From the NCBI GenBank assembly GCA_028289425.1, contig JANQPL010000005.1, positions 124,001-188,000 of the forward strand: a stretch of DNA of 64,000 nt, in the 5' to 3' direction. This document shows positions 1 to 64,000 of the stretch, piece by piece. This DNA comes from Alphaproteobacteria bacterium (GTDB lineage: Bacteria > Pseudomonadota > Alphaproteobacteria > JANQMY01). Made by a program: the position numbers and the translations under genes. How positions within the stretch are numbered: position 1 is the stretch's first letter; each line of letters begins with the position of its first letter. The notes under the pieces were generated by a model. That model was given only the letters and a program-made list of their open reading frames with translations. It made no database searches and was not told the DNA's origin.

Positions 1-1
1 G

Positions 2-370
2 GCATTCGTGTTAGCCGCCTGTGACGGTCGGCTTTCGACCGTGGAAGTGCTTGACGGCGACACGTTGCGGCTTGACGGCCGACTGCTCCAATTGGACGGC
101 GTACAGGCCCCCGATATGAACAGCTTGGCCGCCTGCGAGCAAGAAATGGTGCTTGGGGCCGCCGCCCAACGTCATTTGTACGACTATGTGAAGGCCGGTG
201 TGACCTTGGAACCCACCGGCGTACGCGCAGAACCGAACGCCTATTTCGTCCGCCTCTATACCCAGGACGGCAAATCCGTGTCACGTCTAATGCTCGATTT
301 GGGGCTGGTTGCCGAATGGCGGGGCGCTGAACATGATTGGTGCGGCGCAACCCACCATCCGTCGCCATAG
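2..370 (+). CDS. SNase-like (thermonuclease-fold) lipoprotein, 5' partial
   Basis: The reading frame runs in from the left edge, so the true start lies outside the window. The first residues read A-F-V-L-A-A-C, which fits the end of a lipoprotein signal with an LAAC lipobox, so this is probably an envelope lipoprotein. The following phrases VEVLDGDTLRLDG and LDGVQAP, then VRLYTQDG and LMLDLGLVAEW, follow the order of staphylococcal-nuclease-like (TNase) domains (VxDGDTxxl, rl.GidaPe, yvrvyvdG, vn..lv..GlA.vy). The catalytic Arg/Glu pattern is not clear, so nuclease activity is not assured. A lytic transglycosylase-like lipoprotein gene follows 78 bp downstream. The family is inferred from pattern only; exported-protein status is the firmer part. 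Confidence 0.6.
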   Translation, partial: AFVLAACDGRLSTVEVLDGDTLRLDGRLLQLDGVQAPDMNSLAACEQEMVLGAAAQRHLYDYVKAGVTLEPTGVRAEPNAYFVRLYTQDGKSVSRLMLDLGLVAEWRGAEHDWCGATHHPSP

Positions 371-448
371 TTTCGCCGTTTCCGTTGTCTTTACTATGTT
401 GCGTATAGTACGCCAGTTGATGTCTTCGGGCTGTGGGAGTGGTGTGTC

Positions 449-1084
449 GTGTTTGGTAAAGCGTATGGAGGGTTGAGAAACCTTCTTTCAGGGGGTGTAT
501 GGACAACCCTATTGTTGTGCGCGGCCTTGTTGGCAGCGTGTGCCACACCGCCGGACAATCCCGGCAATATCTGCGCGATCTTCGAAGAAAAACGCCATTG
601 GTACAAGGCCGCCAAGCGCTCGGAAAAGCGCTGGGGCGTACCGATCGCCTTGCAGCTTGCGATCCTGCGCGTGGAAAGCAGTTTCGACAATAATGCACGG
701 CCCAAACGGGACTGGTTTCTGTTTGTGCCGCTGGGACGTCCGTCAAGCGCCTATGGCTACGCCCAGGCCGTCGACGGCACCTGGGAGCAATACAAACGAG
801 CCACCGGCCGCCGCGGCGCCGACCGGGACGATTTTCGAGATGCGGTCGATTTTGTCGGCTGGTACGTAAATCGCAGCTCGCGCGAATTGGGCATCTCAAA
901 ATCGGACGCCTACGCACAATATCTCGCCTATCACGAAGGCATTGGCGGCTACAAACGGCGCTCTTATCGAAACAAAAGCGGCGTGCGCCAGACAGCGCGT
1001 CGCGTGCAGCGGCAAACCTCATCCTACGCACGCCAGCTGCGCGGCTGCCGCAGAGACCTCGAGCGGGGCGGCTGGTTCTTCTAA
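449..1084 (+). CDS. SLT-type lytic transglycosylase-like lipoprotein
   Basis: A 211-residue protein with a signal segment ending in the lipobox LLAAC (Cys about residue 31), so it is predicted to be a membrane-anchored lipoprotein. The body carries lysozyme-like (SLT) signatures: IALQLAILRVESSFD contains the catalytic-type Glu in an xESSFxxxA context, followed by AYGYAQAVDGTWEQYK (the GlmQv.p.Tw block) and AYLAYHEGIGGY (the AYNaGxgxv block). It probably cleaves peptidoglycan glycan strands in the periplasm. The C-terminus is very rich in Arg and Lys, which may help bind the wall. Start is GTG; no other in-frame start suits the signal peptide. It lies between another lipoprotein gene and a crotonase gene on the same strand with no sign of coupling. 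Confidence 0.8.
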   Translation: MFGKAYGGLRNLLSGGVWTTLLLCAALLAACATPPDNPGNICAIFEEKRHWYKAAKRSEKRWGVPIALQLAILRVESSFDNNARPKRDWFLFVPLGRPSSAYGYAQAVDGTWEQYKRATGRRGADRDDFRDAVDFVGWYVNRSSRELGISKSDAYAQYLAYHEGIGGYKRRSYRNKSGVRQTARRVQRQTSSYARQLRGCRRDLERGGWFF

Positions 1085-1235
1085 GCAGCATGCGCAAGCG
1101 GCGAGGCGTCCCCTGGGGAAATCTTCTCCGTACGTGATGAGTCACAAGGGGCGCTTGCCAGTACCGGTACGTCGCGGCATAACCTTTCCCAACAGCCGAC
1201 TTGGAACGGACACAGGCAAGAGAAAGGGGCTTCCC

Positions 1236-2066
1236 ATGACCATCAACGAAGAACGCGTGCGCGTTACCATCGAAGACGGGGTAGCCGATGTGCGCCTGGT
1301 GCGCGGCGACAAGATGAACGCGCTCGATCCCGCCATGTTCGATGCGTTGCTGTCGACCGGCGAACAACTCAAGGAAGACAAGAACGTCCGCGCCGTCGTG
1401 CTGTCCGGCGAAGGCCGCGCTTTTTGCGCCGGTCTCGACATGGCCAATTTCGGCAAAATGGCCGAGGGCGGGTCGCGGGCCGGCAACGACAACAAAGGCG
1501 ATGGCCTGGGGCGCCTGGAAAAGCGCAGCCATGGAATTGCGAACAACGCGCAATATGCGGTTTGGGTATGGCGCGACATTCCCGTGCCGGTCATCGCGGC
1601 GGTTCACGGCGTCGCTTTCGGCGGCGGCTTCCAACTGGCGCTCGGCGCAGACATGCGCTATGCGGCGCCCGACACGCGCTTTTGCGTCATGGAGATCAAA
1701 TGGGGCTTGGTGCCGGATATGGCCGGCACTCAACTGATGCGCCATTTGGCCCGGGAAGATATCGTCCGTGAACTGAGCTATACCGGACGGATCTTCGAAA
1801 CCGACGAAGCGCTCACCCATGGGTTCATTACCCGCAAATGCGACGACCCCCATGCCGACGCGTTGGCGGCCGCGCGGGAAATCGCCTCTAAAAACCCCGA
1901 TGCCATCCGCGCCAATAAGCGGATCTTCAATCAGGCGGTCTATACCGATGCCGCCGGTGGCCTGCTGTCCGAATCCGTCGAACAGGACAAGTTGATCGGC
2001 AGTCCAAACCAGGTGGAAGCAGTCCTGTCGCAGCTCGAAAAACGCGCCGCCAATTTTAAGGACTGA
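1236..2066 (+). CDS. Crotonase / enoyl-CoA hydratase family protein
   Basis: A 276-residue member of the crotonase superfamily, which acts on acyl-CoA thioesters (hydration, isomerisation or hydrolysis). The frame is open much further upstream, but ATG at 1236 follows a good ribosome site (AGAAAGGGG) and gives the normal family N-terminus. Visible blocks: DKMNALDPAMF; AVVLSGEGRAFCAGLDM (oxyanion-hole block with CAGLD); VAFGGGFQLALGADMRYAAPDTRF (second oxyanion block). In classical hydratases the two catalytic Glu follow the GGG block and lie about 20 residues later; here an M-E-I-K-W-G-L-V-P stretch supplies one acidic residue, so the exact reaction is open. There is no neighbouring acyl-CoA dehydrogenase, so the pathway cannot be named. 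Confidence 0.85.
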   Translation: MTINEERVRVTIEDGVADVRLVRGDKMNALDPAMFDALLSTGEQLKEDKNVRAVVLSGEGRAFCAGLDMANFGKMAEGGSRAGNDNKGDGLGRLEKRSHGIANNAQYAVWVWRDIPVPVIAAVHGVAFGGGFQLALGADMRYAAPDTRFCVMEIKWGLVPDMAGTQLMRHLAREDIVRELSYTGRIFETDEALTHGFITRKCDDPHADALAAAREIASKNPDAIRANKRIFNQAVYTDAAGGLLSESVEQDKLIGSPNQVEAVLSQLEKRAANFKD

Positions 2067-2084
2067 TTTGCTTTAACAAATCAG
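2063..2084 (+). terminator. Short hairpin at crotonase stop codon
   Basis: CTGATTTG, a 6-nt loop and CAAATCAG form an 8-bp stem that includes the TGA stop of the crotonase gene. No T-run follows, so it may be a weak terminator for either converging gene or merely an mRNA-end stabiliser. Confidence 0.3.
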
Positions 2085-2094
2085 GACCCGGGCA

Positions 2095-3048
2095 CTAAAG
2101 CCCTCCCAGAAATTCACGTACATCGGCGGCGCTTTGCTTGGCGACTTCCTCCATCGGGATGTGCCCCACGCCTTCGTAAATCGTCAGTGTACTGTTCGGC
2201 ATGCGCTTTGCGAATTCCCACCCGGAGGCAACCGGCACCAGCGCATCGTCCTCCCCCCAAAGAATAAGGGTGGGCAAGCTGATCTCCGCCAATCGGAGAT
2301 GCAGGACATCTTCGTTGTAATGACCGTAGCGGATGATGTTCGCTTCCCGGCTGCCTTCCATCAGCGCTAGCTCGCGGTAGCGGTCGATCATTTCGTCGGT
2401 CACCAACGACTGATCCGTAAAGCTGGCGCGCAGCCCATCCTCGAAAAGCCGGCGCGGCGTAATTTGCCCCAACAGCGGGCCGATGACCGGCATTCCCAGC
2501 AGACGGAACACATAGGGCGTCTCGAAACCGCCCGGGGGTGGAATGCCGGAGGCGTCCAATAAAATCAGATGGCTGAGCTTTTCCGGATGCTCAAGGGCAT
2601 AACGCCAGGTGATGTGACCCCCCATGCTGTTCCCGGCCATGGCGAACTTGGACACACCCATCTCAGAAACGACCGCGTCCACAAAAGCGATTTGGGACGC
2701 TTTGTCGTAAGCGTCATAGGGCGTGCCCGGCACGGCCCCCGTCAGCCCGTGGGCCGGCATATCCATGCTGATGATGCGGAACGTGTCGCCCAGCTCGGCG
2801 ACCCATGGTTCCCACGTGTGCAGCGACGCGTTCGATCCATGGATGAGGACCAGCGGATAACCGTTACGGTTGCCCTCGTCGCGTATATGGGCAATGGCGC
2901 CGCCGGCGATCTCGATGAACTGGGATGCCTCGCTTGAGTATTTCTCGACCACATAGGCCCGCGGCAATGACGGATCGCGCAGGGCGAGGAACGCGACAGC
3001 CAAAACCGCGGCCAGCAGCACGAGTCCAATTCCAAGCCGACGCAACAT
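2095..3048 (-). CDS. Alpha/beta hydrolase, membrane-anchored or exported
   Basis: A 317-residue alpha/beta-hydrolase fold protein. The N-terminus has one hydrophobic helix (about residues 5-23) that may be a signal anchor placing the enzyme in the periplasm. The oxyanion block PLVLIHGSNAS (HG), the nucleophile elbow GNSMGG (Ser), a late acid in LILWGEDDALVP and a His in GVGHIPMEE make a complete Ser-Asp-His set in the usual order. The substrate is unknown; this subgroup includes esterases and C-C hydrolases. It converges on the crotonase gene. Upstream are the repeat units at 3108-3345, so any promoter lies between these and 3048. Confidence 0.85.
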   Translation of the reverse strand: MLRRLGIGLVLLAAVLAVAFLALRDPSLPRAYVVEKYSSEASQFIEIAGGAIAHIRDEGNRNGYPLVLIHGSNASLHTWEPWVAELGDTFRIISMDMPAHGLTGAVPGTPYDAYDKASQIAFVDAVVSEMGVSKFAMAGNSMGGHITWRYALEHPEKLSHLILLDASGIPPPGGFETPYVFRLLGMPVIGPLLGQITPRRLFEDGLRASFTDQSLVTDEMIDRYRELALMEGSREANIIRYGHYNEDVLHLRLAEISLPTLILWGEDDALVPVASGWEFAKRMPNSTLTIYEGVGHIPMEEVAKQSAADVREFLGGL

Positions 3049-3107
3049 GGTTCACTCCGTTTCTGTCCCAAAAAGGGACGTTTTTACATGACCCAGGCCC
3101 CGATGAC

Positions 3108-3217
3108 GATGGGTGCATGGGGTTGATCCAGTTTTTGGCCCCCACACCTCCCCACTCCCCCTGCCCAACCACCCGATTGGATACCCTGGGGGCGGTTGGG
3201 CAGGGGGAGTGGGGAGG
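3108..3217. repeat. Palindromic repeat unit 1 (24-bp perfect stem)
   Basis: A 23-nt sequence (3108-3130, beginning GATGGGTGCATGGGG) is followed by an inverted repeat with perfect 24-nt arms, 3147-3170 and 3194-3217, around a 23-nt loop containing ACCCGATTGGATACCCTG. The 23-nt sequence recurs at 3236-3258, so two units stand in tandem with a period of 128 bp. Non-coding; an interspersed palindromic element is the best description. Confidence 0.8.
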
Positions 3218-3235
3218 ACAAGCCCACCCAAAAAA

Positions 3236-3345
3236 GATGGGTGCATGGGGTTGATCCAATGTTTGAACACCTGGCCGGCCCGCTCCCCCGCCCAGCTACC
3301 CGATAGGACACTCTGGGGGCGGTTGGCCAGGGGCGTGGAATGGCT
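3236..3345. repeat. Palindromic repeat unit 2
   Basis: The second copy of the 23-nt leader (3236-3258) is followed by a related but diverged hairpin: CCTGGCC pairs with GGCCAGG across a long internal region with the loop motif ACCCGATAGGACACTCTGGG, very close to unit 1. The stems differ in sequence between units although the loop is conserved. Together the two units fill the 400-bp gap between the hydrolase and the MAPEG gene. Confidence 0.7.
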
Positions 3346-3455
3346 TAGCCCATAAAATTTCATAAGCTTAGCTTATTTTGCGTCTAAGATCGAGGACGGT
3401 TGGGAGTCCGTCTTAATTTGTTCTAAGGTCCCCAAAACAAGTGGGAGGAAGCGCC

Positions 3456-3881
3456 ATGCAGGAATTGGTGGCCACGTATGAGCTCACAGTTCTATCGCTG
3501 ATCGCCTTGTCGATAATCGTTCTCGTACAATCATTCTGCGGTGCCATTTTCGGATTGGTGTTGGGGCCGTCCGTGCCCGGCGAAACGCCCCAGGGAGACC
3601 ACAACAATTTCGGCCACCGGGCACTGCGCACCTACATGAACTCGGTGGAAAACCTGCCGGCCTTCGCCGTCGCAGCGGTCGCGGCGATGGCCGTGGGCGC
3701 TGACCCGTGGACTGTCAACACTCTGTCCGCGGCTTATGTGGGGTCGCGCATTCTCTATTGGCTGGTCTATTACGGCAATATCGGCGCCCATGCGGGCGGC
3801 CCGCGCACCTTGCTTTACGTGACCGGCATGACCTTGAACATGGCACTGGCCATCGTCGCACTTTTGGCGGTGGTGAGCTGA
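3456..3881 (+). CDS. MAPEG family membrane protein
   Basis: A 141-residue integral membrane protein with four hydrophobic segments (roughly residues 8-33, 60-80, 83-97, 115-140). The phrases HRALRTYMNSVENLPAFA and SRILYWLVYY match the MAPEG family (membrane-associated proteins in eicosanoid and glutathione metabolism), in which R-x-x-x-N-x-x-E is the hallmark. Bacterial members are mostly uncharacterised; some bind or conjugate glutathione. ATG at 3456 is preceded by GGGAGG at the right distance; an in-frame GTG at 3441 overlaps that ribosome site and is less likely. A second MAPEG-type gene lies at 5789-6217. Confidence 0.85.
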   Translation: MQELVATYELTVLSLIALSIIVLVQSFCGAIFGLVLGPSVPGETPQGDHNNFGHRALRTYMNSVENLPAFAVAAVAAMAVGADPWTVNTLSAAYVGSRILYWLVYYGNIGAHAGGPRTLLYVTGMTLNMALAIVALLAVVS

Positions 3882-3897
3882 TCCAAAAGAATTGTCG

Positions 3898-4000
3898 GCC
3901 CTGTGAAAACAGGGGCCCATAACCACCGGAATGAGATCTGGAAGCACAGGGGCTATGGATCCCAAGCTCGCAAGCTACGCTTGCTCCTTGGGATGACATC
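3898..4000. repeat. Interspersed intergenic repeat, copy 1
   Basis: Contains GGGGCCCATAACCAC, then CAGGGGCTATGGATCCCA and GGGATGACAT, with inverted segments. A second copy with the same blocks lies at 4889-4977. These paired short palindromes match a type of intergenic repeat widespread in alphaproteobacterial genomes. No coding potential. Confidence 0.75.
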
Positions 4001-4039
4001 TGAGATTTGTTAGCCGACGAAGAGCGAAATCTTCGAGCG

Positions 4040-4501
4040 CTAACCAAACACCCGATACAGATTATCGAGGGTGGCGCCCCAGCCTTGCGCGCGTTCGTTG
4101 GCGAAGTTTCGGTCGCCGCCTTTTTCGAGCAACGTGACCTCCGTTTCATCGCCCAGGTCGAGAAAACGGATGTCGCAATCGGTCAGCGACACCAGCGCGC
4201 CGTCTCGATGCAGCGTGGTGGTGAACGCAAGCCGGTCGGGCACGTCGACAATCCGATAGGCCCCTTTTTCCACGAAGGGGGATTCCCCTGGGGGCGCGAA
4301 AGACAAAGAGAACGAGCCCCCAATACGCAAATCCACGGACTCCACATCCACGGACCAATCCGCTCCCGGACAAAACCATTTGCTTAAGTCCACCGGATCG
4401 ACCCAGGCTTGAAAAACCCGCTCCACCACGGCGGGATAAACCCGCCGCACCACCAGCTTGGTCTCGTTGACGAAAAACGCCTCTTCCTTGCGATTGCTCA
4501 T
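4040..4501 (-). CDS. SRPBCC / AHSA1-type protein
   Basis: A 153-residue START-like (SRPBCC) protein. The N-terminal phrase VVRRVYPAVVERVFQAWVDPVDLSKWFCPG and the central DLRIGGSFSLSF are typical of the Aha1-C-like subgroup (activator of Hsp90 homologue domain). Such proteins have a hydrophobic ligand pocket; in bacteria they are often coupled to an ArsR regulator, as here: the upstream regulator gene overlaps by 4 nt (4498-4501), showing translational coupling. The pair is transcribed leftward. Ligand unknown. Confidence 0.85.
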   Translation of the reverse strand: MSNRKEEAFFVNETKLVVRRVYPAVVERVFQAWVDPVDLSKWFCPGADWSVDVESVDLRIGGSFSLSFAPPGESPFVEKGAYRIVDVPDRLAFTTTLHRDGALVSLTDCDIRFLDLGDETEVTLLEKGGDRNFANERAQGWGATLDNLYRVFG

Positions 4502-4827
4502 GACGTTTCCTCCTGAAACAGCTTATCGAGAGACTTCATCCGTGTACGCCATAGGGCGCGTCGGTCTTTCAGCCAGCGTTCCGCCTCGCTCAATTGGCGC
4601 CCGTTCAATTCGCACCAGCGAACGCGACCCTCTTTTTTGCAGATCACCAGTTCCGCCTCCTCCAAGATCGCCAGGTGCTGATGCACAGCCGGCAGAGACA
4701 TATCGAACGGCGCGGCAAGATCGCTGACGCTCGAACGCCCTTGGGACAGTTGGTCGATCATGGCCAATCGCGTGGGATCCCCCAGCGCTTTAAAGACCTG
4801 AAACGTGTCTTCTGAATATTTAAGCAT
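4498..4827 (-). CDS. ArsR-family transcriptional regulator (probably leaderless)
   Basis: A winged-helix regulator of about 109 residues. FKALGDPTRLAMIDQLSQG is the ArsR signature, followed by the recognition helix (VSDLAAPFDMSLPAVHQHLAIL) and the wing (VICKKEGRVRWCEL). No paired Cys metal site is visible, so it belongs to the group that pairs with SRPBCC proteins rather than metal sensors. The frame opens at a TTG at 4863, but that TTG belongs to the predicted -35 box; ATG at 4827 gives the normal family start and coincides with the predicted transcription start. Likely represses itself and the downstream SRPBCC gene. Confidence 0.85.
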   Translation of the reverse strand: MLKYSEDTFQVFKALGDPTRLAMIDQLSQGRSSVSDLAAPFDMSLPAVHQHLAILEEAELVICKKEGRVRWCELNGRQLSEAERWLKDRRALWRTRMKSLDKLFQEETS

Positions 4828-4863
4828 ATACTTAAGTATTGTTTCAAATGAGCCGAAAGTCAA
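4828..4863 (-). promoter_or_regulatory. Promoter and operator of the ArsR-SRPBCC pair
   Basis: On the minus strand, TTGACT (4863-4858), a 17-bp spacer and AATACT (4840-4835) form a sigma70-type promoter. The perfect palindrome ATACTTAAGTAT (4839-4828) overlaps the -10 box and touches the ATG at 4827. Transcription would begin about at the ATG, giving a leaderless mRNA, with repressor binding blocking initiation. Confidence 0.6.
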
Positions 4864-4888
4864 GCATTGCGATCACTCCTAAACGCGT

Positions 4889-4977
4889 CGCCCCAGCGAA
4901 AGCTGGGGCCTATAACCACTGACGTTTCATTTGTAGCTCAGGGGATATGGATCCCAGCGTTCGCTGGGATGACATGA
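4889..4977. repeat. Interspersed intergenic repeat, copy 2
   Basis: Same blocks as 3898-4000: GGGGCCTATAACCAC, CAGGGGATATGGATCCCA, GGGATGACAT, with clear hairpins CCCAGCGAAAGCTGGG and CCCAGCGTTCGCTGGG. Lies between the ArsR and TetR genes. Confidence 0.75.
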
Positions 4978-5009
4978 GGTGTTTGATCGTATCACTTTGT
5001 GCCGCACCC

Positions 5010-5687
5010 TCAATCGCAGGTAACTTGTTCCACCAAGCGGGTGGCAAATTTTCCGATCCGCGCCTGCAGCTTTTTGTCTTCGTACAAAGACGCACCCAAC
5101 AAGGCCCGTTGGGGCGCGCCGTTTGCGAAGAGCAGCACTAGCGCGTGATACAGCAAGAGAAAGGTCAGGTCGGGGAACTCACGCGCCACGCTGCCTTTGC
5201 CGGCCACCCCTTGGAGACGCCCGGACAAATTCTCGAATATCGCCGTATCGAACTTTTTCAGCCCATCAAGTTCCGGAAACTCTTGATCCGATACGCTGCG
5301 CAAAATCATCGGCGCGATGTGAGGGTGGTGCCCCAGAAGCCGGATCATGGCCTGCACGGCGTTTTCGAGCGTCGCCGGCGTCACCGCCGCCCCGTCGAAG
5401 CTGGCGGCAAGTGTGTTTGAAATGAGCGCCGCCTGATACCGGCACACCGTTTCGTACAACACCGCTTTGTTGCGCCAGTGGAAATGCAACGTGGACACGT
5501 TGATGCCCACGGCGCCGGCAATGTCGCGAATGCCCACCGCCGCATAGCCTCGTTCGGCAAACAGTGCTTCCGCGGCAAAGAGGATCCGCGCGAAGGTGCC
5601 GTCCGGTTCTTCATCGATCCGTGCCAGAGCTGCCTTGAAATCGAACTTTCGAACGGGCTTTTTGTGGGTTTTTCGGGACGGCATCAT
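5010..5687 (-). CDS. TetR/AcrR-family transcriptional regulator
   Basis: A 225-residue repressor. The N-terminal HTH reads RILFAAEALFAERGYAAVGIRDIAGAVGINVSTLHFHWRNKAVLYE (about residues 35-80), the classic TetR pattern, with a longer-than-usual basic leader (KTHKKPVRK). The remaining alpha-helical part would bind an unknown ligand. It is divergent from the MAPEG-like gene at 5789, and the palindrome in the shared region (5715-5730) suggests it represses that gene and itself. Start could be either Met of the initial ATGATG. Confidence 0.88.
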   Translation of the reverse strand: MMPSRKTHKKPVRKFDFKAALARIDEEPDGTFARILFAAEALFAERGYAAVGIRDIAGAVGINVSTLHFHWRNKAVLYETVCRYQAALISNTLAASFDGAAVTPATLENAVQAMIRLLGHHPHIAPMILRSVSDQEFPELDGLKKFDTAIFENLSGRLQGVAGKGSVAREFPDLTFLLLYHALVLLFANGAPQRALLGASLYEDKKLQARIGKFATRLVEQVTCD

Positions 5688-5714
5688 CGCACCACCTTAG
5701 GGCATAAATGATAC

Positions 5715-5755
5715 TCAAACAAGTGTTTGATTGCGTCGCGGATTATGTATATAGT
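5715..5755 (+). promoter_or_regulatory. TetR operator and promoter for the MAPEG-like gene
   Basis: TCAAACA-AG-TGTTTGA (5715-5730) is a perfect 7-bp dyad of TetR type. It overlaps a -35 box TTGATT (5727-5732), followed after 17 bp by TATAGT (5750-5755), which points towards the gene at 5789. Repressor binding would block RNA polymerase. Confidence 0.6.
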
Positions 5756-5788
5756 CAGCGCCCCAACCAATGGCGAGGAGACACCGGC

Positions 5789-6217
5789 ATGTCCGAATTG
5801 GCGTTGATCTACCCCATGGCGACGTTGGTGACACTCACATTTGTGGTGTTGCTGTCGCTATTCCGCACCCGCGCCAAATTGGTGAGCGACGGCAAAATGG
5901 ATGCGGGCTATTTTCGCCTCTACACGGACGGACAAGAACCGGATGCGGCTATTCAACTATCGCGGCACTTCACCAACCTGCTCGAGTCGCCGACCCTGTT
6001 CTATGCGGTCTGCATTGCGGCCATTGCCGTCGGCCTGGCGGACACGGCGTTTCTCGCTCTTGCCTGGCTCTATGTGGGGCTGCGATTAATCCATACCTAC
6101 ATCCACACCGGCGCAAACGTATTACGGCCGCGCATCGCCGCTTACTTCTCAAGCTGGTTCGTGCTGGTGGCCATGTGGGGGTATCTGACCGTCCATGCGG
6201 CGGTAGGGGCGGCATAG
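5789..6217 (+). CDS. MAPEG-like membrane protein
   Basis: A 142-residue protein with four hydrophobic segments (about 5-25, 70-90, 92-106, 122-140). RHFTNLLESPTLFYAVCIAA and LAWLYVGLRLIHTYIHT resemble the MAPEG hallmark RxxxNxxExxxxF and the following YxxxRxxxxxxY block. ATG at 5789 follows GCGAGGAG. It is divergent from, and probably controlled by, the TetR gene. Substrate unknown. Confidence 0.8.
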   Translation: MSELALIYPMATLVTLTFVVLLSLFRTRAKLVSDGKMDAGYFRLYTDGQEPDAAIQLSRHFTNLLESPTLFYAVCIAAIAVGLADTAFLALAWLYVGLRLIHTYIHTGANVLRPRIAAYFSSWFVLVAMWGYLTVHAAVGAA

Positions 6218-6253
6218 GGCAAACTGTGCGACTTCGCTCAGGCCTATCACGGA

Positions 6254-6370
6254 TCACCCTCCCCTAGCGTTTACCAAGGGCTCACCCCATCAAGGGAGGG
6301 GAACACCTTTGTGCGATGTCGCAGCGTGGTCCCTCTCCCCTTGATGGGGGGAGGATAGGAGGGGGGTGAA
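6254..6370. repeat. Palindromic repeat flanking DUF559 gene, copy A
   Basis: Begins TCACCCTCCCCTAG and ends TAGGAGGGGGGTGAA, with an inner CCATCAAGGGAGGGGAAC and CCCCTTGATGGGG. The central GAACACCTTTGTGCGAT is nearly identical to copy B (6727-6830), in the same orientation. It covers the last third of the DUF559 reading frame, so the C-terminus of that protein is repeat-encoded. Confidence 0.8.
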
Positions 6371-6708
6371 CCAGCTTTGCGAAGATGTTCCAGAATTCGT
6401 TGACAGACCCCGTCCATGTTGGACATGACGTCATTGTTCCAGAAGCGTAGCACTGTGTAGCCCTGACCTTCGAGCCAACGGTCCCGTAGTCGGTCGCGAT
6501 CGCTGATAACTGGAGTGTTGTGTTGCCCGCCATCGAGCTCAACGATCAAACGTGCATCGTGACAAACAAAATCGACGATGTATCTGCCGATCGGGCACTG
6601 GCGCCGGAAGTATGCGCCCTCTAGCTGCCGCGCACGCAACTTCTGCCACAGCTTCCTTTCGGCGTCGGTCATGTTGGTGCGGAGTTGCTTGGCTCGCGCG
6701 TTGGGCAT
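6271..6708 (-). CDS. DUF559 (Vsr-like endonuclease fold) protein
   Basis: A 145-residue protein. NMTDAERKLWQKLRARQL, then FRRQCPIGRYIVDFVC and LIVELDGGQH, then RDRWLEGQGYTVLRFWNNDV, are the standard blocks of DUF559, a small restriction-endonuclease-like family related to Vsr; the D in VDFVC and the E in VELDGGQH are the expected catalytic acids. The last ~30 residues (from PPSYPPPIKG) are encoded by repeat copy A and are unlikely to be conserved. The gene sits between two directly repeated palindromic elements, suggesting it moves or is kept with them. Biological role of the family is not established. Confidence 0.85.
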   Translation of the reverse strand: MPNARAKQLRTNMTDAERKLWQKLRARQLEGAYFRRQCPIGRYIVDFVCHDARLIVELDGGQHNTPVISDRDRLRDRWLEGQGYTVLRFWNNDVMSNMDGVCQRILEHLRKAGSPPSYPPPIKGRGTTLRHRTKVFPSLDGVSPW

Positions 6709-6726
6709 TTTGAGAGCATATCACTG

Positions 6727-6830
6727 TTCACCCTCCCCTAGCCCCTCCCATCAAGGGAGGGGAACACCTTTGTGCGATTTCGCAGCGTGGTTCCTCCCCC
6801 CTTGATGGGGGAGGTTAGGAGGGGGGTGAA
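6727..6830. repeat. Palindromic repeat flanking DUF559 gene, copy B
   Basis: Begins TTCACCCTCCCCTAG and ends GTTAGGAGGGGGGTGAA; outer ends are inverted repeats of each other. Shares GGAGGGGAACACCTTTGTGC and CGCAGCGTGGT with copy A in direct orientation. Lies between the start of the DUF559 gene and uvrB. Confidence 0.8.
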
Positions 6831-6915
6831 GAAAAACAAGCTTGCCAAAATAAGTCAGCAGATGTCACCAGGCACCCTTGACCTGCCCTAATGAATCCCC
6901 AGACTCTCGAGCAAG

Positions 6916-9258
<2,343 letters not shown>

Positions 9259-9296
9259 GACGCAAGACAAAAAAGCCAGCGGCGGTTAGAGTGTCG

Positions 9297-9353
9297 ATCA
9301 ACGACCAAGTTGATTATTGCGTTTTGTCCGCCTATAGGTTGCGCACGTGCGCA
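9297..9353 (+). promoter_or_regulatory. Promoter with two dyads upstream of the ParA operon
   Basis: TTGATT (9310-9315), 17 bp, TATAGG (9333-9338) form a good promoter. The dyad ATCAAC-N6-GTTGAT (9297-9314) overlaps the -35 box. TGCGCACGTGCGCA (9340-9353), a perfect 14-bp palindrome, covers the expected start of transcription. The arrangement suggests tight autoregulation of the downstream three-gene operon. Confidence 0.6.
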
Positions 9354-9371
9354 TAAGACCTGAGGCACCAA

Positions 9372-10208
9372 ATGGACGTAATAAGCCTAGTCAACATGAA
9401 GGGTGGTGTGGGAAAGACAACCCTTGCCGTCAACATCGCCGAGTTTCTTGCGGAGCGAGAAGAGAAATCGGTGCTATTGGTCGATCTCGACCCGCAATTT
9501 AACGCGACGCAAAGCCTTTTGAGTGGTGAAGAATACATCGAGTTGCGCACAGCAGGCGGCCATACGATATTAGATATTTTTAATGATTTTCCCGCGGTCA
9601 CGGTCAACCCCGTCTCCGGTGTAACGCCGGCGAAGCCAACAACGTTGGACGAGATGGAGCCATGGATCCTTAGCCCTAACCTAGATCTTATTCCAGGAGA
9701 TCTGGAATTACATAGGCTCGAAATGGGTGGAGGCCAGGGGCGCGAGCAAAGACTAAAGCGGTACCTTGAGCAAGAAAGCACTCGAGACAGATATGATTTC
9801 GTTATAATCGACACCCCGCCGACTCCAAGCCATTGGATGACAAGTGCGTTGTTAGCTTCGGATTTCTATTTGGTGCCATTGAAACCTGAACCGCTGTCGC
9901 GAGTGGGTATCGACTTGCTCAGGAACGTTATCCAAAGATTCTCCGAAAACCATGGCCACAATATAGAGTGTTTAGGCGTTGTATTAACAATGGCCGAAAC
10001 CAATACAGTAGTCTTTAAGGATACTGTAAAATTCTTGGACCAAAACCAAGTCTGGGCCGAAAAACGATTTGATGCGGTGCTTCCGAAGCGCACAAAGATT
10101 GCGCGGCTTCAAGGTCACCAACAGACAATTCTGCAATCTGATGATACTGAGCTCCAAACAGCTATGGCGAAAGTTGTAAATGAGCTAACTAAGAGGTTAG
10201 ATGGGTAA
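9372..10208 (+). CDS. ParA/MinD-family ATPase (accessory)
   Basis: A 278-residue P-loop ATPase. The deviant Walker A is KGGVGKTT (residues 10-17), followed by VLLVDLDPQFNATQSLL (switch) and YDFVIIDTPPTPS (Walker B), as in ParA/Soj. ParA proteins dimerise on ATP binding and bind DNA non-specifically. No ParB gene and no parS-like repeats are next to it. Instead its stop overlaps the next start (TAATG at 10206-10210) and that gene overlaps a third, so all three are one operon. The DNA here is more AT-rich than uvrB and the VOC gene on either side, which suggests acquired DNA. A role in a defence or toxin-antitoxin unit is inferred. Confidence 0.88.
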   Translation: MDVISLVNMKGGVGKTTLAVNIAEFLAEREEKSVLLVDLDPQFNATQSLLSGEEYIELRTAGGHTILDIFNDFPAVTVNPVSGVTPAKPTTLDEMEPWILSPNLDLIPGDLELHRLEMGGGQGREQRLKRYLEQESTRDRYDFVIIDTPPTPSHWMTSALLASDFYLVPLKPEPLSRVGIDLLRNVIQRFSENHGHNIECLGVVLTMAETNTVVFKDTVKFLDQNQVWAEKRFDAVLPKRTKIARLQGHQQTILQSDDTELQTAMAKVVNELTKRLDG

Positions 10209-10774
10209 TGGCTACCCGGCAAAAAAACGATCAGTCTAGTGCGAGGCAAGAAACGCAACGACCTGCCAACGGGTCCAAGCGGAAAGATGAGCTGCGTGCG
10301 TTTAAGTTCGTAGAAGAGTTATCATGGCTTCTGAACACTTACTCAGATCTCGATTTTCGAACACTAAGCGAGTTTCGGAAAATGCGAAACGAACTCGCCC
10401 ATTCGACTCCTACATCATTCGAACGTTATGTTCCGCGCAATCCGAATGTCTTTTTCTTGGTGGGGACTTTGCCCGGGCTCTTCACAGACGAAAATTTGTT
10501 TCCCACAAATGAAGACCTTGCTGATTTTGCGGCGACTGCCCTGGGCGTTCAAATTCCGAGATGGAGTAAAAAGTCAAAGTTTGAGTTAATTGGACATATC
10601 GTCTGCCATACATCGGAGCTAGATGACAGCCGAGTCGAGAGGTTAGTCGTTGCCCTAGCTAAGATTGTCTCGGGAGACAAAAACGCAAGAAGTATAGTCG
10701 GTGGAAGAAAAAAGGCCGGATTAAGCTGGAACGAAATTATTCAGCGGCTCACTGACGAACCTACAAATGCCTAG
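10208..10774 (+). CDS. Unknown protein with RNxxxH (HEPN-like) motif
   Basis: A 188-residue protein I cannot assign to a named family. A basic, low-complexity N-terminus (about 30 residues) is followed by a helical region with FRKMRNELAHSTP, where R60-N61-x3-H65 matches the RNxxxH motif of HEPN RNases and nucleotidyltransferase partners. The C-terminal part (KKAGLSWNEIIQRL) is helical. It overlaps the ParA stop by 1 nt and the next gene by 8 nt, so translation is coupled. If the HEPN reading is right it could be a toxin RNase restrained by its partners; this is inference from one motif. Confidence 0.55.
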   Translation: MATRQKNDQSSARQETQRPANGSKRKDELRAFKFVEELSWLLNTYSDLDFRTLSEFRKMRNELAHSTPTSFERYVPRNPNVFFLVGTLPGLFTDENLFPTNEDLADFAATALGVQIPRWSKKSKFELIGHIVCHTSELDDSRVERLVVALAKIVSGDKNARSIVGGRKKAGLSWNEIIQRLTDEPTNA

Positions 10775-11486
10775 CATAAACTTCTCCGAAACAATGGGTG
10801 AAATCCGTGATCATTTGCATAGTTATTCGCTAGATCAATTGGATGAGATCAACAGCGTCATAAATAAGCAGAAAACGGTTTTAAGGAAGCACCAAGCACT
10901 TCTCTACTGGAACAATCACTTACAGAATCAGAAATTGTGGTCCGATCAAAATAAAGCCAATTTGTACAAGCTGTATTGTTCAGAAACTGTTTCGGACGTT
11001 GCTCAGACATTCATTTTGTCCACCCAAGGGCTTTATAAGCCAGCATTGTTATTGTTGCGAAGTTCAATTGAGAACCACATTAAGTCAATCGGTATTCATC
11101 AAGATCAGAAAATACTTAGCCTTAAATCGACATTCGAAATCTTCAATGTTGTAAAAGGAACACCGGTTGTGAATCTGGCCGAACCAATGAAAACAACATT
11201 TGGTAAACTTCGGTCAGAATACACTAACTTATGCGAACATGTGCATAGCGCGGATATCAAACATATGTCACTCACCAAATTCTTGGGCGAGTATCCGAGA
11301 TATGAAGACCCGAGGTTGACTGAAGTAAACTCTGTGGCATTGAAAGTTTTGAGTGCATTTCTAACGACGTTACCTCATCTCCACTCTAAGGAACTCAAGA
11401 AAATACACTACCTCCAGCGAGACTTCATCCTTGACAACCTGACAAAGCCACTCAAGCGATCCTTGTCAGACGCCGGCTTTATCTAG
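10767..11486 (+). CDS. Unknown helical protein, third gene of ParA operon
   Basis: A 239-residue, largely alpha-helical protein without a recognised family. LLLLRSSIENHIKSIG contains an R-x5-H spacing (R98, H104) in an amphipathic helix, and YTNLCEHVHSADIKHM is a second His-rich helix; this layout recalls HEPN-like or DUF5677/AbiV-type proteins but is not enough to assign it. The start ATG lies inside the end of the previous gene (8-nt overlap). AT-rich, like its two partners. The frame ends at 11486, 21 bp before the host-like VOC gene, which has its own composition. Confidence 0.55.
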   Translation: MPSINFSETMGEIRDHLHSYSLDQLDEINSVINKQKTVLRKHQALLYWNNHLQNQKLWSDQNKANLYKLYCSETVSDVAQTFILSTQGLYKPALLLLRSSIENHIKSIGIHQDQKILSLKSTFEIFNVVKGTPVVNLAEPMKTTFGKLRSEYTNLCEHVHSADIKHMSLTKFLGEYPRYEDPRLTEVNSVALKVLSAFLTTLPHLHSKELKKIHYLQRDFILDNLTKPLKRSLSDAGFI

Positions 11487-11507
11487 TGACGGCGGGCAGT
11501 GTGGTAA

Positions 11508-11972
11508 ATGAATGTCACCTCCGGCCCCCTCGCTCATATCGATCTTTCGGCCAGTGATCCGGCCAAGGCGATAAAATTCTACGCTGCGCTGCTGGAGGGG
11601 TTGGGGTTCCGCCGCGTGGATGTGCCGTATCCGGACTATCAGGGGGAGGCGCCCACCCGCGCGCAATGGCGGCTTACGCCCGACAACGGGCCCACCTTCG
11701 AGATCGATCTGCGGCCGTCCGAGGGGCCGAACGCCAAGCGCGCCTATGACCGGTACGCGCCGGGGCCGCACCACATCGCCTTTCATGCCGCAAGCCGCGC
11801 ACAGGTTGACGACATTCACGCAGCCATGATCGCGGCGGGGGCCGCCGTGCTCGATGCGCCGGCCGACTATACGGGCCAGACCGGCTACACCGACGGCTAT
11901 TATGCCGCCTTCTTCGCCGACCCGGACGGGGTGAAATGGGAAGTGGTGCATTTGCCGGGGGATAGCGGGTAA
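11508..11972 (+). CDS. VOC (glyoxalase/bleomycin-resistance fold) protein
   Basis: A 154-residue vicinal-oxygen-chelate protein. Two beta-alpha-beta modules are visible: LAHIDLSASDPAKAIKFYAALL at the start and APGPHHIAFHAASRAQVDDIH in the middle, with a final YYAAFFADPDGVKWEVVH. Metal-ligand positions (H10, H near residue 86, E near 147) are present, so it could be a metal-dependent lyase or dioxygenase-like enzyme. GC-rich host composition, sandwiched between two AT-rich accessory blocks. Confidence 0.85.
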   Translation: MNVTSGPLAHIDLSASDPAKAIKFYAALLEGLGFRRVDVPYPDYQGEAPTRAQWRLTPDNGPTFEIDLRPSEGPNAKRAYDRYAPGPHHIAFHAASRAQVDDIHAAMIAAGAAVLDAPADYTGQTGYTDGYYAAFFADPDGVKWEVVHLPGDSG

Positions 11973-11979
11973 GCCTATT

Positions 11980-12028
11980 CACCCCCCTCCTGACCTCCCC
12001 CCATCAAGGGGGGGGGGTATAGCTATCG
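11980..12028. repeat. Palindromic repeat half-element at left edge of island
   Basis: CACCCCCCTCCTGACCTCC, then CCATCAAGG and a run of G, ending TATAGCTATCG. The segment 12010-12028 is the exact reverse complement of CGATAGCTATACCCCCCCC at 26061-26079. The CACCCCCCTCCT arm also matches the outer arm of the repeats at 6254 and 6727. Confidence 0.7.
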
Positions 12029-12060
12029 TGATTTTTGGCGACATAGTTCACAAAAAATCT

Positions 12061-13359
12061 TTATGCGGTTGAGAGTTCCCGGCAGGCTTGAAATACCGGC
12101 ATCGCAACGAAATCGCCGCGTAGCTCGTACACCTCATCTCCCGGATACACCAATATTCGCCGCTCTGCTTCGACAGCCAGAGCTGCGTTGATATTGCTCT
12201 GATTGGTAGATGGATTGTTGTTTCGTTTGATTTCAATAGCCCACCGGCGATCAGCAGTCAGTTCTGCAACCAAATCTAGTTCATTCTTTTTTTCGTCACG
12301 ATAATAGTAGAAATCTTTTGCGTGGGGGGCAGAACAAATCAAGCAGTGTATAATAAAACCTTCCCAACTCGGTCCATCTATTCCCACTGATTTGATCTCA
12401 TCAAGGGTTTGAAGATTTAATAACGCATGCAGCAGGCCAGAATCTGTAGAAAAGTATTTCTCCTGTTTTTTCATTTGTTTGTTCAAATTTTGGAACCATG
12501 GACGCAATCGGCGAATTAATTGAAGACGCAAGAGGATTCCAATTGCTTCGTCAACAACCGCCTTTGAAACTTTTAGATCACCAGCATAGTCAGAGTGGGC
12601 TCGAGCGTTCCCCTGGTTCTTAGACAATATTTCCCACACGTTCTGAAATATGATTGGATCAATTTCATACCCCAGTGCCTTCAGGTCTCTGTGAATGTAC
12701 CCCTCCAAGAAATCCCGTCGCCATTGAAAACTGAAGTTGGTATCTGCGGAAAGATAGCTTATAGGTAAACCGCCCCGCACCCAAAGGCGTTCTACGTGTT
12801 CCTTTCCAGCAATGTTGTTTTCGACACTCGCTACATCTCCCGAGCCCAAAGCAGCTGTTGTGGTTGTTGAGGCTGCCGCATCTTGATCAGATGCATATTC
12901 AGCAAGTTCCAATAAGTGAAAACCAACAACGTCAATCATCGAAAGACGACCTGTAAGGCTTGCGGCTTGCCGGGTAAGTTCTTCATTTGCAGAACCAAGA
13001 ATTAGAAATCGTCCTTCAGAAATTGGGCTAGAGCTTCGTCTCTCGTCAATCTGGCTTCTCAAAATCGGGAAAAGGTGAGGCCGAGTCTGTATTTCGTCTA
13101 TTACAATTAGGAAATCATTGTGCTGACGAAAAAAAGATTCAGCTTTGTTAAGCTGGCCCAGGTCTTCTTCGCTTCCAAGATCGAGGTAAACTGACTTAGG
13201 AAAGCTTTTCATCACTGCTTTAGCCAAGGTCGTTTTACCTGTCTGCCGTACTCCAATTAAAGCGACGCACTCTATGTCCTGCAGGCGACGGACAACCTCA
13301 TTCTCTAGTTTTCGCTTAATGTGGTCCTGAATCGATACTGTATGACCCATCTTTGCCAT
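12061..13359 (-). CDS. AAA_14 / DUF4143 ATPase
   Basis: A 432-residue protein of the widespread AAA_14-DUF4143 family. Walker A is GVRQTGKTTLAK (about residue 36), Walker B is FLIVIDEIQTRP, and the sensor region is RFLILGSANEELTRQ. The C-terminal DUF4143 part contains KNELDLVAEL and RWAIEIKRN, the D...ExK pattern of the PD-(D/E)XK nuclease fold, although nuclease activity of this family is not generally proven. It starts 11 bp after the STAND gene on the same strand, so the two are probably co-transcribed. AT-rich codon use. Members often occur in accessory regions; a defensive role is inferred. Confidence 0.85.
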   Translation of the reverse strand: MAKMGHTVSIQDHIKRKLENEVVRRLQDIECVALIGVRQTGKTTLAKAVMKSFPKSVYLDLGSEEDLGQLNKAESFFRQHNDFLIVIDEIQTRPHLFPILRSQIDERRSSSPISEGRFLILGSANEELTRQAASLTGRLSMIDVVGFHLLELAEYASDQDAAASTTTTAALGSGDVASVENNIAGKEHVERLWVRGGLPISYLSADTNFSFQWRRDFLEGYIHRDLKALGYEIDPIIFQNVWEILSKNQGNARAHSDYAGDLKVSKAVVDEAIGILLRLQLIRRLRPWFQNLNKQMKKQEKYFSTDSGLLHALLNLQTLDEIKSVGIDGPSWEGFIIHCLICSAPHAKDFYYYRDEKKNELDLVAELTADRRWAIEIKRNNNPSTNQSNINAALAVEAERRILVYPGDEVYELRGDFVAMPVFQACRELSTA

Positions 13360-13370
13360 GAAATCGAATC

Positions 13371-16300
13371 TCAGATTTCAAGATCCAGTACGAATACAGA
13401 AATAGCATCACGTCGCCCCTCGGGGACAAGGTCCTCCAAAATTAGTTGCATTTCTTCGGGGGACTTTGGAGATTGATACTGCTCAGGAGGGCGTTTGAGG
13501 CGGCGACCAGGGGGCGCTTTTCGTCCAAACCAAAACACTACGTATATACCGCAACCATACGCCTGGTGGTCAACCGCATAAAGAGTATCGAGCTGCAGAC
13601 TTGCCGCATCCCACACCCGCCTATTCCACTGGCCCTTGGTCTCCATCGGCACTCGAATTCTGCTTAACCTGAATCCCACGTCCGCTCTCTTACCAGCTGG
13701 CATCGCTTCTTCGGGTATCTTCTGGATTTCAAATGGAAGTTCGAGAACATCGACGAGCAAATCTCGGCAATCGTTTTCTATGCGAGGCATTCCCGCATCT
13801 GTATAGAAATGACGGACTGTATTTGTCGCGTTGCCTTTTAAAGACCTTTGAAGGTTTTCAAGTGATGAAAGTACAACAGCCTTTAGCTCTGCGGCGCTTT
13901 TTGGTGGCTGATCCTCTAGCGCCGACCGAAGCTCAACCAGGGTTGGGCTTTGGAAGTCATTTTCAATTATTGCCCGTCGTTGGTCTGCGGCAGCTGCTCG
14001 AATGAGCGTTGTATATTCATCCTCAGTCTTAGAAAGTTCGAAAAGACGTTCGACCGCGTCATCGCTTGTTCTTGACGACAAACTGCGGATCAGCCATTCG
14101 ATAAACCGGCTTGCATCCCATGGATTTATATCGCCTGTTGTCATGCCAGGCGGACGTTCCGTGTGCGGCCATATCACTCTAAATTTCTTGATGATCCAAT
14201 ACAGTTGAGATGTCGAAAGTTGAAACGGTTTGGACGGCTCTAAGCGATCGAACGAAACCAGTGACCGAATGTACCAAAGCAGTTCAGGCTCTGGCGTATT
14301 GTTAGCAACAACAAAATCAGATTCATCATCAAGACTCACGAGAAAGTCGACTGCTTGCCAAAGTCTTTTGCGCTCCACTTCGGTTTCGCTCACATTGAGA
14401 CGTTGCTTCGCCAACTTCTTCAGAATCGTCCAATAGGGTCCGTTGTGACCTTGCGGAGCGTGTATCAGACAATGAACTAGATCGGTCTCTGACTCGAGCG
14501 AGAGCGTCGCAAACTTCTGCAACCAGTCTGCTGCCAACTTGACTGACAAGTCTGCAAACCTGACATCATGCACAAAAGCGTAAAGGCCGATTATATGACC
14601 GTTACGGATTTCAAAATAGCTCTCGAACCAGTCTCGCAATGCTGTTTCGAATTTCTCGGGGTTTGTAGCAATATAGTCTTGAATAGCGTCTTTTAAGCCT
14701 TCTGATCTGGCGCGATGTTCAATCATTTCTCCCATTAGGCCGAACCAACCGGCCGTGACTACATCGAAAGGCAAATCGACAAAGCCAATACCAGTGCGCC
14801 ATCGTTCAGCAAGGCCAGCGATGATCGGGTGTATGATTTGGTAATATTTGCCACGGGCATAAAGCTTTGCAATATCGAGGGATCGGGGGAGATCTCGTCG
14901 GTGCAGCGTCGCTTCGAAGCCAGTTAGAGCTGCGTCGGTGATGTCGTCTCCCAACCATTCTCCAATTCTTTCCTTTGGTTCAGTTTCGGATCCCAAATCC
15001 GAGAAAAGGCCGAGGTATGCTTTGGCCAAGTTTATTATCCAAGCCGGTTCTCCAGACTTGACCTTGTCTAAGTTGGCCAAAAATTCGCTGCGGTCCTTTG
15101 CCCATCGCGCTTGTTTTTCTTCTTTCCGCTTTTGACGCTCGGCCTCGAATTTTTGCACTGCTTCGCTTCTTTCTTTTTCGTCTTGCGAAAGAGTGGGGCT
15201 AAGGAATTCGAGCAGTTCCCGGTCTCCATTTGCGACCTGTGTGGCAAGGCTCTTTATTGGTTCGATAATCTCGCCCTCTTGAAAAGCTTGGCGAACGAGT
15301 GAACGAAAAGCATGTCGGTCGTTTTCCGTTTTCAGTCCCCTAAGACCCAAATCATTGAGAAGAAAAGCCACATCTTCGATGGTTGGATGTAATCCTGGTG
15401 AAGCAGTTGAGAGCCAGTAAGTGAACAATGAGCCCTTTTTTTCGACGGTCGGGGATTCAAGCGCGTGTTTCTGAATGCTACGACGAAGGAATTCATTATC
15501 TTGGAAAATCTTTGTAAGTTCCCTTTCGTCGTCTTGATAAGCCCCCTTCTTTGCGAAGAAAAAAAGCCATGCCCAGACTGAAGCCGCGTTTGCATCGGGT
15601 TCGCTAATGTAACGGCGAACAAGTTTATGCACGAACGCAGATAGCTCGTGCCAACTGTCCCAATTGTCTCGATTTGCTGTTTGGCCGTCGTCATTTTCAA
15701 TGGTTTGATCGACTATGTTGTCCAAAATGGTTGGAATGTAACTCGACGGCAAAATGCGAGTTAACTCCGATAATGTGCCTGTATACGTCTTGTCTTTGTT
15801 GCTCTTTTGATCCGGATCTAACCCAACGTCGGTAAGGACACATAGAGCAATAAAGTCTGGTGAAAAATTTTCAGGACCGATTGTTGAAACGAGTGAAATA
15901 GCTAAGCGAGTCGAATCTTCAGTGCCCGCTGTCCTCAACTCTTCTATAAGTTTATCCCAATCGAGTGATAGCGACGGATCGCTTAGTAGTGCATCTGCTG
16001 CGTCTGAACGTTCCGCATAGTATCTATTCTCATTTGTTACGATAGGCACGACTTGATCCATTAGCTTTTTTACCAATGGAGTGCCGTGCATAATTTCAAG
16101 CAACAATGTACGAAGATGAAAACCTGTGCGCTCACTTCCAATAATTTCTTTAAGCCGGGTTTCTAATCTTTGACTACTAGCAAGGGCCAAAGCTGTATAA
16201 GATGTCCAATCCTCTGCTCGAAAATATGGGTCAAAGTCCCCAAGGTCTTCGAGCGCGTCCAGTAACAACAGAGAATCGTCAACGCTCAGGGTGTTAGGGT

Positions 16301-17438
16301 CGCCATATCTCAGAAGACCGTATGGGTCATTTTTGATAACGTGCGCTGCCAATTCCGGCGACTGAGCAAGCCAAGCATGCAGACCACGCAAAGATGCTGG
16401 CACCCTTCCTTCAACACTAATCAGGGAAAAGACTCTCGAGGCGACACGGTGATTGTGTTCAATTTGTTTGGCCAACCACCGAGCTCCAAGGAACTCTGCA
16501 ATTGTACGATGAACAGGAAGTAGTTTGTCAGAGGCATCATCGGCCTTAAAAAGCCTGCTTTTATAGATATCGTTAGCTGTATGACCGCCAGGAAGCCCTG
16601 ATACTTCCGATACTAAGACCCGATCATCTTCATCGACTGCGTGCTGAGTGGTTGCAATAAAACCTTTGCCTGAAATCAGGAGTGATGCAAAGAGTGCTCC
16701 GGCACCATCGAGAGATTCGTCTTTTGTGAGCCCCGAGAGCTTAGACTTTTGATGACGGTTGTTTGACTCTAGACGCAGAACATCGACAGCTTTCGCGAAT
16801 AGTTGGACTCGAGTGATTGCACTTGGAGAGCACGCTAAATCCGTCAGCTTACTAAGCATATCTAGAGTGAGAGGGTTTCCGTACAAGTCGGAAAGATTTT
16901 GTTCGTCCAACTTCTGAAGCAGTGAATATGCAGCATCATTCGACAAGCCCCTTTGAGTAAGAAACTTAGTTGCTTGTTCAAGGCTGATAGGCTGCAATGT
17001 CCATCTATTGGGTTCTCGCCCGTAGTCGTCGGAGATATCGATTCTTGCCGAGACGCTGCGCCAATCTGCAGACCGACACGATATAATGAAATCGGGACAA
17101 CCAATTTTCGCGAGTGCGGTGAGCACGTTATGAAGAGGGTCCCCCTCTTGAAATGCAGCTACTTCATCTAAGGCATCGATAACCAAGGGGCCTTCTGCGC
17201 CTTCAAGTCTTTTTGGATTTCGTACTAACGCGGTCGCTCGAGTGTATTTAGCGCCTTCAATCCGAGGGCTCAGCTTTTTTAGGAGTTCGGTCTTGCCCAT
17301 ACCTGGTTCGCCAAGGATTACGAGCGGCAAGGCCTCACTGCACAGCTCAACTTCTGTAATAGTCCGACGATTTCCATGGTTGTCGTAACCTGAGAGCGTG
17401 CGTGAAATGTAATTGGTGTATGTCAGCTCGGGTTCCAT
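13371..17438 (-). CDS. Large NACHT/STAND NTPase with C-terminal PD-(D/E)XK nuclease
   Basis: A 1355-residue protein. The NTPase domain is at the extreme N-terminus: Walker A LGEPGMGKTE (about 42-51) and a NACHT-type Walker B LVIDALDEVA (DxxDE form), followed by an arginine-rich sensor stretch (FIISCRSADW). A long helical middle part (about 350-1200) resembles HEAT/TPR-like sensor repeats. The last 150 residues look like a restriction-type nuclease: a helical Glu (E1221), AGKRADVGFRL (D1253) and VPMETKGQW (E1266, K1268). In known Avs and bNACHT antiphage proteins the effector is at the N-terminus and the sensor at the C-terminus; here the order is reversed. Probably senses an invader and cleaves DNA. 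Co-transcribed with the AAA_14 gene. Confidence 0.75.
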   Translation of the reverse strand: MEPELTYTNYISRTLSGYDNHGNRRTITEVELCSEALPLVILGEPGMGKTELLKKLSPRIEGAKYTRATALVRNPKRLEGAEGPLVIDALDEVAAFQEGDPLHNVLTALAKIGCPDFIISCRSADWRSVSARIDISDDYGREPNRWTLQPISLEQATKFLTQRGLSNDAAYSLLQKLDEQNLSDLYGNPLTLDMLSKLTDLACSPSAITRVQLFAKAVDVLRLESNNRHQKSKLSGLTKDESLDGAGALFASLLISGKGFIATTQHAVDEDDRVLVSEVSGLPGGHTANDIYKSRLFKADDASDKLLPVHRTIAEFLGARWLAKQIEHNHRVASRVFSLISVEGRVPASLRGLHAWLAQSPELAAHVIKNDPYGLLRYGDPNTLSVDDSLLLLDALEDLGDFDPYFRAEDWTSYTALALASSQRLETRLKEIIGSERTGFHLRTLLLEIMHGTPLVKKLMDQVVPIVTNENRYYAERSDAADALLSDPSLSLDWDKLIEELRTAGTEDSTRLAISLVSTIGPENFSPDFIALCVLTDVGLDPDQKSNKDKTYTGTLSELTRILPSSYIPTILDNIVDQTIENDDGQTANRDNWDSWHELSAFVHKLVRRYISEPDANAASVWAWLFFFAKKGAYQDDERELTKIFQDNEFLRRSIQKHALESPTVEKKGSLFTYWLSTASPGLHPTIEDVAFLLNDLGLRGLKTENDRHAFRSLVRQAFQEGEIIEPIKSLATQVANGDRELLEFLSPTLSQDEKERSEAVQKFEAERQKRKEEKQARWAKDRSEFLANLDKVKSGEPAWIINLAKAYLGLFSDLGSETEPKERIGEWLGDDITDAALTGFEATLHRRDLPRSLDIAKLYARGKYYQIIHPIIAGLAERWRTGIGFVDLPFDVVTAGWFGLMGEMIEHRARSEGLKDAIQDYIATNPEKFETALRDWFESYFEIRNGHIIGLYAFVHDVRFADLSVKLAADWLQKFATLSLESETDLVHCLIHAPQGHNGPYWTILKKLAKQRLNVSETEVERKRLWQAVDFLVSLDDESDFVVANNTPEPELLWYIRSLVSFDRLEPSKPFQLSTSQLYWIIKKFRVIWPHTERPPGMTTGDINPWDASRFIEWLIRSLSSRTSDDAVERLFELSKTEDEYTTLIRAAAADQRRAIIENDFQSPTLVELRSALEDQPPKSAAELKAVVLSSLENLQRSLKGNATNTVRHFYTDAGMPRIENDCRDLLVDVLELPFEIQKIPEEAMPAGKRADVGFRLSRIRVPMETKGQWNRRVWDAASLQLDTLYAVDHQAYGCGIYVVFWFGRKAPPGRRLKRPPEQYQSPKSPEEMQLILEDLVPEGRRDAISVFVLDLEI

Positions 17439-17612
17439 GATTGATATCGAGACGAACTTCTAATCAGTGCTGAAAAATGTTAGGACCGCTGAGTTGTTGG
17501 CCCTAATCCCATAGTAGTTTACCGGCTTACTACGAGAACACGGTTTCGTATGTTAAAACAGTTTTGGCGCTTTTTCTCCCAAAGCGTAATTCAACCCTCT
17601 CGACATATTTGA
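17439..17612. other. Gap between STAND gene and cas1
   Basis: 174 bp, AT-rich, holding the promoter of the STAND gene (minus strand) and the 3' end region of cas1. This would be the natural place for one end of the Cas1 element. I saw no convincing terminal inverted repeat, only a 10-mer GCTGAAAAAT (17469-17478) whose complement recurs at 25211-25220. Confidence 0.4.
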
Positions 17613-18758
17613 TCACAAAAAACCTCTAATGCTTGTCGTCGAGTCGATTCCCCCATTCGTGACATACTTCACCAACGCTCTAGCCAGTTGGGGGTTTAGC
17701 CTGCACACACCCATTTCATTGAGTGTAAAGTCTCCGGGCGAGAAAATCTCTTCGTGCAATAGCCTTAAAACTTGACGATCAACCACAGGCCGCAATGGCT
17801 CCATCAAATCGTAGACCAGTGAATCCTTGTCGCGATAGCTGCCGTGCATAAAACCGATCTTGCGGTCAAGACCGTCCACTGCAATTTGCATCCGGACCTG
17901 ACTTTCAAGTACCGCATACGCATAATTGAGTATTGCATTAACCGGATGTGTTGCATGCCTATTTGGGCGCGATTTTGTTGAAGCTTTGGACGACCGTTGC
18001 CCAACACTATGCCAGTCGTCGGGTATCGGATGGCGGTTTTCGTTTTTCCACTTTATTGGCAGACCGCGCCACGCTCTGAAATAAGCGAGCCCGATCCGAC
18101 CCTCTATTCCCAATAGTTGAGATAGGTTTGTCGGCGAAAGATCTCTCAGGTGTATCTCTTCATTTTCGATTTTTTCCAGAGCAGTTATAACCGCTGGTGA
18201 AGTTGGAAATGATCGACGGAGCGTCCTGATGCAATTGCGAGTTTTCTCCTGAACCAGCCGAACAGAGATCTTGAGGCGCTGAGGGCCCTTTTGGGCCTCC
18301 AACTGTCGAGCCGCCAGTTCTGGATCGACTGCTTGCGCCGCATTGCCGTAAACCACTTGCACGTCACCACGCCAGTCGATCATCACGAGAGGGACGTCTT
18401 GTTTTGAAAGCCACGCAAAGGCATTGAGAGTCAAACTCCCGTCAGCATCTAAGATGACTATTCGTGATGGCAAACGCCAATCACCTGGAAAGAGGCGCCA
18501 AGTTTCCCGACTTTGAGGAAAGTGTGTGAATCCGTTTTGAACCAGCAAGCTCCCCCGATCAACGCGAAGTTTTACGCCATGTCCGTTCAAGATAAGAGGA
18601 CGCCTGGCGTTTTTTCTGTTTGCGAAATCGCGGGACTCTGGAGCGGCATTTTTTTGCCAATAGATACAGCGGCGAGACCATTCATCATCATCGGCGTCTA
18701 TCTCTGATGACCGAAGAACGTCTTTTTTTCGTGTTACAGAACCCTTTTGCAGTCTCAA
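17613..18758 (-). CDS. cas1: Cas1-family integrase (casposase-like)
   Basis: A 381-residue Cas1. The N-terminal beta-rich part ends before VILDADGSLTLNAFAWL and DVPLVMIDWRGDV, as in Cas1 proteins. The catalytic domain has E219 in LLGIEGRIGLAYF, H305 in GFMHGSYRDKDSL and D317/E320 in VYDLMEPLRPVVD, the metal-binding triad that catalyses DNA integration. It is longer than most CRISPR Cas1 proteins, with an extra basic N-terminal stretch (residues 1-50). Start is TTG at 18758, supported by AGAGG 8 nt upstream; a stop lies just above in frame. It begins 20 nt after the MerR-like gene, so the two form an operon. With no Cas2 and a PolB nearby, it probably moves its own element rather than acquiring spacers. 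Confidence 0.9.
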   Translation of the reverse strand: MRLQKGSVTRKKDVLRSSEIDADDDEWSRRCIYWQKNAAPESRDFANRKNARRPLILNGHGVKLRVDRGSLLVQNGFTHFPQSRETWRLFPGDWRLPSRIVILDADGSLTLNAFAWLSKQDVPLVMIDWRGDVQVVYGNAAQAVDPELAARQLEAQKGPQRLKISVRLVQEKTRNCIRTLRRSFPTSPAVITALEKIENEEIHLRDLSPTNLSQLLGIEGRIGLAYFRAWRGLPIKWKNENRHPIPDDWHSVGQRSSKASTKSRPNRHATHPVNAILNYAYAVLESQVRMQIAVDGLDRKIGFMHGSYRDKDSLVYDLMEPLRPVVDRQVLRLLHEEIFSPGDFTLNEMGVCRLNPQLARALVKYVTNGGIDSTTSIRGFL

Positions 18759-18778
18759 AAATTTTGCCTCTAAATCTG

Positions 18779-19654
18779 TCAGGCGTCGCCCAATGAATTC
18801 AAATGATTAAGCACCAAGAAATAAAAAAACAGCTTCCAGTCTGGAGCGGTAAAGGTTCGTTTTATTACGGATCGAAGGTTTTGATTGTCTCCCAACCGCA
18901 AAGAATCCGCGCCGCTTTTAAGTTCGAAACCAATAAACGCCGCAGTGATAAGTTGCGGCAAAAACTCGCGAGCCGAGCGCAATGTCTTCTCGTCCAACCC
19001 ACTGAAATCTATAGCATTTTCTATCTCATCAAGTTCTCCAAATATACCACATACGGCGCCCAAACTAAAATGTTGAGAGCTGTCATCGTCACCCAAACTG
19101 TCAGTTTTGATCCCATCGCCTGAGGGGACAAAAGTTGCAAGGAGTTTCTCGAAGTCACGGATCAAATTGCCGTTCAAATGACCGAAACGCAGAGCTCCAT
19201 AGCTATCGAAAATCGCTTCTTTGGTAAGAGCTATTGGCAAGCGCTTGTCGCGCTCACCCAAACCGCGTGTCACAATATCTATCTTCTTTGGGCTGCGTTT
19301 TTTATTACCCCTCGGATCGTATGTTGAATTTACGCCCGAAAACACCGCTCTTTTTTGACGACAGGATTCCCGCTGAAGTGACTCTCTGATCAGGTCGATC
19401 GGCATTTCATATCCCAGAAGCCACAATTGAATTCGTACTCCTGCGTGCGTCGAGCATCCAAGATTCTTCAGCCTACATATTTGTAGTGCCCGGCGATATT
19501 GGTGGGGATTCCAGATCCACTGTCGTCCAATTCTGTTCGGCCCGGGCATTAACTCTTCATCGATCCAGTCGCTAACTTTTCGACGGCTAACTTTCACACC
19601 ATACCGCGAGAGAGACCGAGATGTCAGGCGATTGAGAAACTCAGATTGATCCAT
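18779..19654 (-). CDS. MerR-like winged-helix DNA-binding protein of the Cas1 element
   Basis: A 291-residue protein. The N-terminus reads LNRLTSRSLSRYGVKVSRRKVSDWIDEELM, then WNPHQYRRALQICRLKNLGC, the pattern of MerR-type winged helices (recognition helix followed by R-x-Y-...-L...i..LR..G). The remaining 200 residues are helical and of unknown function; no metal-binding Cys pattern is evident. First gene of the leftward operon with cas1, divergent from the HTH-HNH-polB operon. It may regulate both operons, or bind element ends as an accessory to Cas1. ATG start at 19654. Confidence 0.65.
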   Translation of the reverse strand: MDQSEFLNRLTSRSLSRYGVKVSRRKVSDWIDEELMPGPNRIGRQWIWNPHQYRRALQICRLKNLGCSTHAGVRIQLWLLGYEMPIDLIRESLQRESCRQKRAVFSGVNSTYDPRGNKKRSPKKIDIVTRGLGERDKRLPIALTKEAIFDSYGALRFGHLNGNLIRDFEKLLATFVPSGDGIKTDSLGDDDSSQHFSLGAVCGIFGELDEIENAIDFSGLDEKTLRSAREFLPQLITAAFIGFELKSGADSLRLGDNQNLRSVIKRTFTAPDWKLFFYFLVLNHLNSLGDA

Positions 19655-19719
19655 TTGATGAGTCCGAGAAATTCCGTGTACCTCAATAGATTGTCACTCC
19701 CACCGAGATTCCAAGATTT

Positions 19720-19743
19720 GATTCGTCAAGCGGTCTACGAATC
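19720..19743. promoter_or_regulatory. Dyad in the divergent promoter region of the Cas1 element
   Basis: GATTCGT (19720-19726) and ACGAATC (19737-19743) are perfect 7-bp inverted arms 10 bp apart in the 115-bp gap between the two operons. This is a good candidate operator for the MerR-like or HTH protein. Confidence 0.4.
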
Positions 19744-19769
19744 CGCGCGTTCAGGCAGCGGAACGCATT

Positions 19770-20360
19770 ATGAAGAAGCGAAATAGAGATTACCAAGCTG
19801 AATATAGGAGAAGGGTGGAGCGCGCCCTCGCTCGTGGGGCGAGTCGATCACAAGCAAGAGGTCATCCGCGTAAGGGCGAAAAACCTCTTTCGAAAATGAA
19901 ATCTTCCGCTAACGCCAATCCGAAGCTCGATAATTCGCGAGCTGATGCCGCATACCGATCAATGCGTCAGGGAAAATCACTCACGCAAGCAGCCAAAGAG
20001 ATTGGAGTCACGAGAGAGCGGCTTAGCAAGCACCTCATTTCGCAACGGCTTATTCGCAAACGCAAGAACCGTTGGATTTTATCAGGAAGAAATCAGCCTC
20101 CTATGCTCATCTACAGCGACGCGAAAGCTTTTTACATAAGAGTCAACGCAAAAAATGCGCGCCTAATTGGCCAATACTTAAATGCGGTCAAAAACTTCCT
20201 CAAATCCGGCGATCAAAAACACTTAGATAATTTTCTCGGTAAATCCGTCCTGGACAAAAGTCGTGTCCGACACGTCTTCGAAACACGACCCAACGTGCTC
20301 TTCCGGCTTCATTTAAGCGGGTCAGCGCGATTTGAGGACATCTATCAGTTTTCGATCTAG
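19770..20360 (+). CDS. HTH protein of the Cas1 element
   Basis: A 196-residue basic protein. The first 40 residues (DYQAEYRRRVERALARG, then SRSQARGHPRKGE) form a motif that I associate with proteins of phages and other mobile elements. Residues about 68-90 (GKSLTQAAKEIGVTRERLSKHL) are a clear helix-turn-helix. The C-terminal 100 residues, rich in basic and aromatic residues, are unassigned. It heads the rightward operon, 16 bp before the HNH gene. It may bind element ends or act as a regulator. Confidence 0.6.
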   Translation: MKKRNRDYQAEYRRRVERALARGASRSQARGHPRKGEKPLSKMKSSANANPKLDNSRADAAYRSMRQGKSLTQAAKEIGVTRERLSKHLISQRLIRKRKNRWILSGRNQPPMLIYSDAKAFYIRVNAKNARLIGQYLNAVKNFLKSGDQKHLDNFLGKSVLDKSRVRHVFETRPNVLFRLHLSGSARFEDIYQFSI

Positions 20361-20376
20361 CCCAGGAGTCAAGGAA

Positions 20377-20751
20377 ATGGACGAAAAGGAAATCAAGTGC
20401 GAACGGCGCAAACAAAGAGCACTTGAACGGCTTGGGACAAACAATCCCAGTTGTGCCGGGTGCGGAGAGACAGACTGGCGGTGCATGGAGTTGCACCATA
20501 TAGCAGGAAAAGATCTCGATGAAATCACTGCTATTTACTGTCGGAACTGTCACCGCAAATTAAGCGACGAACAAAAAAACCATCCCGAGAAAATAATGGA
20601 GGTTTCCGATTTTTCTGAACAGCTTGGGCATTTCTTGTTGGGCCTTGCCGACATGCTTGCCCTAATTGTTCCGAAGCTTCGTGAGTTTGCCAACTCCCTT
20701 CTCGAAAACATGTGTGAATTTTCCGGTGAGGCAACAGAAAATGACCGATGA
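20377..20751 (+). CDS. HNH endonuclease
   Basis: A 124-residue protein with a compact HNH domain: C26-x2-C29 (CAGC), H40-H41 in MELHHIAGKD and C55-x2-C58-H59 in YCRNCHRKL, i.e. a zinc-ribbon HNH with the catalytic His in the LHH motif. The frame is open further upstream, but ATG at 20377 is preceded by AGGAG and AAGGA and avoids overlap with the HTH gene. It overlaps the polB start by 11 nt. HNH nucleases are frequent partners in casposons, where their role is not settled (possibly nicking DNA during excision). Confidence 0.85.
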   Translation: MDEKEIKCERRKQRALERLGTNNPSCAGCGETDWRCMELHHIAGKDLDEITAIYCRNCHRKLSDEQKNHPEKIMEVSDFSEQLGHFLLGLADMLALIVPKLREFANSLLENMCEFSGEATENDR

Positions 20752-23728
20752 CCGGAACAGATCAATTTCCGACTATCTTCCGATTGCCGTGCGAGCTTAT
20801 GTCCCCACGAAAAATTTGGAAAAAAAGCAATTCTCCAAATTCATCGGATTGGATGAACCTTCCGAATGGGTTTTGATATTCGACACCGAAACAACGACTG
20901 ACACATCTCAAAATCTACGTTTTGGTGTTTATCAATTTAGATGTGGAAGTGCTTTAAGAGAAAAAGGAATATTCTATAATCCTAGCGCACTTAATTCGGC
21001 GGAAATAGCGCTCTTAAAATCAATCTGCAAAAGAAACAATTTGGAATTCCGTAGCCGTACCGATTTCATCGAAAATGTATTTTTTGGGATGGCTTATGAA
21101 TTTCGCGCGACAATTGTAGGATTTAATCTGCCTTTTGATTTATCCCGCCTTGCATTTTCTCATTCTCCGGCCCGTAGGTCTATGCGGGGCGGATTTAGCT
21201 TCGCACTTTCAAAAAACTCCTACTGGCCGAATGTTCAAATCAAGCATTTGTCGAGGCGAGCGGCACTTATTCAGTTCGCAGGTGCTGGGACTCAAAAAAC
21301 CGCGAGAGGCGCGCGTCGACGAAAAATCAAAACCGCCGTGAGACGCGGGTTTTTTGTCGATCTCAAAACGCTTGCGGCTGCTCTGACCAGCCAGAATTAT
21401 TCGCTCGGGTCGTTGGCGGAGTTTCTCGAAACTCCCAATCGAAAACAAGAAACTGAAAAACATGGGGAAAAGCTCACCGAGCAATACGTCTATTACGCAA
21501 TAATGGATGTGCAGGTGACTTGGGAGTGTTTTCAGAAACTAAAAGAGCGCTACTCACAGCACGGACTTACAAAGACACCACCACACCGAGTTTTTTCCGA
21601 AGCTAGTTTGGGAAAAGCTTACTTGAAAGAAATGGGCATCAAGACTTGGCGGGAGTTACAGCCGGATTTTCCGCCTGAAATGATCGGACATATTCTGAGC
21701 ACCTATTTTGGCGGCAGGTCTGAGGTTCGAATTCGCCGAGAAATCGCGCAAGTTCTTTATTGCGATTTTCTTTCAATGTATCCAACCATCTGCTGCCTTA
21801 TGGGCATTTGGAATTGGGTCACAGCACAAGGCGTCGAGTATCGCGACGCGACGCGGGAAGCAAAGGTTCTTTTAGAACGCATAACGATTGCCGACCTGCA
21901 GTACCCTGGTCTTTGGCCTCAATTAGCGACATTGGTTCAGGTCAAGCCGGATGGCGAAATCTTTCCAGTTCGAGCGGCATATGAAAACAATCAATATTAT
22001 ACAATCGGCCTAAATAGGCTGAGCAGCGATCAAACTTTTTGGTTCACGCTAGCTGACTGCCTGGCCGCCAAGTTTTTATCTGGCAAAACACCTTACGTCG
22101 TTTCCGCGATGTCTTTTTGGCCAAAACCGATTCAGGAAGATTTGAAACCAGTCGCGATTATCGGCAACCCGGAATATTTGATCGACCCGACAGAAGATGA
22201 CTTTTTCAAGCGCCTAATTGACCTGCGTACAAAAACAAAGGAACGAAAAAAGACAGTTCTGGCCGCGGAGGCCGAAATTCTCGACGTTGAACAGATGGCG
22301 CTCAAGATTCTAGCCAATTCAACAAGCTACGGAATTTCCGTAGAAATCAATGTGGAGGAGCGTGCCGGATCGATCGAGGCACCCTGCTATGGCCCCGGAA
22401 ATGAGCTCTTTACCGTCAAAACAAAAAAGGTCGAAAAACCCGGAACATTTTTTCATCCGCTGCTGGGCACATTCGTTACGGCTGGCGCAAGACTTATGTT
22501 GGCGATTACGGAAAGTCTGGCAAAGGATCGCGGGCTCGATTGGGCGTATTGCGACACTGATAGTTTTGCTTTTGCCAAACCTGTGGAACAAACAGAAAGA
22601 GAGTTTCTTAAGGACGTCGAAGATATTCGCGAATGGTTTGTGCCACTTAATCCCTATGAAAGCAGAGGGTCGTTGCTCAAAATCGAGGATGCAAATTATC
22701 GGCGTGCCAATGGCAAACCAACCAAAGAACTCGATCCGCTTTATTGCTTCTGTGTATCCGCTAAGCGTGTCGCACTATTCAATGTGGATGATTGCGGAAC
22801 ACCCATTCTCCGAAAAGCATCCGGTCACGGACTTGGCCATCTGGTTGCGCCGTACCAAGAAGGCGAAACTTCCAGCCTGATACCGGCTCCTGCGGTTCCA
22901 CTTAAGGAACTAGGCGTTGAGCGTTGGCAATATGATTTTTGGTATCGGATCGTTCAGGCCGCACTGTCAGAAAATGCGGGTTTAGTGATTACAAAAGATC
23001 TGCCGCATTTCGATCAACCTGCGGCAATTCGTTACTCGGCAACCACGCCCGAACTCTTGCGCTGGTTTAAATCCTTCAATGAATCGAAGCCGAAGAGTAA
23101 GCAGGTTTGGCCATTTAATTTTCTGTATCTATTCCTTGCGGAGCGAGAAACATTTGTCTCGCCATTTAGCCAGCTAAATGAAGGCGACAGCAATTCGAAA
23201 CCAGCCGACTCGTCACTGGAAATACCGAGACCTATTTCGCCATATCAATCCAGTCCAATCGACGCTTCTAAAACATGTTTTGATCGTGACAGCGGACTGC
23301 CAGTCAAGGCCGACCGACTTAAGTCTTATGCCAACGCACTCACGCAATATCATTTCCACCCGGAAGTAAAGTTTCTCAATGGTGATTTTGTGGATAGAGG
23401 TACGACAGAACGACGCCATGTCTTCGCAACCTCGGCAAACCTCATCGGAAAGGAAGCCAACAAATGGGAAGAGCAATTTTATCTCGGACTCAACCCGGAG
23501 GATCAACCCGATTATGGCCTTGATCAAACTGATCGAAAATTGAAACTGCTCCAATTGCGACAAGCAGCAAAGAAATATGGGGTGAGCAAACTTGCGAAGG
23601 CAGCGGGGATCTCCCGCCAACACTTATCCTCTATTCTCAAGGGTAAGTCGCAGGCGTCCAACAGGGTCATTGTGGAGCTTGAAGCGGCGGCCAAACGGTT
23701 TGCCAATATCGGAAAAGTGACTGCCTAA
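20741..23728 (+). CDS. Family B DNA polymerase with C-terminal HTH
   Basis: A 995-residue polymerase. Proofreading exonuclease motifs are all present: FDTETT (D48, E50), GFNLPFDLSR (Exo II) and YAIMDVQVTW (Exo III). Polymerase motifs: A, YCDFLSMYPTI; B, KILANSTSYGI (K-x3-NSxYG); C, YCDTDSFAF (DTD). So both activities should be intact. The last 50 residues (KYGVSKLAKAAGISRQHLSS) are an XRE-like helix-turn-helix, an unusual addition. ATG at 20741 lies within the end of the HNH gene and follows GGTGAGG. It probably copies the element during transposition. The 3' end overlaps the converging Cas4-like gene by 4 bp. Confidence 0.93.
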   Translation: MTDDRNRSISDYLPIAVRAYVPTKNLEKKQFSKFIGLDEPSEWVLIFDTETTTDTSQNLRFGVYQFRCGSALREKGIFYNPSALNSAEIALLKSICKRNNLEFRSRTDFIENVFFGMAYEFRATIVGFNLPFDLSRLAFSHSPARRSMRGGFSFALSKNSYWPNVQIKHLSRRAALIQFAGAGTQKTARGARRRKIKTAVRRGFFVDLKTLAAALTSQNYSLGSLAEFLETPNRKQETEKHGEKLTEQYVYYAIMDVQVTWECFQKLKERYSQHGLTKTPPHRVFSEASLGKAYLKEMGIKTWRELQPDFPPEMIGHILSTYFGGRSEVRIRREIAQVLYCDFLSMYPTICCLMGIWNWVTAQGVEYRDATREAKVLLERITIADLQYPGLWPQLATLVQVKPDGEIFPVRAAYENNQYYTIGLNRLSSDQTFWFTLADCLAAKFLSGKTPYVVSAMSFWPKPIQEDLKPVAIIGNPEYLIDPTEDDFFKRLIDLRTKTKERKKTVLAAEAEILDVEQMALKILANSTSYGISVEINVEERAGSIEAPCYGPGNELFTVKTKKVEKPGTFFHPLLGTFVTAGARLMLAITESLAKDRGLDWAYCDTDSFAFAKPVEQTEREFLKDVEDIREWFVPLNPYESRGSLLKIEDANYRRANGKPTKELDPLYCFCVSAKRVALFNVDDCGTPILRKASGHGLGHLVAPYQEGETSSLIPAPAVPLKELGVERWQYDFWYRIVQAALSENAGLVITKDLPHFDQPAAIRYSATTPELLRWFKSFNESKPKSKQVWPFNFLYLFLAERETFVSPFSQLNEGDSNSKPADSSLEIPRPISPYQSSPIDASKTCFDRDSGLPVKADRLKSYANALTQYHFHPEVKFLNGDFVDRGTTERRHVFATSANLIGKEANKWEEQFYLGLNPEDQPDYGLDQTDRKLKLLQLRQAAKKYGVSKLAKAAGISRQHLSSILKGKSQASNRVIVELEAAAKRFANIGKVTA

Positions 23729-24702
23729 GCGACACTCAACCTGAACTGATCTGATGCGCGACACTGAATCCGATCTGATGGTTGATTGTCAGATCGACTG
23801 CCTGATTTATTTTTGGCTATCGGTGCTCCTGCAACTGCCTCAAAGACTTGGCAAAATCGGTCGAAACCATCCCCCGGAAAGAGTTCGTCGATTGACCATC
23901 GAACAAGCGCGCCGTATCGCGCGAAATAGATTTCAAGACTACTGAAATCAGTATCCGATGAGACTCCATTCATTGAGAGACCACCCATGCGCTGGAGTGC
24001 TGCATAGCCGGAAATCTGTAGCAACATATCCAAAGTGACACACGCTGTCTTGGTTGTCTTGATTTCTATAAGCCTATCATCAACAACCAGGTCCGCGACC
24101 GCACCGCCCACAAGGTCGCCAGCGTCAAACGATGCACTTAGAAAACAAACACTATGGGGCATCAATTCGGACACATTCGCATCGAAAACTTCCATGAGCG
24201 AAAGCAGTTGTCTTCTGGTCTCCGGAAATGGAGAAAAAACAGGATTATGTTGGTTGCCTCGATGATAAATCGCAAGCTGTCCAAGTAGTTCACACTTGTC
24301 GGCTAGTGCGGAAATATTTCCGTCACCTTCGATATAGGCCGTTACCTCAATGCGCGCACGCTTTAGCCCTTCCGGCGAGTCTGCATCGCTGTCCGTAAAT
24401 ATGATCGAGTCATCCATTAATACAGCGGAATCATAACGGCCATCGAGGAATTCAGCAGCCAGGCCACCGTGTGCAATTTGGACAGGCGTCCCGTGTAGTT
24501 GGCGGGCAAGATGAAATCGAGCCAGAAAGTCAAACGCGGTTCCAAGCCGTCCTGTCCAATTAAGTGACCCTTCATGAGGAACGAGGATTGGTTTGGACCG
24601 AAGCCATTTCGGTGTTCGATCTTTCGTTGCAAATTTCTTGAAAGCTTCCTTGATGATGGGCTGCCTTACAAACTCTCCAAGGCTCATTTCAAACATTCTC
24701 AC
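23725..24702 (-). CDS. Cas4/RecB-like PD-(D/E)XK nuclease
   Basis: A 325-residue protein. D204 in GGAVADLVVDD, E213 and K215 in RLIEIKTTK, and Q229-x3-Y233 in LLQISGYAAL reproduce the D...ExK...QxxxY pattern of RecB-family and Cas4 nucleases. The usual four-Cys iron-sulfur cluster of Cas4 is not evident, so it is better called RecB/Cas4-like. It converges on polB with a 4-bp overlap, which argues that it belongs to the same element. It may trim DNA ends for Cas1, by analogy with Cas4 in CRISPR adaptation (inference). Start may be GTG at 24702 or ATG at 24696 or 24687. Confidence 0.75.
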   Translation of the reverse strand: MRMFEMSLGEFVRQPIIKEAFKKFATKDRTPKWLRSKPILVPHEGSLNWTGRLGTAFDFLARFHLARQLHGTPVQIAHGGLAAEFLDGRYDSAVLMDDSIIFTDSDADSPEGLKRARIEVTAYIEGDGNISALADKCELLGQLAIYHRGNQHNPVFSPFPETRRQLLSLMEVFDANVSELMPHSVCFLSASFDAGDLVGGAVADLVVDDRLIEIKTTKTACVTLDMLLQISGYAALQRMGGLSMNGVSSDTDFSSLEIYFARYGALVRWSIDELFPGDGFDRFCQVFEAVAGAPIAKNKSGSRSDNQPSDRIQCRASDQFRLSVA

Positions 24703-24914
24703 TTATCGTTAAGCACACGGATCAATTACTTATAGAACTGCCGCCGGAATTATTTGGCTGGCATTGTCGGTGCGTTTCTGACTTCACGCTCTGGAAGGTG
24801 GATTTTGTTTAGCTAAGCTGCAGAGACTACCAGTAAGTGATAATTAAACACCTAATAAGGTTAAAAAAAGCCCTTTATATAGATAATTTTGGCCGATTGG
24901 CGCAGGTGATCTTC

Positions 24915-25151
24915 ATGATTACCGCACGCCAAATTCGAGCTGCCCGAGCGCTACTCGGATGGTCTCAGCAGCAACTCGCCGACAAGGCAATTGTTTCGTT
25001 GAACGCTCTCACACGACTGGAGCGTCAGGAGACAGACGCACGGGTAAGCACTCTATCCGCCATTCAAAAGGCACTTATCAATGCAGGGATCGAATTTATT
25101 CCTGCAGGGGAGAAGGGGGAAGGTGTGCGCTTGGTTGATCCGCAAGCTTGA
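24915..25151 (+). CDS. XRE-family helix-turn-helix regulator
   Basis: A 78-residue single-domain protein: ITARQIRAARALLGWSQQQLADKA and SLNALTRLERQ are a complete XRE/Cro-type HTH, followed by STLSAIQKALINAGIEFIPAG, the C-terminal form found in many solitary proteobacterial regulators. ATG at 24915 gives the normal family start; the open frame upstream is AT-rich promoter DNA (TTATATAGATAAT near 24875). It stands alone between the Cas4-like and cyclotransferase-like genes. Target unknown; could control the island. Confidence 0.85.
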   Translation: MITARQIRAARALLGWSQQQLADKAIVSLNALTRLERQETDARVSTLSAIQKALINAGIEFIPAGEKGEGVRLVDPQA

Positions 25152-25364
25152 AGAAGCTTGACCTCCAATACATCTACTTGCAGATTTACGCGCGTGATTG
25201 CGACGATCTTTATTTTTCAGCCTCACCACACCACTAATATCGAATGACGTCTTGCGGGACGATTGATGCCAGGCGGACTCGCTGCGCATCAAAGAGTCTT
25301 ATTAATCGCTCCACAATCTTAGGTCCCTATACTCGCGAAATCCGAACTTAACGATGTTAAGGAA

Positions 25365-25901
25365 ATGTCCAAGTTCTATTATTTCGCCTACGGCTCAAAC
25401 ATGCTTTGCGAACGGCTTTACGCCCGTTGCCCTAGCGCAGAGTCAATCGGTGTGGGTGTCGTTAGTGGTAGAGAAGTCGCATTCTTAAAAAAGAGCGTGG
25501 ACGGGTCCGGCAAGGCTACGTTATGCGAATCTATCGCTGCAAAGACCTTTGGAGTTGTTTTTGAACTCGATGAAGCAGAGAGAGATATTCTGGACAAAGT
25601 TGAGGGACGCGAGTATCGCAGAGTCGACGATTTCCGCGTAATCTTAAACGGAGCGGCGCGAGCGATTTTCACTTCGACATATTTGGCGCGGAGTGAAACT
25701 CCAAACCTGCAGCCCTATGGTTGGTATTTGGCGTTGCTGATCGCTGGGGCAAAGCAGCACGGTCTCCCGAGTGACTACATTGAGTGCCTAAGAAGGATGC
25801 CATTCGTAACCGACGACCAACATGAGCGTAAGTCGCGGTGCGAAGCAATAAGAGTACTCGTTGAAGCGGGCTTTGAGGAAATGGCAAGCGGCGAATTCTG
25901 A
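25365..25901 (+). CDS. Gamma-glutamylcyclotransferase-like protein
   Basis: A 178-residue protein with the GGCT-fold hallmark FAYGSNMLCERLYARCPSA (YGSNM...R), then VVFELDEAERDILDKVEGREYRRV, which contains the catalytic-type Glu in the KVEG-x-EYxR block. Family members cleave gamma-glutamyl amides or peptides to release 5-oxoproline. Start follows AAGGA. It is the last gene before the host-like DNA resumes and is intermediate in composition; it may be cargo of the island. Confidence 0.8.
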   Translation: MSKFYYFAYGSNMLCERLYARCPSAESIGVGVVSGREVAFLKKSVDGSGKATLCESIAAKTFGVVFELDEAERDILDKVEGREYRRVDDFRVILNGAARAIFTSTYLARSETPNLQPYGWYLALLIAGAKQHGLPSDYIECLRRMPFVTDDQHERKSRCEAIRVLVEAGFEEMASGEF

Positions 25902-26060
25902 TTATCAGTTCTACTCAAATCACTTTGATACGCTCCAAATGCTAAAGCCCTTGAAGCGCCGCTGATTGCCATATCAGTTCGCTGATACTGAGATTTCTTC
26001 GGTGAATTGGTTTGTTAGCGTTCGCTTCTCTCGCATTTCCAATAGTGTCAACTCGGGCAG

Positions 26061-26125
26061 CGATAGCTATACCCCCCCCATCAAGGGGGGAGGGTGGCGC
26101 GTGGCGCCGGGTGGGGGTGACACTT
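26061..26125. repeat. Palindromic repeat half-element at right edge of island
   Basis: Starts CGATAGCTATACCCCCCCC (26061-26079), the exact inverse of 12010-12028, followed by CATCAAGGGGGGAGGG, the short palindrome GGCGCGTGGCGCC and GGGTGGGGGTGACA. It lies in a 400-bp gap (25902-26302) that otherwise holds no gene. Confidence 0.7.
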
Positions 26126-26226
26126 AAGGATTTCGCAACCGTCTGCAAAGGACTCCCCTCTCGCACCACTTACGCCGCTTTAACGGGGGCCGCGCTAAAA
26201 CTGTCAGCCCACTTATCTTGGTGGCG

Positions 26227-26263
26227 TTTCCGGACGGAAAACTGTTGACACTTTTCCTGGAAA
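26227..26263 (+). promoter_or_regulatory. Paired TTTCC/GGAAA dyads with a -35-like box
   Basis: TTTCCG-GA-CGGAAA (26227-26240) and TTTCC-T-GGAAA (26253-26263) flank TTGACA (26245-26250), just upstream of the membrane-protein gene at 26303. No clear -10 box follows at 17 bp, so promoter function is uncertain. Confidence 0.3.
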
Positions 26264-26302
26264 CGCGACTGGGGCTGTGCAGGTTAACAAAGGGTTTCGC
26301 GC

Positions 26303-27373
26303 GTGCGGGTGAGAATTGCGTTTCAAATTCTCATGGCGATCGTCTATGGCGGATTGATCGCGGGCGCTCTTATTCTGCCCGCACCGGAAGGAATGTGGGC
26401 GGCACTGGCCTTTTTCGCATTGACCTTTGTGGGCTTGTGCATTTTGGTGGCCGACTACATCAACACCCGCGGCCTGCTGTTGCGCCAAAAGCGCCTGTGG
26501 ATCTATCTGGATACGGACGAACACGACGCCGCCTCCAAAAACAACGAAGTGATCGCCCGGCTGTGGCGGCAAAAGCCGTCGTCCCTCAGCCCGTTGGGCA
26601 TTGCCGCGTTTCTGTTGATCTCGATGGCGATCATCGCCATGCATGTGTCCGCCCTCTATGGGGAACTCAACATATCGCCGCCGGTGGCCCAGTTCATCGC
26701 CGAACGGCTGCAATGGGACACAACTTCCATTGCCGCATGGCTGATCGCCATCGGCGCCGAAGTCCTGCACATTCTGAATGTGTTCGACGCCACGGCCCCC
26801 GCCTTGCGGGAAACCACCACCGCCGGCCTGGTGGCGGGCGGGCCCTGGGGCGATCCGCTGATTGCCATCAACCGCTTCATTATCGGCGTCATCCTGATCG
26901 GCGGGGTGCGGCGCGCATTCAGCTTTATCGAGCAGGACAAACGCCTGGCGATGAACGCCGCCGAATTCGGCGTCTATCATCACGCCTTGGTGCTGGGGCC
27001 GGGATTGTTCCGGGCCGTTGCCAACCGGGTGGAGACGCTGTCCGATCCGGTCAAAAGCGCCTATGCCAACCGCAATGCGGCAGTCGCCAATCTGGCATTG
27101 CTGGTGGGGTTCATGGCCGGGCGGTCGACCAGCCTGTTGTTCGGCCATCGGCGGCGGGTGCGCGCGCGGCGCCTGCTGACGGAACTCTACCGCGGCCCGG
27201 GAGAGACCGCCTATGTGAGAAAATGGGCCGTGGTCGGATTATCGTTCGTGGCGGATGCGAGAGTCATCGCGCTCATCCGCGTCGCAAAGAACGATCCGTC
27301 CCGCACGGTGCAAAAAGCGGCGGACGAGGCGCTCACCCGCATCGGCGCGCTGGCCGCCAAGCGGCGGCGTTGA
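26303..27373 (+). CDS. Unknown membrane protein with C-terminal HEAT-like end
   Basis: A 356-residue protein without a recognised family. Hydrophobic segments are seen at about 7-24, 31-50, 95-115, 143-160 and 195-212. The C-terminal part is cytosolic and basic, and its end (VRKWAVVGLSFVADARVIALIRVA and RTVQKAADEALTRIGAL) resembles two HEAT-like helical pairs. Start is GTG at 26303, or GTG at 26309. GC-rich host composition marks the end of the island. Function unknown. Confidence 0.7.
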   Translation: MRVRIAFQILMAIVYGGLIAGALILPAPEGMWAALAFFALTFVGLCILVADYINTRGLLLRQKRLWIYLDTDEHDAASKNNEVIARLWRQKPSSLSPLGIAAFLLISMAIIAMHVSALYGELNISPPVAQFIAERLQWDTTSIAAWLIAIGAEVLHILNVFDATAPALRETTTAGLVAGGPWGDPLIAINRFIIGVILIGGVRRAFSFIEQDKRLAMNAAEFGVYHHALVLGPGLFRAVANRVETLSDPVKSAYANRNAAVANLALLVGFMAGRSTSLLFGHRRRVRARRLLTELYRGPGETAYVRKWAVVGLSFVADARVIALIRVAKNDPSRTVQKAADEALTRIGALAAKRRR

Positions 27374-27441
27374 CTATATACCGGTCCACCCTACTCCCTC
27401 AATTTTGGTTTTGGCCAACCACCCGTTGTTTGAAGGCATCA

Positions 27442-27525
27442 CCGGCCCACGCCCCCGTCCCATCCACGCGATAAGGGTACCCCCAAGTCGATTTGGGGGG
27501 TGGATGGGACGGGGGCGTGGGCCGG
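27442..27525. repeat. Palindromic element with perfect 26-bp stem
   Basis: Arms 27442-27467 and 27500-27525 are perfect inverse complements; the 32-nt loop contains a second stem CCCCCAA/TTGGGGG. Architecture and the GCGATAAGGGTACCC loop motif recall the units at 3108-3345, but the arm sequence is different. Confidence 0.75.
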
Positions 27526-27553
27526 CCAGGTAAAACATTTTGTTAACCAAGAC

Positions 27554-27583
27554 CTGACATCTGTCACACGGCCGGTGTATGAT
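27554..27583 (+). promoter_or_regulatory. Probable promoter of the outer-membrane protein gene
   Basis: CTGACA (27554-27559), 18-bp spacer, TATGAT (27578-27583), ending about 45 bp before the ATG at 27629. Confidence 0.4.
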
Positions 27584-27628
27584 TCGTGTCTGGTTGCGGC
27601 TTGCGAGGACAAAAGGGGTTTTAATTCC

Positions 27629-28327
27629 ATGGTGAAGCGCTGCGTTCTTTCGGTTTTGTCTCCAGTTTTGTCTGCGGCAACCGGTCTTGGAGCCTTGGTT
27701 TTCGCTACCACGGCCGCACTGGCCGGCGCTTTTCTGGACGATGAAGGCACCATTCGCGGCGTCTATATCCAGGGCGAAGGGGGCTATGTGCACCTGCCCG
27801 ATCAGAAGGCCAACACGTTTGGGCCCACGGGGCTTACGGCCGTCGTCCTGGATTTCGAGGAAAGCCCCGTCTATGGCGGCCAAATCGGTCTGGTCTTGCC
27901 CGAAGGTTTCCGGGTGGAGGCGGAAGGCATGTATGTGAATGCCGACCGCGCGGGCTTTGGCGCCGCGGACAGCGAAACCGAAATATTGCTGCTGATGGCC
28001 AACGTGCTCTACGACATGGATGTGGGCGATTTCCCGATCCGGCCCTATTGGGGCGGCGGCGCGGGTGCGGCCCTGTTGGACTACAACGTGGCCACATTCG
28101 CCGGCGCGCCCTTCGATGACGAGGTCACCGCCTTCGCCTGGCAGATGACCACCGGCGCCCGGGTGCATGCCACCAAGGCGCTGTTCCTGGATGTGAACTA
28201 CACTTATAGCCGAATTCGCGCGCCGCGCGCGTCTGACTTCAGCGCGCCCGCGGGCGGACAAGTGGGCCTCGACATCCAACGCATCGGATTGCACGCGGTG
28301 CGGGGCGGGTTGGGCGTCGAATTCTGA
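27629..28327 (+). CDS. Outer-membrane beta-barrel protein
   Basis: A 232-residue protein with a signal peptide (about 1-32, ending TTAALAGA). The mature part alternates short beta-strands with Gly turns: VYIQGEGGYVHL, YGGQIGLVLPEGFRVEAEGMYV, ILLLMANVLYDM, IRPYWGGGAGAALL, WQMTTGARVHATKALFLDVNYTY, and ends with IGLHAVRGGLGVEF, a C-terminal Phe as needed for BAM insertion. This matches small OmpA/P44-like eight-strand barrels. ATG at 27629 follows AAAAGGGG. Role (porin, adhesin or structural) cannot be told. Confidence 0.8.
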   Translation: MVKRCVLSVLSPVLSAATGLGALVFATTAALAGAFLDDEGTIRGVYIQGEGGYVHLPDQKANTFGPTGLTAVVLDFEESPVYGGQIGLVLPEGFRVEAEGMYVNADRAGFGAADSETEILLLMANVLYDMDVGDFPIRPYWGGGAGAALLDYNVATFAGAPFDDEVTAFAWQMTTGARVHATKALFLDVNYTYSRIRAPRASDFSAPAGGQVGLDIQRIGLHAVRGGLGVEF

Positions 28328-28394
28328 GCTCTGGCCATTGCAGGTTTGAACACCCTACCCTTTGCCTTCATGATTTTGGGCGAGGACAGCCGGC

Positions 28395-28802
28395 ATGACC
28401 GCCTATGAGATTCTCTCTTTAGCGAACGAATATGAAAACGCGCTCATCAGTACACTGATGGGCTATGCGTCCATCGTGTCCGCCTTTCTGGTCGCGGCCT
28501 ATCTGGTGGCCGACAAGCTGAACCGCAGCATGACGATCTTGCTGCTGGCCCTGTATGGTGTGTTCGCTTTCCAGATCTCCGCCCATGGCATTACCAAAAT
28601 GCTCGACCTGGCCAATGTCGCACACGTCGCCGCCCAAATGGCGCAAGATCCGAATTTGAACAGCGTCGCGCTCTATATGCTGAATTCGGGCGCCGTGAAC
28701 GTCTACCCGTATGGTGTTTTCGTCTACGCGTTCATTTACGTTGTGTCGTTCGCGGGCTCGATCGCGTTTTTCTTTACGATGCGGCGCCAAATCACAAAGT
28801 GA
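28395..28802 (+). CDS. Small unknown membrane protein
   Basis: A 135-residue protein with three hydrophobic segments (about 20-40, 47-66, 100-127) and a short basic C-terminus (MRRQITK). No family recognised. The ATG follows GAGGACAGC. It stands alone between the barrel protein gene and the converging DUF1801 gene; composition is that of the host. Confidence 0.7.
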   Translation: MTAYEILSLANEYENALISTLMGYASIVSAFLVAAYLVADKLNRSMTILLLALYGVFAFQISAHGITKMLDLANVAHVAAQMAQDPNLNSVALYMLNSGAVNVYPYGVFVYAFIYVVSFAGSIAFFFTMRRQITK

Positions 28803-28811
28803 TTGCCCGAC

Positions 28812-29234
28812 TTACCGCCCCTTCTTCTTCCGTAAATGATAGGTCAATGCGAGGGCGATGCAGTGGGTAAGCGGCGCTTTAGGCAGCGCCGATGACGCAC
28901 TCATGATCAGGGCACGGTTGCCTTCGAAGTCGAATTCGTCCGGATAGAGATCGCGGAACGTCTTCACCAAATCCGTTTGGCAATGGAAGAATACCGCCAC
29001 CGCGTCGTCGCGCCCCTTCGCCCGGTCAATGCGAATGGTGCTGCCGGCCTTAGTGGCCGCGGTCAGGTAACTCGGCTGACCCCATTTCAGCGTTTCTTCC
29101 AGTGGCCCCACGCCGTCGGTCTTGCGGGCCGTATGGAAAATCAGCTTACGGATGGCCTTCAGTTTCGACTGCACCTTCTTGGGATAGGCCTCGAAAACCT
29201 CTTCCACCGGGTTCTTTGTATCCGCTACCACCAT
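28812..29234 (-). CDS. DUF1801 family protein
   Basis: A 140-residue protein. VEEVFEAYPKKVQSKLKAIRKLIFHTA, then EETLKWGQPSYLT and RALIMSASSALPKAPLTHCIALALTYH, are the normal blocks of DUF1801 (YdhG-like, the fold of frataxin-like or iron-associated proteins). Function of the family is not settled. Its ATG begins one base after the TGA of the lipoprotein gene upstream (29236), so the two are translationally coupled. Confidence 0.85.
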   Translation of the reverse strand: MVVADTKNPVEEVFEAYPKKVQSKLKAIRKLIFHTARKTDGVGPLEETLKWGQPSYLTAATKAGSTIRIDRAKGRDDAVAVFFHCQTDLVKTFRDLYPDEFDFEGNRALIMSASSALPKAPLTHCIALALTYHLRKKKGR

Positions 29235-29235
29235 C

Positions 29236-29946
29236 TCAAAACTGCTTAAACTTTTTGATCTTGCGTTTCACTTCGTCCACCGAGGTGCGCGGGTGGCGAT
29301 TGAGACCATAAGGCACCCAATAAGCCTTGTTAAGATCGAACACATCGCCGTCGAGGGCGTCAGAACCGGCGATGGCATCTTCGATAATGTGGCAGGCCCA
29401 GCGGTCGCTCAAGCCCCCGACAATGCGGTCCACGGCAATGCTGGGATAATGAAAGCACACATATTTTCCTTCGGGCACTTTCCATTCGCCGACGACAACC
29501 TGGTCCTGGCCGGGATACCACAAAATCGCCTTGCCGCCGGGGCCGGTATATTCCACTTGATTGCCGTGCCGCGGTCCGTATGACAGGCGCGTTTTGTCGG
29601 CATACAGATCAGCGATTTCCGCGGCCGTGTAGACGGGGGCTTCCGCGACGCGCTGCTTGACGTCTTCGCACAGAAACTCGAGCTCGACGGGCTCGGGCTC
29701 CAGCGGCCCACAGCCGGTGATCAGTTTGAAGGACGCGGTGTCGGGGGCATCTTTGATCAGGCCGCACATGCCGTAAAGCGCACTGCTGGTATAGGTGACG
29801 GGAGCGCATTTTTTGAAGCGCATGGGCATGCCGGTGCGCGGATCTTTTTTGCAGCCGGCCAAGACAAGCAGGACTGCCATGAGCAGCGCAACGACTAACC
29901 AATGAGTCAGCCAACGCCTTCGACGCAAAAATCCATCCCCCAACAT
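29236..29946 (-). CDS. Unknown lipoprotein
   Basis: A 236-residue protein with a basic start, one hydrophobic helix and the lipobox VLAGC at about residue 31, so probably an envelope lipoprotein. The body has four more Cys-containing turns and aromatic-rich strands (GKAILWYPGQDQVVVGEWKV, KYVCFHYP); the latter pattern recalls DUF995-like exported proteins but is not certain. Start chosen at ATG 29946; the frame opens at a TTG at 29982. Coupled to the DUF1801 gene. Confidence 0.65.
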   Translation of the reverse strand: MLGDGFLRRRRWLTHWLVVALLMAVLLVLAGCKKDPRTGMPMRFKKCAPVTYTSSALYGMCGLIKDAPDTASFKLITGCGPLEPEPVELEFLCEDVKQRVAEAPVYTAAEIADLYADKTRLSYGPRHGNQVEYTGPGGKAILWYPGQDQVVVGEWKVPEGKYVCFHYPSIAVDRIVGGLSDRWACHIIEDAIAGSDALDGDVFDLNKAYWVPYGLNRHPRTSVDEVKRKIKKFKQF

Positions 29947-30000
29947 GGGGCGAGTGTAGGCGGCGGCGCCCTTGTCTGACAAGAAAAATGCCGTGCAGCC

Positions 30001-32451
30001 CTAAGACGTGATTTCCACCTCGCCCATCAGCCAGATGTTTTCCGATGATGATCCCACGCGAACGTCATAGAGCCCCGGTTCTACCTGCCAGGCGTGATCG
30101 TCCATATCCCAATGGGCAAAAGAATCGGGCCGAAGCTCGATTGTGACCGATTGGGTTTCGCCGGGCGCCAGCGTGATCTTCTTGAAGGCTTTAAGTTCCT
30201 GGAACGGCCGCGCGACGGCGCTGTTCTTGGCCCGCACATAGACTTGCGCCACCTCCTGTCCGGACATGGCGCTTTCATTGGCCAGATCGAACGACAGGCT
30301 TAATGGCCGACCCGCCACAATTTTGTCCGGCAACTGAAGATTGTCGTAGAAAAAGAAAGAATAACTAAGCCCATGGCCAAAGGGGAATAGCGGCGCGACG
30401 CTGCGCGTCTGATACCACCGGTACCCGGCGAAAATCCCCTCGCCATAGCGCACATGTCCCCGTTCGCCGGGATAGGAGGTGTAGGCCGGCGTTTCCTCCA
30501 GCCGAGAGGGAAACGTGCACGGCAATCGACCGGACGGGTTGGCGGTACCATCCAAAACATCGGCCAGCGCCGCGCCGAACTCCTGGCCTGGAAACCAGCA
30601 CCACAGAACCGCCTGAGCTTTGTGGAGCCACGGCATTTCAACGGGACTACCCGCATTGATCACCACAACCGTGTTGGGGTTCGCATCCAGCACCCGCGAC
30701 ACAAGCTCGTCCTGCTTGCCCGGCAACACCATGTCCGCTCGGTCGTTTCCTTCGGTTTCCCAGTCGGAATTCGTTCCCACAATGAGGACACCGGCATCGG
30801 CATTGGTCGCCGCCGCCACCGCATCGCCCATCAGCGTGTCGGAGACTGGGGGCTGAACCCCAAAGCGCACGCCCGACAGCATCTTGTCGCTCACCCGGGC
30901 GAATTCGATCACCACATCGTAGGTACGGTTGGCTTCCAACTCGATGGTCTTTCGTTTTTCGGTGGTGCCGAATCCGAAAAAGGAGTCCCCCGGCGTTTGA
31001 TCTGTCCAATTGTCAATGAGCTCCGCCCCATCGATTGACAGTCGCGCCAGACCCGCACTCATCAAGCCGAACTCATGAATGCCCGATTTGTCGGGCGTGA
31101 ACCGCCCTGACAAACGTACCGACATGGGGCCGCTAATGCCGGCCGCTTCCTGAGAGCCAAAAAACACCATGCCGCGGGTTTGCACTTTTTGTGAGATGGG
31201 CGCGCCGGAAAAGCTGTCGCCCGCAAACATTTCATAGAGAAAGCCCGGTGCGTTTTGGCCACTTGCGGTGACGCGCGCCGTGTCGAAAAACGGCACATAT
31301 CTGTTGGTAAGACACCCGGGCTGAAAGTCGATGTTAGCGTCTTGGCCCCATTGGCCCGAGATCGAGTCCAACGGATGCTTCGCATAATGGGGCAGCACGC
31401 CGGAGCTGCCGCCGCCTTGAATTTGTCCGCGCTCGGCGTTTGGGCCGATCACCGCGATCCGCTTCATCGCCTTCGTGTCGAAAGGCAACACGCCGTCGTT
31501 CTTCAGCAGCACGAAGCTTTCGGCTGCCGCCTGTTTGGCAAGGGCCCGGTGTTCCGGTTTATCGACGGCCTGTTCCGGTCTCGGCTCCGGCGCGCCGAGC
31601 TTGCCCGACCGTTCGAGCAAGAACAGCAAGCGGCGCACCTTGTCATCGATGACCGCTTCGTCCACATCGCCGGCACGTACCGCTTCAAGCAATCGCGCGC
31701 CCATGGTGCGGGCCGGTCCCGGCATTTCCAGATCCAGACCGGCATTGGCGTTACCCACGGTTTCCCGCGCACCGCCCCAATCGCTCACCACAAACCCGTC
31801 AAAACCCCAATCGCCTTTTAAAAGATCCGTGAGCAGATCTTTGGAAGAAGCCGCATAGGTCCCGTTCACGCGGTTGTAAGATGACATAAGGCTCCACGGC
31901 TTGGTCTCTTTCACCACGCGCTCGAAGGGGTAAAGATAGAGTTCGTGCAAGGGGCGCTCGTCCACATCGGAACTCATGGTGTGGCGCTCATATTCCGAGT
32001 CATTGCAGATAAAGTGCTTCGGGCAGGCACCCACGCCTTTCGACTGCACGCCGGTAACGAACGACACCGCGATCTCTGCCGTCAGATATGGGTCTTCCGA
32101 ATAGCATTCGAAATTGCGTCCGCCTAAGGGCGTGCGCTGCAGATTGATGGTGGGCCCCAACAGCACTTGGGCATCTTTGGTTTTGGTTTCTTCGCCAAGC
32201 GCCTTCCCCACCTGTTCGATCAACCCGGTGTTCCAGGTGGCCGCCAAGGCGCTGCCCACCGGAAAACAGGCCGCCGACACGCTGGTCATGAAATCGCCCC
32301 GCGCCCCGTTGGGCCCATCGGTCATTTTGAAGGGCGGAATGCCCAGCCGCTCCACGCCGGTAGACAGCCACAAAGCGGATCCCGCGGCCATGGAGACTTT
32401 TTCCTCCAGGGTCATTTGGGACAGAAGTTCGTTTATTTTCGGCGTATCCAT
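30001..32451 (-). CDS. Glycoside hydrolase family 3 beta-glucosidase with PA14 insert
   Basis: An 816-residue GH3 enzyme that hydrolyses terminal beta-linked sugars from glycosides or oligosaccharides. The (beta/alpha)8 domain holds KMTDGPNGAR and the nucleophile D224 in FVVSDWGGA; KHFICND is the substrate-binding block. The second domain follows (KRIAVIGPNAERGQIQGGGS), interrupted by a PA14 domain (GRFTPDKSGIHEFGLMSAG), as in beta-glucosidases related to K. marxianus BglI. A fibronectin-III-like end (GQEVAQVYVRAKNS, APGETQSVTIELRPDSFAHWD) closes it. No signal peptide, so cytoplasmic. ATG at 32451 follows GAGG; the longer frame to 32580 is not needed. Confidence 0.93.
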   Translation of the reverse strand: MDTPKINELLSQMTLEEKVSMAAGSALWLSTGVERLGIPPFKMTDGPNGARGDFMTSVSAACFPVGSALAATWNTGLIEQVGKALGEETKTKDAQVLLGPTINLQRTPLGGRNFECYSEDPYLTAEIAVSFVTGVQSKGVGACPKHFICNDSEYERHTMSSDVDERPLHELYLYPFERVVKETKPWSLMSSYNRVNGTYAASSKDLLTDLLKGDWGFDGFVVSDWGGARETVGNANAGLDLEMPGPARTMGARLLEAVRAGDVDEAVIDDKVRRLLFLLERSGKLGAPEPRPEQAVDKPEHRALAKQAAAESFVLLKNDGVLPFDTKAMKRIAVIGPNAERGQIQGGGSSGVLPHYAKHPLDSISGQWGQDANIDFQPGCLTNRYVPFFDTARVTASGQNAPGFLYEMFAGDSFSGAPISQKVQTRGMVFFGSQEAAGISGPMSVRLSGRFTPDKSGIHEFGLMSAGLARLSIDGAELIDNWTDQTPGDSFFGFGTTEKRKTIELEANRTYDVVIEFARVSDKMLSGVRFGVQPPVSDTLMGDAVAAATNADAGVLIVGTNSDWETEGNDRADMVLPGKQDELVSRVLDANPNTVVVINAGSPVEMPWLHKAQAVLWCWFPGQEFGAALADVLDGTANPSGRLPCTFPSRLEETPAYTSYPGERGHVRYGEGIFAGYRWYQTRSVAPLFPFGHGLSYSFFFYDNLQLPDKIVAGRPLSLSFDLANESAMSGQEVAQVYVRAKNSAVARPFQELKAFKKITLAPGETQSVTIELRPDSFAHWDMDDHAWQVEPGLYDVRVGSSSENIWLMGEVEITS

Positions 32452-32580
32452 AGTGGCCTCATTTTGCGTATTCGGTGACTTACCCCCGGCCGTTGCGGAT
32501 GTAAATCCCCGGCCAAAATGACGCACACCACAACCCTCCGCTTCATTTTCTCGTACAGAAAATGACTGGAAAAAGAACAC

Positions 32581-34110
32581 ATGGCATCGAAAAACATCAT
32601 CGTCCTACTTGGCGATCAACTGTCACCCAACATCTCATCACTTCAAGCGGGCGACTCCGCGCGCGATGTGGTGTTTATGGTGGAGAGCAAGGCGGCGGCA
32701 AGCCGCGTGCCCTATCACAAAAAGAAGCTCGCCTTCCTTTTCTCAGCCATGCGCCATTTTGCGGAAGCGCTTAAGACTGCAGGTTGGCAGGTGGACTATG
32801 TGACACTTGATGCCTCCAGCAATACCGGTTCCCTGACACAGGAAGTCTCACGTGCTGTGGCGCGTCACCAGCCGGCCAAAATTCTGGTGACCGAACCGAG
32901 CCATTGGGCCGCCCGTCAATCCATTGTTGCTTGGGGCAAACGATTTCACTGCGCCGTAGACGTTCTGGAAGACGACCGTTTTCTTTGTTCCCATACAGCG
33001 TTCGGTGCCTGGGCCGAAGGCCGGAAACAACTGCGCATGGAATATTTCTACCGCGAGATGCGTAAGAAGACCGGACTGCTCATGTCCGGTGCCGCCCCCG
33101 AAGGCGGGAAATGGAACTTCGATACGGAAAACCGAAAACCGGCCAAAGGCGATTTGTTCATCCCGCAGCCGAAGCACATTGCACCCGACAAGATCACAGA
33201 AGGCGTACTTGCGCTGGTGGAAAAGCATTTTGAAAATCATTTCGGCGACCTGACGCCCTTCTGGTTCGCGGTCACCGCCGACCAGGCAGAGGCGGCGCAG
33301 GAAACCTTTCTGTCGGACGCCCTGCCCCGGTTTGGCGATTTTCAGGACGCCATGCTGACCGGTCAGAAATTCCTCTATCATTCCGTCCTCTCCCAATACA
33401 TGAATGTTGGCCTGCTCGATCCGCTGGCGGTGTGCCGGCGGGTCGAAAACGAATACCGGGCCGGCCGAGTACCTTTGAATGCCGCTGAAGGGTTTATCCG
33501 GCAGATCATTGGCTGGCGGGAATATGTGCGCGGTCTCTATTGGCTGAAAATGCCGGACTATGGACAGGCGAACTATTTTGCGGCGACGCGGCCACTGCCG
33601 GCGTTTTACTGGACGGGCGATACGGACATGGCCTGCCTTGCCGCCGCCATCGGGCAAACCAAGGAAGACGCATACGCCCACCACATTCAGCGGCTGATGG
33701 TCACCGGCAATTTCGCCATGCTGTTGGGTGTCGACCCGCGGGAAGTTCACGAATGGTATTTGGCGGTGTATGCCGATGCCTATGATTGGGTGGAAATGCC
33801 CAACACGATTGGTATGAGTCAATTTGCCGATGGCGGTTTGTTGGGATCGAAGCCCTATGCGGCAAGCGGCAACTACATCAACAAAATGTCAGACTATTGC
33901 GCATCGTGCCGCTACAAGTTCAAGGAAAAGACGGGGCCTGATGCGTGCCCCTTCAATGCGCTTTATTGGGATTTCGTGGCGCGAAACGAAAGCAAGTTGC
34001 GGGGCAACCCAAGGCTTGGCCAGACCTATCGCACCTGGGACCGGATGACGTCGGAAAAACAAACAGCATATTTAAAGCAAGCGCGTCGCTTCTTGGAGCA
34101 GATTGTTTAG
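32581..34110 (+). CDS. FeS-type bacterial photolyase/cryptochrome (FeS-BCP)
   Basis: A 509-residue member of the prokaryotic (6-4) photolyase / CryPro group (formerly DUF523-like deoxyribodipyrimidine photolyase-related). NIIVLLGDQLSPN opens the antenna domain; the FAD-binding half has LIQRLMVTGNFAMLLG-type blocks (HIQRLMVTGNFAM) and MSQFADGGLLGSKPYAASG. SDYCASCRYKF and PDACPFN supply Cys residues of the 4Fe-4S cluster. It probably repairs UV (6-4) photoproducts in light or acts as a blue-light sensor. ATG directly follows a short leader divergent from the GH3 gene. The end overlaps the converging DinB gene by 4 bp. Confidence 0.92.
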   Translation: MASKNIIVLLGDQLSPNISSLQAGDSARDVVFMVESKAAASRVPYHKKKLAFLFSAMRHFAEALKTAGWQVDYVTLDASSNTGSLTQEVSRAVARHQPAKILVTEPSHWAARQSIVAWGKRFHCAVDVLEDDRFLCSHTAFGAWAEGRKQLRMEYFYREMRKKTGLLMSGAAPEGGKWNFDTENRKPAKGDLFIPQPKHIAPDKITEGVLALVEKHFENHFGDLTPFWFAVTADQAEAAQETFLSDALPRFGDFQDAMLTGQKFLYHSVLSQYMNVGLLDPLAVCRRVENEYRAGRVPLNAAEGFIRQIIGWREYVRGLYWLKMPDYGQANYFAATRPLPAFYWTGDTDMACLAAAIGQTKEDAYAHHIQRLMVTGNFAMLLGVDPREVHEWYLAVYADAYDWVEMPNTIGMSQFADGGLLGSKPYAASGNYINKMSDYCASCRYKFKEKTGPDACPFNALYWDFVARNESKLRGNPRLGQTYRTWDRMTSEKQTAYLKQARRFLEQIV

Positions 34111-34616
34111 AACTGCGACAGGGGATTATAGGGCAAGTCCGTGTTGCCGTAGTCGAGCCCCATTTTGTGCAGCTCCGACGTGACCTGGCTTCGGTGATGG
34201 GTGGCGTGGTTGAACATCTGCATGCAAAAGAATTTCCGCGGCACGGTCCGTGTGCGGTTGAAATGCTCGCTTGCGAAGCTGATGGTGCCGTCCAGCCAGT
34301 CTTGCGCATTGCGCTCGATCAAATCCAGCATGTCCTCATCAAACGCAATGCGCGCTTTCTTTAGCGCCTCATAATCGTCGTGGAGTTTTTTGTTCGGGTC
34401 GAACACATGATCCGGCGGAATACCGTCCAGAACAAATCCGCGTAATGCATAGTCCACCATCAAGATATGATCGAGCGTGCGGTGAATCGAGCCAAAGAAC
34501 ATGCCACGGTCGACTTTCCGGTCACCATCGCTCACACCATCGCAAACGACATACAAACTCTCGTTTTGCCATTTGTTATATCGCGCCATTTCCCGCGCCC
34601 AGGCTTGCGAATTCAT
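34107..34616 (-). CDS. DinB family protein
   Basis: A 169-residue four-helix-bundle protein of the DinB/YfiT superfamily. Metal-ligand His residues stand in IHRTLDHILMVD (H46/H51 region) and in MFNHATHHRSQVTSELH, the usual N-H-x-x-H-H-R motif. Bacterial members are putative metal-dependent transferases, some using thiol cofactors. Converges on the photolyase gene with a 4-bp overlap. Substrate unknown. Confidence 0.88.
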   Translation of the reverse strand: MNSQAWAREMARYNKWQNESLYVVCDGVSDGDRKVDRGMFFGSIHRTLDHILMVDYALRGFVLDGIPPDHVFDPNKKLHDDYEALKKARIAFDEDMLDLIERNAQDWLDGTISFASEHFNRTRTVPRKFFCMQMFNHATHHRSQVTSELHKMGLDYGNTDLPYNPLSQF

Positions 34617-34696
34617 TGCCCTGTCGCCTCCCTATTTCGTGGCCAGCATTTGTGGCAGCATGACACCTTCCATAGCACAGACCGGGAGCAGGACTC

Positions 34697-35128
34697 ATGC
34701 TCGTGGAACATCTTGCCCTTACCATTGCCGCCCTGTTCACCGGCGGGGCGTTTTTCGCCAATGTGGTCGAACATCCCGCGCGCTTACATTTGGACGATGC
34801 CGGCATGCTGACCCAATGGAAACCGGCCTACAAACGGGGATTTGCGCTGCAGGCCCCAATGGCCACGCTGGGCTTTGCCCTGGGCACATGGGCGTGGTGG
34901 CAGAGCGGCGATCCGCTGTTACTGATCGGCGGCCTACTACTGATCGCCAATTGGCCGTTCACGCTGATTTGGATCATGCCCATCAATCGGAAACTGTTGG
35001 CCACCGCGCCGGGCCAAGCGGGAAGCGATACACGCGCGCTGTTGGAGAAATGGGCGGCCTTTCATGGGGTGCGCACCGGATTGGGTGCCGGTGCGATCCT
35101 CGCGTTTTTGTGGGCCTCGTTGCGTTAG
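34697..35128 (+). CDS. DUF1772 membrane protein
   Basis: A 143-residue protein with four hydrophobic segments and the early phrase LFTGGAFFANVVEHPAR, then a late W(A)xxHGVRTGLGAGAILAFLWA, matching DUF1772 (anthrone-oxygenase-like family). It stands upstream of the ArsR operon with its own start. Function in bacteria unknown. Confidence 0.8.
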   Translation: MLVEHLALTIAALFTGGAFFANVVEHPARLHLDDAGMLTQWKPAYKRGFALQAPMATLGFALGTWAWWQSGDPLLLIGGLLLIANWPFTLIWIMPINRKLLATAPGQAGSDTRALLEKWAAFHGVRTGLGAGAILAFLWASLR

Positions 35129-35135
35129 AATAATA

Positions 35136-35203
35136 GTTAGGTAATTACCAAACTTTTTCTTGCGCGCATACCGCCAGTCCTATAAGTTAGGTAAATGCCT
35201 AAC
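35136..35203 (+). promoter_or_regulatory. Twin ArsR operators, second covering the start codon
   Basis: GTTAGGTAATTACCAAAC (35136-35153) is a near-perfect 18-bp palindrome. GTTAGG-TAAATG-CCTAAC (35186-35203) has perfect 6-bp arms and contains the ATG (35195-35197). Spacing is 50 bp centre to centre. TATAAG at 35181-35186 is a probable -10 box, placing transcription start close to the ATG, so the mRNA is probably leaderless. Confidence 0.65.
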
Positions 35204-35551
35204 CAAATTGAAACCCTTGATAACGTCTTCCATGCCCTTGCCGATCCGACGCGGCGCGCCGTTCTTCATCAGTTAAGCGGCGGTGAAGCATCCATTAGTG
35301 AGCTGGCAGAGCCCCACGACATGGCCCTGCCCTCATTCCTGCAACACATCCAAGTGCTGGAGGACAGCGGCCTCATCCGTTCCAAGAAGATTGGACGCGT
35401 GCGCACCTGCCGCATGGAACCCAAGCAATTGTCCAAAGCGGAGCAGTGGATTAGCCGGCAACAGGCGATTTGGGAGGCGCGGCTCGATCGGATGGAAGCC
35501 TATCTGGATGAATTGGAACGAAAGGAACTTCACCGTGGTAAGTCCAAGTGA
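35195..35551 (+). CDS. ArsR-family transcriptional regulator
   Basis: A 118-residue winged-helix regulator: FHALADPTRRAVLHQLSGG, ISELAEPHDMALPSFLQHIQVLEDSGLI and RSKKIGRVRTCRMEP. No metal-binding Cys pairs. It heads an operon with two SRPBCC genes and a DUF1428 gene; the next gene starts inside its 3' end (17-nt overlap). The same partnership occurs at 4040-4827. Likely autorepressor through the twin sites at 35136-35203. Confidence 0.9.
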   Translation: MPNQIETLDNVFHALADPTRRAVLHQLSGGEASISELAEPHDMALPSFLQHIQVLEDSGLIRSKKIGRVRTCRMEPKQLSKAEQWISRQQAIWEARLDRMEAYLDELERKELHRGKSK

Positions 35552-36017
35552 CAGATTGGTGGTGCACGAGACATTCACCCTGGAACGCAACCTCCCACAT
35601 GTACCCGCTCGGGTGTTCTCCGTATGGTCTGATCCAACAGCCAAACGCCGATGGTTCGTGGATGCGGACGGCCCCGAATGGGAAACCCTCGCTTATGAGT
35701 TGGATTTCCGGGAAGGCGGCCGCGAGGTTGGCGAGTTCCGCCACAACGGGAAGGTGGTTCACAGGAGCGACACGGAATACCTGGATATTGTGCCCGATCA
35801 CCGCATCATCTTTGCCTATACGATGATCATCGACGGCCGCCGTATTTCGGCTTCACTCGCAACCGCACAGTTCGTGCCGTCCGGCGGCGGCACGCTGTTT
35901 ACGTATACGGAACAAGCAGCCTATCTGGATCGGTTGGACAAGGCCGAAGCGCGCCGGCATGGCTGGACATTCTTGCTCGATCAGATGACGGCGCAATTGG
36001 ACGCCGCTGGCGCTTAA
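35535..36017 (+). CDS. SRPBCC / AHSA1-type protein
   Basis: A 160-residue START-like protein (HETFTLERNLPHVPARVFSVWSDPTAKRRWF, then ELDFREGGREVGEFRHNG). GTG at 35535 follows AAGGA and lies inside the ArsR gene, so the two are translationally coupled. The family binds hydrophobic ligands; activity here is unknown. A second SRPBCC gene follows 19 bp later. Confidence 0.85.
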   Translation: MVSPSDRLVVHETFTLERNLPHVPARVFSVWSDPTAKRRWFVDADGPEWETLAYELDFREGGREVGEFRHNGKVVHRSDTEYLDIVPDHRIIFAYTMIIDGRRISASLATAQFVPSGGGTLFTYTEQAAYLDRLDKAEARRHGWTFLLDQMTAQLDAAGA

Positions 36018-36036
36018 TGACAAGGGAGTAAGACAA

Positions 36037-36519
36037 GTGGCCGCAGATGATCAAAACCGGGAGATCGTCTTTACCCGATGGCTCGATGCGCCCCGCGACC
36101 TGGTGTGGCAGGTATGGACACATCCGGCCCATGTGGCGGAATGGTGGGGACCAAAGGATTTCGACGTCGCCGGATGCGAGATCGATTTGCGGGTCGGCGG
36201 CGGGTTTCATCTGCGCATGTCAAGCCCCGACGGCACTGTCATTTCGAGCAGGGGAACCTTCATGGAAGTTTTGCCCCCCAAACGGTTCGTGCTGACGGGC
36301 CCACTTGATGCCGACACGCCGTGCGGCGCCGGCGTGCCGCCCAACGCCATCGTCACGCTTAGCCTCGACGAAAAAGGAGGCAGAACCAAACTCACGCTCC
36401 ATACGCGCTTTGAGACGGAAACGGACCGCAGAGCGGCCGAAGAAAGCGGCTTCGCGGAAAGCTGGCCGCAAAGCCTCACCCGCATTGCGGAAATACTTTC
36501 TATACAGATGGCTCAATGA
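36037..36519 (+). CDS. SRPBCC / AHSA1-type protein
   Basis: A 160-residue SRPBCC protein: IVFTRWLDAPRDLVWQVWTHPAHVAEWWGP, then CEIDLRVGGGFHLRM. GTG start at 36037 after AAGGAG. Third gene of the ArsR operon. It is distinct in sequence from its neighbour, so the two probably arose by old duplication or have different ligands. Confidence 0.88.
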   Translation: MAADDQNREIVFTRWLDAPRDLVWQVWTHPAHVAEWWGPKDFDVAGCEIDLRVGGGFHLRMSSPDGTVISSRGTFMEVLPPKRFVLTGPLDADTPCGAGVPPNAIVTLSLDEKGGRTKLTLHTRFETETDRRAAEESGFAESWPQSLTRIAEILSIQMAQ

Positions 36520-36532
36520 AGGAGACGAATTG

Positions 36533-36886
36533 ATGGCTTACGTTGACGGATTTGTCTGCGCGGTGCCCACCACCAACAAAGAAGCGTACAGGAAACACGC
36601 CGCAGAAGCGGCGGCCGTGTTCAAAGACCATGGCGCAACCCAAGTGGTCGAATGCTGGGGCGACGACGTACCGGACGGTGAGGTCACGTCCTTCCCCATG
36701 GCGGTCAAGCGAAAACCGGACGAAACGATCGTCTTTTCCTGGATCGTCTGGCCGTCCAAAGAAGCCCGCGACATCGGCAGTAAGAAATCCATGGAAGATC
36801 CGCGGTTGATTGAGACAGGTAGTGAGATGCCGTTCGATGGTAAACGAATGATCTTCGGCGGTTTCGATACAATCCTCGATGTTTGA
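36533..36886 (+). CDS. DUF1428 family protein
   Basis: A 117-residue protein. YVDGFVCAVPTTNKEAYRKHA, VVECWGDDVPDGEVTSFPMAV, TIVFSWIVWPSKEARD and PFDGKRMIFGGFDTIL are the standard DUF1428 (YbaA-like, dimeric alpha/beta-barrel) blocks. AAGGAGAC precedes the ATG at 36533. Fourth gene of the ArsR operon; DUF1428 and SRPBCC genes are often found together. Role unknown. Confidence 0.9.
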   Translation: MAYVDGFVCAVPTTNKEAYRKHAAEAAAVFKDHGATQVVECWGDDVPDGEVTSFPMAVKRKPDETIVFSWIVWPSKEARDIGSKKSMEDPRLIETGSEMPFDGKRMIFGGFDTILDV

Positions 36887-36980
36887 CGTGCTGCACTGCG
36901 AGCGCAATTGAGCCACATCAAGGACACACATCTCCGCCGCGAGTATTCTGTTCGGAGCTAAAGCTGTTTTGGGGGGCCTT

Positions 36981-37406
36981 ATGCGGCCGATTGTTTGGAT
37001 CGCCCTCATCATCGTTGCGGGAATTGTCGGTTTTTACGCTTTCGTCATCGCAGCGTCCGAATGGGGTGAAGTGGTCACCATCACCACCTACGATGCCACC
37101 GGTACGCCGCACGACACGCGCTTGTGGGTTGTCGACCATGACGGGTCTGAATGGCTGCGCACGGGTCATGACAAAAAGGGATGGTACGCGCGCATTGGCC
37201 AAAATCCGCGCATTGAATATACACGCGACGGCCGCACCGACTCACGGCGTGCGGTGCCTGTGACCGACCTGGGCGTGATCATGGCCATCAACGACAAATT
37301 TGCCCAGAAATATGGACACGCCGACTGGATCGTCGCCCTGTCGGGCGATGCTGCCGCGCGCATCCCTGTGCGTTTGGATCCCCTGGAGACGGCCCCGTCC
37401 ACATAG
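36981..37406 (+). CDS. Unknown protein, one N-terminal membrane helix
   Basis: A 141-residue protein with one N-terminal hydrophobic helix (about 3-22) and a soluble domain: TTYDATGTPHDTRLWVVDHDGSEWLRTG, then WYARIGQNPRIEYTRDG. This recalls the split-barrel (nitroreductase/DUF385-like) proteins that carry a WxR-x-GH...WyrNl..NP-like block, but the match is partial. ATG at 36981 is preceded by GGGGGG; a TTG at 36969 is a weaker alternative. Stands alone. Confidence 0.55.
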   Translation: MRPIVWIALIIVAGIVGFYAFVIAASEWGEVVTITTYDATGTPHDTRLWVVDHDGSEWLRTGHDKKGWYARIGQNPRIEYTRDGRTDSRRAVPVTDLGVIMAINDKFAQKYGHADWIVALSGDAAARIPVRLDPLETAPST

Positions 37407-37517
37407 AGGTCTCGGCCCGCCAAAGCGGCCTAACCCCTTCCCGCAAAAGCAAAAATTCCAGCCTTATTCTAGGGGGCTCTGCACTATGATAGGGCTTCCG
37501 CAGAAGGAGGACCCATC

Positions 37518-37925
37518 ATGGCCAAATCTGCACGGGAAAAGCTTAAGGAGAAGAAAGAGCCCAAAAAAGTCGTCCTGGGAGGCGATTTTTCGGGCATTAA
37601 GGCGGGTCAAAAGATGTTTGTTGCAACGCCGCAAATCGTTGCCGACTACATTCAAAAGATCCCCTACGGAGAAACCCGCACCATCGAGCGGATGCGCAAG
37701 GACATTGCAAAACGCCGCAAATGCGATGCGTCTTGCCCCGTTTCCACCGCTATTTTTGTGCGCATTGCCGCCGAAGCCGCCATCGAAGACATGAGTGACG
37801 GCAAGCTGCCCGATGAGGTTATTCCCTTCTGGCGCTTGATCGCGGGGAAAGATAAAGTTGCAAAGAAACTCGCCATCGACAGCGCGTGGATCGATGAGCA
37901 ACGCGCAAAGGAAAGCGTACCTTAA
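37518..37925 (+). CDS. MGMT-like (alkyltransferase-fold) family protein
   Basis: A 135-residue protein. IPYGETRTIERMRKDIAKR, CDASCPVSTAIFVRIAAEAA and EVIPFWRLI follow the order of O6-alkylguanine-DNA alkyltransferase-like proteins (IPyGxT..., ...NP..i..PChRVv), though the catalytic PCHR is not present: the equivalent is VIPFWRLI. So it is a distant member without the alkyl-accepting Cys in the usual place; CPVS earlier offers Cys residues instead. ATG follows AGAAGGAGG. Function unknown; DNA-repair enzyme activity should not be assumed. Confidence 0.55.
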   Translation: MAKSAREKLKEKKEPKKVVLGGDFSGIKAGQKMFVATPQIVADYIQKIPYGETRTIERMRKDIAKRRKCDASCPVSTAIFVRIAAEAAIEDMSDGKLPDEVIPFWRLIAGKDKVAKKLAIDSAWIDEQRAKESVP

Positions 37926-37926
37926 C

Positions 37927-38460
37927 GTGCAACGCGGTCAGTTCTTGATTGGAGTGATTGTGGGGGGCCTGGCCGGAGGGCTCTTGGGCGTGTGGTTTGT
38001 CTTGCCGGATGTGCGCACCGCCAAAAACGGCTTTGTATTCGATGCCAGCGTCGAAGAAGTTTGGGCTGTCTTCACGGACCCGGCGTCTCAGGCGGAATGG
38101 CGCGGCGACATAAAGAAGATCGAAATGATCTCAGAAGCCGGCCGCCGCCAATGGATCGAGCACCCTCAAAACGGACCGGCCATTCAGTTTACGGAAGTAT
38201 ATGCCGAACCAATGAAGATGTATGCCTTGGAGATGAAAGCGGACGGCGCATTCACTGGTCAGTATACGGCGGAATTTCAAGAACAGGGCGACACGTCGAC
38301 CATTGGGTATTTTTCGGAAACTGTGAAACTGCAGGGCCTCTTTCCGAAGATTATGTCCTATCTCTTTGTCAATCAGCGCGATTTTACCCGCACTTACTGC
38401 CTCAACGCGCAGGCGGAAATCGAGCGCCGGCGCGTGGCAGGTACCGCGACATTGCCTTGA
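37927..38460 (+). CDS. SRPBCC family protein with N-terminal membrane helix
   Basis: A 177-residue protein: one hydrophobic helix (about 5-26, GVIVGGLAGGLLGVWFVL), then a START-like domain (NGFVFDASVEEVWAVFTDPASQAEWRGDI). Probably membrane-tethered. Start placed at GTG 37927 after AAAGGAA; ATG at 37894, inside the previous gene, is the alternative. Lies one base after the MGMT-like gene, so co-transcription is likely. Confidence 0.7.
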   Translation: MQRGQFLIGVIVGGLAGGLLGVWFVLPDVRTAKNGFVFDASVEEVWAVFTDPASQAEWRGDIKKIEMISEAGRRQWIEHPQNGPAIQFTEVYAEPMKMYALEMKADGAFTGQYTAEFQEQGDTSTIGYFSETVKLQGLFPKIMSYLFVNQRDFTRTYCLNAQAEIERRRVAGTATLP

Positions 38461-38505
38461 CCTGTCCAACAGCTCCCGCCAATCGGCGGCAGAGGATAAG
38501 TTTCC

Positions 38506-39702
38506 ATGAACATCGATCTTGAAAGTCCGGCGAGTTTTGCGCGCGGACATCCCCACGCGCAATATGACTGGCTGCGTGAAAATGCGCCAGTCTATTGGCA
38601 TGACGAAAAAGACGGGCCCGGTTTCTGGGTGCTGAGCCGCTATGATGACGTGCAGGCAACGGGCCGAAACCACCAGGCTTTCTCATCGTGCCCGACCATC
38701 ATGATGCAAGATCCTGCTCCCGGCACCGACATGCTGATGGGCGATTATCAGATGATGCTGATGATGGACCCGCCGAAACACACGGCGTTTCGCACCCTGG
38801 TGCGCGGCGAATTCGCGAAAGAACCGGCGGGGCGCATGGGGCCGCGCATCCGGCAACTAGCGACCCAGATTGTCGATGCGGTGATTGATCAGGGCGCGTG
38901 CGATTTTGTCAGCGACATTGCAGGCGAGATGCCGTCATTCGTGATCGCCGAAATGATGGGGCTGCCGTTGGACGACGGACGTGAGCTCTACAAACTGACG
39001 GAGATATTTCACACAGCCCCCGAAGCGCTGGCGGAGGGAGAGGCAGACGCCGCACTCGGTAAGATGTTCGGCTATGCAGCCGACGTCATCAAAGCCAAGC
39101 GCGCAAACCCCGCGGATGACCTGGCGTCAAAACTACTTGCTGCTGAAGTAGAAGGCCGCAAGCTCGACGATGTGGAGTTTCAGCTCTTCTTCATGCTGCT
39201 GGTGGATGCCGGCGGCGATACCACCCGCAATCTCGTGGCAAGCGGTATGTTGGCTTTGATGGAACATCCGGATCAATTGGCCTGGCTCAAGGCCGATGTG
39301 GAAGGCCGCATGGCGTCCGCGCGCGAAGAGCTGCTTCGTTGGTGCAGCCCGGTGATCTATATGCGACGCACTGCCAAGGAAGACACCGAGATTTCCGGAC
39401 AGGCGATTAAGGCCGGCGACAAGGTGATTATGTATTACGGGTCGGCCAATCGCGACAAAGACCATTTCGACAACGCCGACCGGTTGGATCTGGCGCGCTC
39501 GCCAAATGACCATCTTGCCTTCGGCAGCGGCGGTCATGTGTGTCTCGGCCAACACATCGCACGCATAGAGATTGATGCCATGCTGCGGGAGGTTCTGACG
39601 CGCATGGAGAACATTCAATGCACGGAAGCGCCGTTTTGGCTCGAGTCCAACTTTATCTCCGGACCCAAGACGATGCCCGTATCCTTTACGTCGGCCGCCT
39701 AG
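38506..39702 (+). CDS. Cytochrome P450
   Basis: A 398-residue soluble bacterial P450. LLVDAGGDTTRNL (I-helix, oxygen-activating Thr, residues 232-243), EELLR (ExxR, 274-278) and the haem-binding loop FGSGGHVCLGQ with axial Cys346 are all present. It monooxygenates an unknown substrate; the M-D-P-P-K-H-T block is typical of CYP107/CYP125-like bacterial groups acting on steroids, terpenes or fatty acids, but no assignment is safe. No ferredoxin or reductase gene is adjacent. ATG preceded by GAGGATAAG. Confidence 0.95.
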   Translation: MNIDLESPASFARGHPHAQYDWLRENAPVYWHDEKDGPGFWVLSRYDDVQATGRNHQAFSSCPTIMMQDPAPGTDMLMGDYQMMLMMDPPKHTAFRTLVRGEFAKEPAGRMGPRIRQLATQIVDAVIDQGACDFVSDIAGEMPSFVIAEMMGLPLDDGRELYKLTEIFHTAPEALAEGEADAALGKMFGYAADVIKAKRANPADDLASKLLAAEVEGRKLDDVEFQLFFMLLVDAGGDTTRNLVASGMLALMEHPDQLAWLKADVEGRMASAREELLRWCSPVIYMRRTAKEDTEISGQAIKAGDKVIMYYGSANRDKDHFDNADRLDLARSPNDHLAFGSGGHVCLGQHIARIEIDAMLREVLTRMENIQCTEAPFWLESNFISGPKTMPVSFTSAA

Positions 39703-39717
39703 CAGGCCGAATTATCG

Positions 39718-40623
39718 TCAGCGCACATAGAGTTCCATGCCTGCGTCGATCACAGCCTGTTCCCCGTGAGACACAACCACATGGATGCGCGGCAGGGCGT
39801 CGAGAGACTTCAGCCACATCCGCAATTCTTCCATGCGTGCGCCATATTCGGGAACGATCAGTGTACTGTAAGCGGAGGGCTTCGGCGTATTGGAGCGAAC
39901 GTCGTCGACGGTCCACGTAATATCCCCTGCCATGACCCAGATCTTGTCCCCAACCTTGGCGAAATAAACCGTGCTGCCCGGCGTGTGCCCGCCCGCCGCC
40001 ACCGCGACCAGCCCTGGAAAATCCACAATCCGATGAGCACCCGTGCCTTCCATCACCACCCGGCTGACACACTCGGCTTCGTCTAAGTCGGCAAAACCGG
40101 GATTGGTCACGTAGTTGCCCCTGTTTGCTTGATCCTCTGTTTGGAACACGGTGATCTGGTGGGACACGGCCGCGCAAATTTCGCGGATGCCGCCCGTGTG
40201 ATCGATGTGCAAATGGCTGACGGCAATTCCGGCGATCCGGGCGCTGTCCGGTCCCAAACGTGCCGCCGCGGAGCCGTGAAATTCGATCGGGTCCGACCCG
40301 AGAAACCGTTCCATGGTACGCCCGAAGGCGGCCGCCCCCGGTTCATCCATCCCCACTTCGATGAGGAAGATCCGCCCATCGGCCCATTCGATTACATAGG
40401 ACGGGTGAATGACTTTGCGTCCCGCGGCGGTCTGGCTCGCCGTATTGATATACCGAATGCGCACAGGACCATTTTCGGCCGCTAGGGCCGCGTAGATCTC
40501 GCCCCGATCGGGAAGGTCGGGTGCGACCGATTGGATTTCCCAATGCGCCTCCAAAAGAAACAGAACGGCGACGCCAATGATCGCAAGCAAACCAAATAGC
40601 ACTGTGAGCAATAACGTTCGCAT
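39718..40623 (-). CDS. MBL-fold metallo-hydrolase, membrane-anchored or exported
   Basis: A 301-residue metallo-beta-lactamase-fold protein. An N-terminal hydrophobic helix (1-24) acts as signal or anchor. SHLHIDHTGGI gives the HxHxDH zinc motif, and GGHTPGSTVYF and SHGEQAV provide the downstream His ligands. Unlike lactonases, no clear assignment to a substrate can be made. It converges on the P450 gene and diverges from the NTF2-like gene at 40805, with the dyad 40689-40713 between. Confidence 0.87.
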   Translation of the reverse strand: MRTLLLTVLFGLLAIIGVAVLFLLEAHWEIQSVAPDLPDRGEIYAALAAENGPVRIRYINTASQTAAGRKVIHPSYVIEWADGRIFLIEVGMDEPGAAAFGRTMERFLGSDPIEFHGSAAARLGPDSARIAGIAVSHLHIDHTGGIREICAAVSHQITVFQTEDQANRGNYVTNPGFADLDEAECVSRVVMEGTGAHRIVDFPGLVAVAAGGHTPGSTVYFAKVGDKIWVMAGDITWTVDDVRSNTPKPSAYSTLIVPEYGARMEELRMWLKSLDALPRIHVVVSHGEQAVIDAGMELYVR

Positions 40624-40688
40624 CGTTTCACCCCCCGCATCGGATGAGGAGGAGATTAAGAGAGGCCGGGGTCAAAAACCAGCAAGAG

Positions 40689-40713
40689 TATTGTTCGCAT
40701 ATCGAGAACAATA
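40689..40713. promoter_or_regulatory. Inverted repeat in divergent promoter region
   Basis: TATTGTTC (40689-40696), 9-bp spacer, GAACAATA (40706-40713): perfect 8-bp arms between the metallo-hydrolase gene and the NTF2-like gene. Candidate operator for a regulator encoded elsewhere. A TATAGT at 40730-40735 may be the -10 box for the rightward gene. Confidence 0.45.
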
Positions 40714-40804
40714 AGTTACTAGATATCAATATAGTTTTGGCTTTGGAGGCGCCCTATGTTCAGCCTATCGGATCAACCGCACACAGACTTACAGGACGCA
40801 TGCC

Positions 40805-41161
40805 ATGACCACACAAGACATCGCTTTACTTGACGCAGACCTCAACACCATGATTCAGAACGGCGAGGCCCTGGACGCATTCGAGAAATTCTACGCAGAC
40901 ACTGTCGTCATGCAGGAAAACGAACAGGCACCCACCGTTGGAAAAGACGCCAACCGCGAGCGGGAGAAAGCTTTCTTCGCAAGTGTAACCGAGCTTCGGA
41001 AGATTGAAGTCGTCGCTTCAGCCACCCAAGGCAACACCTCGTTTTCCCAATGGTTCATGGACTATACGCACAAGGACAATGGGGACCTTGCCTATCATCA
41101 AGTAGCGGTGCGCACTTGGGAAAACGGTAAGGTCGTTAAAGAAGTTTTCTACTACGGCTAA
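40805..41161 (+). CDS. SnoaL/NTF2-like protein
   Basis: A 118-residue NTF2-fold protein: LDADLNTMIQNGEALDAFEKFYADTVVMQENE, then GKDANREREKAFFAS and WENGKVVKEVFYYG. The fold serves as a small enzyme (ketosteroid isomerase or cyclase) or a binding protein. Ends in front of a good terminator. Monocistronic; possibly controlled through the dyad at 40689. Confidence 0.75.
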   Translation: MTTQDIALLDADLNTMIQNGEALDAFEKFYADTVVMQENEQAPTVGKDANREREKAFFASVTELRKIEVVASATQGNTSFSQWFMDYTHKDNGDLAYHQVAVRTWENGKVVKEVFYYG

Positions 41162-41191
41162 GCGCCGCCGACGTTTCTCTCCTCAAACTCA

Positions 41192-41229
41192 AAGGGTTGC
41201 AGTGTAGTCTGCAGCCCTTCCTCTTTTTC
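41192..41229 (+). terminator. Rho-independent terminator after NTF2-like gene
   Basis: AAGGGTTGCAG, loop TGTAGT, CTGCAGCCCTT (11-bp stem with one G-T pair), followed by TCCTCTTTTT. Confidence 0.8.
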
Positions 41230-41302
41230 GTACCCGGCGGATGAGCCACTGGCAGTCTGTTCGGCAAAATCCCAACCAACTTTTGACACGCCGGTGCGGC
41301 GA

Positions 41303-43498
41303 TTATTGCGGGAATTCGAAGGGCGCGTCCGAAATAAAGCGGTTCAGCACATTGCCGGTAATTTTCGCCACGTTGTTGTCGTAACCATTGTGAGACAAAG
41401 ATCCGGCCCAGGCGATGGAACCAGTGGAAAACACGGCCCCGCCCGAGGGCGTTTCGAAAAAGGTAAGGTCGGCGCGCACTTCCTTGTCCGGACCAAGCGG
41501 CTGGGTCGAGAAAAACTCTTCTTTGACCCGCAACATGTCGGGTGGCATGTCGCCGGCGCTGGCCACCACAAGCGCATGAGCCGGTGAGCCCAAGCGTACA
41601 TCGAAGCGGTCGATCTCTTCGCCACCGGCGGCACCGCCGCGCAACCCAAAATCGCCGATTACCCGGTCCGGCACGCCTTCCATGATGAAGGCGGCCCGGG
41701 GGTCGTCGGCTGCCTTGGTGCGGATATAGGGCCGGGATTCATCGAACCCCTGAGCCGCAAACCCCACGCCCACCAATTGGTTCGGTGCGCGTCGGTTGCG
41801 GCGCCACAGGCCGCCATACTGGCCGTCAAAGGCTTGATAATATTCGCAAGGATCGGCGATCCAGGCCCGCGTGCCGTCCTCTGCACGACGCACTTCCATG
41901 GCGCCCGGCCAGGCTTCGCTAAACGCCACGCGCCAATAAAAGCCATTGCCGCCCATATACATCAAACGCCCGCCGCGCGCGAGACAGGCTTCAAAACTGT
42001 CAAACATTTCCGTGGACAGATATTCGGGATGGGTGCCCGTGACCAGCGTTTGATAGCCGTCCAGCAACGACGCCCCTTCCCGGTGAATATCGTGATCGGT
42101 GATCACGTCATACTCCCATCCCCCTTGCTCCAACCAGTGGAGAATTGCCGTGTCCGCATTGAACGACCACATGCGCACTTCAGGGCGCAGATTCATGACG
42201 GGCCGCAAATAGGACGAGTAATGGATGCCGCTTTTATCCGTGTGGTGATCATAATGAGAGAAGCCAAAGGCGGGCGTATCCACCAGCATTTGCATTTCGG
42301 GCGTCAAGGGCAGATCGCGACCATACAGCACCCGTTGCAAGCGCATGGTGACGGTTTCATTGGCGTAGGCAAGATAAGTGGCAGTCGATGCAATGAACGC
42401 GACGGGTACTTTCTTTTTTTCCCGCTCCGGGATCACGAAGACGGTCACATAATCCGTCTCTTCCCTTTTGCGAATGCGCGCCGCATAGGCGCCGCTGCGC
42501 GTTCCAGCCGGCACGGTCCAGGCGAATGATGGCGCCCACTCCAAATCGTATATGTCATCGTCATGAAAGTGCACCGCCCCATATTCGGTCGGCGCGTTTT
42601 TCCAATCCTGTTCATTCCCCGACCAGCGGAATCCGGCGACGGCACTGGTCGGCAGGTTCTTGAAGCGGCCATCCAGGTGGTTGACCGACAAATCATCAAA
42701 GGTCTGGCTGCCGATACCGGTGGCAAAATCCCAGAATCCGACAACCGATGCATCTTTCGGGTCCGGTTCTTCTTGCCGAATGCACGCCACCAGGCGCTCC
42801 GGCGACACGGCTTTGTTCAACAGGCGCGGGGAATCCAGCCGGCCGTTAAAGTGATGTGTTGAGGGAAAAGAAGAGCTGCCACTGTCTTGAAGCGCCGCAA
42901 ATGCCATTTCTGATGCCGTCAGCGGAGCCGCCGCGACAGTGTCGAATGTTCGGCTCGAGAACAACAGATGCGACCCATCTCCAGCCCCGACCGACTGGGG
43001 TGCTTGGAACAAAGTAAGGGCCCGCGTTGGCGCATCATAGGCAACGCCCACGAAACTCCACCGGTTAAGCGGCACGGCTTGATCAAGTTCAAATAGCTTT
43101 TCAGCACCATCAAGCTGGGCCGTAAGTTTCCCCTCCTCCGTTAACAGAATACACGCACCACGGGTGCCCAGCACCGCCTGGCTTTTGCGGTTCAACGAAG
43201 TGGGGAAAGCGGCACAGCCGAACGAAAACGACGGCAGCGGCGGTACCGCTACGTCCGCCGCCACATAAGCGCAGGAGCCACATTTGATCGGCTGCACCTG
43301 CCCTTGTTTCTCGCCGGCGAATTCCGACGGCACTTCCTCCAAAACAAGACCCGGCGACCCTTCTTCCCGGCTGCCATGGATGATCCGTACGAGATCCGCT
43401 TCATAAGCGCCACCGTCAGCGCTGTGCACCATGAACCGGACGGTATCACCCGGCCGTACACTGATTTTGTCGCGATATCCCGCTAGCGTTTTCTTCAT
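41303..43498 (-). CDS. N,N-dimethylformamidase large-subunit-like protein
   Basis: A 731-residue protein resembling the large (beta) subunit of N,N-dimethylformamidase, which hydrolyses DMF to dimethylamine and formate. The N-terminal half has a LamG/concanavalin-like domain (NRWSFVGVAYDAPTRALTLFQ, VVGFWDFATGIGSQTF); the C-terminal half has the DMFase beta-subunit core (LTPEMQMLVDTPAFGFSHYDHHTDKSGIHYS, DVITDHDIHREGASLL, GTHPEYLSTEM, GGRLMYMGGNGFYWRV). No small-subunit gene is adjacent, so the true substrate may be another amide. ATG at 43498. Stands alone; DMF use by the host is not implied. Confidence 0.85.
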   Translation of the reverse strand: MKKTLAGYRDKISVRPGDTVRFMVHSADGGAYEADLVRIIHGSREEGSPGLVLEEVPSEFAGEKQGQVQPIKCGSCAYVAADVAVPPLPSFSFGCAAFPTSLNRKSQAVLGTRGACILLTEEGKLTAQLDGAEKLFELDQAVPLNRWSFVGVAYDAPTRALTLFQAPQSVGAGDGSHLLFSSRTFDTVAAAPLTASEMAFAALQDSGSSSFPSTHHFNGRLDSPRLLNKAVSPERLVACIRQEEPDPKDASVVGFWDFATGIGSQTFDDLSVNHLDGRFKNLPTSAVAGFRWSGNEQDWKNAPTEYGAVHFHDDDIYDLEWAPSFAWTVPAGTRSGAYAARIRKREETDYVTVFVIPEREKKKVPVAFIASTATYLAYANETVTMRLQRVLYGRDLPLTPEMQMLVDTPAFGFSHYDHHTDKSGIHYSSYLRPVMNLRPEVRMWSFNADTAILHWLEQGGWEYDVITDHDIHREGASLLDGYQTLVTGTHPEYLSTEMFDSFEACLARGGRLMYMGGNGFYWRVAFSEAWPGAMEVRRAEDGTRAWIADPCEYYQAFDGQYGGLWRRNRRAPNQLVGVGFAAQGFDESRPYIRTKAADDPRAAFIMEGVPDRVIGDFGLRGGAAGGEEIDRFDVRLGSPAHALVVASAGDMPPDMLRVKEEFFSTQPLGPDKEVRADLTFFETPSGGAVFSTGSIAWAGSLSHNGYDNNVAKITGNVLNRFISDAPFEFPQ

Positions 43499-43679
43499 AA
43501 ATGCCGTCTCTTAGCCGGAACGAGAGCGTTCCATTCTATATAATGGAGCGCCTACGGAAAACCTGGCGTAGTCGTGGTGCTCTTTCTATGATGCAATAGT
43601 TATACGGGCGATGCTGGGGGTTGACACATAATACACCTCGCGGCCACGGCATTATCCGTATTAAATCGGCCAGCAAATT

Positions 43680-43859
43680 GTGTTGACGTACAACGGAAAC
43701 ATGTTGGCCTGGGCGCGCAACATTTTCAGCGACGAAGCGTTTCACGATCAGACGCTCTATGGATTCTACGCCACAATCACCACCTTTGCAGAGGACCAAG
43801 TGCGCGATGTAAATCTGAAGACGCTAGCCCGGCTGGCGAAACATCTGCCGACCAATTAG
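43680..43859 (+). CDS. Small ORF, 59 codons, possible gene remnant
   Basis: Between the dimethylformamidase-like gene and the next gene, a frame with GTG at 43680 (or ATG at 43701) encodes a helical peptide (GNMLAWARNIFSDEAFH, then ATITTFAEDQVRDVNLKTLA, ending HLPTN). GC-rich third positions make it look like real or former coding DNA, but no ribosome site or promoter is convincing, so it may be the 3' remnant of a larger gene. The remaining gap 43499-43679 holds nothing else recognised. Confidence 0.3.
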   Translation: MLTYNGNMLAWARNIFSDEAFHDQTLYGFYATITTFAEDQVRDVNLKTLARLAKHLPTN

Positions 43860-43862
43860 GTC

Positions 43863-44675
43863 TTAAGCATGACGGGGGAAACGCTCCCGGTCGATGTCGT
43901 CCGCATGATGGCGCGACAAGTGGGCGATGCGTGCCTTGCGCAGCTCGTGATCGACAATGTTCGACAAGATGAAAGCATCAAAAGCTTGGTCGGGACTGAG
44001 AAGCCCGTGCACATGCGCCATGACTTGTCCTTGCGACAAAGCCGGCCAGGCCGTTCCCTCCGACCCAAAGGCCGAAAGGCGTAAGCTTGTACCGTCCAGG
44101 TTCAGGCTGCCCCACAAGCTCAGATAGGCGAAGGGATTACAAATGTGAACGCTTGCTCCATTTGTGAACTCAACGCCCTGCAGCTGATGATAGCTGTAAT
44201 TGGTACCGACAAATTCGGAACGGTGCATCTTGCCCAACAAGTGCTCGGGCAACAGCAGTAAATATACGCTGGTGATGGCGGCCTCTGCCCATTGGAGTGT
44301 GGCAGAGATGGAGCCATATCGCGTGATGTGGGCCGAATAGACCGAACACAGATTATTCACTTTGCCAAGGAGCACCGGGATCACCACATCCTTTTCGTCC
44401 GAGAACTTCTCGGCCAATCGAACAGGCGACGCATTGGATCCGCTGGCAAGGATAGGAACGGTCGGTTCGGGAACAAATTTGTGGCCGGTCAGCGCTTCGT
44501 ACGCATCCCCGAGCGACCCCACTTGTCCATCGCGCAAGACGACCGACTCCGCCAGCGCATCGAGCCTCACCTCGACCAGTTCCAAAACATCCCCGCGGAC
44601 CATTACATAAGAAGCACCCGGCGTTTCGAACGGATAGGACAAGGCGCGGTCGATCTTCGCCTGATCTGAACCCAT
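43863..44675 (-). CDS. Unknown protein, possibly gamma-glutamylcyclotransferase-like fold
   Basis: A 270-residue protein with no firm family. ILASGSNASPVRLAEKF resembles the YGSNxxxxRL start of GGCT-fold proteins, and LLLPEHLLGKMHRSEFVGTNYSYHQL resembles their later L-x-x-E-x-Y segment, so a diverged GGCT fold is possible. ATG at 44675 is preceded by AAAGG; the frame opens at a TTG at 44702. It stands between a small ORF and a divergent NTF2-like gene. Confidence 0.5.
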   Translation of the reverse strand: MGSDQAKIDRALSYPFETPGASYVMVRGDVLELVEVRLDALAESVVLRDGQVGSLGDAYEALTGHKFVPEPTVPILASGSNASPVRLAEKFSDEKDVVIPVLLGKVNNLCSVYSAHITRYGSISATLQWAEAAITSVYLLLLPEHLLGKMHRSEFVGTNYSYHQLQGVEFTNGASVHICNPFAYLSLWGSLNLDGTSLRLSAFGSEGTAWPALSQGQVMAHVHGLLSPDQAFDAFILSNIVDHELRKARIAHLSRHHADDIDRERFPRHA

Positions 44676-44790
44676 TGCGCGCTGCCTTTCCACATAACCC
44701 AATTCGATAGGCCCAGCCTAATATGGTTGACGGAATTGAGCCAATCGGGCAATCAAGCGGGCGGTTGGCACCAATGTGGTGGGGAAACTT

Positions 44791-45195
44791 ATGACGACGA
44801 GCGAAGAAATTCGTGCCCTGTTCGATCTCTGGAATGATGCGCTCAAGACCCAAGATCCGAAACAGGTGACGGCCCTTTATGCGGAAGATGGCGTCCTACT
44901 CCCCACCCTGTCCAACCAAGTGCGGCACAACCACGCTGAAATCGAGGACTACTTCATCAGCTTCTGTGAGAAGCGGCCGGTTGCCTCAATGATCGAGTCC
45001 AACATCCGCCTTCACGGCGACGTGGCAGTTAACTCGGGTGCCTGCAGTTTCGAGCTGAACGCAGATGACGGCACGCGCGTCAATGTGCGGGTCCGGTTTT
45101 CGTTCACATATGAGAAACGAAGCGCCTGGCCGGGGTCAGGCCCCGACTGGCGCATTATCTCACATCATTCCTCTGCCTTCCCGGAGGACGGCTAG
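44791..45195 (+). CDS. SgcJ/EcaC-type NTF2-like protein
   Basis: A 134-residue protein: EIRALFDLWNDALKTQDPKQVTALYAEDGVLLPTLS, then EIEDYFISFCEKRP and WRIISHHSSAFPE, the pattern of the SgcJ/EcaC oxidoreductase or calcium/calmodulin-kinase-association-like NTF2 proteins. ATG at 44791 after GGTGGGG. The last 4 bp overlap the converging GST gene. Confidence 0.8.
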   Translation: MTTSEEIRALFDLWNDALKTQDPKQVTALYAEDGVLLPTLSNQVRHNHAEIEDYFISFCEKRPVASMIESNIRLHGDVAVNSGACSFELNADDGTRVNVRVRFSFTYEKRSAWPGSGPDWRIISHHSSAFPEDG

Positions 45196-45827
45196 GCTTT
45201 CGCGCTGGGCCGGGCAGACGCGGCTTCGTGCCAGCGCCTGACATCTTCATGTTCCGGCTTTGCTTCCGCCTTGATCCATTTGGCGAAATCCACCACAACC
45301 AAGGCCGTGATGTCGGCCACCGAGAATGTATCGATTGCTATGAAATCCCGTCCTTTGAGGCGGTCGTTGAGCGTGTCGAAGAACACGTCCACCCGCTGTC
45401 GGCCGCGTTCGGCGAGCTCCGGGATCTGCGCATAGTTGACCGGCCCGGTCGTCGCCCGGTCCACCATACCTTTCGATGTGTTGCGCAGAACCTCCGCCAC
45501 CGCCATCAGCCCCTCGAATTCGACACGCGTATTCCAGGTAGCCACCAATCCCTTTTCCTCAGGAGTCGATCCCAGCAGCGGCGGCTCGGGCTTGTAGGCC
45601 TCGGCAAAGGCGGCAATGCCGGCATTTTCGGTGAGCACCGTGCCGTCTTCCAGCTTCAGCGCCGGCACGGTGCAGGACGGATTGATCTTCCGGTATGCCT
45701 CTCCGAGCTGTTCCTTGTTGGCGAGATCGACTTGTACGTTTTCATAGTCGATCCCCTTTTCCGCCAGCAGGATACGAGCGCGGCGGGGGCTTGGAGCCGG
45801 GGTGCAATCATAAAGGACGAGGCTCAT
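45192..45827 (-). CDS. Glutathione S-transferase
   Basis: A 211-residue GST. LYDCTPAPSPRRARILLAEKGIDYENVQVDL, NPSCTVPALKLEDGTVLTENAGIAAF (cis-Pro VPAL and the glutathione-binding E-N/S pair) make the thioredoxin-like domain; the helical half includes GRDFIAIDTFSVADITALVV, the N-capping box (S/T-x-x-D). The catalytic residue is probably Ser13 near P-S-P-R. It conjugates or reduces electrophiles using glutathione in the cytosol. Overlaps the converging NTF2-like gene by 4 bp. Confidence 0.93.
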   Translation of the reverse strand: MSLVLYDCTPAPSPRRARILLAEKGIDYENVQVDLANKEQLGEAYRKINPSCTVPALKLEDGTVLTENAGIAAFAEAYKPEPPLLGSTPEEKGLVATWNTRVEFEGLMAVAEVLRNTSKGMVDRATTGPVNYAQIPELAERGRQRVDVFFDTLNDRLKGRDFIAIDTFSVADITALVVVDFAKWIKAEAKPEHEDVRRWHEAASARPSAKA

Positions 45828-45905
45828 CTCAGACGCCTTTCTTGTAGCTGTTTTGGATGTGGACCACCTGTTTCACCTAACACAACCCAACGTGCCGAGA
45901 CACCT

Positions 45906-46775
45906 TCAGAGATGCCCGTCGAGCCAAGCAATGATATCGGCGGTCACTTCGTCCCGGTTGGTCTCATTGAGCATTTCGTGTCGCCCGTCTTCGTAATATT
46001 TGAGCGCCAAATCCCCGATACCCGCATCCTGATAGCGCTGGACCACAAGATTGAGGAATTCTTGGCCGCCATGCACCGGATCCATGGCGCCCGAGAAAAC
46101 CAGAATAGGAAGGTCCTTCCGAATGGCCCCAAGCTTTGCCGGATCGGCGGCATCGGCGCCGGACATCATCAGACCCATCATGCTTTCATCGGCCACCTGA
46201 AAGCCGCACCAGGGATCGGCCACATACGCATCCACTTCCTCGGGGTCGCGGCTTAGCCAATCAAAGTCGGTGCGCGCAGGCGCGAAGGGCGCATTGAACG
46301 CATCAAACGAGACGTCGGCGCCGGACGCGGCCAGCGCCGCCAGCTGATCGACCGCCGAAGACCCTGACAAGATCAGCCCATCGATCAGATCGCTGTTGTC
46401 GAGCACAAATTGCTGGGCCGCGAACGACCCCATGCTATGACCGAAGAGAATGAGAGGACATTGCGCCTGATCTTGGCGGATCGCTTGAGCGTATTGGACC
46501 AAATCCGCCACCAGCCCGCCCCACCCGGCCGTCCCGAAATCACCGAGACTGTCTGTGTCTGCGCCCGTTTTGCCGTGGCCCCTATGGTCATTGGCAAAGA
46601 CCCCGAAGCCTGCATCGCAAAGCGCCCCCGCAAATCGGCTATAGCGCGCGCCATGTTCCGCCATGCCATGAGCGATCTGCACCACCGCCTTGGGCGGCCC
46701 CTTCGGCATCCATCGATAACAGGCGACCACGGTGCCGTCTGCCTTTGACGTAAACGTAAACGTGTCGGGTTTCAT
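45906..46775 (-). CDS. Alpha/beta hydrolase, monoacylglycerol-lipase/lysophospholipase type
   Basis: A 289-residue serine hydrolase. VVQIAHGMAEHGARYSRFA (HGMxEHxxRY) is the lysophospholipase/monoacylglycerol lipase signature; the nucleophile elbow is FGHSMGSFAAQ, the acid is in ILVFSGAMDPVHGG and the His in YEDGRHEMLNE. It probably hydrolyses monoacylglycerol or lysophospholipids, a fitting neighbour to the glycerolipid genes that start divergently at 47114. ATG at 46775 preceded by AGGAAA. Confidence 0.92.
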   Translation of the reverse strand: MKPDTFTFTSKADGTVVACYRWMPKGPPKAVVQIAHGMAEHGARYSRFAGALCDAGFGVFANDHRGHGKTGADTDSLGDFGTAGWGGLVADLVQYAQAIRQDQAQCPLILFGHSMGSFAAQQFVLDNSDLIDGLILSGSSAVDQLAALAASGADVSFDAFNAPFAPARTDFDWLSRDPEEVDAYVADPWCGFQVADESMMGLMMSGADAADPAKLGAIRKDLPILVFSGAMDPVHGGQEFLNLVVQRYQDAGIGDLALKYYEDGRHEMLNETNRDEVTADIIAWLDGHL

Positions 46776-47113
46776 TAATGATTTCCTATTGTTGGGAAGG
46801 ATCCGCCAGGGCGCAGCGTTCCGATCCAAGCTTGACAGGGAACGCAGCGTTTTTCTAATGTTTTCCGTATAAGAACAGTCAAAAAAACTCCACGGGAGGA
46901 GGTCCCACGCCGGTCGAACGGATGCTTGGCCCTAGATTGCGCGGCCCAAGCGAATGCATGTTATCGGTGTGTCACTAGGTTGGCCCATACCATCACCACA
47001 CTGACAGAAGGTCAGTTTAATTACGCAGTTCTTGGCCGAAATCGAGATATGATTTGGCCGAAGGCTTGTGAGTTCGAGTTTTTCAATCTCCACAACCGCA
47101 AAGGGCGCACGCC
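46776..47113. other. Divergent intergenic region before the glycerolipid operon
   Basis: 338 bp without a convincing gene. It must hold the promoters of the hydrolase (leftward) and of the acyltransferase operon (rightward). A dyad ACTGAC-AGAAG-GTCAGT (47000-47016) followed by TTAATTA may be an operator. A 64-codon frame at 46926-47120 shows no ribosome site. Confidence 0.5.
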
Positions 47114-48697
47114 GTGGTAAGCCACAACGACCTCATTACTGAAATCGAAGACTCCCCTGATGGACCGGAAATCGCCGCCTTTTTCGACTTCGACGGCACG
47201 CTGATCGCAGGGTTCTCCGTTACGAAATTTATGCAAGAGCGGATTACCAGTGGCCGCATCAGTCCCCGGGAAACATTCGAGCAATTTGCCGCCGCCGTAA
47301 ATTTCGGCATCGGCCGCACGGGATTTTCCGCGCTGATGGCAAGCACCGCGCAATTCATGCGCGGCCTTAGCGAAGCAAGCTTCCGAGAGTTCGGCGAAGA
47401 GGTCTACGAGAAGCACTTGGCGGGTGCTGTCTATCCCGAAGCGCGCGCTATTGTCGAAGCGCACCAAAAGAAAGGCCATACGGTCGCGATCGTCTCGTCG
47501 GCAACGCGCTATCAGGTGGAACCGGCAGCGCAAGATCTGGGAATCGAAGATATTTTGTGTACGGAGCTTGTCGTTGAAGACGGCGTGTTCTCCGGCGAAG
47601 TGGTTCGGCCCACCTGTTGGGGCGAAGGTAAGCGCACCGCGGCGGAAAACTATGGCGATCCGTTAGGCATCGATATGGATGAGAGTTATTTCTACACGGA
47701 CAGTCATGATGACCTGCCCTTGCTGGAGGTCATCGGCTATCCGCGTATCCTCAACCCATCGTCAAAACTGGCCGCCGTTGCAAACCGCAGCGGCTGGCCC
47801 GTCGTTCGCTTCCGCAGCCGCGGCACGCCCGGGATTGGCGACATTGTCCGCACCATCGCCGCCAACACATCCATGATCCCGTCTGTGGCTGCCGCCGCAC
47901 CCATTTTGGCGCTCACCGGCTCATTCGACGAAGCACGAAATTTTGCGACCGGCCTTTGGGCGGACTACACCAGCGCTTTGGCCGGCCTCAACATAAAGGT
48001 CAAGAACGACAAGCATTTGTGGTCGCACCGTCCGGCGGTTTTCATTTTCAACCACCAAAGCAATGCGGATGCCCTGGTCATGGCCAAGCTCTTGCGCCGT
48101 GATATCGCCGGTGTGGGCAAGAAGGAGATCGCCGACAATCCGATCATGGGCGCGATCTTCCGGGCGGCGGGGACCGTGCTGATCGACCGCAAGGACAAAC
48201 ACAAAGCCATTGAAGCCATGCAGCCTTTGGTCGACGCCATGAAAGTGGACGGCAAATCGGTGGTCATCGCACCGGAAGGTACACGCAGCGTTTCCACAAA
48301 GCTTGGCCCCTTCAAGAAAGGTGCCTTTCATCTGGCAATTCAGGCCGGCGTGCCGATCGTTCCCGTGGTCATCCACAACACCCACGATTTTTGGCCCAAG
48401 GGAAACATGATTGTCCGCCCGACCACGGTCGATGTCACTGTGCTGCCGCCCATCGATACCAGCGGCTGGAGCGTCGGCACAATTGATGATCACATTGCGG
48501 ACACGCGCCAGCTGTTCTTGACGACGCTGGGCCAGACAGAAAAAGCAAAGCCGAAGCGCAAAAAGAAAGCCGCCTCGAAACGGGCAGCGCCGCGCGCAAA
48601 GCCAAAACCGCCGGCGCAGGCTAAGAAGCCCGCCCCGGCACAGCAAACTCAGGAAACGCCTCAGCCTACGGACGAAGCGGCCGGGAGGCTCGATTGA
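47114..48697 (+). CDS. HAD-IB phosphatase / 1-acylglycerol-3-phosphate acyltransferase fusion
   Basis: A 527-residue two-domain enzyme. Residues about 20-230 form a HAD subfamily IB phosphatase (FFDFDGTLI with D25 and D27; a late VSSATRYQVEP and YFYTDSHDDLPLL). Residues about 290-470 form a PlsC-type acyltransferase: NHQSNAD (HX4D, about 313), GVGKKEIADNP, FRAAGTVLIDRKDK and PEGTRS (about 386). The end is Lys/Ala/Pro-rich. Such fusions could turn lysophosphatidate to phosphatidate and on to diacylglycerol, or remove phosphate from a lipid precursor. GTG start. The stop overlaps the gpsA start (TTGA), so translation is coupled. Confidence 0.92.
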   Translation: MVSHNDLITEIEDSPDGPEIAAFFDFDGTLIAGFSVTKFMQERITSGRISPRETFEQFAAAVNFGIGRTGFSALMASTAQFMRGLSEASFREFGEEVYEKHLAGAVYPEARAIVEAHQKKGHTVAIVSSATRYQVEPAAQDLGIEDILCTELVVEDGVFSGEVVRPTCWGEGKRTAAENYGDPLGIDMDESYFYTDSHDDLPLLEVIGYPRILNPSSKLAAVANRSGWPVVRFRSRGTPGIGDIVRTIAANTSMIPSVAAAAPILALTGSFDEARNFATGLWADYTSALAGLNIKVKNDKHLWSHRPAVFIFNHQSNADALVMAKLLRRDIAGVGKKEIADNPIMGAIFRAAGTVLIDRKDKHKAIEAMQPLVDAMKVDGKSVVIAPEGTRSVSTKLGPFKKGAFHLAIQAGVPIVPVVIHNTHDFWPKGNMIVRPTTVDVTVLPPIDTSGWSVGTIDDHIADTRQLFLTTLGQTEKAKPKRKKKAASKRAAPRAKPKPPAQAKKPAPAQQTQETPQPTDEAAGRLD

Positions 48698-49695
48698 GCC
48701 TTAATGTCGGCGTTCTCGGAGCAGGGTCGTGGGGGACCACCGTCGCGTCCCTCATCGCCAACAATACCCCCACGCAAATCTGGGGCCGAAACGCCGACAC
48801 GGTTCGTGAAATAAACGAGCAGCAATCGAACGAAAGTTATCTTCCCGGCGTCAAGCTATCGAAAAGCTTGAAGGCGGTCGAAGAGATATCCGACGTTATC
48901 CGCACGGCCGATCTCATCGTCATGGGCGTGCCCTCTAAAGCGTTTCGCGAAACCCTTATCCACGTCAAAGAGAACATCCGGCCGTGGGTGCCGATCATCA
49001 GCTTGGCCAAAGGTTTTGAGCTGGAAACCAAATACCGGATGACCGAGGTGGTCAAAGAAATTCTGCCGGACCATCCCTGCGGCGTTCTTACCGGGCCAAA
49101 CCTTGCGCGCGAAATAGCGGCAGGCCAAGCGGCGGCGTCTGTACTGGCCATGGAAGAGGCCAACATGTTGGGCCGGCTGCAACCCATTTTTCATAACGGG
49201 CTTTTCCGTGTTTACACCAATACGGATCTGGTCGGATGCGAGCTTGGCGGGGCTCTTAAGAATGTGATTGCCATCGCAGCGGGCATGGGCGATGGCGCCG
49301 GCGCGGGCGACAACACCCGCTCGGCCGTGATCACCCGGGGCCTTGCGGAAATGACGCGGCTTGGGGTCGCCATGGGCGGGCGGCCGGAAACCTTTGCCGG
49401 ACTTGCCGGGATGGGCGACATGCTGGCCACCTGCACCAGCAGCCTGAGCCGCAACCATCACGTGGGGGAGCAACTTGGCCAAGGCCGCAAGCTCGACGAC
49501 ATCATCGCCGAGATGAACATGGTGGCCGAGGGCGTCAAAAGCAGCAAAGTGGTGATTGAGATTGCCGAAGAGCTGGACGTGGACATGCCGATTGCACGGG
49601 AAGTGTATAAGGTGTGTCATGAAGGGTCGACCGCGCGCCGCGCATTTCGAGGCCTGCTGAGACAGGAAATAAGATCCGAAGCGGATCCGGGGTGA
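48694..49695 (+). CDS. gpsA: NAD(P)-dependent glycerol-3-phosphate dehydrogenase
   Basis: A 333-residue GpsA that reduces dihydroxyacetone phosphate to sn-glycerol-3-phosphate, the backbone for glycerolipids. VGVLGAGSWGTTVA is the Rossmann motif; MGVPSKAFRE, LAKGFE, LTGPNLAREIAAGQ and GCELGGALKNVIAIAAGMGDG (with the catalytic Lys) and GLAGMGDMLATCTS are all family blocks. Starts with TTG at 48694, which overlaps the upstream TGA by 3 nt, with GGGAGG as ribosome site. A chromosomal second copy elsewhere would be usual, so this one may be dedicated to storage-lipid synthesis. Confidence 0.95.
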   Translation: MSLNVGVLGAGSWGTTVASLIANNTPTQIWGRNADTVREINEQQSNESYLPGVKLSKSLKAVEEISDVIRTADLIVMGVPSKAFRETLIHVKENIRPWVPIISLAKGFELETKYRMTEVVKEILPDHPCGVLTGPNLAREIAAGQAAASVLAMEEANMLGRLQPIFHNGLFRVYTNTDLVGCELGGALKNVIAIAAGMGDGAGAGDNTRSAVITRGLAEMTRLGVAMGGRPETFAGLAGMGDMLATCTSSLSRNHHVGEQLGQGRKLDDIIAEMNMVAEGVKSSKVVIEIAEELDVDMPIAREVYKVCHEGSTARRAFRGLLRQEIRSEADPG

Positions 49696-49704
49696 GGAAA
49701 TAGT

Positions 49705-52161
49705 ATGTCGAACGCATTACAAACATCGTCTTCGTCGACGTCCGCATGGCCACACACAGATACGTCAAAGCTGGTATTCCTAATCGATGCGTGTACAGAG
49801 GAAGAACGCAAGTACCTGACCGACTGGCTGAACCGGCAAAAGCCGCAAGAAGCATCGGCGCCGGAAACGGATAATTTGGCATTTCTGTCTTCTCAGGGCC
49901 GGGATGACTCGCCCACCCATGAAGAGCTTCAAAAGAGCATCACTGCCGGCGATGACCGGCTGTTCGTGCCGATCCGTATCGCTTGGCTTACGGAAGACCA
50001 GTCCGGTGGTGTGCGTAGGCCGCGGGTCCGCGATTTCATCTTCCGCCGCTCGTCGGGCCCAAACCCCGTACAACGCCGGTGGCTGCTGAAGAGATCGCCG
50101 GACAAAGCACAACCCATCGCCGGCAAGGCGGCCACGCTTCACGAGATGAAGCTGCGATATCGTGCCAAAATTGGAGCGGCAGCCGAAGAGGAACTGGATA
50201 TCGGCAGGTTGGCGGACTATGTGGCACGGCAGGCCATCCTCTCGCTCGAGCAAGCAGAGCGGTCCGTCAATGGCGCCCGCCAAAAACTTCCCTATTTTGT
50301 GTCGCGCACGCTGCAATCGCGGATTGGGTTCCGGAAAACAATCACCCAGATTGGTCAAGAACAAGACCAGACCGACGAACAGGCCCTGGAAGAGGCTGCC
50401 GAATATCTGAAAGAGCTGGTGGCGTTGCCGAGCGAGTTTCACGTGGACACTTTCGCTCAGCTTGCCCGTTTCATTTACTCGCGGGGATACGACCCTGAAA
50501 TCGTGCACGACCCGGCGGACATCAAAAGACTGCGCGACTTGGCCAAGAACCATCCAATCGCGCTGTGCTGGACGCACAAGACCCATGTTGACGGAATCGC
50601 GGTAAGCGCTTTGCTGCATCAATACCGGTTTCCGCTCGCCCACATGATTGGCGGGATCAATATGGCCTTCATGGGCATTGGGTATTTGGCGCGCCGTTCC
50701 GGCGCCATCTTCATTCGCCGCTCGTTCCAAGACAACCGGATCTATAAAGCGGTGCTGCGGCACTATATCGGTTATCTGATGGAAAAACGCTTTCCCATCA
50801 GCTGGTCGATCGAAGGCACACGGTCACGCATCGGCAAACTAATGCCGCCCCGGTTCGGCATCTTAAAATATGTGATGGAGGCCGCGCGCACGTCGAACAT
50901 CGATGATCTGCATCTGGTGCCGGTCACGATTTACTACGATCTCATCCCGGAAGTGGCGGACTATGCGGCCGAGCAGCGCGGACAAACCAAGCGCCCAGAA
51001 AGCCTGGCCTGGTTTATCGGTTATGTGCGCGGCATGAGCAAGCCGCTGGGCCGCGTGTCCATCCGCTTCGGTGAGCCCGTCGTGGTGGGCCAGGACATGG
51101 AAACGAAACCCAAATACCAATTGGGGGATTCGACCGAAACCAAAGATGCGTTTGCCCTGGAACTCCAAAAAGCCGCGTTCGAAGTGGCGGTTCGCATCAA
51201 CAACGTAACGCCCGTGACGCCGTCGGCGATCATCACCTTGGCGCTACTGGGCGCCTGCCCGCGCTCTTTGTCGATCGAGCAAATCACGGACGAACTTGGC
51301 GAGATCATTGCCTGGATGCAATCGCGGGGCATCCCCATGACATCTGATTTCGGGGAAAGCACGGCGGAGCGTGTTCAGCAGGTGGCCAACACCATGATCG
51401 AGTTGGGCATTCTCACCCGCTATGACGAAGGTCTGTCGCCCGTCTACGGCATTGCCCCCGACCAACATTTGATCGCCGGCTATTATCGCAACACCATTGT
51501 TCACTTCTTGATCATCAAAGCGTTTATCGAACTTGCGTTGGTAAAGGCGGCCGAAATGCCCCCCGGCCATTCCGAAGCGGTGTTTTGGAACGAAGCCTTG
51601 CGCTTGCGCGACATTTTCAAGTTCGAATTCTTTTATTCGTCCAAGGAAGAATTCCGCGAGCAGGTCCAGCGCGAGTTGGATTTGAGCGAACCGAATTGGG
51701 CCAACATGATCAATGGCGGCGCAGACCAGGTCAATAAACTGCTGGACGCGCTTAGACCCTTGTTCGCCCACGCAACGCTCAAACCGTATATCGAAGCTTA
51801 CTCGATCGTTGCGGACGGTCTTCTGCAATTCGAACAGACCGATCCGTGGGACGAGAAAGGCTTTCTTACCCGCTGCTTGAAATACGGCAAACAAGCCTAT
51901 CTGCAGCGCCGAATTACCAGCGAAGAATCCATCGCCAAACTGCTTTATACGAACGGCGTCAAGCTCGCCGGCAATCTCGGCCTGATTGAAGACACATCCG
52001 GCGACTTGCATGGGCGGCGTGTCGCCTTCGCCCGCGAACTGCGCGATATCGGGCGCCGCATCGATCTGATTGACGCCATGGCCGCACGGCGGCGCAATAC
52101 GGATATCATCAGTGTACGTGAAGTGAAATCCACAGACGGACAGGAACCCATCGCCGTCTGA
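49705..52161 (+). CDS. plsB: Glycerol-3-phosphate acyltransferase, PlsB-like
   Basis: An 818-residue PlsB-type acyltransferase that acylates glycerol-3-phosphate at sn-1. The catalytic HX4D is in CWTHKTHVDGI (about residue 290), followed by the substrate blocks GYLARRSGAIFIRRSF and SIEGTRSR (about 369) and LHLVPVTIYYD. Length matches E. coli PlsB (807). No transmembrane helix is obvious; peripheral membrane attachment is usual. Ten bases after gpsA and before the DGAT gene, hence part of one operon. Confidence 0.92.
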   Translation: MSNALQTSSSSTSAWPHTDTSKLVFLIDACTEEERKYLTDWLNRQKPQEASAPETDNLAFLSSQGRDDSPTHEELQKSITAGDDRLFVPIRIAWLTEDQSGGVRRPRVRDFIFRRSSGPNPVQRRWLLKRSPDKAQPIAGKAATLHEMKLRYRAKIGAAAEEELDIGRLADYVARQAILSLEQAERSVNGARQKLPYFVSRTLQSRIGFRKTITQIGQEQDQTDEQALEEAAEYLKELVALPSEFHVDTFAQLARFIYSRGYDPEIVHDPADIKRLRDLAKNHPIALCWTHKTHVDGIAVSALLHQYRFPLAHMIGGINMAFMGIGYLARRSGAIFIRRSFQDNRIYKAVLRHYIGYLMEKRFPISWSIEGTRSRIGKLMPPRFGILKYVMEAARTSNIDDLHLVPVTIYYDLIPEVADYAAEQRGQTKRPESLAWFIGYVRGMSKPLGRVSIRFGEPVVVGQDMETKPKYQLGDSTETKDAFALELQKAAFEVAVRINNVTPVTPSAIITLALLGACPRSLSIEQITDELGEIIAWMQSRGIPMTSDFGESTAERVQQVANTMIELGILTRYDEGLSPVYGIAPDQHLIAGYYRNTIVHFLIIKAFIELALVKAAEMPPGHSEAVFWNEALRLRDIFKFEFFYSSKEEFREQVQRELDLSEPNWANMINGGADQVNKLLDALRPLFAHATLKPYIEAYSIVADGLLQFEQTDPWDEKGFLTRCLKYGKQAYLQRRITSEESIAKLLYTNGVKLAGNLGLIEDTSGDLHGRRVAFARELRDIGRRIDLIDAMAARRRNTDIISVREVKSTDGQEPIAV

Positions 52162-52195
52162 ATTTACCGCCCCATCCTGGGGCAACGGAGACGAC

Positions 52196-53647
52196 ATGCC
52201 ACAGCTGACCGGGCAGGACGCCCAATTCCTGTATATCGAATCGGGACATAACCTCACCAATGTCACATCGGTGGCGATTTACGATCAGTCGACGGCGCCC
52301 GGCGGCAAGGTTCGGTTCAAAGACATTATCAAACATGTGGAAAGCCGGCTCGATTTCTCTCCGGTATTCAAGCGCAAGCTCGTTCACGTGCCGTTGGAGC
52401 TCGACTACCCCTATTGGGCGGAAGATGAATTTTTCGATGTGGAGTATCACGTCCATCACGCGCGGTTGCCGGAGCCCGGTGACTGGCGGCAATTCTGCAT
52501 TCACGTGGCGCGTTATCACACCCGGCCCCTCGACATGAACCGTCCGCCATGGGAGATCTATGTCATCGAAGGGCTGGACGGCATCGATTGGCTGCCGGAA
52601 GGCGCCTATGCGGTGGCAACGAAAGTACACCACAGCGCCATCGATGGGGCGTCTGCCACCAAATTCATCAGTGTACTGAATGACATTAATGCGGACGGCG
52701 ACCCGGCGTTGGGCCCGGAATATCCGTTCAGCAAATTGGGATCAAAGCCGTCTTTGCCGGAGATGATGGCGCGCGCCGCCTTCAACAATGCACGGTCCCC
52801 GTTCCGCATTGGCGAAACCCTGTTGCGGTCCGCACCGGCGCTTTACCGGTCGGCACTGCGATCCTCCCGAAGCGGCGATCGCAACGCAAACGTGGTCCCC
52901 GAAACCCGCTTCAACGGCGCCGTATCGCCGCATAAGATGTTCGACGCCACCATCTTCAAGCTTGCGGATCTGTCCAAGATCCGCAAATCGGTCAAAGGCG
53001 CCACCATCAACGATGTGGTGTTGACGATCTGCGGCGGGGGCTTGCGCAAATATCTCGAGTCCAAGGACGAATTGCCGGAAGATTCCCTGATCGGTTGGGT
53101 CCCCATCAACGCCCGAGGCGACCAGGACGTTTCCGGCAACAAGATTACCGCCATGACAACCCCCATTCACTCGCAGATTGCCAAGCCATTGGAGCGGCTC
53201 ACGGCGGTCATGCGCTCGACCCAGAAGAGTAAGGCCGCCCAGGACGGGGTGAGCGCACGGCTGATGACCGACATCACCCAACATATACCGTCAACAACGC
53301 AAATTCTGGTGGCCAAGCTGGTATTGGATTCCGGCTTACAGTCGCGTGCCTGCAACTGCTTTATCTCCAACGTGCCCGGGCCCCAGATCCCGCTTTACAT
53401 GAACGGTGCGAAATGCTTGCACACATTCGGCTTGGCGCCTCTGGGGGAAGGCATGGGATTGTTCATCGCCACACCCAGCTACAATGGCGAAATGTCGTTC
53501 AACGTGATTTCGACGCGCGAAATTCTGCCCGACATCGACTTTTTCGTTCAGTGCTTGCGGGATTCATTCGATGAACTGATGGCTGCCGCGGAAAAGAAAG
53601 CCACCCAAACAACGACGCGCAAGCGCCGGGCAGCTGCCGCAGAGTAA
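52196..53647 (+). CDS. Wax ester synthase / diacylglycerol acyltransferase (WS/DGAT)
   Basis: A 483-residue bifunctional acyltransferase that makes triacylglycerol from diacylglycerol and acyl-CoA, or wax ester from fatty alcohol. The active-site KVHHSAIDGAS (HHxxxDG, about residue 145) and the block NFISNVPGP-like SNVPGPQIPLYMNG are characteristic, as is ATINDVVLTICGGGLRKYL. It ends in a basic tail (KKATQTTTRKRR). Last gene of the four-gene glycerolipid operon; it supplies the final storage-lipid step. Confidence 0.95.
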   Translation: MPQLTGQDAQFLYIESGHNLTNVTSVAIYDQSTAPGGKVRFKDIIKHVESRLDFSPVFKRKLVHVPLELDYPYWAEDEFFDVEYHVHHARLPEPGDWRQFCIHVARYHTRPLDMNRPPWEIYVIEGLDGIDWLPEGAYAVATKVHHSAIDGASATKFISVLNDINADGDPALGPEYPFSKLGSKPSLPEMMARAAFNNARSPFRIGETLLRSAPALYRSALRSSRSGDRNANVVPETRFNGAVSPHKMFDATIFKLADLSKIRKSVKGATINDVVLTICGGGLRKYLESKDELPEDSLIGWVPINARGDQDVSGNKITAMTTPIHSQIAKPLERLTAVMRSTQKSKAAQDGVSARLMTDITQHIPSTTQILVAKLVLDSGLQSRACNCFISNVPGPQIPLYMNGAKCLHTFGLAPLGEGMGLFIATPSYNGEMSFNVISTREILPDIDFFVQCLRDSFDELMAAAEKKATQTTTRKRRAAAAE

Positions 53648-53650
53648 CGG

Positions 53651-54190
53651 CTAACCGACTAACGACGCAAAGTCGCGCGCGGGATTGGTGCCGTCCCAAT
53701 CGCGTGCCGCGTCTGCGATTTTTTGAAACAGCGCTTCCGTTGCCGAATTGTATTCCAGCACCTCCAGCATGCAGTTCATGAGCGGTGTGGTGTCGTAATA
53801 TCCGAACCGGCTGGTACCTGCATGCCCCAAATTGGCCGCCTCATAACCAAGCTTGGCAAAATATTCCGTGTCCGCATCAATGTCATGTGTCCACACGCAC
53901 ATATGATGGAAACCGCTCTGCCCGGGTTTTACCGTATCGCGATAGGCGCAGGGCTTATCCGTTGTGGGCTCGATAAGTTCGATCTGCACACCGCCGGCTT
54001 GGGCCATGGCCACATTCATCGACAGCTCACTGGGCGTGCCCCGATACGTCATGTTGGTCAGATTGGGGCCATGTTCGGCAAAGAAAAACGGTCCGACTTT
54101 CATTTCGTCGACCCATTTTTTTACCGCCGCCTCAAGATCATCCACCACCCAAGCGTTTTGAAAGACCGTTCGGTCCGTTGGCAGTTTCAT
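53651..54190 (-). CDS. VOC (glyoxalase-fold) protein
   Basis: A 179-residue VOC protein. FQNAWVVDDLEAAVKKWVDEM opens module one and FHHMCVWTHDIDADTEYFAKLGYEAA opens module two; GVQIELIEPTTDKPCAY and MLEVLEYNSATEALF carry the Glu ligand positions, as in the glyoxalase/dihydroxybiphenyl-dioxygenase-like group often linked to steroid or aromatic catabolism. ATG at 54190; the frame reaches further up but into the KefC gene. Converges on the WS/DGAT gene. Confidence 0.85.
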   Translation of the reverse strand: MKLPTDRTVFQNAWVVDDLEAAVKKWVDEMKVGPFFFAEHGPNLTNMTYRGTPSELSMNVAMAQAGGVQIELIEPTTDKPCAYRDTVKPGQSGFHHMCVWTHDIDADTEYFAKLGYEAANLGHAGTSRFGYYDTTPLMNCMLEVLEYNSATEALFQKIADAARDWDGTNPARDFASLVG

Positions 54191-54233
54191 CGATCGCCTC
54201 CCTTGGCCGCTGGCGGCTCTTGCTCTCCGCGCC

Positions 54234-56144
54234 TCATGTTGAGGCCGGCATGGTATCGCGCCTGATTTCTTCCTCAAGGCTTTTCGTATCCCAAGCACCG
54301 GCGTCCGGATCGCCGGCGCCGAACATATTGAGATCTCGCCGCAAAAGCTGATCCACATGGCCCGCCCGCTCGCGCACGGCCTGGCGGTACACCAAATCAT
54401 CGCCCCAATATCGGGACATCTCCAGCAGCAGATTGCGGTCATGCTTCGCAAAAAGCCGGCCTGCCCTGGTCGCATGATGGGCCCGCTGCCCCAAGGCCTG
54501 CAGCGCCTTGACCCCCAGCGCAACGCCCCCTTCGAACATCTCGCGTTCGAATTGATCGACGCCCAGATTCAGGAGTTCGTAAGCATGCCGCCGGTCAGAC
54601 GCCCTGGCAAGGATTTTGAGATGGGGAAAGTGTTGGCGCGCCGCCTTGACCACTTCGAGGGACTTCTCGGGACTGTCTACGGCCACGATCAGGACCTTGG
54701 CTTCTTCCGCGCCGGCGGCGCGTAGCAAATCTGCGCGCGACGCATCCCCGTAATTCACCCTGTGGCCGAAACCACGGAGCAACTCGATTTGATCGGCGGA
54801 ATGTTCGAGCACGCTTGTGCGATAGCCATTGGCAATCAGTAATCGGCCAATGGCTTGGCCAAACCGGCCGAAGCCGGCAATGACGACGTCGGGCTGATCG
54901 TCGGGGACGAATTCCGGTTCCTTCGTATCTCGTCCTGTGTCGGCTGAGGTGGACAGGTATTCGCCCAAAATAAACAGTAACGGCGTGAGCGCCATGGTCA
55001 GTGCCACCACGGCCACCAGCGGGTCCGCGACGGTGTTCGGTACCACACCGGCACCTATTGCGAAGGCGAACAAGACAAACGCGAATTCGCCCCCTTGCGC
55101 TAGTCCCAACGCCATAAGCGTGGCATCCGGCCGCTTGTGACCGAACATTTGGGCCAAGCCGAAGATGATCGCGGCCTTAAGAAGGATTAAGCCAATCGTC
55201 AGTCCAAAGATGAGCCAAGGCTGCGCCGCCAACAGCGCAAAATTGATGCTCGCCCCTACCGAAATGAAGAACAAACCCAGAAGAAGGCCGCGAAACGGTT
55301 CGATGTCGACCTCGACTTCGTGGCGGAATTCGCTATCAGCCAAAACAACTCCGGCCAAGAATGCGCCAAGAGCCGGCGACAAGCCCACCGTCTCCATGAG
55401 CAGCGACACGCCCACAACCAGCACCAAGGCCGCGGCCGTGAAAATCTCTTGAAGGTTGGTGGATGCGATGAAGCGAAAGGCCGGCCGTGTCAGCAAACGT
55501 CCCGCAAATATGATCAAGGCGACGGCAGCCACCACGGCAAGCGGTTGGGCCCAAGACGGCAGGCCGGCAAGGGCACTTGGTTCGTGACCGTGATCGGCTC
55601 CGCCACCATGAGGGATCGCGCCGGCTTCGATCGCAAGCAGGGGCATGAACGCCAGCATGGGAATAAGCGCCAAATCTTGAAACAGCAGAATGGAAAAGCC
55701 CGACTGGCCCACACTTGTTTGGCTCAAACCCCGCTCGCGCAAGGATGTGAGGACAATTGCCGTAGAGGATAAGGAAAGAATGAGGCCGCAGGCCACGGCG
55801 ACGTTCCATTCGATACCCGCGAAAATCCCAAGCGCGGCAATTGCAATGGCGGACAGCAGAACCTGAGCGCCGCCCAGGCCAAGGATCGCGGTCCTCAAGC
55901 GCCATAACAGGGCAGGCTGCATCTCAAGTCCGATGAGGAACAGCATGATCACCACGCCGAACTCGGCAAAGTGCATCACATTTTCGGGTTCACCCAGCAA
56001 GCCCAGACCAAAGGGCCCAATGACGGCCCCCGCAATGAGATATCCCAGCACCGAACCAAGACCCAACCGCTTGGCGATGGGGACGGAGACAAGGGCGGCC
56101 GTCAGATAAACAAAGGCCTGAACGAGAAACGAAGCATGTTCCAT
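54234..56144 (-). CDS. kefC: Glutathione-regulated K+/H+ antiporter, KefB/KefC type
   Basis: A 636-residue CPA2 antiporter. About 12 transmembrane helices (residues 1-395) with FLIGLEMQPALLW and the antiporter core GAFLAGVVLADSEFRHEVE, then a cytosolic RCK/TrkA-N domain (about 415-540; VVIAGFGRFGQAIGRLLI, GDASRADLLRAAGAEEA). It exports K+ for H+ when glutathione adducts bind the RCK domain, acidifying the cell to protect against electrophiles. The KefF-like gene lies 12 bp upstream, so the two form an operon. An unusual C-terminal Arg-rich helix follows. Subtype B or C is not decided by eye. Confidence 0.93.
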   Translation of the reverse strand: MEHASFLVQAFVYLTAALVSVPIAKRLGLGSVLGYLIAGAVIGPFGLGLLGEPENVMHFAEFGVVIMLFLIGLEMQPALLWRLRTAILGLGGAQVLLSAIAIAALGIFAGIEWNVAVACGLILSLSSTAIVLTSLRERGLSQTSVGQSGFSILLFQDLALIPMLAFMPLLAIEAGAIPHGGGADHGHEPSALAGLPSWAQPLAVVAAVALIIFAGRLLTRPAFRFIASTNLQEIFTAAALVLVVGVSLLMETVGLSPALGAFLAGVVLADSEFRHEVEVDIEPFRGLLLGLFFISVGASINFALLAAQPWLIFGLTIGLILLKAAIIFGLAQMFGHKRPDATLMALGLAQGGEFAFVLFAFAIGAGVVPNTVADPLVAVVALTMALTPLLFILGEYLSTSADTGRDTKEPEFVPDDQPDVVIAGFGRFGQAIGRLLIANGYRTSVLEHSADQIELLRGFGHRVNYGDASRADLLRAAGAEEAKVLIVAVDSPEKSLEVVKAARQHFPHLKILARASDRRHAYELLNLGVDQFEREMFEGGVALGVKALQALGQRAHHATRAGRLFAKHDRNLLLEMSRYWGDDLVYRQAVRERAGHVDQLLRRDLNMFGAGDPDAGAWDTKSLEEEIRRDTMPAST

Positions 56145-56156
56145 GGGGAGTTCCGC

Positions 56157-56726
56157 TTAAACGTTGGTGAGGTTTTGTTCCGGCGCGACAGGCGCGTCGC
56201 GCAGCGCAATCAATCGGGCACGAAAAGATTCCGCGGCTTCCACCAGCCCGGTATCCGTTATGGTGTGACACCCGTAAACAATGAAAGGGTCCTGCCAGGG
56301 ACAGCCGCATAAGTGGGCCGTGGCCTGAAACGGGCGCAACAGCTCCGGCACGGAAAAGGAATCCTTGCCGTTAGATACATAGGACGCAGCCCCGCCGCCC
56401 ACCGTGACCGCCGAAAGCCACTTCTTCCCCACAAGCGCCTTGCCCTCATGGCCATAGGCCCATCCGTGTGTGAGCACCAGATCCAGCCATTCCTTCAAAT
56501 GGGCCGGCGCCGAATACCAAAAAAACGGGTGTTGAAACACCAAGACGTCGTGACTTACGAGCAATTCCTGCTCACGCTGCACGTCGATCATGAAATCCGG
56601 ATAGGTTTCGTAAAGATCATTGACCGTCAACCGGTCGAGAGTCTGAACCGCGTCCAGCAAGGCCCGGTTTGCGCGCGACTTGTGATAGACCGGGTGAACG
56701 AAGGTCAAGAGTATCGATCTTTCCAT
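56157..56726 (-). CDS. kefF: Kef ancillary NAD(P)H:quinone oxidoreductase-like flavoprotein
   Basis: A 189-residue flavodoxin-fold protein of the NQO1/MdaB/KefF group: LLTFVHPVYHKSRANRALLDAV, VLVFQHPFFWYSAPAHLKEWLDLVLTHGWAYG, and KKWLSAVTVGGG. KefF activates KefC and reduces quinones using FMN. ATG at 56726 follows GGAGCG; a TTG one codon upstream is unnecessary. Upstream of kefC in the same operon, the order seen in enterobacteria. Confidence 0.92.
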   Translation of the reverse strand: MERSILLTFVHPVYHKSRANRALLDAVQTLDRLTVNDLYETYPDFMIDVQREQELLVSHDVLVFQHPFFWYSAPAHLKEWLDLVLTHGWAYGHEGKALVGKKWLSAVTVGGGAASYVSNGKDSFSVPELLRPFQATAHLCGCPWQDPFIVYGCHTITDTGLVEAAESFRARLIALRDAPVAPEQNLTNV

Positions 56727-56801
56727 CAAACGCTCCGCGGATACGAAAAAGGACGGCGCCCCTGGGACGCCGGCCTATTGTAGCAAACGATTGCGATAAG
56801 A

Positions 56802-57140
56802 TTACAAGGCCGCCTCGTTCGTCTCGCCCGTCCGGATACGGACAGCGGACCCCAGATCGAGGACAAATATCTTACCATCGCCGATCTTGCCGGTTTGGGC
56901 CGAGTCCCTGATGGTTTCGATTATTTTCTCGACCGCCCCATCTTCTACCGCGATTTCAAGCTTAATCTTGGGGACGTAATTTATTTGATACTCCGTACCC
57001 CGATAAACTTCGGTCTGGCCGCGTTGCCGGCCGTAGCCGCGCACTTCCGAAACCGTCAACCCCTCAACACCAATTGCGGTCACGGCTTCACGCACCGTGT
57101 CCAATTTGTGAGGTTGAATGATTGCCATAATGAGTTTCAT
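56802..57140 (-). CDS. glnK: P-II nitrogen regulatory protein
   Basis: A 112-residue P-II signal protein. MKLIMAIIQPHKLDTVREAV, the T-loop EVYRGTEYQINYVPKI with the uridylylation residue Y51, and KIGDGKIFVLDL are full family signatures. GlnK senses 2-oxoglutarate, ATP/ADP and glutamine state and blocks the ammonium channel AmtB. It follows amtB on the same strand 26 bp downstream, the reverse of the usual glnK-amtB order. Confidence 0.95.
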   Translation of the reverse strand: MKLIMAIIQPHKLDTVREAVTAIGVEGLTVSEVRGYGRQRGQTEVYRGTEYQINYVPKIKLEIAVEDGAVEKIIETIRDSAQTGKIGDGKIFVLDLGSAVRIRTGETNEAAL

Positions 57141-57166
57141 TTCTATCCTGCTCCCGCATCGAGTCC

Positions 57167-58378
57167 TTAGAGATTGTAACCGCTTTCACCATGATGCGCG
57201 AGATCTAATCCGCCCACCTCATGTTCTTCGTCCGCCCGCAGACCAATGAGCGCCCGGGTGACGAAGACAATGCCTACTGTTGCGGCTACTGACCAAATTG
57301 TAGTCACCACAACGCCTATTGCTTGGACACTAAGCTGGCCTCCCACGGTCTGGCCGTCGGCCAAGCCGGCGCCGCCAAGCGAGGCCGTTGCAAAGATGGC
57401 GGCCAACAAGGTGCCGGTGGCACCGCCGATGCCGTGGACCGCCAAAACGTCGAGGGAATCGTCAACTCTGAAATTCCGTTTCACCACGTCGACCGCCACG
57501 TAGCACAGCAGGCCGCCTGCAAGACCAAGTGCCAGGCCGCCGATCGGACCGACAAATCCGGAAGCCGGCGTGATCGTCGCCAAGCCGGCGATGGTGCCGG
57601 TTACCAATCCGACCAGGCTGGGCTTGCCGAAGCGGAACCATTCTATGACCATCCAAACCAGAGACGCCGTTGCAGCCGACAGGTGAGTGACCAGCATGGC
57701 CATACCTGCGTCACCGCCAGCGGCCAACGCACTGCCCGCATTGAAGCCGAACCAGCCCACCCACAACATGGCCGCACCGACCATCACCAACCAGGGTGCG
57801 TGGGGCGGCTGCACATTGTCGGGAAAGCCCCGGCGCGCGCCCAGCATGGCCGCGATAACCAAGGCGGAAACACCAGCCGTCACGTGGACAACAATGCCCC
57901 CGGCGAAGTCGAGCACGCCCATTTCGGCAAGCCAACCGCCACCCCAAACCCAGTGGGTCACCGGTGCATAGACCAAGAGAAGCCACAATGCCGAAATCAG
58001 CAGCACGGCACCAAACTTAATGCGCTCCACATAAGCACCGACCATTAGTGCCGGCGTGATGATCGCAAACGTCATTTGGAACATGACGAAGACGGTGGTG
58101 GGAATGGTGCCGGATGCGGATTCGCGCGTCACATCCATCAAAAATGCCGACCCAAGCCCGCCGAAATAGGGATTGCCCTCCGCAAACGCGATCGAGTAGG
58201 CCACCACAAACCACAACAATGACGCCATGCACGCAATACCCATACAATGCATTAACACGGAAAGGATGTTCCTTGACTGGACCAAGCCGCCATAGAAAAG
58301 AGCGAGCCCCGGCAGCGTCATAAACAGTACCAGCGCTGTAGACACCAAAATCCAGGCTGTATCGCCACTATCAATCAT
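57167..58378 (-). CDS. amtB: Ammonium transporter
   Basis: A 403-residue Amt/Mep/Rh channel with eleven transmembrane segments. WILVSTALVLFMTLPGLALFYGGLV, the FAEGNPYF loop, WLLLVYAPVTHWVWGGGWLAEMGVLDFAGGIVVHVTAGVSAL (with the conserved Asp-Phe-Ala-Gly) and VDDSLDVLAVHGIGGATGTLLA (pore His) are all present. It passes ammonium into the cell and is gated by GlnK, encoded next to it. No sigma-54 box was recognised in the 400-bp upstream region. Confidence 0.96.
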   Translation of the reverse strand: MIDSGDTAWILVSTALVLFMTLPGLALFYGGLVQSRNILSVLMHCMGIACMASLLWFVVAYSIAFAEGNPYFGGLGSAFLMDVTRESASGTIPTTVFVMFQMTFAIITPALMVGAYVERIKFGAVLLISALWLLLVYAPVTHWVWGGGWLAEMGVLDFAGGIVVHVTAGVSALVIAAMLGARRGFPDNVQPPHAPWLVMVGAAMLWVGWFGFNAGSALAAGGDAGMAMLVTHLSAATASLVWMVIEWFRFGKPSLVGLVTGTIAGLATITPASGFVGPIGGLALGLAGGLLCYVAVDVVKRNFRVDDSLDVLAVHGIGGATGTLLAAIFATASLGGAGLADGQTVGGQLSVQAIGVVVTTIWSVAATVGIVFVTRALIGLRADEEHEVGGLDLAHHGESGYNL

Positions 58379-58778
58379 GAAAAAGCCCCTTATTGCCTCC
58401 GCCGAGCGGATGTTGTTGCGCGCCCAAAAACTGGGCAGTCTGTGTAGTGAGCGCGCAGTTTGCTGATTTTCTGCTCAGTGACAAGAGGGGTTAGGGCCTA
58501 TGCGGACGATCCAAATTGGCTGCACAAAAAATGGTCTTTGACTGCCTAGATAGAGGGCAAATTGGGGTCGCTGGAGATCCGCTCAGACTCAGTTTCGGGG
58601 CGCCGCCCGGTACCGCTCGAGCCCGCAATCCGCCTACACCATTCCCTTTTCAAAATATTGCGCCGGGCTTGTAAGACTCGGCAAAATTCGCCGGTTTCTT
58701 TGCGTCCATGACGGCGGGCGCCTAATATCTAGGCAACAAGATTTTTTTTGAGCTGAAACTCGCCAGGAGCTGAAAGCG
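58379..58778. other. Divergent intergenic region amtB / Rieske oxygenase
   Basis: 400 bp without a gene. Contains GCCCA-AAAAC-TGGGC (58421-58435 region), a small hairpin upstream of amtB, and AT-rich stretches before the Rieske gene (ATTTTTTTTGAG about 58740). Expected sites for two divergent promoters; no sigma-54 consensus seen. Confidence 0.5.
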
Positions 58779-60149
58779 GTGACTCAGAAAATCGTCAATC
58801 ACTCGACAATGACCGATTCAATTCGCAACTTCACCAAAGAACGGTATATGAGCCTGCCCTATTTCCAGCGCGAATGGGAGCGCCTATGGATGCAGACCTG
58901 GTTGTTTGCCGGGCTGGAGCAAGACGTGCGCGACCCCGGCGATTACTTCGTCTTCGAAATCGGTCAGGAGTCGATCTTAGTCACCCGCTCACAAGAGGGC
59001 GATTTAGCCGCATTCTACAATGTGTGCCAACACCGGGGAAACCGGCTGGTGCAAAGCGAACGCGGTAACGCAGACAGCTTCCGCTGTGCCTACCACGCCT
59101 GGACGTATAACGGCGACGGCACCGTCAAATCGATCCCGGACCGCAACAAGTTTCATCTGGGCCTACCTTGCGAACAGACGTCGCTCAAGCCTGTCCATGT
59201 GGATGTTTGGGACGGGTTTGTTTTTGTCTCCATGGCCGACGACCCGCAGCCCTTAACGGAGTTTCTTGGTCCCGTGGTCGACCTTCTGGCCAACTACCGG
59301 TTCCGTGACATGCTGGTGACCGAAGACCAAACGGTTCACCACTATTGCAACTGGAAGGCCATCATCGACAATTTCAGTGAGCTCTATCACGTGGATTACA
59401 TCCATCCGCAACACCAGCGCTTTGTCGATTGCTGTAACGATCAGGTGGATTTGTTCCCCAACGGGCATACGGGCGTGATCGTCGAAGGGGCTACCGTCAA
59501 CCCGCGCTATCCAATCCCATCCGAACCCACCGACATACTGACCGAGCAATTGAAAAACCTTGATCTCAACCCGGACGATTTCAACAATCGGGTACCGGAA
59601 ATCCGGCGGGCGATCCAATTGCGCAAACGGGAAATCGGTGCCGCGCGCGGGTATGACTACGACCGTTTCAGCGACGAACAGCTGTCGGACATTTGGCAGT
59701 TCAATCTGTTTCCCAACATCATTCTGTCCTTCACGCCGGAGTCCTGCTGGATATTGCGGCCCCGCCCCCATCCCACCGATCCCCAGCAGTGTTACTTTGA
59801 TAAAATTACGCTAACGCTTTTCCCCGACGCCGATCTGCAGGCGAAAGTCGCAGCCAACGGAAAAGCGGGAATCGCGCCGGGCGGACGCGAGCACGAGGTC
59901 ACCCATTTCATGCCGGGGCGCGATGCGACGTCGGGCTACGCCCGCCCCGAGCGAGACGCTTTCGATCACCACGCCATATTGAATGGGGAAAAGTCGATGA
60001 CCATCACCATCGATCAGGACATTCACTTGCTGGGCGGTGTCCAGGCTGGTATGCGGTCCAAAGGATTCGATCGGGTCTGGCTGAATGACGACGAGATCCG
60101 TGTTCAGCATTTTCACAACGCCATCGACGATGTAATGGAAGCACACTGA
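58779..60149 (+). CDS. Rieske non-haem iron oxygenase, alpha-subunit type
   Basis: A 456-residue ring-hydroxylating-oxygenase-type protein. The Rieske cluster ligands lie in NVCQHRGNRLVQ (C-x-H) and FRCAYHAWTY (C-x2-H), about residues 84-106. The catalytic domain has IDNFSELYHVDYIHPQH, giving the D/E and two His of the mononuclear iron. It oxygenates an aromatic or quaternary-amine-type substrate; no reductase gene adjoins, so electrons come from elsewhere. GTG start after AGGAGC. Followed after 4 bp by the ArsC/Spx-like gene, so probably co-transcribed. Confidence 0.92.
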   Translation: MTQKIVNHSTMTDSIRNFTKERYMSLPYFQREWERLWMQTWLFAGLEQDVRDPGDYFVFEIGQESILVTRSQEGDLAAFYNVCQHRGNRLVQSERGNADSFRCAYHAWTYNGDGTVKSIPDRNKFHLGLPCEQTSLKPVHVDVWDGFVFVSMADDPQPLTEFLGPVVDLLANYRFRDMLVTEDQTVHHYCNWKAIIDNFSELYHVDYIHPQHQRFVDCCNDQVDLFPNGHTGVIVEGATVNPRYPIPSEPTDILTEQLKNLDLNPDDFNNRVPEIRRAIQLRKREIGAARGYDYDRFSDEQLSDIWQFNLFPNIILSFTPESCWILRPRPHPTDPQQCYFDKITLTLFPDADLQAKVAANGKAGIAPGGREHEVTHFMPGRDATSGYARPERDAFDHHAILNGEKSMTITIDQDIHLLGGVQAGMRSKGFDRVWLNDDEIRVQHFHNAIDDVMEAH

Positions 60150-60153
60150 CTTT

Positions 60154-60501
60154 ATGATCACGATTTATGGGTTGAAGAACTGCGACACATGCCGCAAGGC
60201 ACTCAAATGGCTGAACGAAAACGATATCGCGCACGCGTTCACCGATATTCGCACAGAAACGCCGAGCAAAAGCCAAATCGGCAAATGGGTGGACACGGTT
60301 GGCCTGAACACGCTGCTCAATAAATCGAGCACCACTTGGCGCCAGCTCGGTGATGACGTTAAGGACAGCATCACCGAAAAGAATGGCGCAGCACTTCTCG
60401 CCGAACACCCCACGCTCATCAAGCGTCCCGTCTTTATCGGGGGAAACAAAGTCGTTGTCGGTTTCAAAGAGGCGCAAATGGCCGAAATCAAGAAGATGTA
60501 G
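60154..60501 (+). CDS. ArsC/Spx-like (YffB) reductase-fold protein
   Basis: A 115-residue thioredoxin-like protein: TIYGLKNCDTCRKALKWLNENDI contains the C-x2-C motif, and TLIKRPVFIGGNKVVVGF the cis-Pro region (RPV). This is the ArsC/Spx/MgsR family, subgroup YffB, whose members use glutathione and are not proven arsenate reductases. Likely a small redox enzyme. Short spacing (4 bp) to the Rieske gene upstream. Confidence 0.9.
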   Translation: MITIYGLKNCDTCRKALKWLNENDIAHAFTDIRTETPSKSQIGKWVDTVGLNTLLNKSSTTWRQLGDDVKDSITEKNGAALLAEHPTLIKRPVFIGGNKVVVGFKEAQMAEIKKM

Positions 60502-60582
60502 ATCGATCAGACCTTTCATCTTCCCAGAGTAGAAAGGCAAGAACCTTTCACAGGACCACAGCGTCAAACGGGGAGCACACGA

Positions 60583-61599
60583 ATGACCAGCGAAAAAAGC
60601 AACAGAGTCTGGCGATTGGCGGCGCGCCCCACTGGCAACGAATTCGACACCGCCCTTCGTCTCGAAGAAGAAGCAACGCCTGTACCGCAAGTGGGCGAGT
60701 TGTTGGTCAAGAACCGGATCCTATCCATGGACAGCGGCACGCGCATGTATATGACCGACCGCAAAGACTCCTATCAGCCCGGCACGCCGCTGGGCGCCCC
60801 CATACTCGGCACGGTTATTGGTGAGGTTGCGCAGTCCCGGCACCCGGCCTATGCGGAAGGTGATTTGGTGAGATGCTATGGCAATTGGGCGGACTGGTCG
60901 ATTGCAACACCCGAGACCCTCTACACAGCAAAACTGGACGGCAAAGAACCAAACCTGGCGGAATATGTGGGTATTCTCGGCGCCAATGGGTGGACCGCCT
61001 ATTTGGGCGTCGTCGAGTATGGCGCAGCGCGGGCCGGCGAAACGTTTCTTGTTTCGGCGGCCGCCGGCTGCACTGGATCCATGGCGGGTCAAATTGCGAA
61101 GATCGCGGGATGCCGCGCGGTCGGTCTTGCCGGCACCGATGACAAATGCACCTTCTTGAAAAACGACCTCGACTTCGACGACGCGATCAACTACCGCAAG
61201 GGCGCGCTTGTTGATTCCATCGCCGCTTCGTGTCCCGATGGCATCAACCTCTATTTCGACAATGTGGGCGGAGATGTCCTCGATGCGGCGCTCTCGAACA
61301 TGGCGGATTTCGGCCGCGTCGCCGTGTGCGGATTATTGGCGAACTACAGTGCCGAAGGTCCCGTACCCGGTCCCTACAAATTCGATCTTGTCCTCATGAA
61401 GCGGTTGACGGTCCAAGGGTTCTTTTCACCGGACTTCTATCACCGGGAACCGGAGATCAACCCGGTCTTGCGCCAATGGCGCGATGATGGGCGGCTGAAG
61501 CTGCCCATCGAAGAGACGGTTGGTTTGGAAAACACAATCGCGGCTTACACCAAGCTCTTCATCGGGGCGAATATCGGCAAAGTCGTCGTTCGAGTCTGA
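60583..61599 (+). CDS. NADP-dependent zinc-free MDR oxidoreductase
   Basis: A 338-residue medium-chain dehydrogenase/reductase of the prostaglandin-reductase / alkenal-reductase (CurA-like) group. VWRLAARPTGNEFDTALRLEEE and RMYMTDRKDSYQPGTPLGAPILG at the start, and SAAAGCTGSMAGQIAKIAGCRAVGLAG as the nucleotide-binding motif with a following NYRKGALVDSI and YFDNVGGDVLDAAL, are typical. No zinc ligands. It reduces alpha,beta-unsaturated carbonyls with NADPH. Downstream of the Rieske and ArsC/Spx-like genes on the same strand, probably related in regulation. Confidence 0.9.
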   Translation: MTSEKSNRVWRLAARPTGNEFDTALRLEEEATPVPQVGELLVKNRILSMDSGTRMYMTDRKDSYQPGTPLGAPILGTVIGEVAQSRHPAYAEGDLVRCYGNWADWSIATPETLYTAKLDGKEPNLAEYVGILGANGWTAYLGVVEYGAARAGETFLVSAAAGCTGSMAGQIAKIAGCRAVGLAGTDDKCTFLKNDLDFDDAINYRKGALVDSIAASCPDGINLYFDNVGGDVLDAALSNMADFGRVAVCGLLANYSAEGPVPGPYKFDLVLMKRLTVQGFFSPDFYHREPEINPVLRQWRDDGRLKLPIEETVGLENTIAAYTKLFIGANIGKVVVRV

Positions 61600-61611
61600 A
61601 GCAGCCAGCAC

Positions 61612-62817
61612 CTAGGCTGACTTTTTGTCCTTCGGCGACATGTAACGTAGCACGAGCGGCATCATGCGGCGCAAGATCCGTCCGGCAACCCGTCGCAGAC
61701 CGGTCACCTTTGGCGTGTTGCGCGCGGTGGCAAACTGATCGATTCCCACCTCTTCCCGCATATCGGCCGAGATCATGTTGACCGGCGTGTCCAGCGGAAT
61801 ACCGGTGCCGTCGGCAATGCGCACCATGCGTTCGAAATTGCCGATCACCCCTGCCGCATCGACGGTAGCGTCGGGCCCCAAAACACGCACCAGTTTCTCG
61901 CGCGCCGAGGTAATGGCATTATCACCGCCCGAAACTGTCGCTTCGGCAAAGGCGGTGAGTTCCGCCCCGCCTTCGACGCCCCCATCGCCCTCCCCCATGA
62001 CGGCATGAAGATCAACTTCTTGGTTGTTGGAGTCGCTGCTCACACGGCGCATCATCGAATGGGCGGTCGTTCAGTAAAAGCACTCATTGATCGACGACAC
62101 GCGCGCCGCGACCAACTCTATCTGCGGGCGGCTGAGCGCGCGCCCCGGATCCGCATCCATCTTTGTGAGCTGCCCCGTCGGTATGTATTGCACATCCGAC
62201 AGTTTCTTCATTTGGCGCACGCAATCGGGCACCAGACTCATGGCGCGGATCACATTCGGTGCCCCCGATCCGGCATAGAGATCTGCATCTTCTTCCGTTA
62301 GCTTGTCTTGCGGGATCATGGGCACAAAACCGACGCCGGGTTCCGCCCCGGCTGGTCTGTAGCCGGACGGTTCGCCGGGCACAGGTTCCGGAAGGGTTTC
62401 AACCGGCAAGCTCAACGCGCGGTGAAACTGATCGACCGAAGTGAGCAACACAGTCACGCCCAGCAGCTCTACATAATGGCCGTCAGTCAACTCACCGGAG
62501 AATGTTTCTTCGATCCAGCTTTGTGTAATGCGCGTTGCGTCGGTCACCAAACGATGGACCGCATCCACGGCCGCGTAAGGCAAGATGTCCTGAACCGTGC
62601 TGTGCTTGCCTTCGAACATGGACGGGCTGAGGGCTTGCTTGCGGAGCGCACAAAATTCGCAGGAACGTGCGTTACGAACCTCCGCAGCAATGGCAATTTT
62701 TTCCGTACCGGTCCACCAGCAGCCGGGTTCAGCGAGCCACGCCCAAAAATTTCGAAAGGCATTCGGAAGATCTTCGCGAATTGGCAATTCCGTTGGCATG
62801 TTCACGAAGGCATTCAT
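61612..62817 (-). CDS. AhpD-like CMD-domain protein, probable selenoprotein (in-frame TGA at 62073-62071)
   Basis: Read through one TGA, this is a 401-residue protein with two carboxymuconolactone-decarboxylase (AhpD-like) domains. The first has SCEFCALRK, a CxxC. In the second, ELVAARVSSINECFY is followed by TGA (residue 249), then TTAHSMMRR in the same frame. AhpD redox sites read C-x-x-C-x3-H, so the TGA stands exactly at the resolving Cys: CFYU-TTAH. No base is inserted or lost, and 150 coherent codons follow the TGA, so decoding as selenocysteine is the best reading. AhpD-like selenoproteins have been reported in genome surveys. Likely a peroxidase or disulfide reductase. ATG at 62817 follows AGGTG. 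The alternative is a single Cys-to-stop mutation. Confidence 0.7.
62032..62050 (-). promoter_or_regulatory. Candidate bacterial SECIS hairpin
   Basis: On the minus strand, about 20 nt after the TGA, GCGCCG (62050-62045), loop UGUGAG (62044-62039) and C-A-GCG-A-C (62038-62032) can fold with one mismatch and one bulge. The apical loop lies 27 nt downstream of the TGA and has a G at its second position, within the range described for bacterial SECIS elements. Not computed. Confidence 0.35.
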
Positions 62818-62903
62818 TTTGTTCACCTAGGCATTCCTCTTGGGTATTCCTTTTGCGATTCCACGGATCTATATCAGCGCACGGACGAGTAAATTGCAAT
62901 GCC

Positions 62904-63665
62904 TCATAGACTCGAGAAATCCGGGTCGCGTTTTTCGCGGAAGGCTGACAATGCTTCTTTGTTAGCTGGGCCGCCCATGAGGTCGGCGAGACCCTGGTTC
63001 TCTGCTTTTGCCGAGGCGCGCATTTGATCTTTTAATGGATCCATAACCAGTTTCTTCGTCATCACCAGCGAGGCCAAAGGTAGCGCGGCAAGTTTCCGCG
63101 CTTGATCCATCGCACGGAGCATGAGCTGATCTTGCGGCAACACTTCCAACGCCAGGCCTGCATCCACACATTGTTGGGCAGACCACCATTCGGCCGACAA
63201 AAGGAACCATAGGGCGTTTTGGCGCCCCATGAGTTTAGGGAATGTGAACGTGCTGGCCGCTTCCGCCGTCAGGCCCAACGCCGAGAACGGGCAGCGCAAG
63301 CGCGCGCCTTCCGCCATATAGGTAAGATCGGCAAGCCCGCATATCGTGGCGCCGATGCCGGCGCCCACACCGTTGACGGCGACAATGAAGGGCTTGGGAA
63401 AATCGAAGATCGCGTCCAGCAAACCCGGAAAGCCGTGTTTGGGCTTATCTTGCGGGCGGCCCATTTCCATCAAGTCCGCCCCGGCGGAGAATGCGCGCCC
63501 CGCTCCTGTCAAGATCAGCACACGTACTGAGCTGTCCGATGCGGCGTCCAGAAAGGCATCTGCAAGCTCGTCCATCAGCTTCGCACTGAATGCGTTGAGA
63601 GCCTCCGGACGATCCATTTCGACGATGCGGATCCCCCCTTCATTTTTGATGTTCAGTGTTTCCAT
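62904..63665 (-). CDS. Enoyl-CoA hydratase / isomerase family protein
   Basis: A 253-residue crotonase: EMDRPEALNAFSAKLMDEL, VLILTGAGRAFSAGADLMEMG (oxyanion-hole block) and AVNGVGAGIGATICGLADLTYMAEGARLRCPF. The Glu positions of classical hydratases are only partly filled, so an isomerase or hydratase role cannot be decided. It precedes a thiolase gene transcribed the same way upstream, with a terminator between, and fits fatty-acid or acyl-CoA catabolism. Confidence 0.88.
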   Translation of the reverse strand: METLNIKNEGGIRIVEMDRPEALNAFSAKLMDELADAFLDAASDSSVRVLILTGAGRAFSAGADLMEMGRPQDKPKHGFPGLLDAIFDFPKPFIVAVNGVGAGIGATICGLADLTYMAEGARLRCPFSALGLTAEAASTFTFPKLMGRQNALWFLLSAEWWSAQQCVDAGLALEVLPQDQLMLRAMDQARKLAALPLASLVMTKKLVMDPLKDQMRASAKAENQGLADLMGGPANKEALSAFREKRDPDFSSL

Positions 63666-63680
63666 GAAATCGCTCCAATG

Positions 63681-63714
63681 AAAAAGCCGGCCTCGGATAA
63701 TCCCGAGGCCGGCT
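63681..63714 (-). terminator. Rho-independent terminator of the thiolase gene
   Basis: Perfect 12-bp stem AGCCGGCCTCGG/CCGAGGCCGGCT (63685-63696, 63703-63714) with loop ATAATC. Read on the minus strand it ends in TTTTT, so it stops transcription from the thiolase gene. Confidence 0.9.
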
Positions 63715-63738
63715 CCACATTCATATATCTCGTCCGAT

Positions 63739-64000
63739 TTAGACCGTCTCGACGATCACCGCCGGGGCCATGCCGCCTGCCGCACACATGGTCACCAGAC
63801 CGCGCTTGAGGCCTTGACGCTGCAACTCGTCCACAATCGTGCCGATCAGGATGGAACCGGTGGCGCCGATCGGATGGCCAAGGGCCATGGCACCGCCATT
63901 CACATTGACTTTCGACCGGTCGAGGTCGAGATCACGGATGAATTTCTCCGCAACCACAGAGAACGCTTCGTTGATTTCCCAAAGATCGATGTCGTCCTTG
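63739..64000 (-). CDS. Acetyl-CoA acetyltransferase (thiolase), C-terminal part
   Basis: The 3' end of a thiolase gene whose start lies beyond the right edge. [34 protein letters not shown] (with the catalytic His) and [17 protein letters not shown] (catalytic Cys in C-x-G-G) are the standard C-terminal blocks of thiolases, which condense two acyl-CoA or cleave 3-ketoacyl-CoA. Biosynthetic or degradative class cannot be told from this part. Followed by the terminator 63681-63714. Confidence 0.95.

Follow-up and report, generated by a model that had tools for sequence, protein, structure and literature searches.

A predicted tandem AhpD-fold selenoprotein of family NF041238 with a variant base in its SECIS-like hairpin

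Bacterial AhpD-like selenoproteins with a CxxU motif, a kind of protein that a preliminary description of the present locus had named as known, have been described in several families, including TIGR01926, NF041047, a CMD-like group and NF041238 (PMC13188914). NF041238 (full name ‘alkylhydroperoxidase-related (seleno)protein’) is an AhpD-related CxxU selenoprotein that was earliest reported as Sargasso Sea ‘hypothetical protein 1’ (PMC13188914, a 2026 review; PMC1088965, 2005). The Sargasso Sea selenoproteome paper, which counted a few cysteine (Cys) homologs of this protein, offered no functional evidence for it except the CXXU motif (PMC1088965).

Two further groups serve for comparison. The AhpD-like protein PA0269 has a proton relay composed of Glu36, Cys48, Tyr50, Cys51 and His55, a spacing of 12-2-1-4 (PMC3141380). 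Sestrin2 is an AhpD-domain pseudo-dimer, in which the catalytic Cys is kept in the N-terminal domain only (PMC4674687), and fused AhpD dimers of bacteria have been put forward as analogues of sestrins (PMC11429811).

Here we describe an NF041238 gene from an alphaproteobacterial genome of 5.42 Mb (20 contigs, 99.75% complete), located in a stretch of 64,000 nucleotides (the window). The kind of gene is already known, because NF041238 has been described before (PMC13188914, PMC1088965); what goes beyond routine annotation is only the SECIS departure of the window copy and the sestrin-like architecture of the protein.

The gene and its family

The gene and the features discussed below are as follows.

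61612 to 62817, minus strand: predicted selenoprotein gene, NF041238 family (AhpD_rel_CFYUT), 400 sense codons and a single in-frame TGA
62074 to 62817, minus strand: part before the selenocysteine (Sec) codon, N-terminal AhpD-like domain with C53-x-x-C56, lacking the relay His
62071 to 62073, minus strand: TGA codon of predicted Sec249, in the context C246-x-x-U249-x3-H253
61615 to 62070, minus strand: part after the Sec codon, the rest of the second AhpD-like domain and a C-terminal tail
62035 to 62053, minus strand: putative SECIS hairpin in the conserved place, apical loop CGUGU at 62046-62042, 24 nt after the UGA, stem weakened
62048, minus strand: variant base G, T in 111/111 other family genes
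62904 to 63665, minus strand: enoyl-CoA hydratase/isomerase family gene, upstream and co-directional, 77 bases before the GTG start

As the preliminary description had stated, an in-frame TGA (62073-62071) lies between two segments in the same phase and yields C-x-x-U-x3-H. The first segment comprises 248 codons from an ATG at 62817 (a GTG at 62826 is an alternative possible start), and also carries the opening helices of the second domain with relay residue Glu234; the second comprises 152 codons and ends at a TAG (61614-61612). The read-through product has 401 residues, with C246-F-Y248-U249-T-T-A-H253 around the TGA. The window gene is of the long form, its C-terminal helix spanning about 35 residues; this helical and basic tail (61615-61730, minus strand) occurs in a subset of family members, which have 145-170 residues after Sec, as against 100-131 in the rest.

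The read-through protein matches the NCBIfam model NF041238 at 455.8 bits (cut-off 175, E=1.1e-136) over model positions 1-356 of 357, and the family motif C-x-Y-U-T, with TGA at U, is present as CFYUT. Matches to related models are weaker: TIGR01926 gives 29.5 bits (cut-off 81.8), and Pfam CMD gives 21.7 bits, slightly below its cut-off of 23. Ordinary gene calling would divide such a protein at the TGA, and mechanical ORF calling does split 61612-62817 there, as had been anticipated; the expectation that standard annotation would do the same does not extend to NCBI annotation, which can recognise the gene now that the family is known. We regard it as very probable that this is one gene, in which the UGA at codon 249 is predicted to be read as Sec, and which encodes a single-chain tandem AhpD-fold redox protein.

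Selenocysteine machinery and relatives

The machinery needed for this reading (selA, selB, selD and tRNA-Sec), for which a genome search had been proposed, is present in a single cluster of the same genome (L011, C19:372000-390000), with every component above its cut-off: tRNA-Sec at 83 bits (anticodon TCA), selD at 341, selA at 581 and selB at 300 bits. Another NF041238 gene, with a TGA of its own and 51% identity to the window gene, lies in the same cluster. Adjoining the tRNA-Sec and this second copy is a peroxiredoxin-like gene (L011:8417-9202, minus strand) with an in-frame TGA in GHW-U-PYC; its NCBIfam matches are weak (best 38.8 bits), and it possibly lies outside current models. Likewise next to the selenoprotein cluster is the gene of a protein of 528 residues (L011:5602-7185, minus strand), which has a CGSK motif and is thioredoxin-like at its N-terminus; it is kept at three loci, and its only NCBIfam match is a weak one to MauD.

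Relatives were collected from two sources. Among 385 genomes sampled evenly from the class, 26 carried a total of 47 genes that pass the NF041238 cut-off; each gene has exactly one TGA, which falls at the U of C-x-[YF]-U in 47/47. Named genomes were scanned with a peptide pattern that lies before the Sec site, so that there was no bias for TGA over Cys; this yielded 81 genes at 80 loci (the best 80 of 363 relatives), again with TGA at the column in 81/81. These represent Alpha-, Beta- and Gammaproteobacteria, Myxococcota (‘Deltaproteobacteria’), Binatota, Acidobacteriota, Chloroflexota and Actinomycetota, six phyla with the first three classes counted as Pseudomonadota. The two sets overlap and combine into 112 non-redundant family genes, in which the Sec column, a single alignment column, is TGA in 112/112. 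A Cys form was thus absent from all of the roughly 128 genes (112 non-redundant, the named-genome part being the best 80 of 363 relatives), suggesting that NF041238 is stricter in its selenium dependence than most families, though rare Cys forms may exist beyond the best 80 of 363 relatives. A phylum sample at E 1e-30 held no family member except in the genome itself, and hence added neither Cys nor Sec cases; the order and family samples comprised one other genome only. Among four nearby AhpD proteins outside the family, the codon at this column is TGC in three and TGA in one. We also noted an AhpD-like protein with CFY-(TGA)-T (L040) that scores 65.8 bits, below the NF041238 cut-off, and is a candidate AhpD-type selenoprotein outside the family.

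Presence of NF041238 tracks the Sec trait. In the class sample, tRNA-Sec was detected in 25/26 family-bearing genomes and in 33/359 others (Fisher p=3e-22), and the one family-bearing genome without a detected tRNA-Sec (G365) has selB at 438 bits.

The codons after the TGA are protein-like, as had been claimed. Compared with its ortholog L079, the window gene shows 69% identity before and 66% after the TGA, with dN of 0.23 and 0.26, respectively, and near-saturated synonymous change on both sides. By this comparison, the half after the TGA appears constrained like the half before it, and the read-through frame is evidently no chance product. The window gene and L079 are sisters in the tree (SH-aLRT 100), the L011 paralog groups with L081, L057 and L084, and another alphaproteobacterial genome (G092) retains both copies; because of these separate groupings, the two copies of the genome are judged to be old paralogs. 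Elsewhere, two NF041238 genes lie close together within one locus in a member of Dehalococcoidia (L158) and in L062 (G297), likely through tandem duplication.

The enoyl-CoA hydratase/isomerase gene upstream is a possible operon partner of the window gene; it is absent at L079, which has no neighbours in common with the window. Neighbourhood clustering of the family loci, in which a conserved operon was sought, yielded none and gave no hint of a substrate; CoA-metabolism genes recur in a minority of loci only.

Two readings dispense with selenocysteine altogether. That the TGA is an ordinary stop, dividing two genes or marking a pseudogene, fits the split produced by mechanical ORF calling, but this is highly improbable in view of the TGA in all relatives examined, the Sec machinery in the genome, the coherent predicted fold of the read-through product and the constraint on the downstream sequence; a TGA confined to one strain, with decay downstream in relatives, was to have counted against a selenoprotein, and the downstream half instead shows no decay in relatives. 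That this genome has reassigned TGA to some other residue, Trp for example, is a reading in favour of which nothing was found; it can scarcely be entertained, given that Cys is what aligns there outside the family and that the genome has a complete Sec system. The selenoprotein reading, by comparison, draws support from the NF041238 match, the Sec machinery, the TGA shared by all relatives examined and a covarying family hairpin.

The family hairpin and the variant base of the window copy

Across the family, a hairpin of the form GCTC-CGTGY-GAGC follows the Sec codon, its CGUGY loop beginning 24 nt after the UGA in a near gap-free alignment of 112 genes; the second loop position is an invariant G. 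Among 44 sequences, 87% of cells are paired, compared with 31-47% for slid partners; both sides have changed in four of the seven pairs. Three Gammaproteobacteria carry a compensatory change from CTC..GAG to CTT..AAA, and the conserved Leu encoded within the hairpin is always CTC, or CTT with compensation. In three relatives (L098, L099, L105) another inner pair of the stem is mismatched, and six use a different register, so some stem mismatches seem to be tolerated. Conservation and covariation argue that this hairpin guides UGA decoding at the family level, and by extension it would do so in the window copy. An Rfam scan of the window gave no match, nor would bacterial SECIS elements be expected to score against a general model.

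The hairpin put forward in the preliminary description, with a UGUGAG loop about 27 nt after the TGA, was rejected as the SECIS element: it would place the invariant loop G in a pair, and relatives lack such a fold. An alternative fold of the window copy (-4.4) is essentially this hairpin, and a T>G difference at 62048 is what makes it favourable there.

This base sets the window copy apart. Its stem is GCGC/GAGC where the family has GCTC/GAGC, and the G at 62048 both creates a G.A mismatch in the stem and produces CGC, placing Arg257 where Leu (CTC/CTT) is otherwise invariant. The 44-nt segment folds at -6.0 kcal/mol, compared with -14.2 for the L011 paralog and -9.5 for L079, and is not better than shuffled sequences (z +1.3). 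A published bSECIS model calls for an upper stem of 4-16 bp with an MFE at or below -7.5 kcal/mol (PMC13188914), together with a G within the first two positions of a loop of 3-9 nt and a spacing of 16-37 nt (PMC13188914 Fig. 2), and some selenoprotein genes fail it (PMC13188914). The window copy agrees with the model in loop and spacing (CGUGU, G at the second position, 24 nt) and departs from it in stem and energy (-6.0, inner G.A mismatch), whereas L079 reaches the energy limit. The SECIS prediction that had been suggested as a check therefore recovers a conserved, covarying hairpin in the family, and in the window copy a version damaged at one base (-6.0 against the -7.5 kcal/mol limit). 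Local stem probability is 0.00-0.05 in the window copy versus 0.98-1.00 in paralog and ortholog, and the canonical stem is nearly absent from the predicted ensemble of the window copy, a prediction limited by long-range competition, such that even the intact hairpin of the paralog is near zero in a 48-nt ensemble and visible only in the local fold.

Since the G at 62048 breaks a conserved SECIS pair and replaces an invariant Leu, Sec decoding of the window copy is less certain than that of the family; if it is not a sequence error, the G probably makes decoding less efficient. Such an error, with the true gene conforming to the family consensus, is somewhat unlikely: in a gene that is clean elsewhere, a single base departs from the consensus of RNA and protein alike, as an error would, but with 20 contigs and 99.75% completeness the assembly appears sound, and assemblies of such quality seldom contain substitution errors. 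It is unlikely, too, that the window copy of this selenoprotein family is in an early stage of loss through damage to the SECIS and an Arg in a conserved helix, leaving the L011 paralog active. The presence of that second paralog, the restriction of G at 62048 and of the Leu257 replacement to one gene in 112, and the collapse of the local stem would all suit such a loss. Against it, the gene has no frameshift and deviates at only three of 49 highly conserved columns (one shared with the ortholog, one an R-to-K change), constraint is similar on either side of the TGA, and the mismatched and register-shifted stems of relatives point to tolerance. Apart from base 62048, then, the alignment gives no sign of decay, and a selenoprotein gene with a weakened hairpin remains our preferred reading. 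The departure provides a natural experiment on the tolerance of SelB for stem damage.

Predicted fold, proposed chemistry and comparison with known systems

An AlphaFold2 model of the read-through product (70 sequences) has a pLDDT of 94.7 and a pTM of 0.94, and consists of two fused AhpD-like helical domains whose fold is coherent across the TGA. The second domain superposes on the single-domain AhpD-like structures 6K40 (Z 14.8), 2PRR (14.4) and 2OYO (Z 14-15) in VIA-align, and a profile match to 6K40 reaches 1.7e-17; the best full-length match is human Sestrin2 (5T0N, Z 16.7, 240 residues, rmsd 3.2).

Relay residues E234, C246, Y248, U249 and H253 all lie in the C-terminal domain, are conserved in 110-112 of 112 genes and have the AhpD spacing of 12-2-1-4, with Sec in place of Cys at U249. 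In the AhpD proton relay, this place is taken by the second Cys (Cys133 of the M. tuberculosis protein; PMC3141380); the earlier description of the site as the ‘resolving cysteine’ claims more than this position shows. The N-terminal C53xxC56, without a relay His, is kept in 103/112 family genes. Because of the full relay in the C-terminal domain and the N-terminal C53xxC56, the protein may be a thiol peroxidase or disulfide reductase that works through Sec. In the mechanism we propose, UGA codon 249 would be decoded as Sec by SelB and tRNA-Sec, with the hairpin 24 nt downstream as guide; the U249 selenolate, activated by the Glu/His relay, would most likely make the attack, reducing an organic hydroperoxide or a partner disulfide; C246 would resolve the intermediate by closing a selenenylsulfide, which is then reduced; and the N-terminal C53xxC56 dithiol may pass electrons. 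A more sweeping proposal, which we consider quite unlikely as a whole, is that NF041238 comprises Sec-only, sestrin-like single-chain AhpD pseudo-dimers in which electrons flow from the N-terminal CxxC to the C-terminal CxxU, the variant SECIS (inner G.A) of this genome supporting regulated or low-level decoding of one of two paralogs.

To a previously uncharacterised family, the present analysis adds a family-wide SECIS with covariation, a strong structural model and an assignment of relay residues. The window gene shares with NF041238 ‘hypothetical protein 1’ the match to the curated model, the CxxU with TGA and a SECIS-like hairpin downstream, and differs from the family as reported (PMC1088965) in its unusual SECIS base and long C-terminal form; none of the Cys homologs counted there has a counterpart above the NF041238 cut-off in our sample. 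The TIGR01926, NF041047 and CMD-like selenoproteins (PMC13188914) likewise carry CxxU in an AhpD-type protein, but belong to other families.

With AhpD-like proteins (2PRR, 6K40, 2OYO, PA0269 2O4D and M. tuberculosis AhpD), the window protein has in common the helix-turn-helix active site and the five-residue proton relay; these are single-domain and Cys-based, whereas the window protein has two fused domains and Sec for the second Cys. Human Sestrin2 (5T0N, 5DJ4) resembles it in having two AhpD domains fused in one chain as a pseudo-dimer, at 8% identity; the acidic DDYDY hinge, which in sestrins replaces the Cys site of the C-terminal domain, is absent from the read-through protein, whose C-terminal domain has CFYU. 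In Sestrin2 the active domain is N-terminal and lacks the second Cys, while in the window protein the full relay lies in the C-terminal domain.
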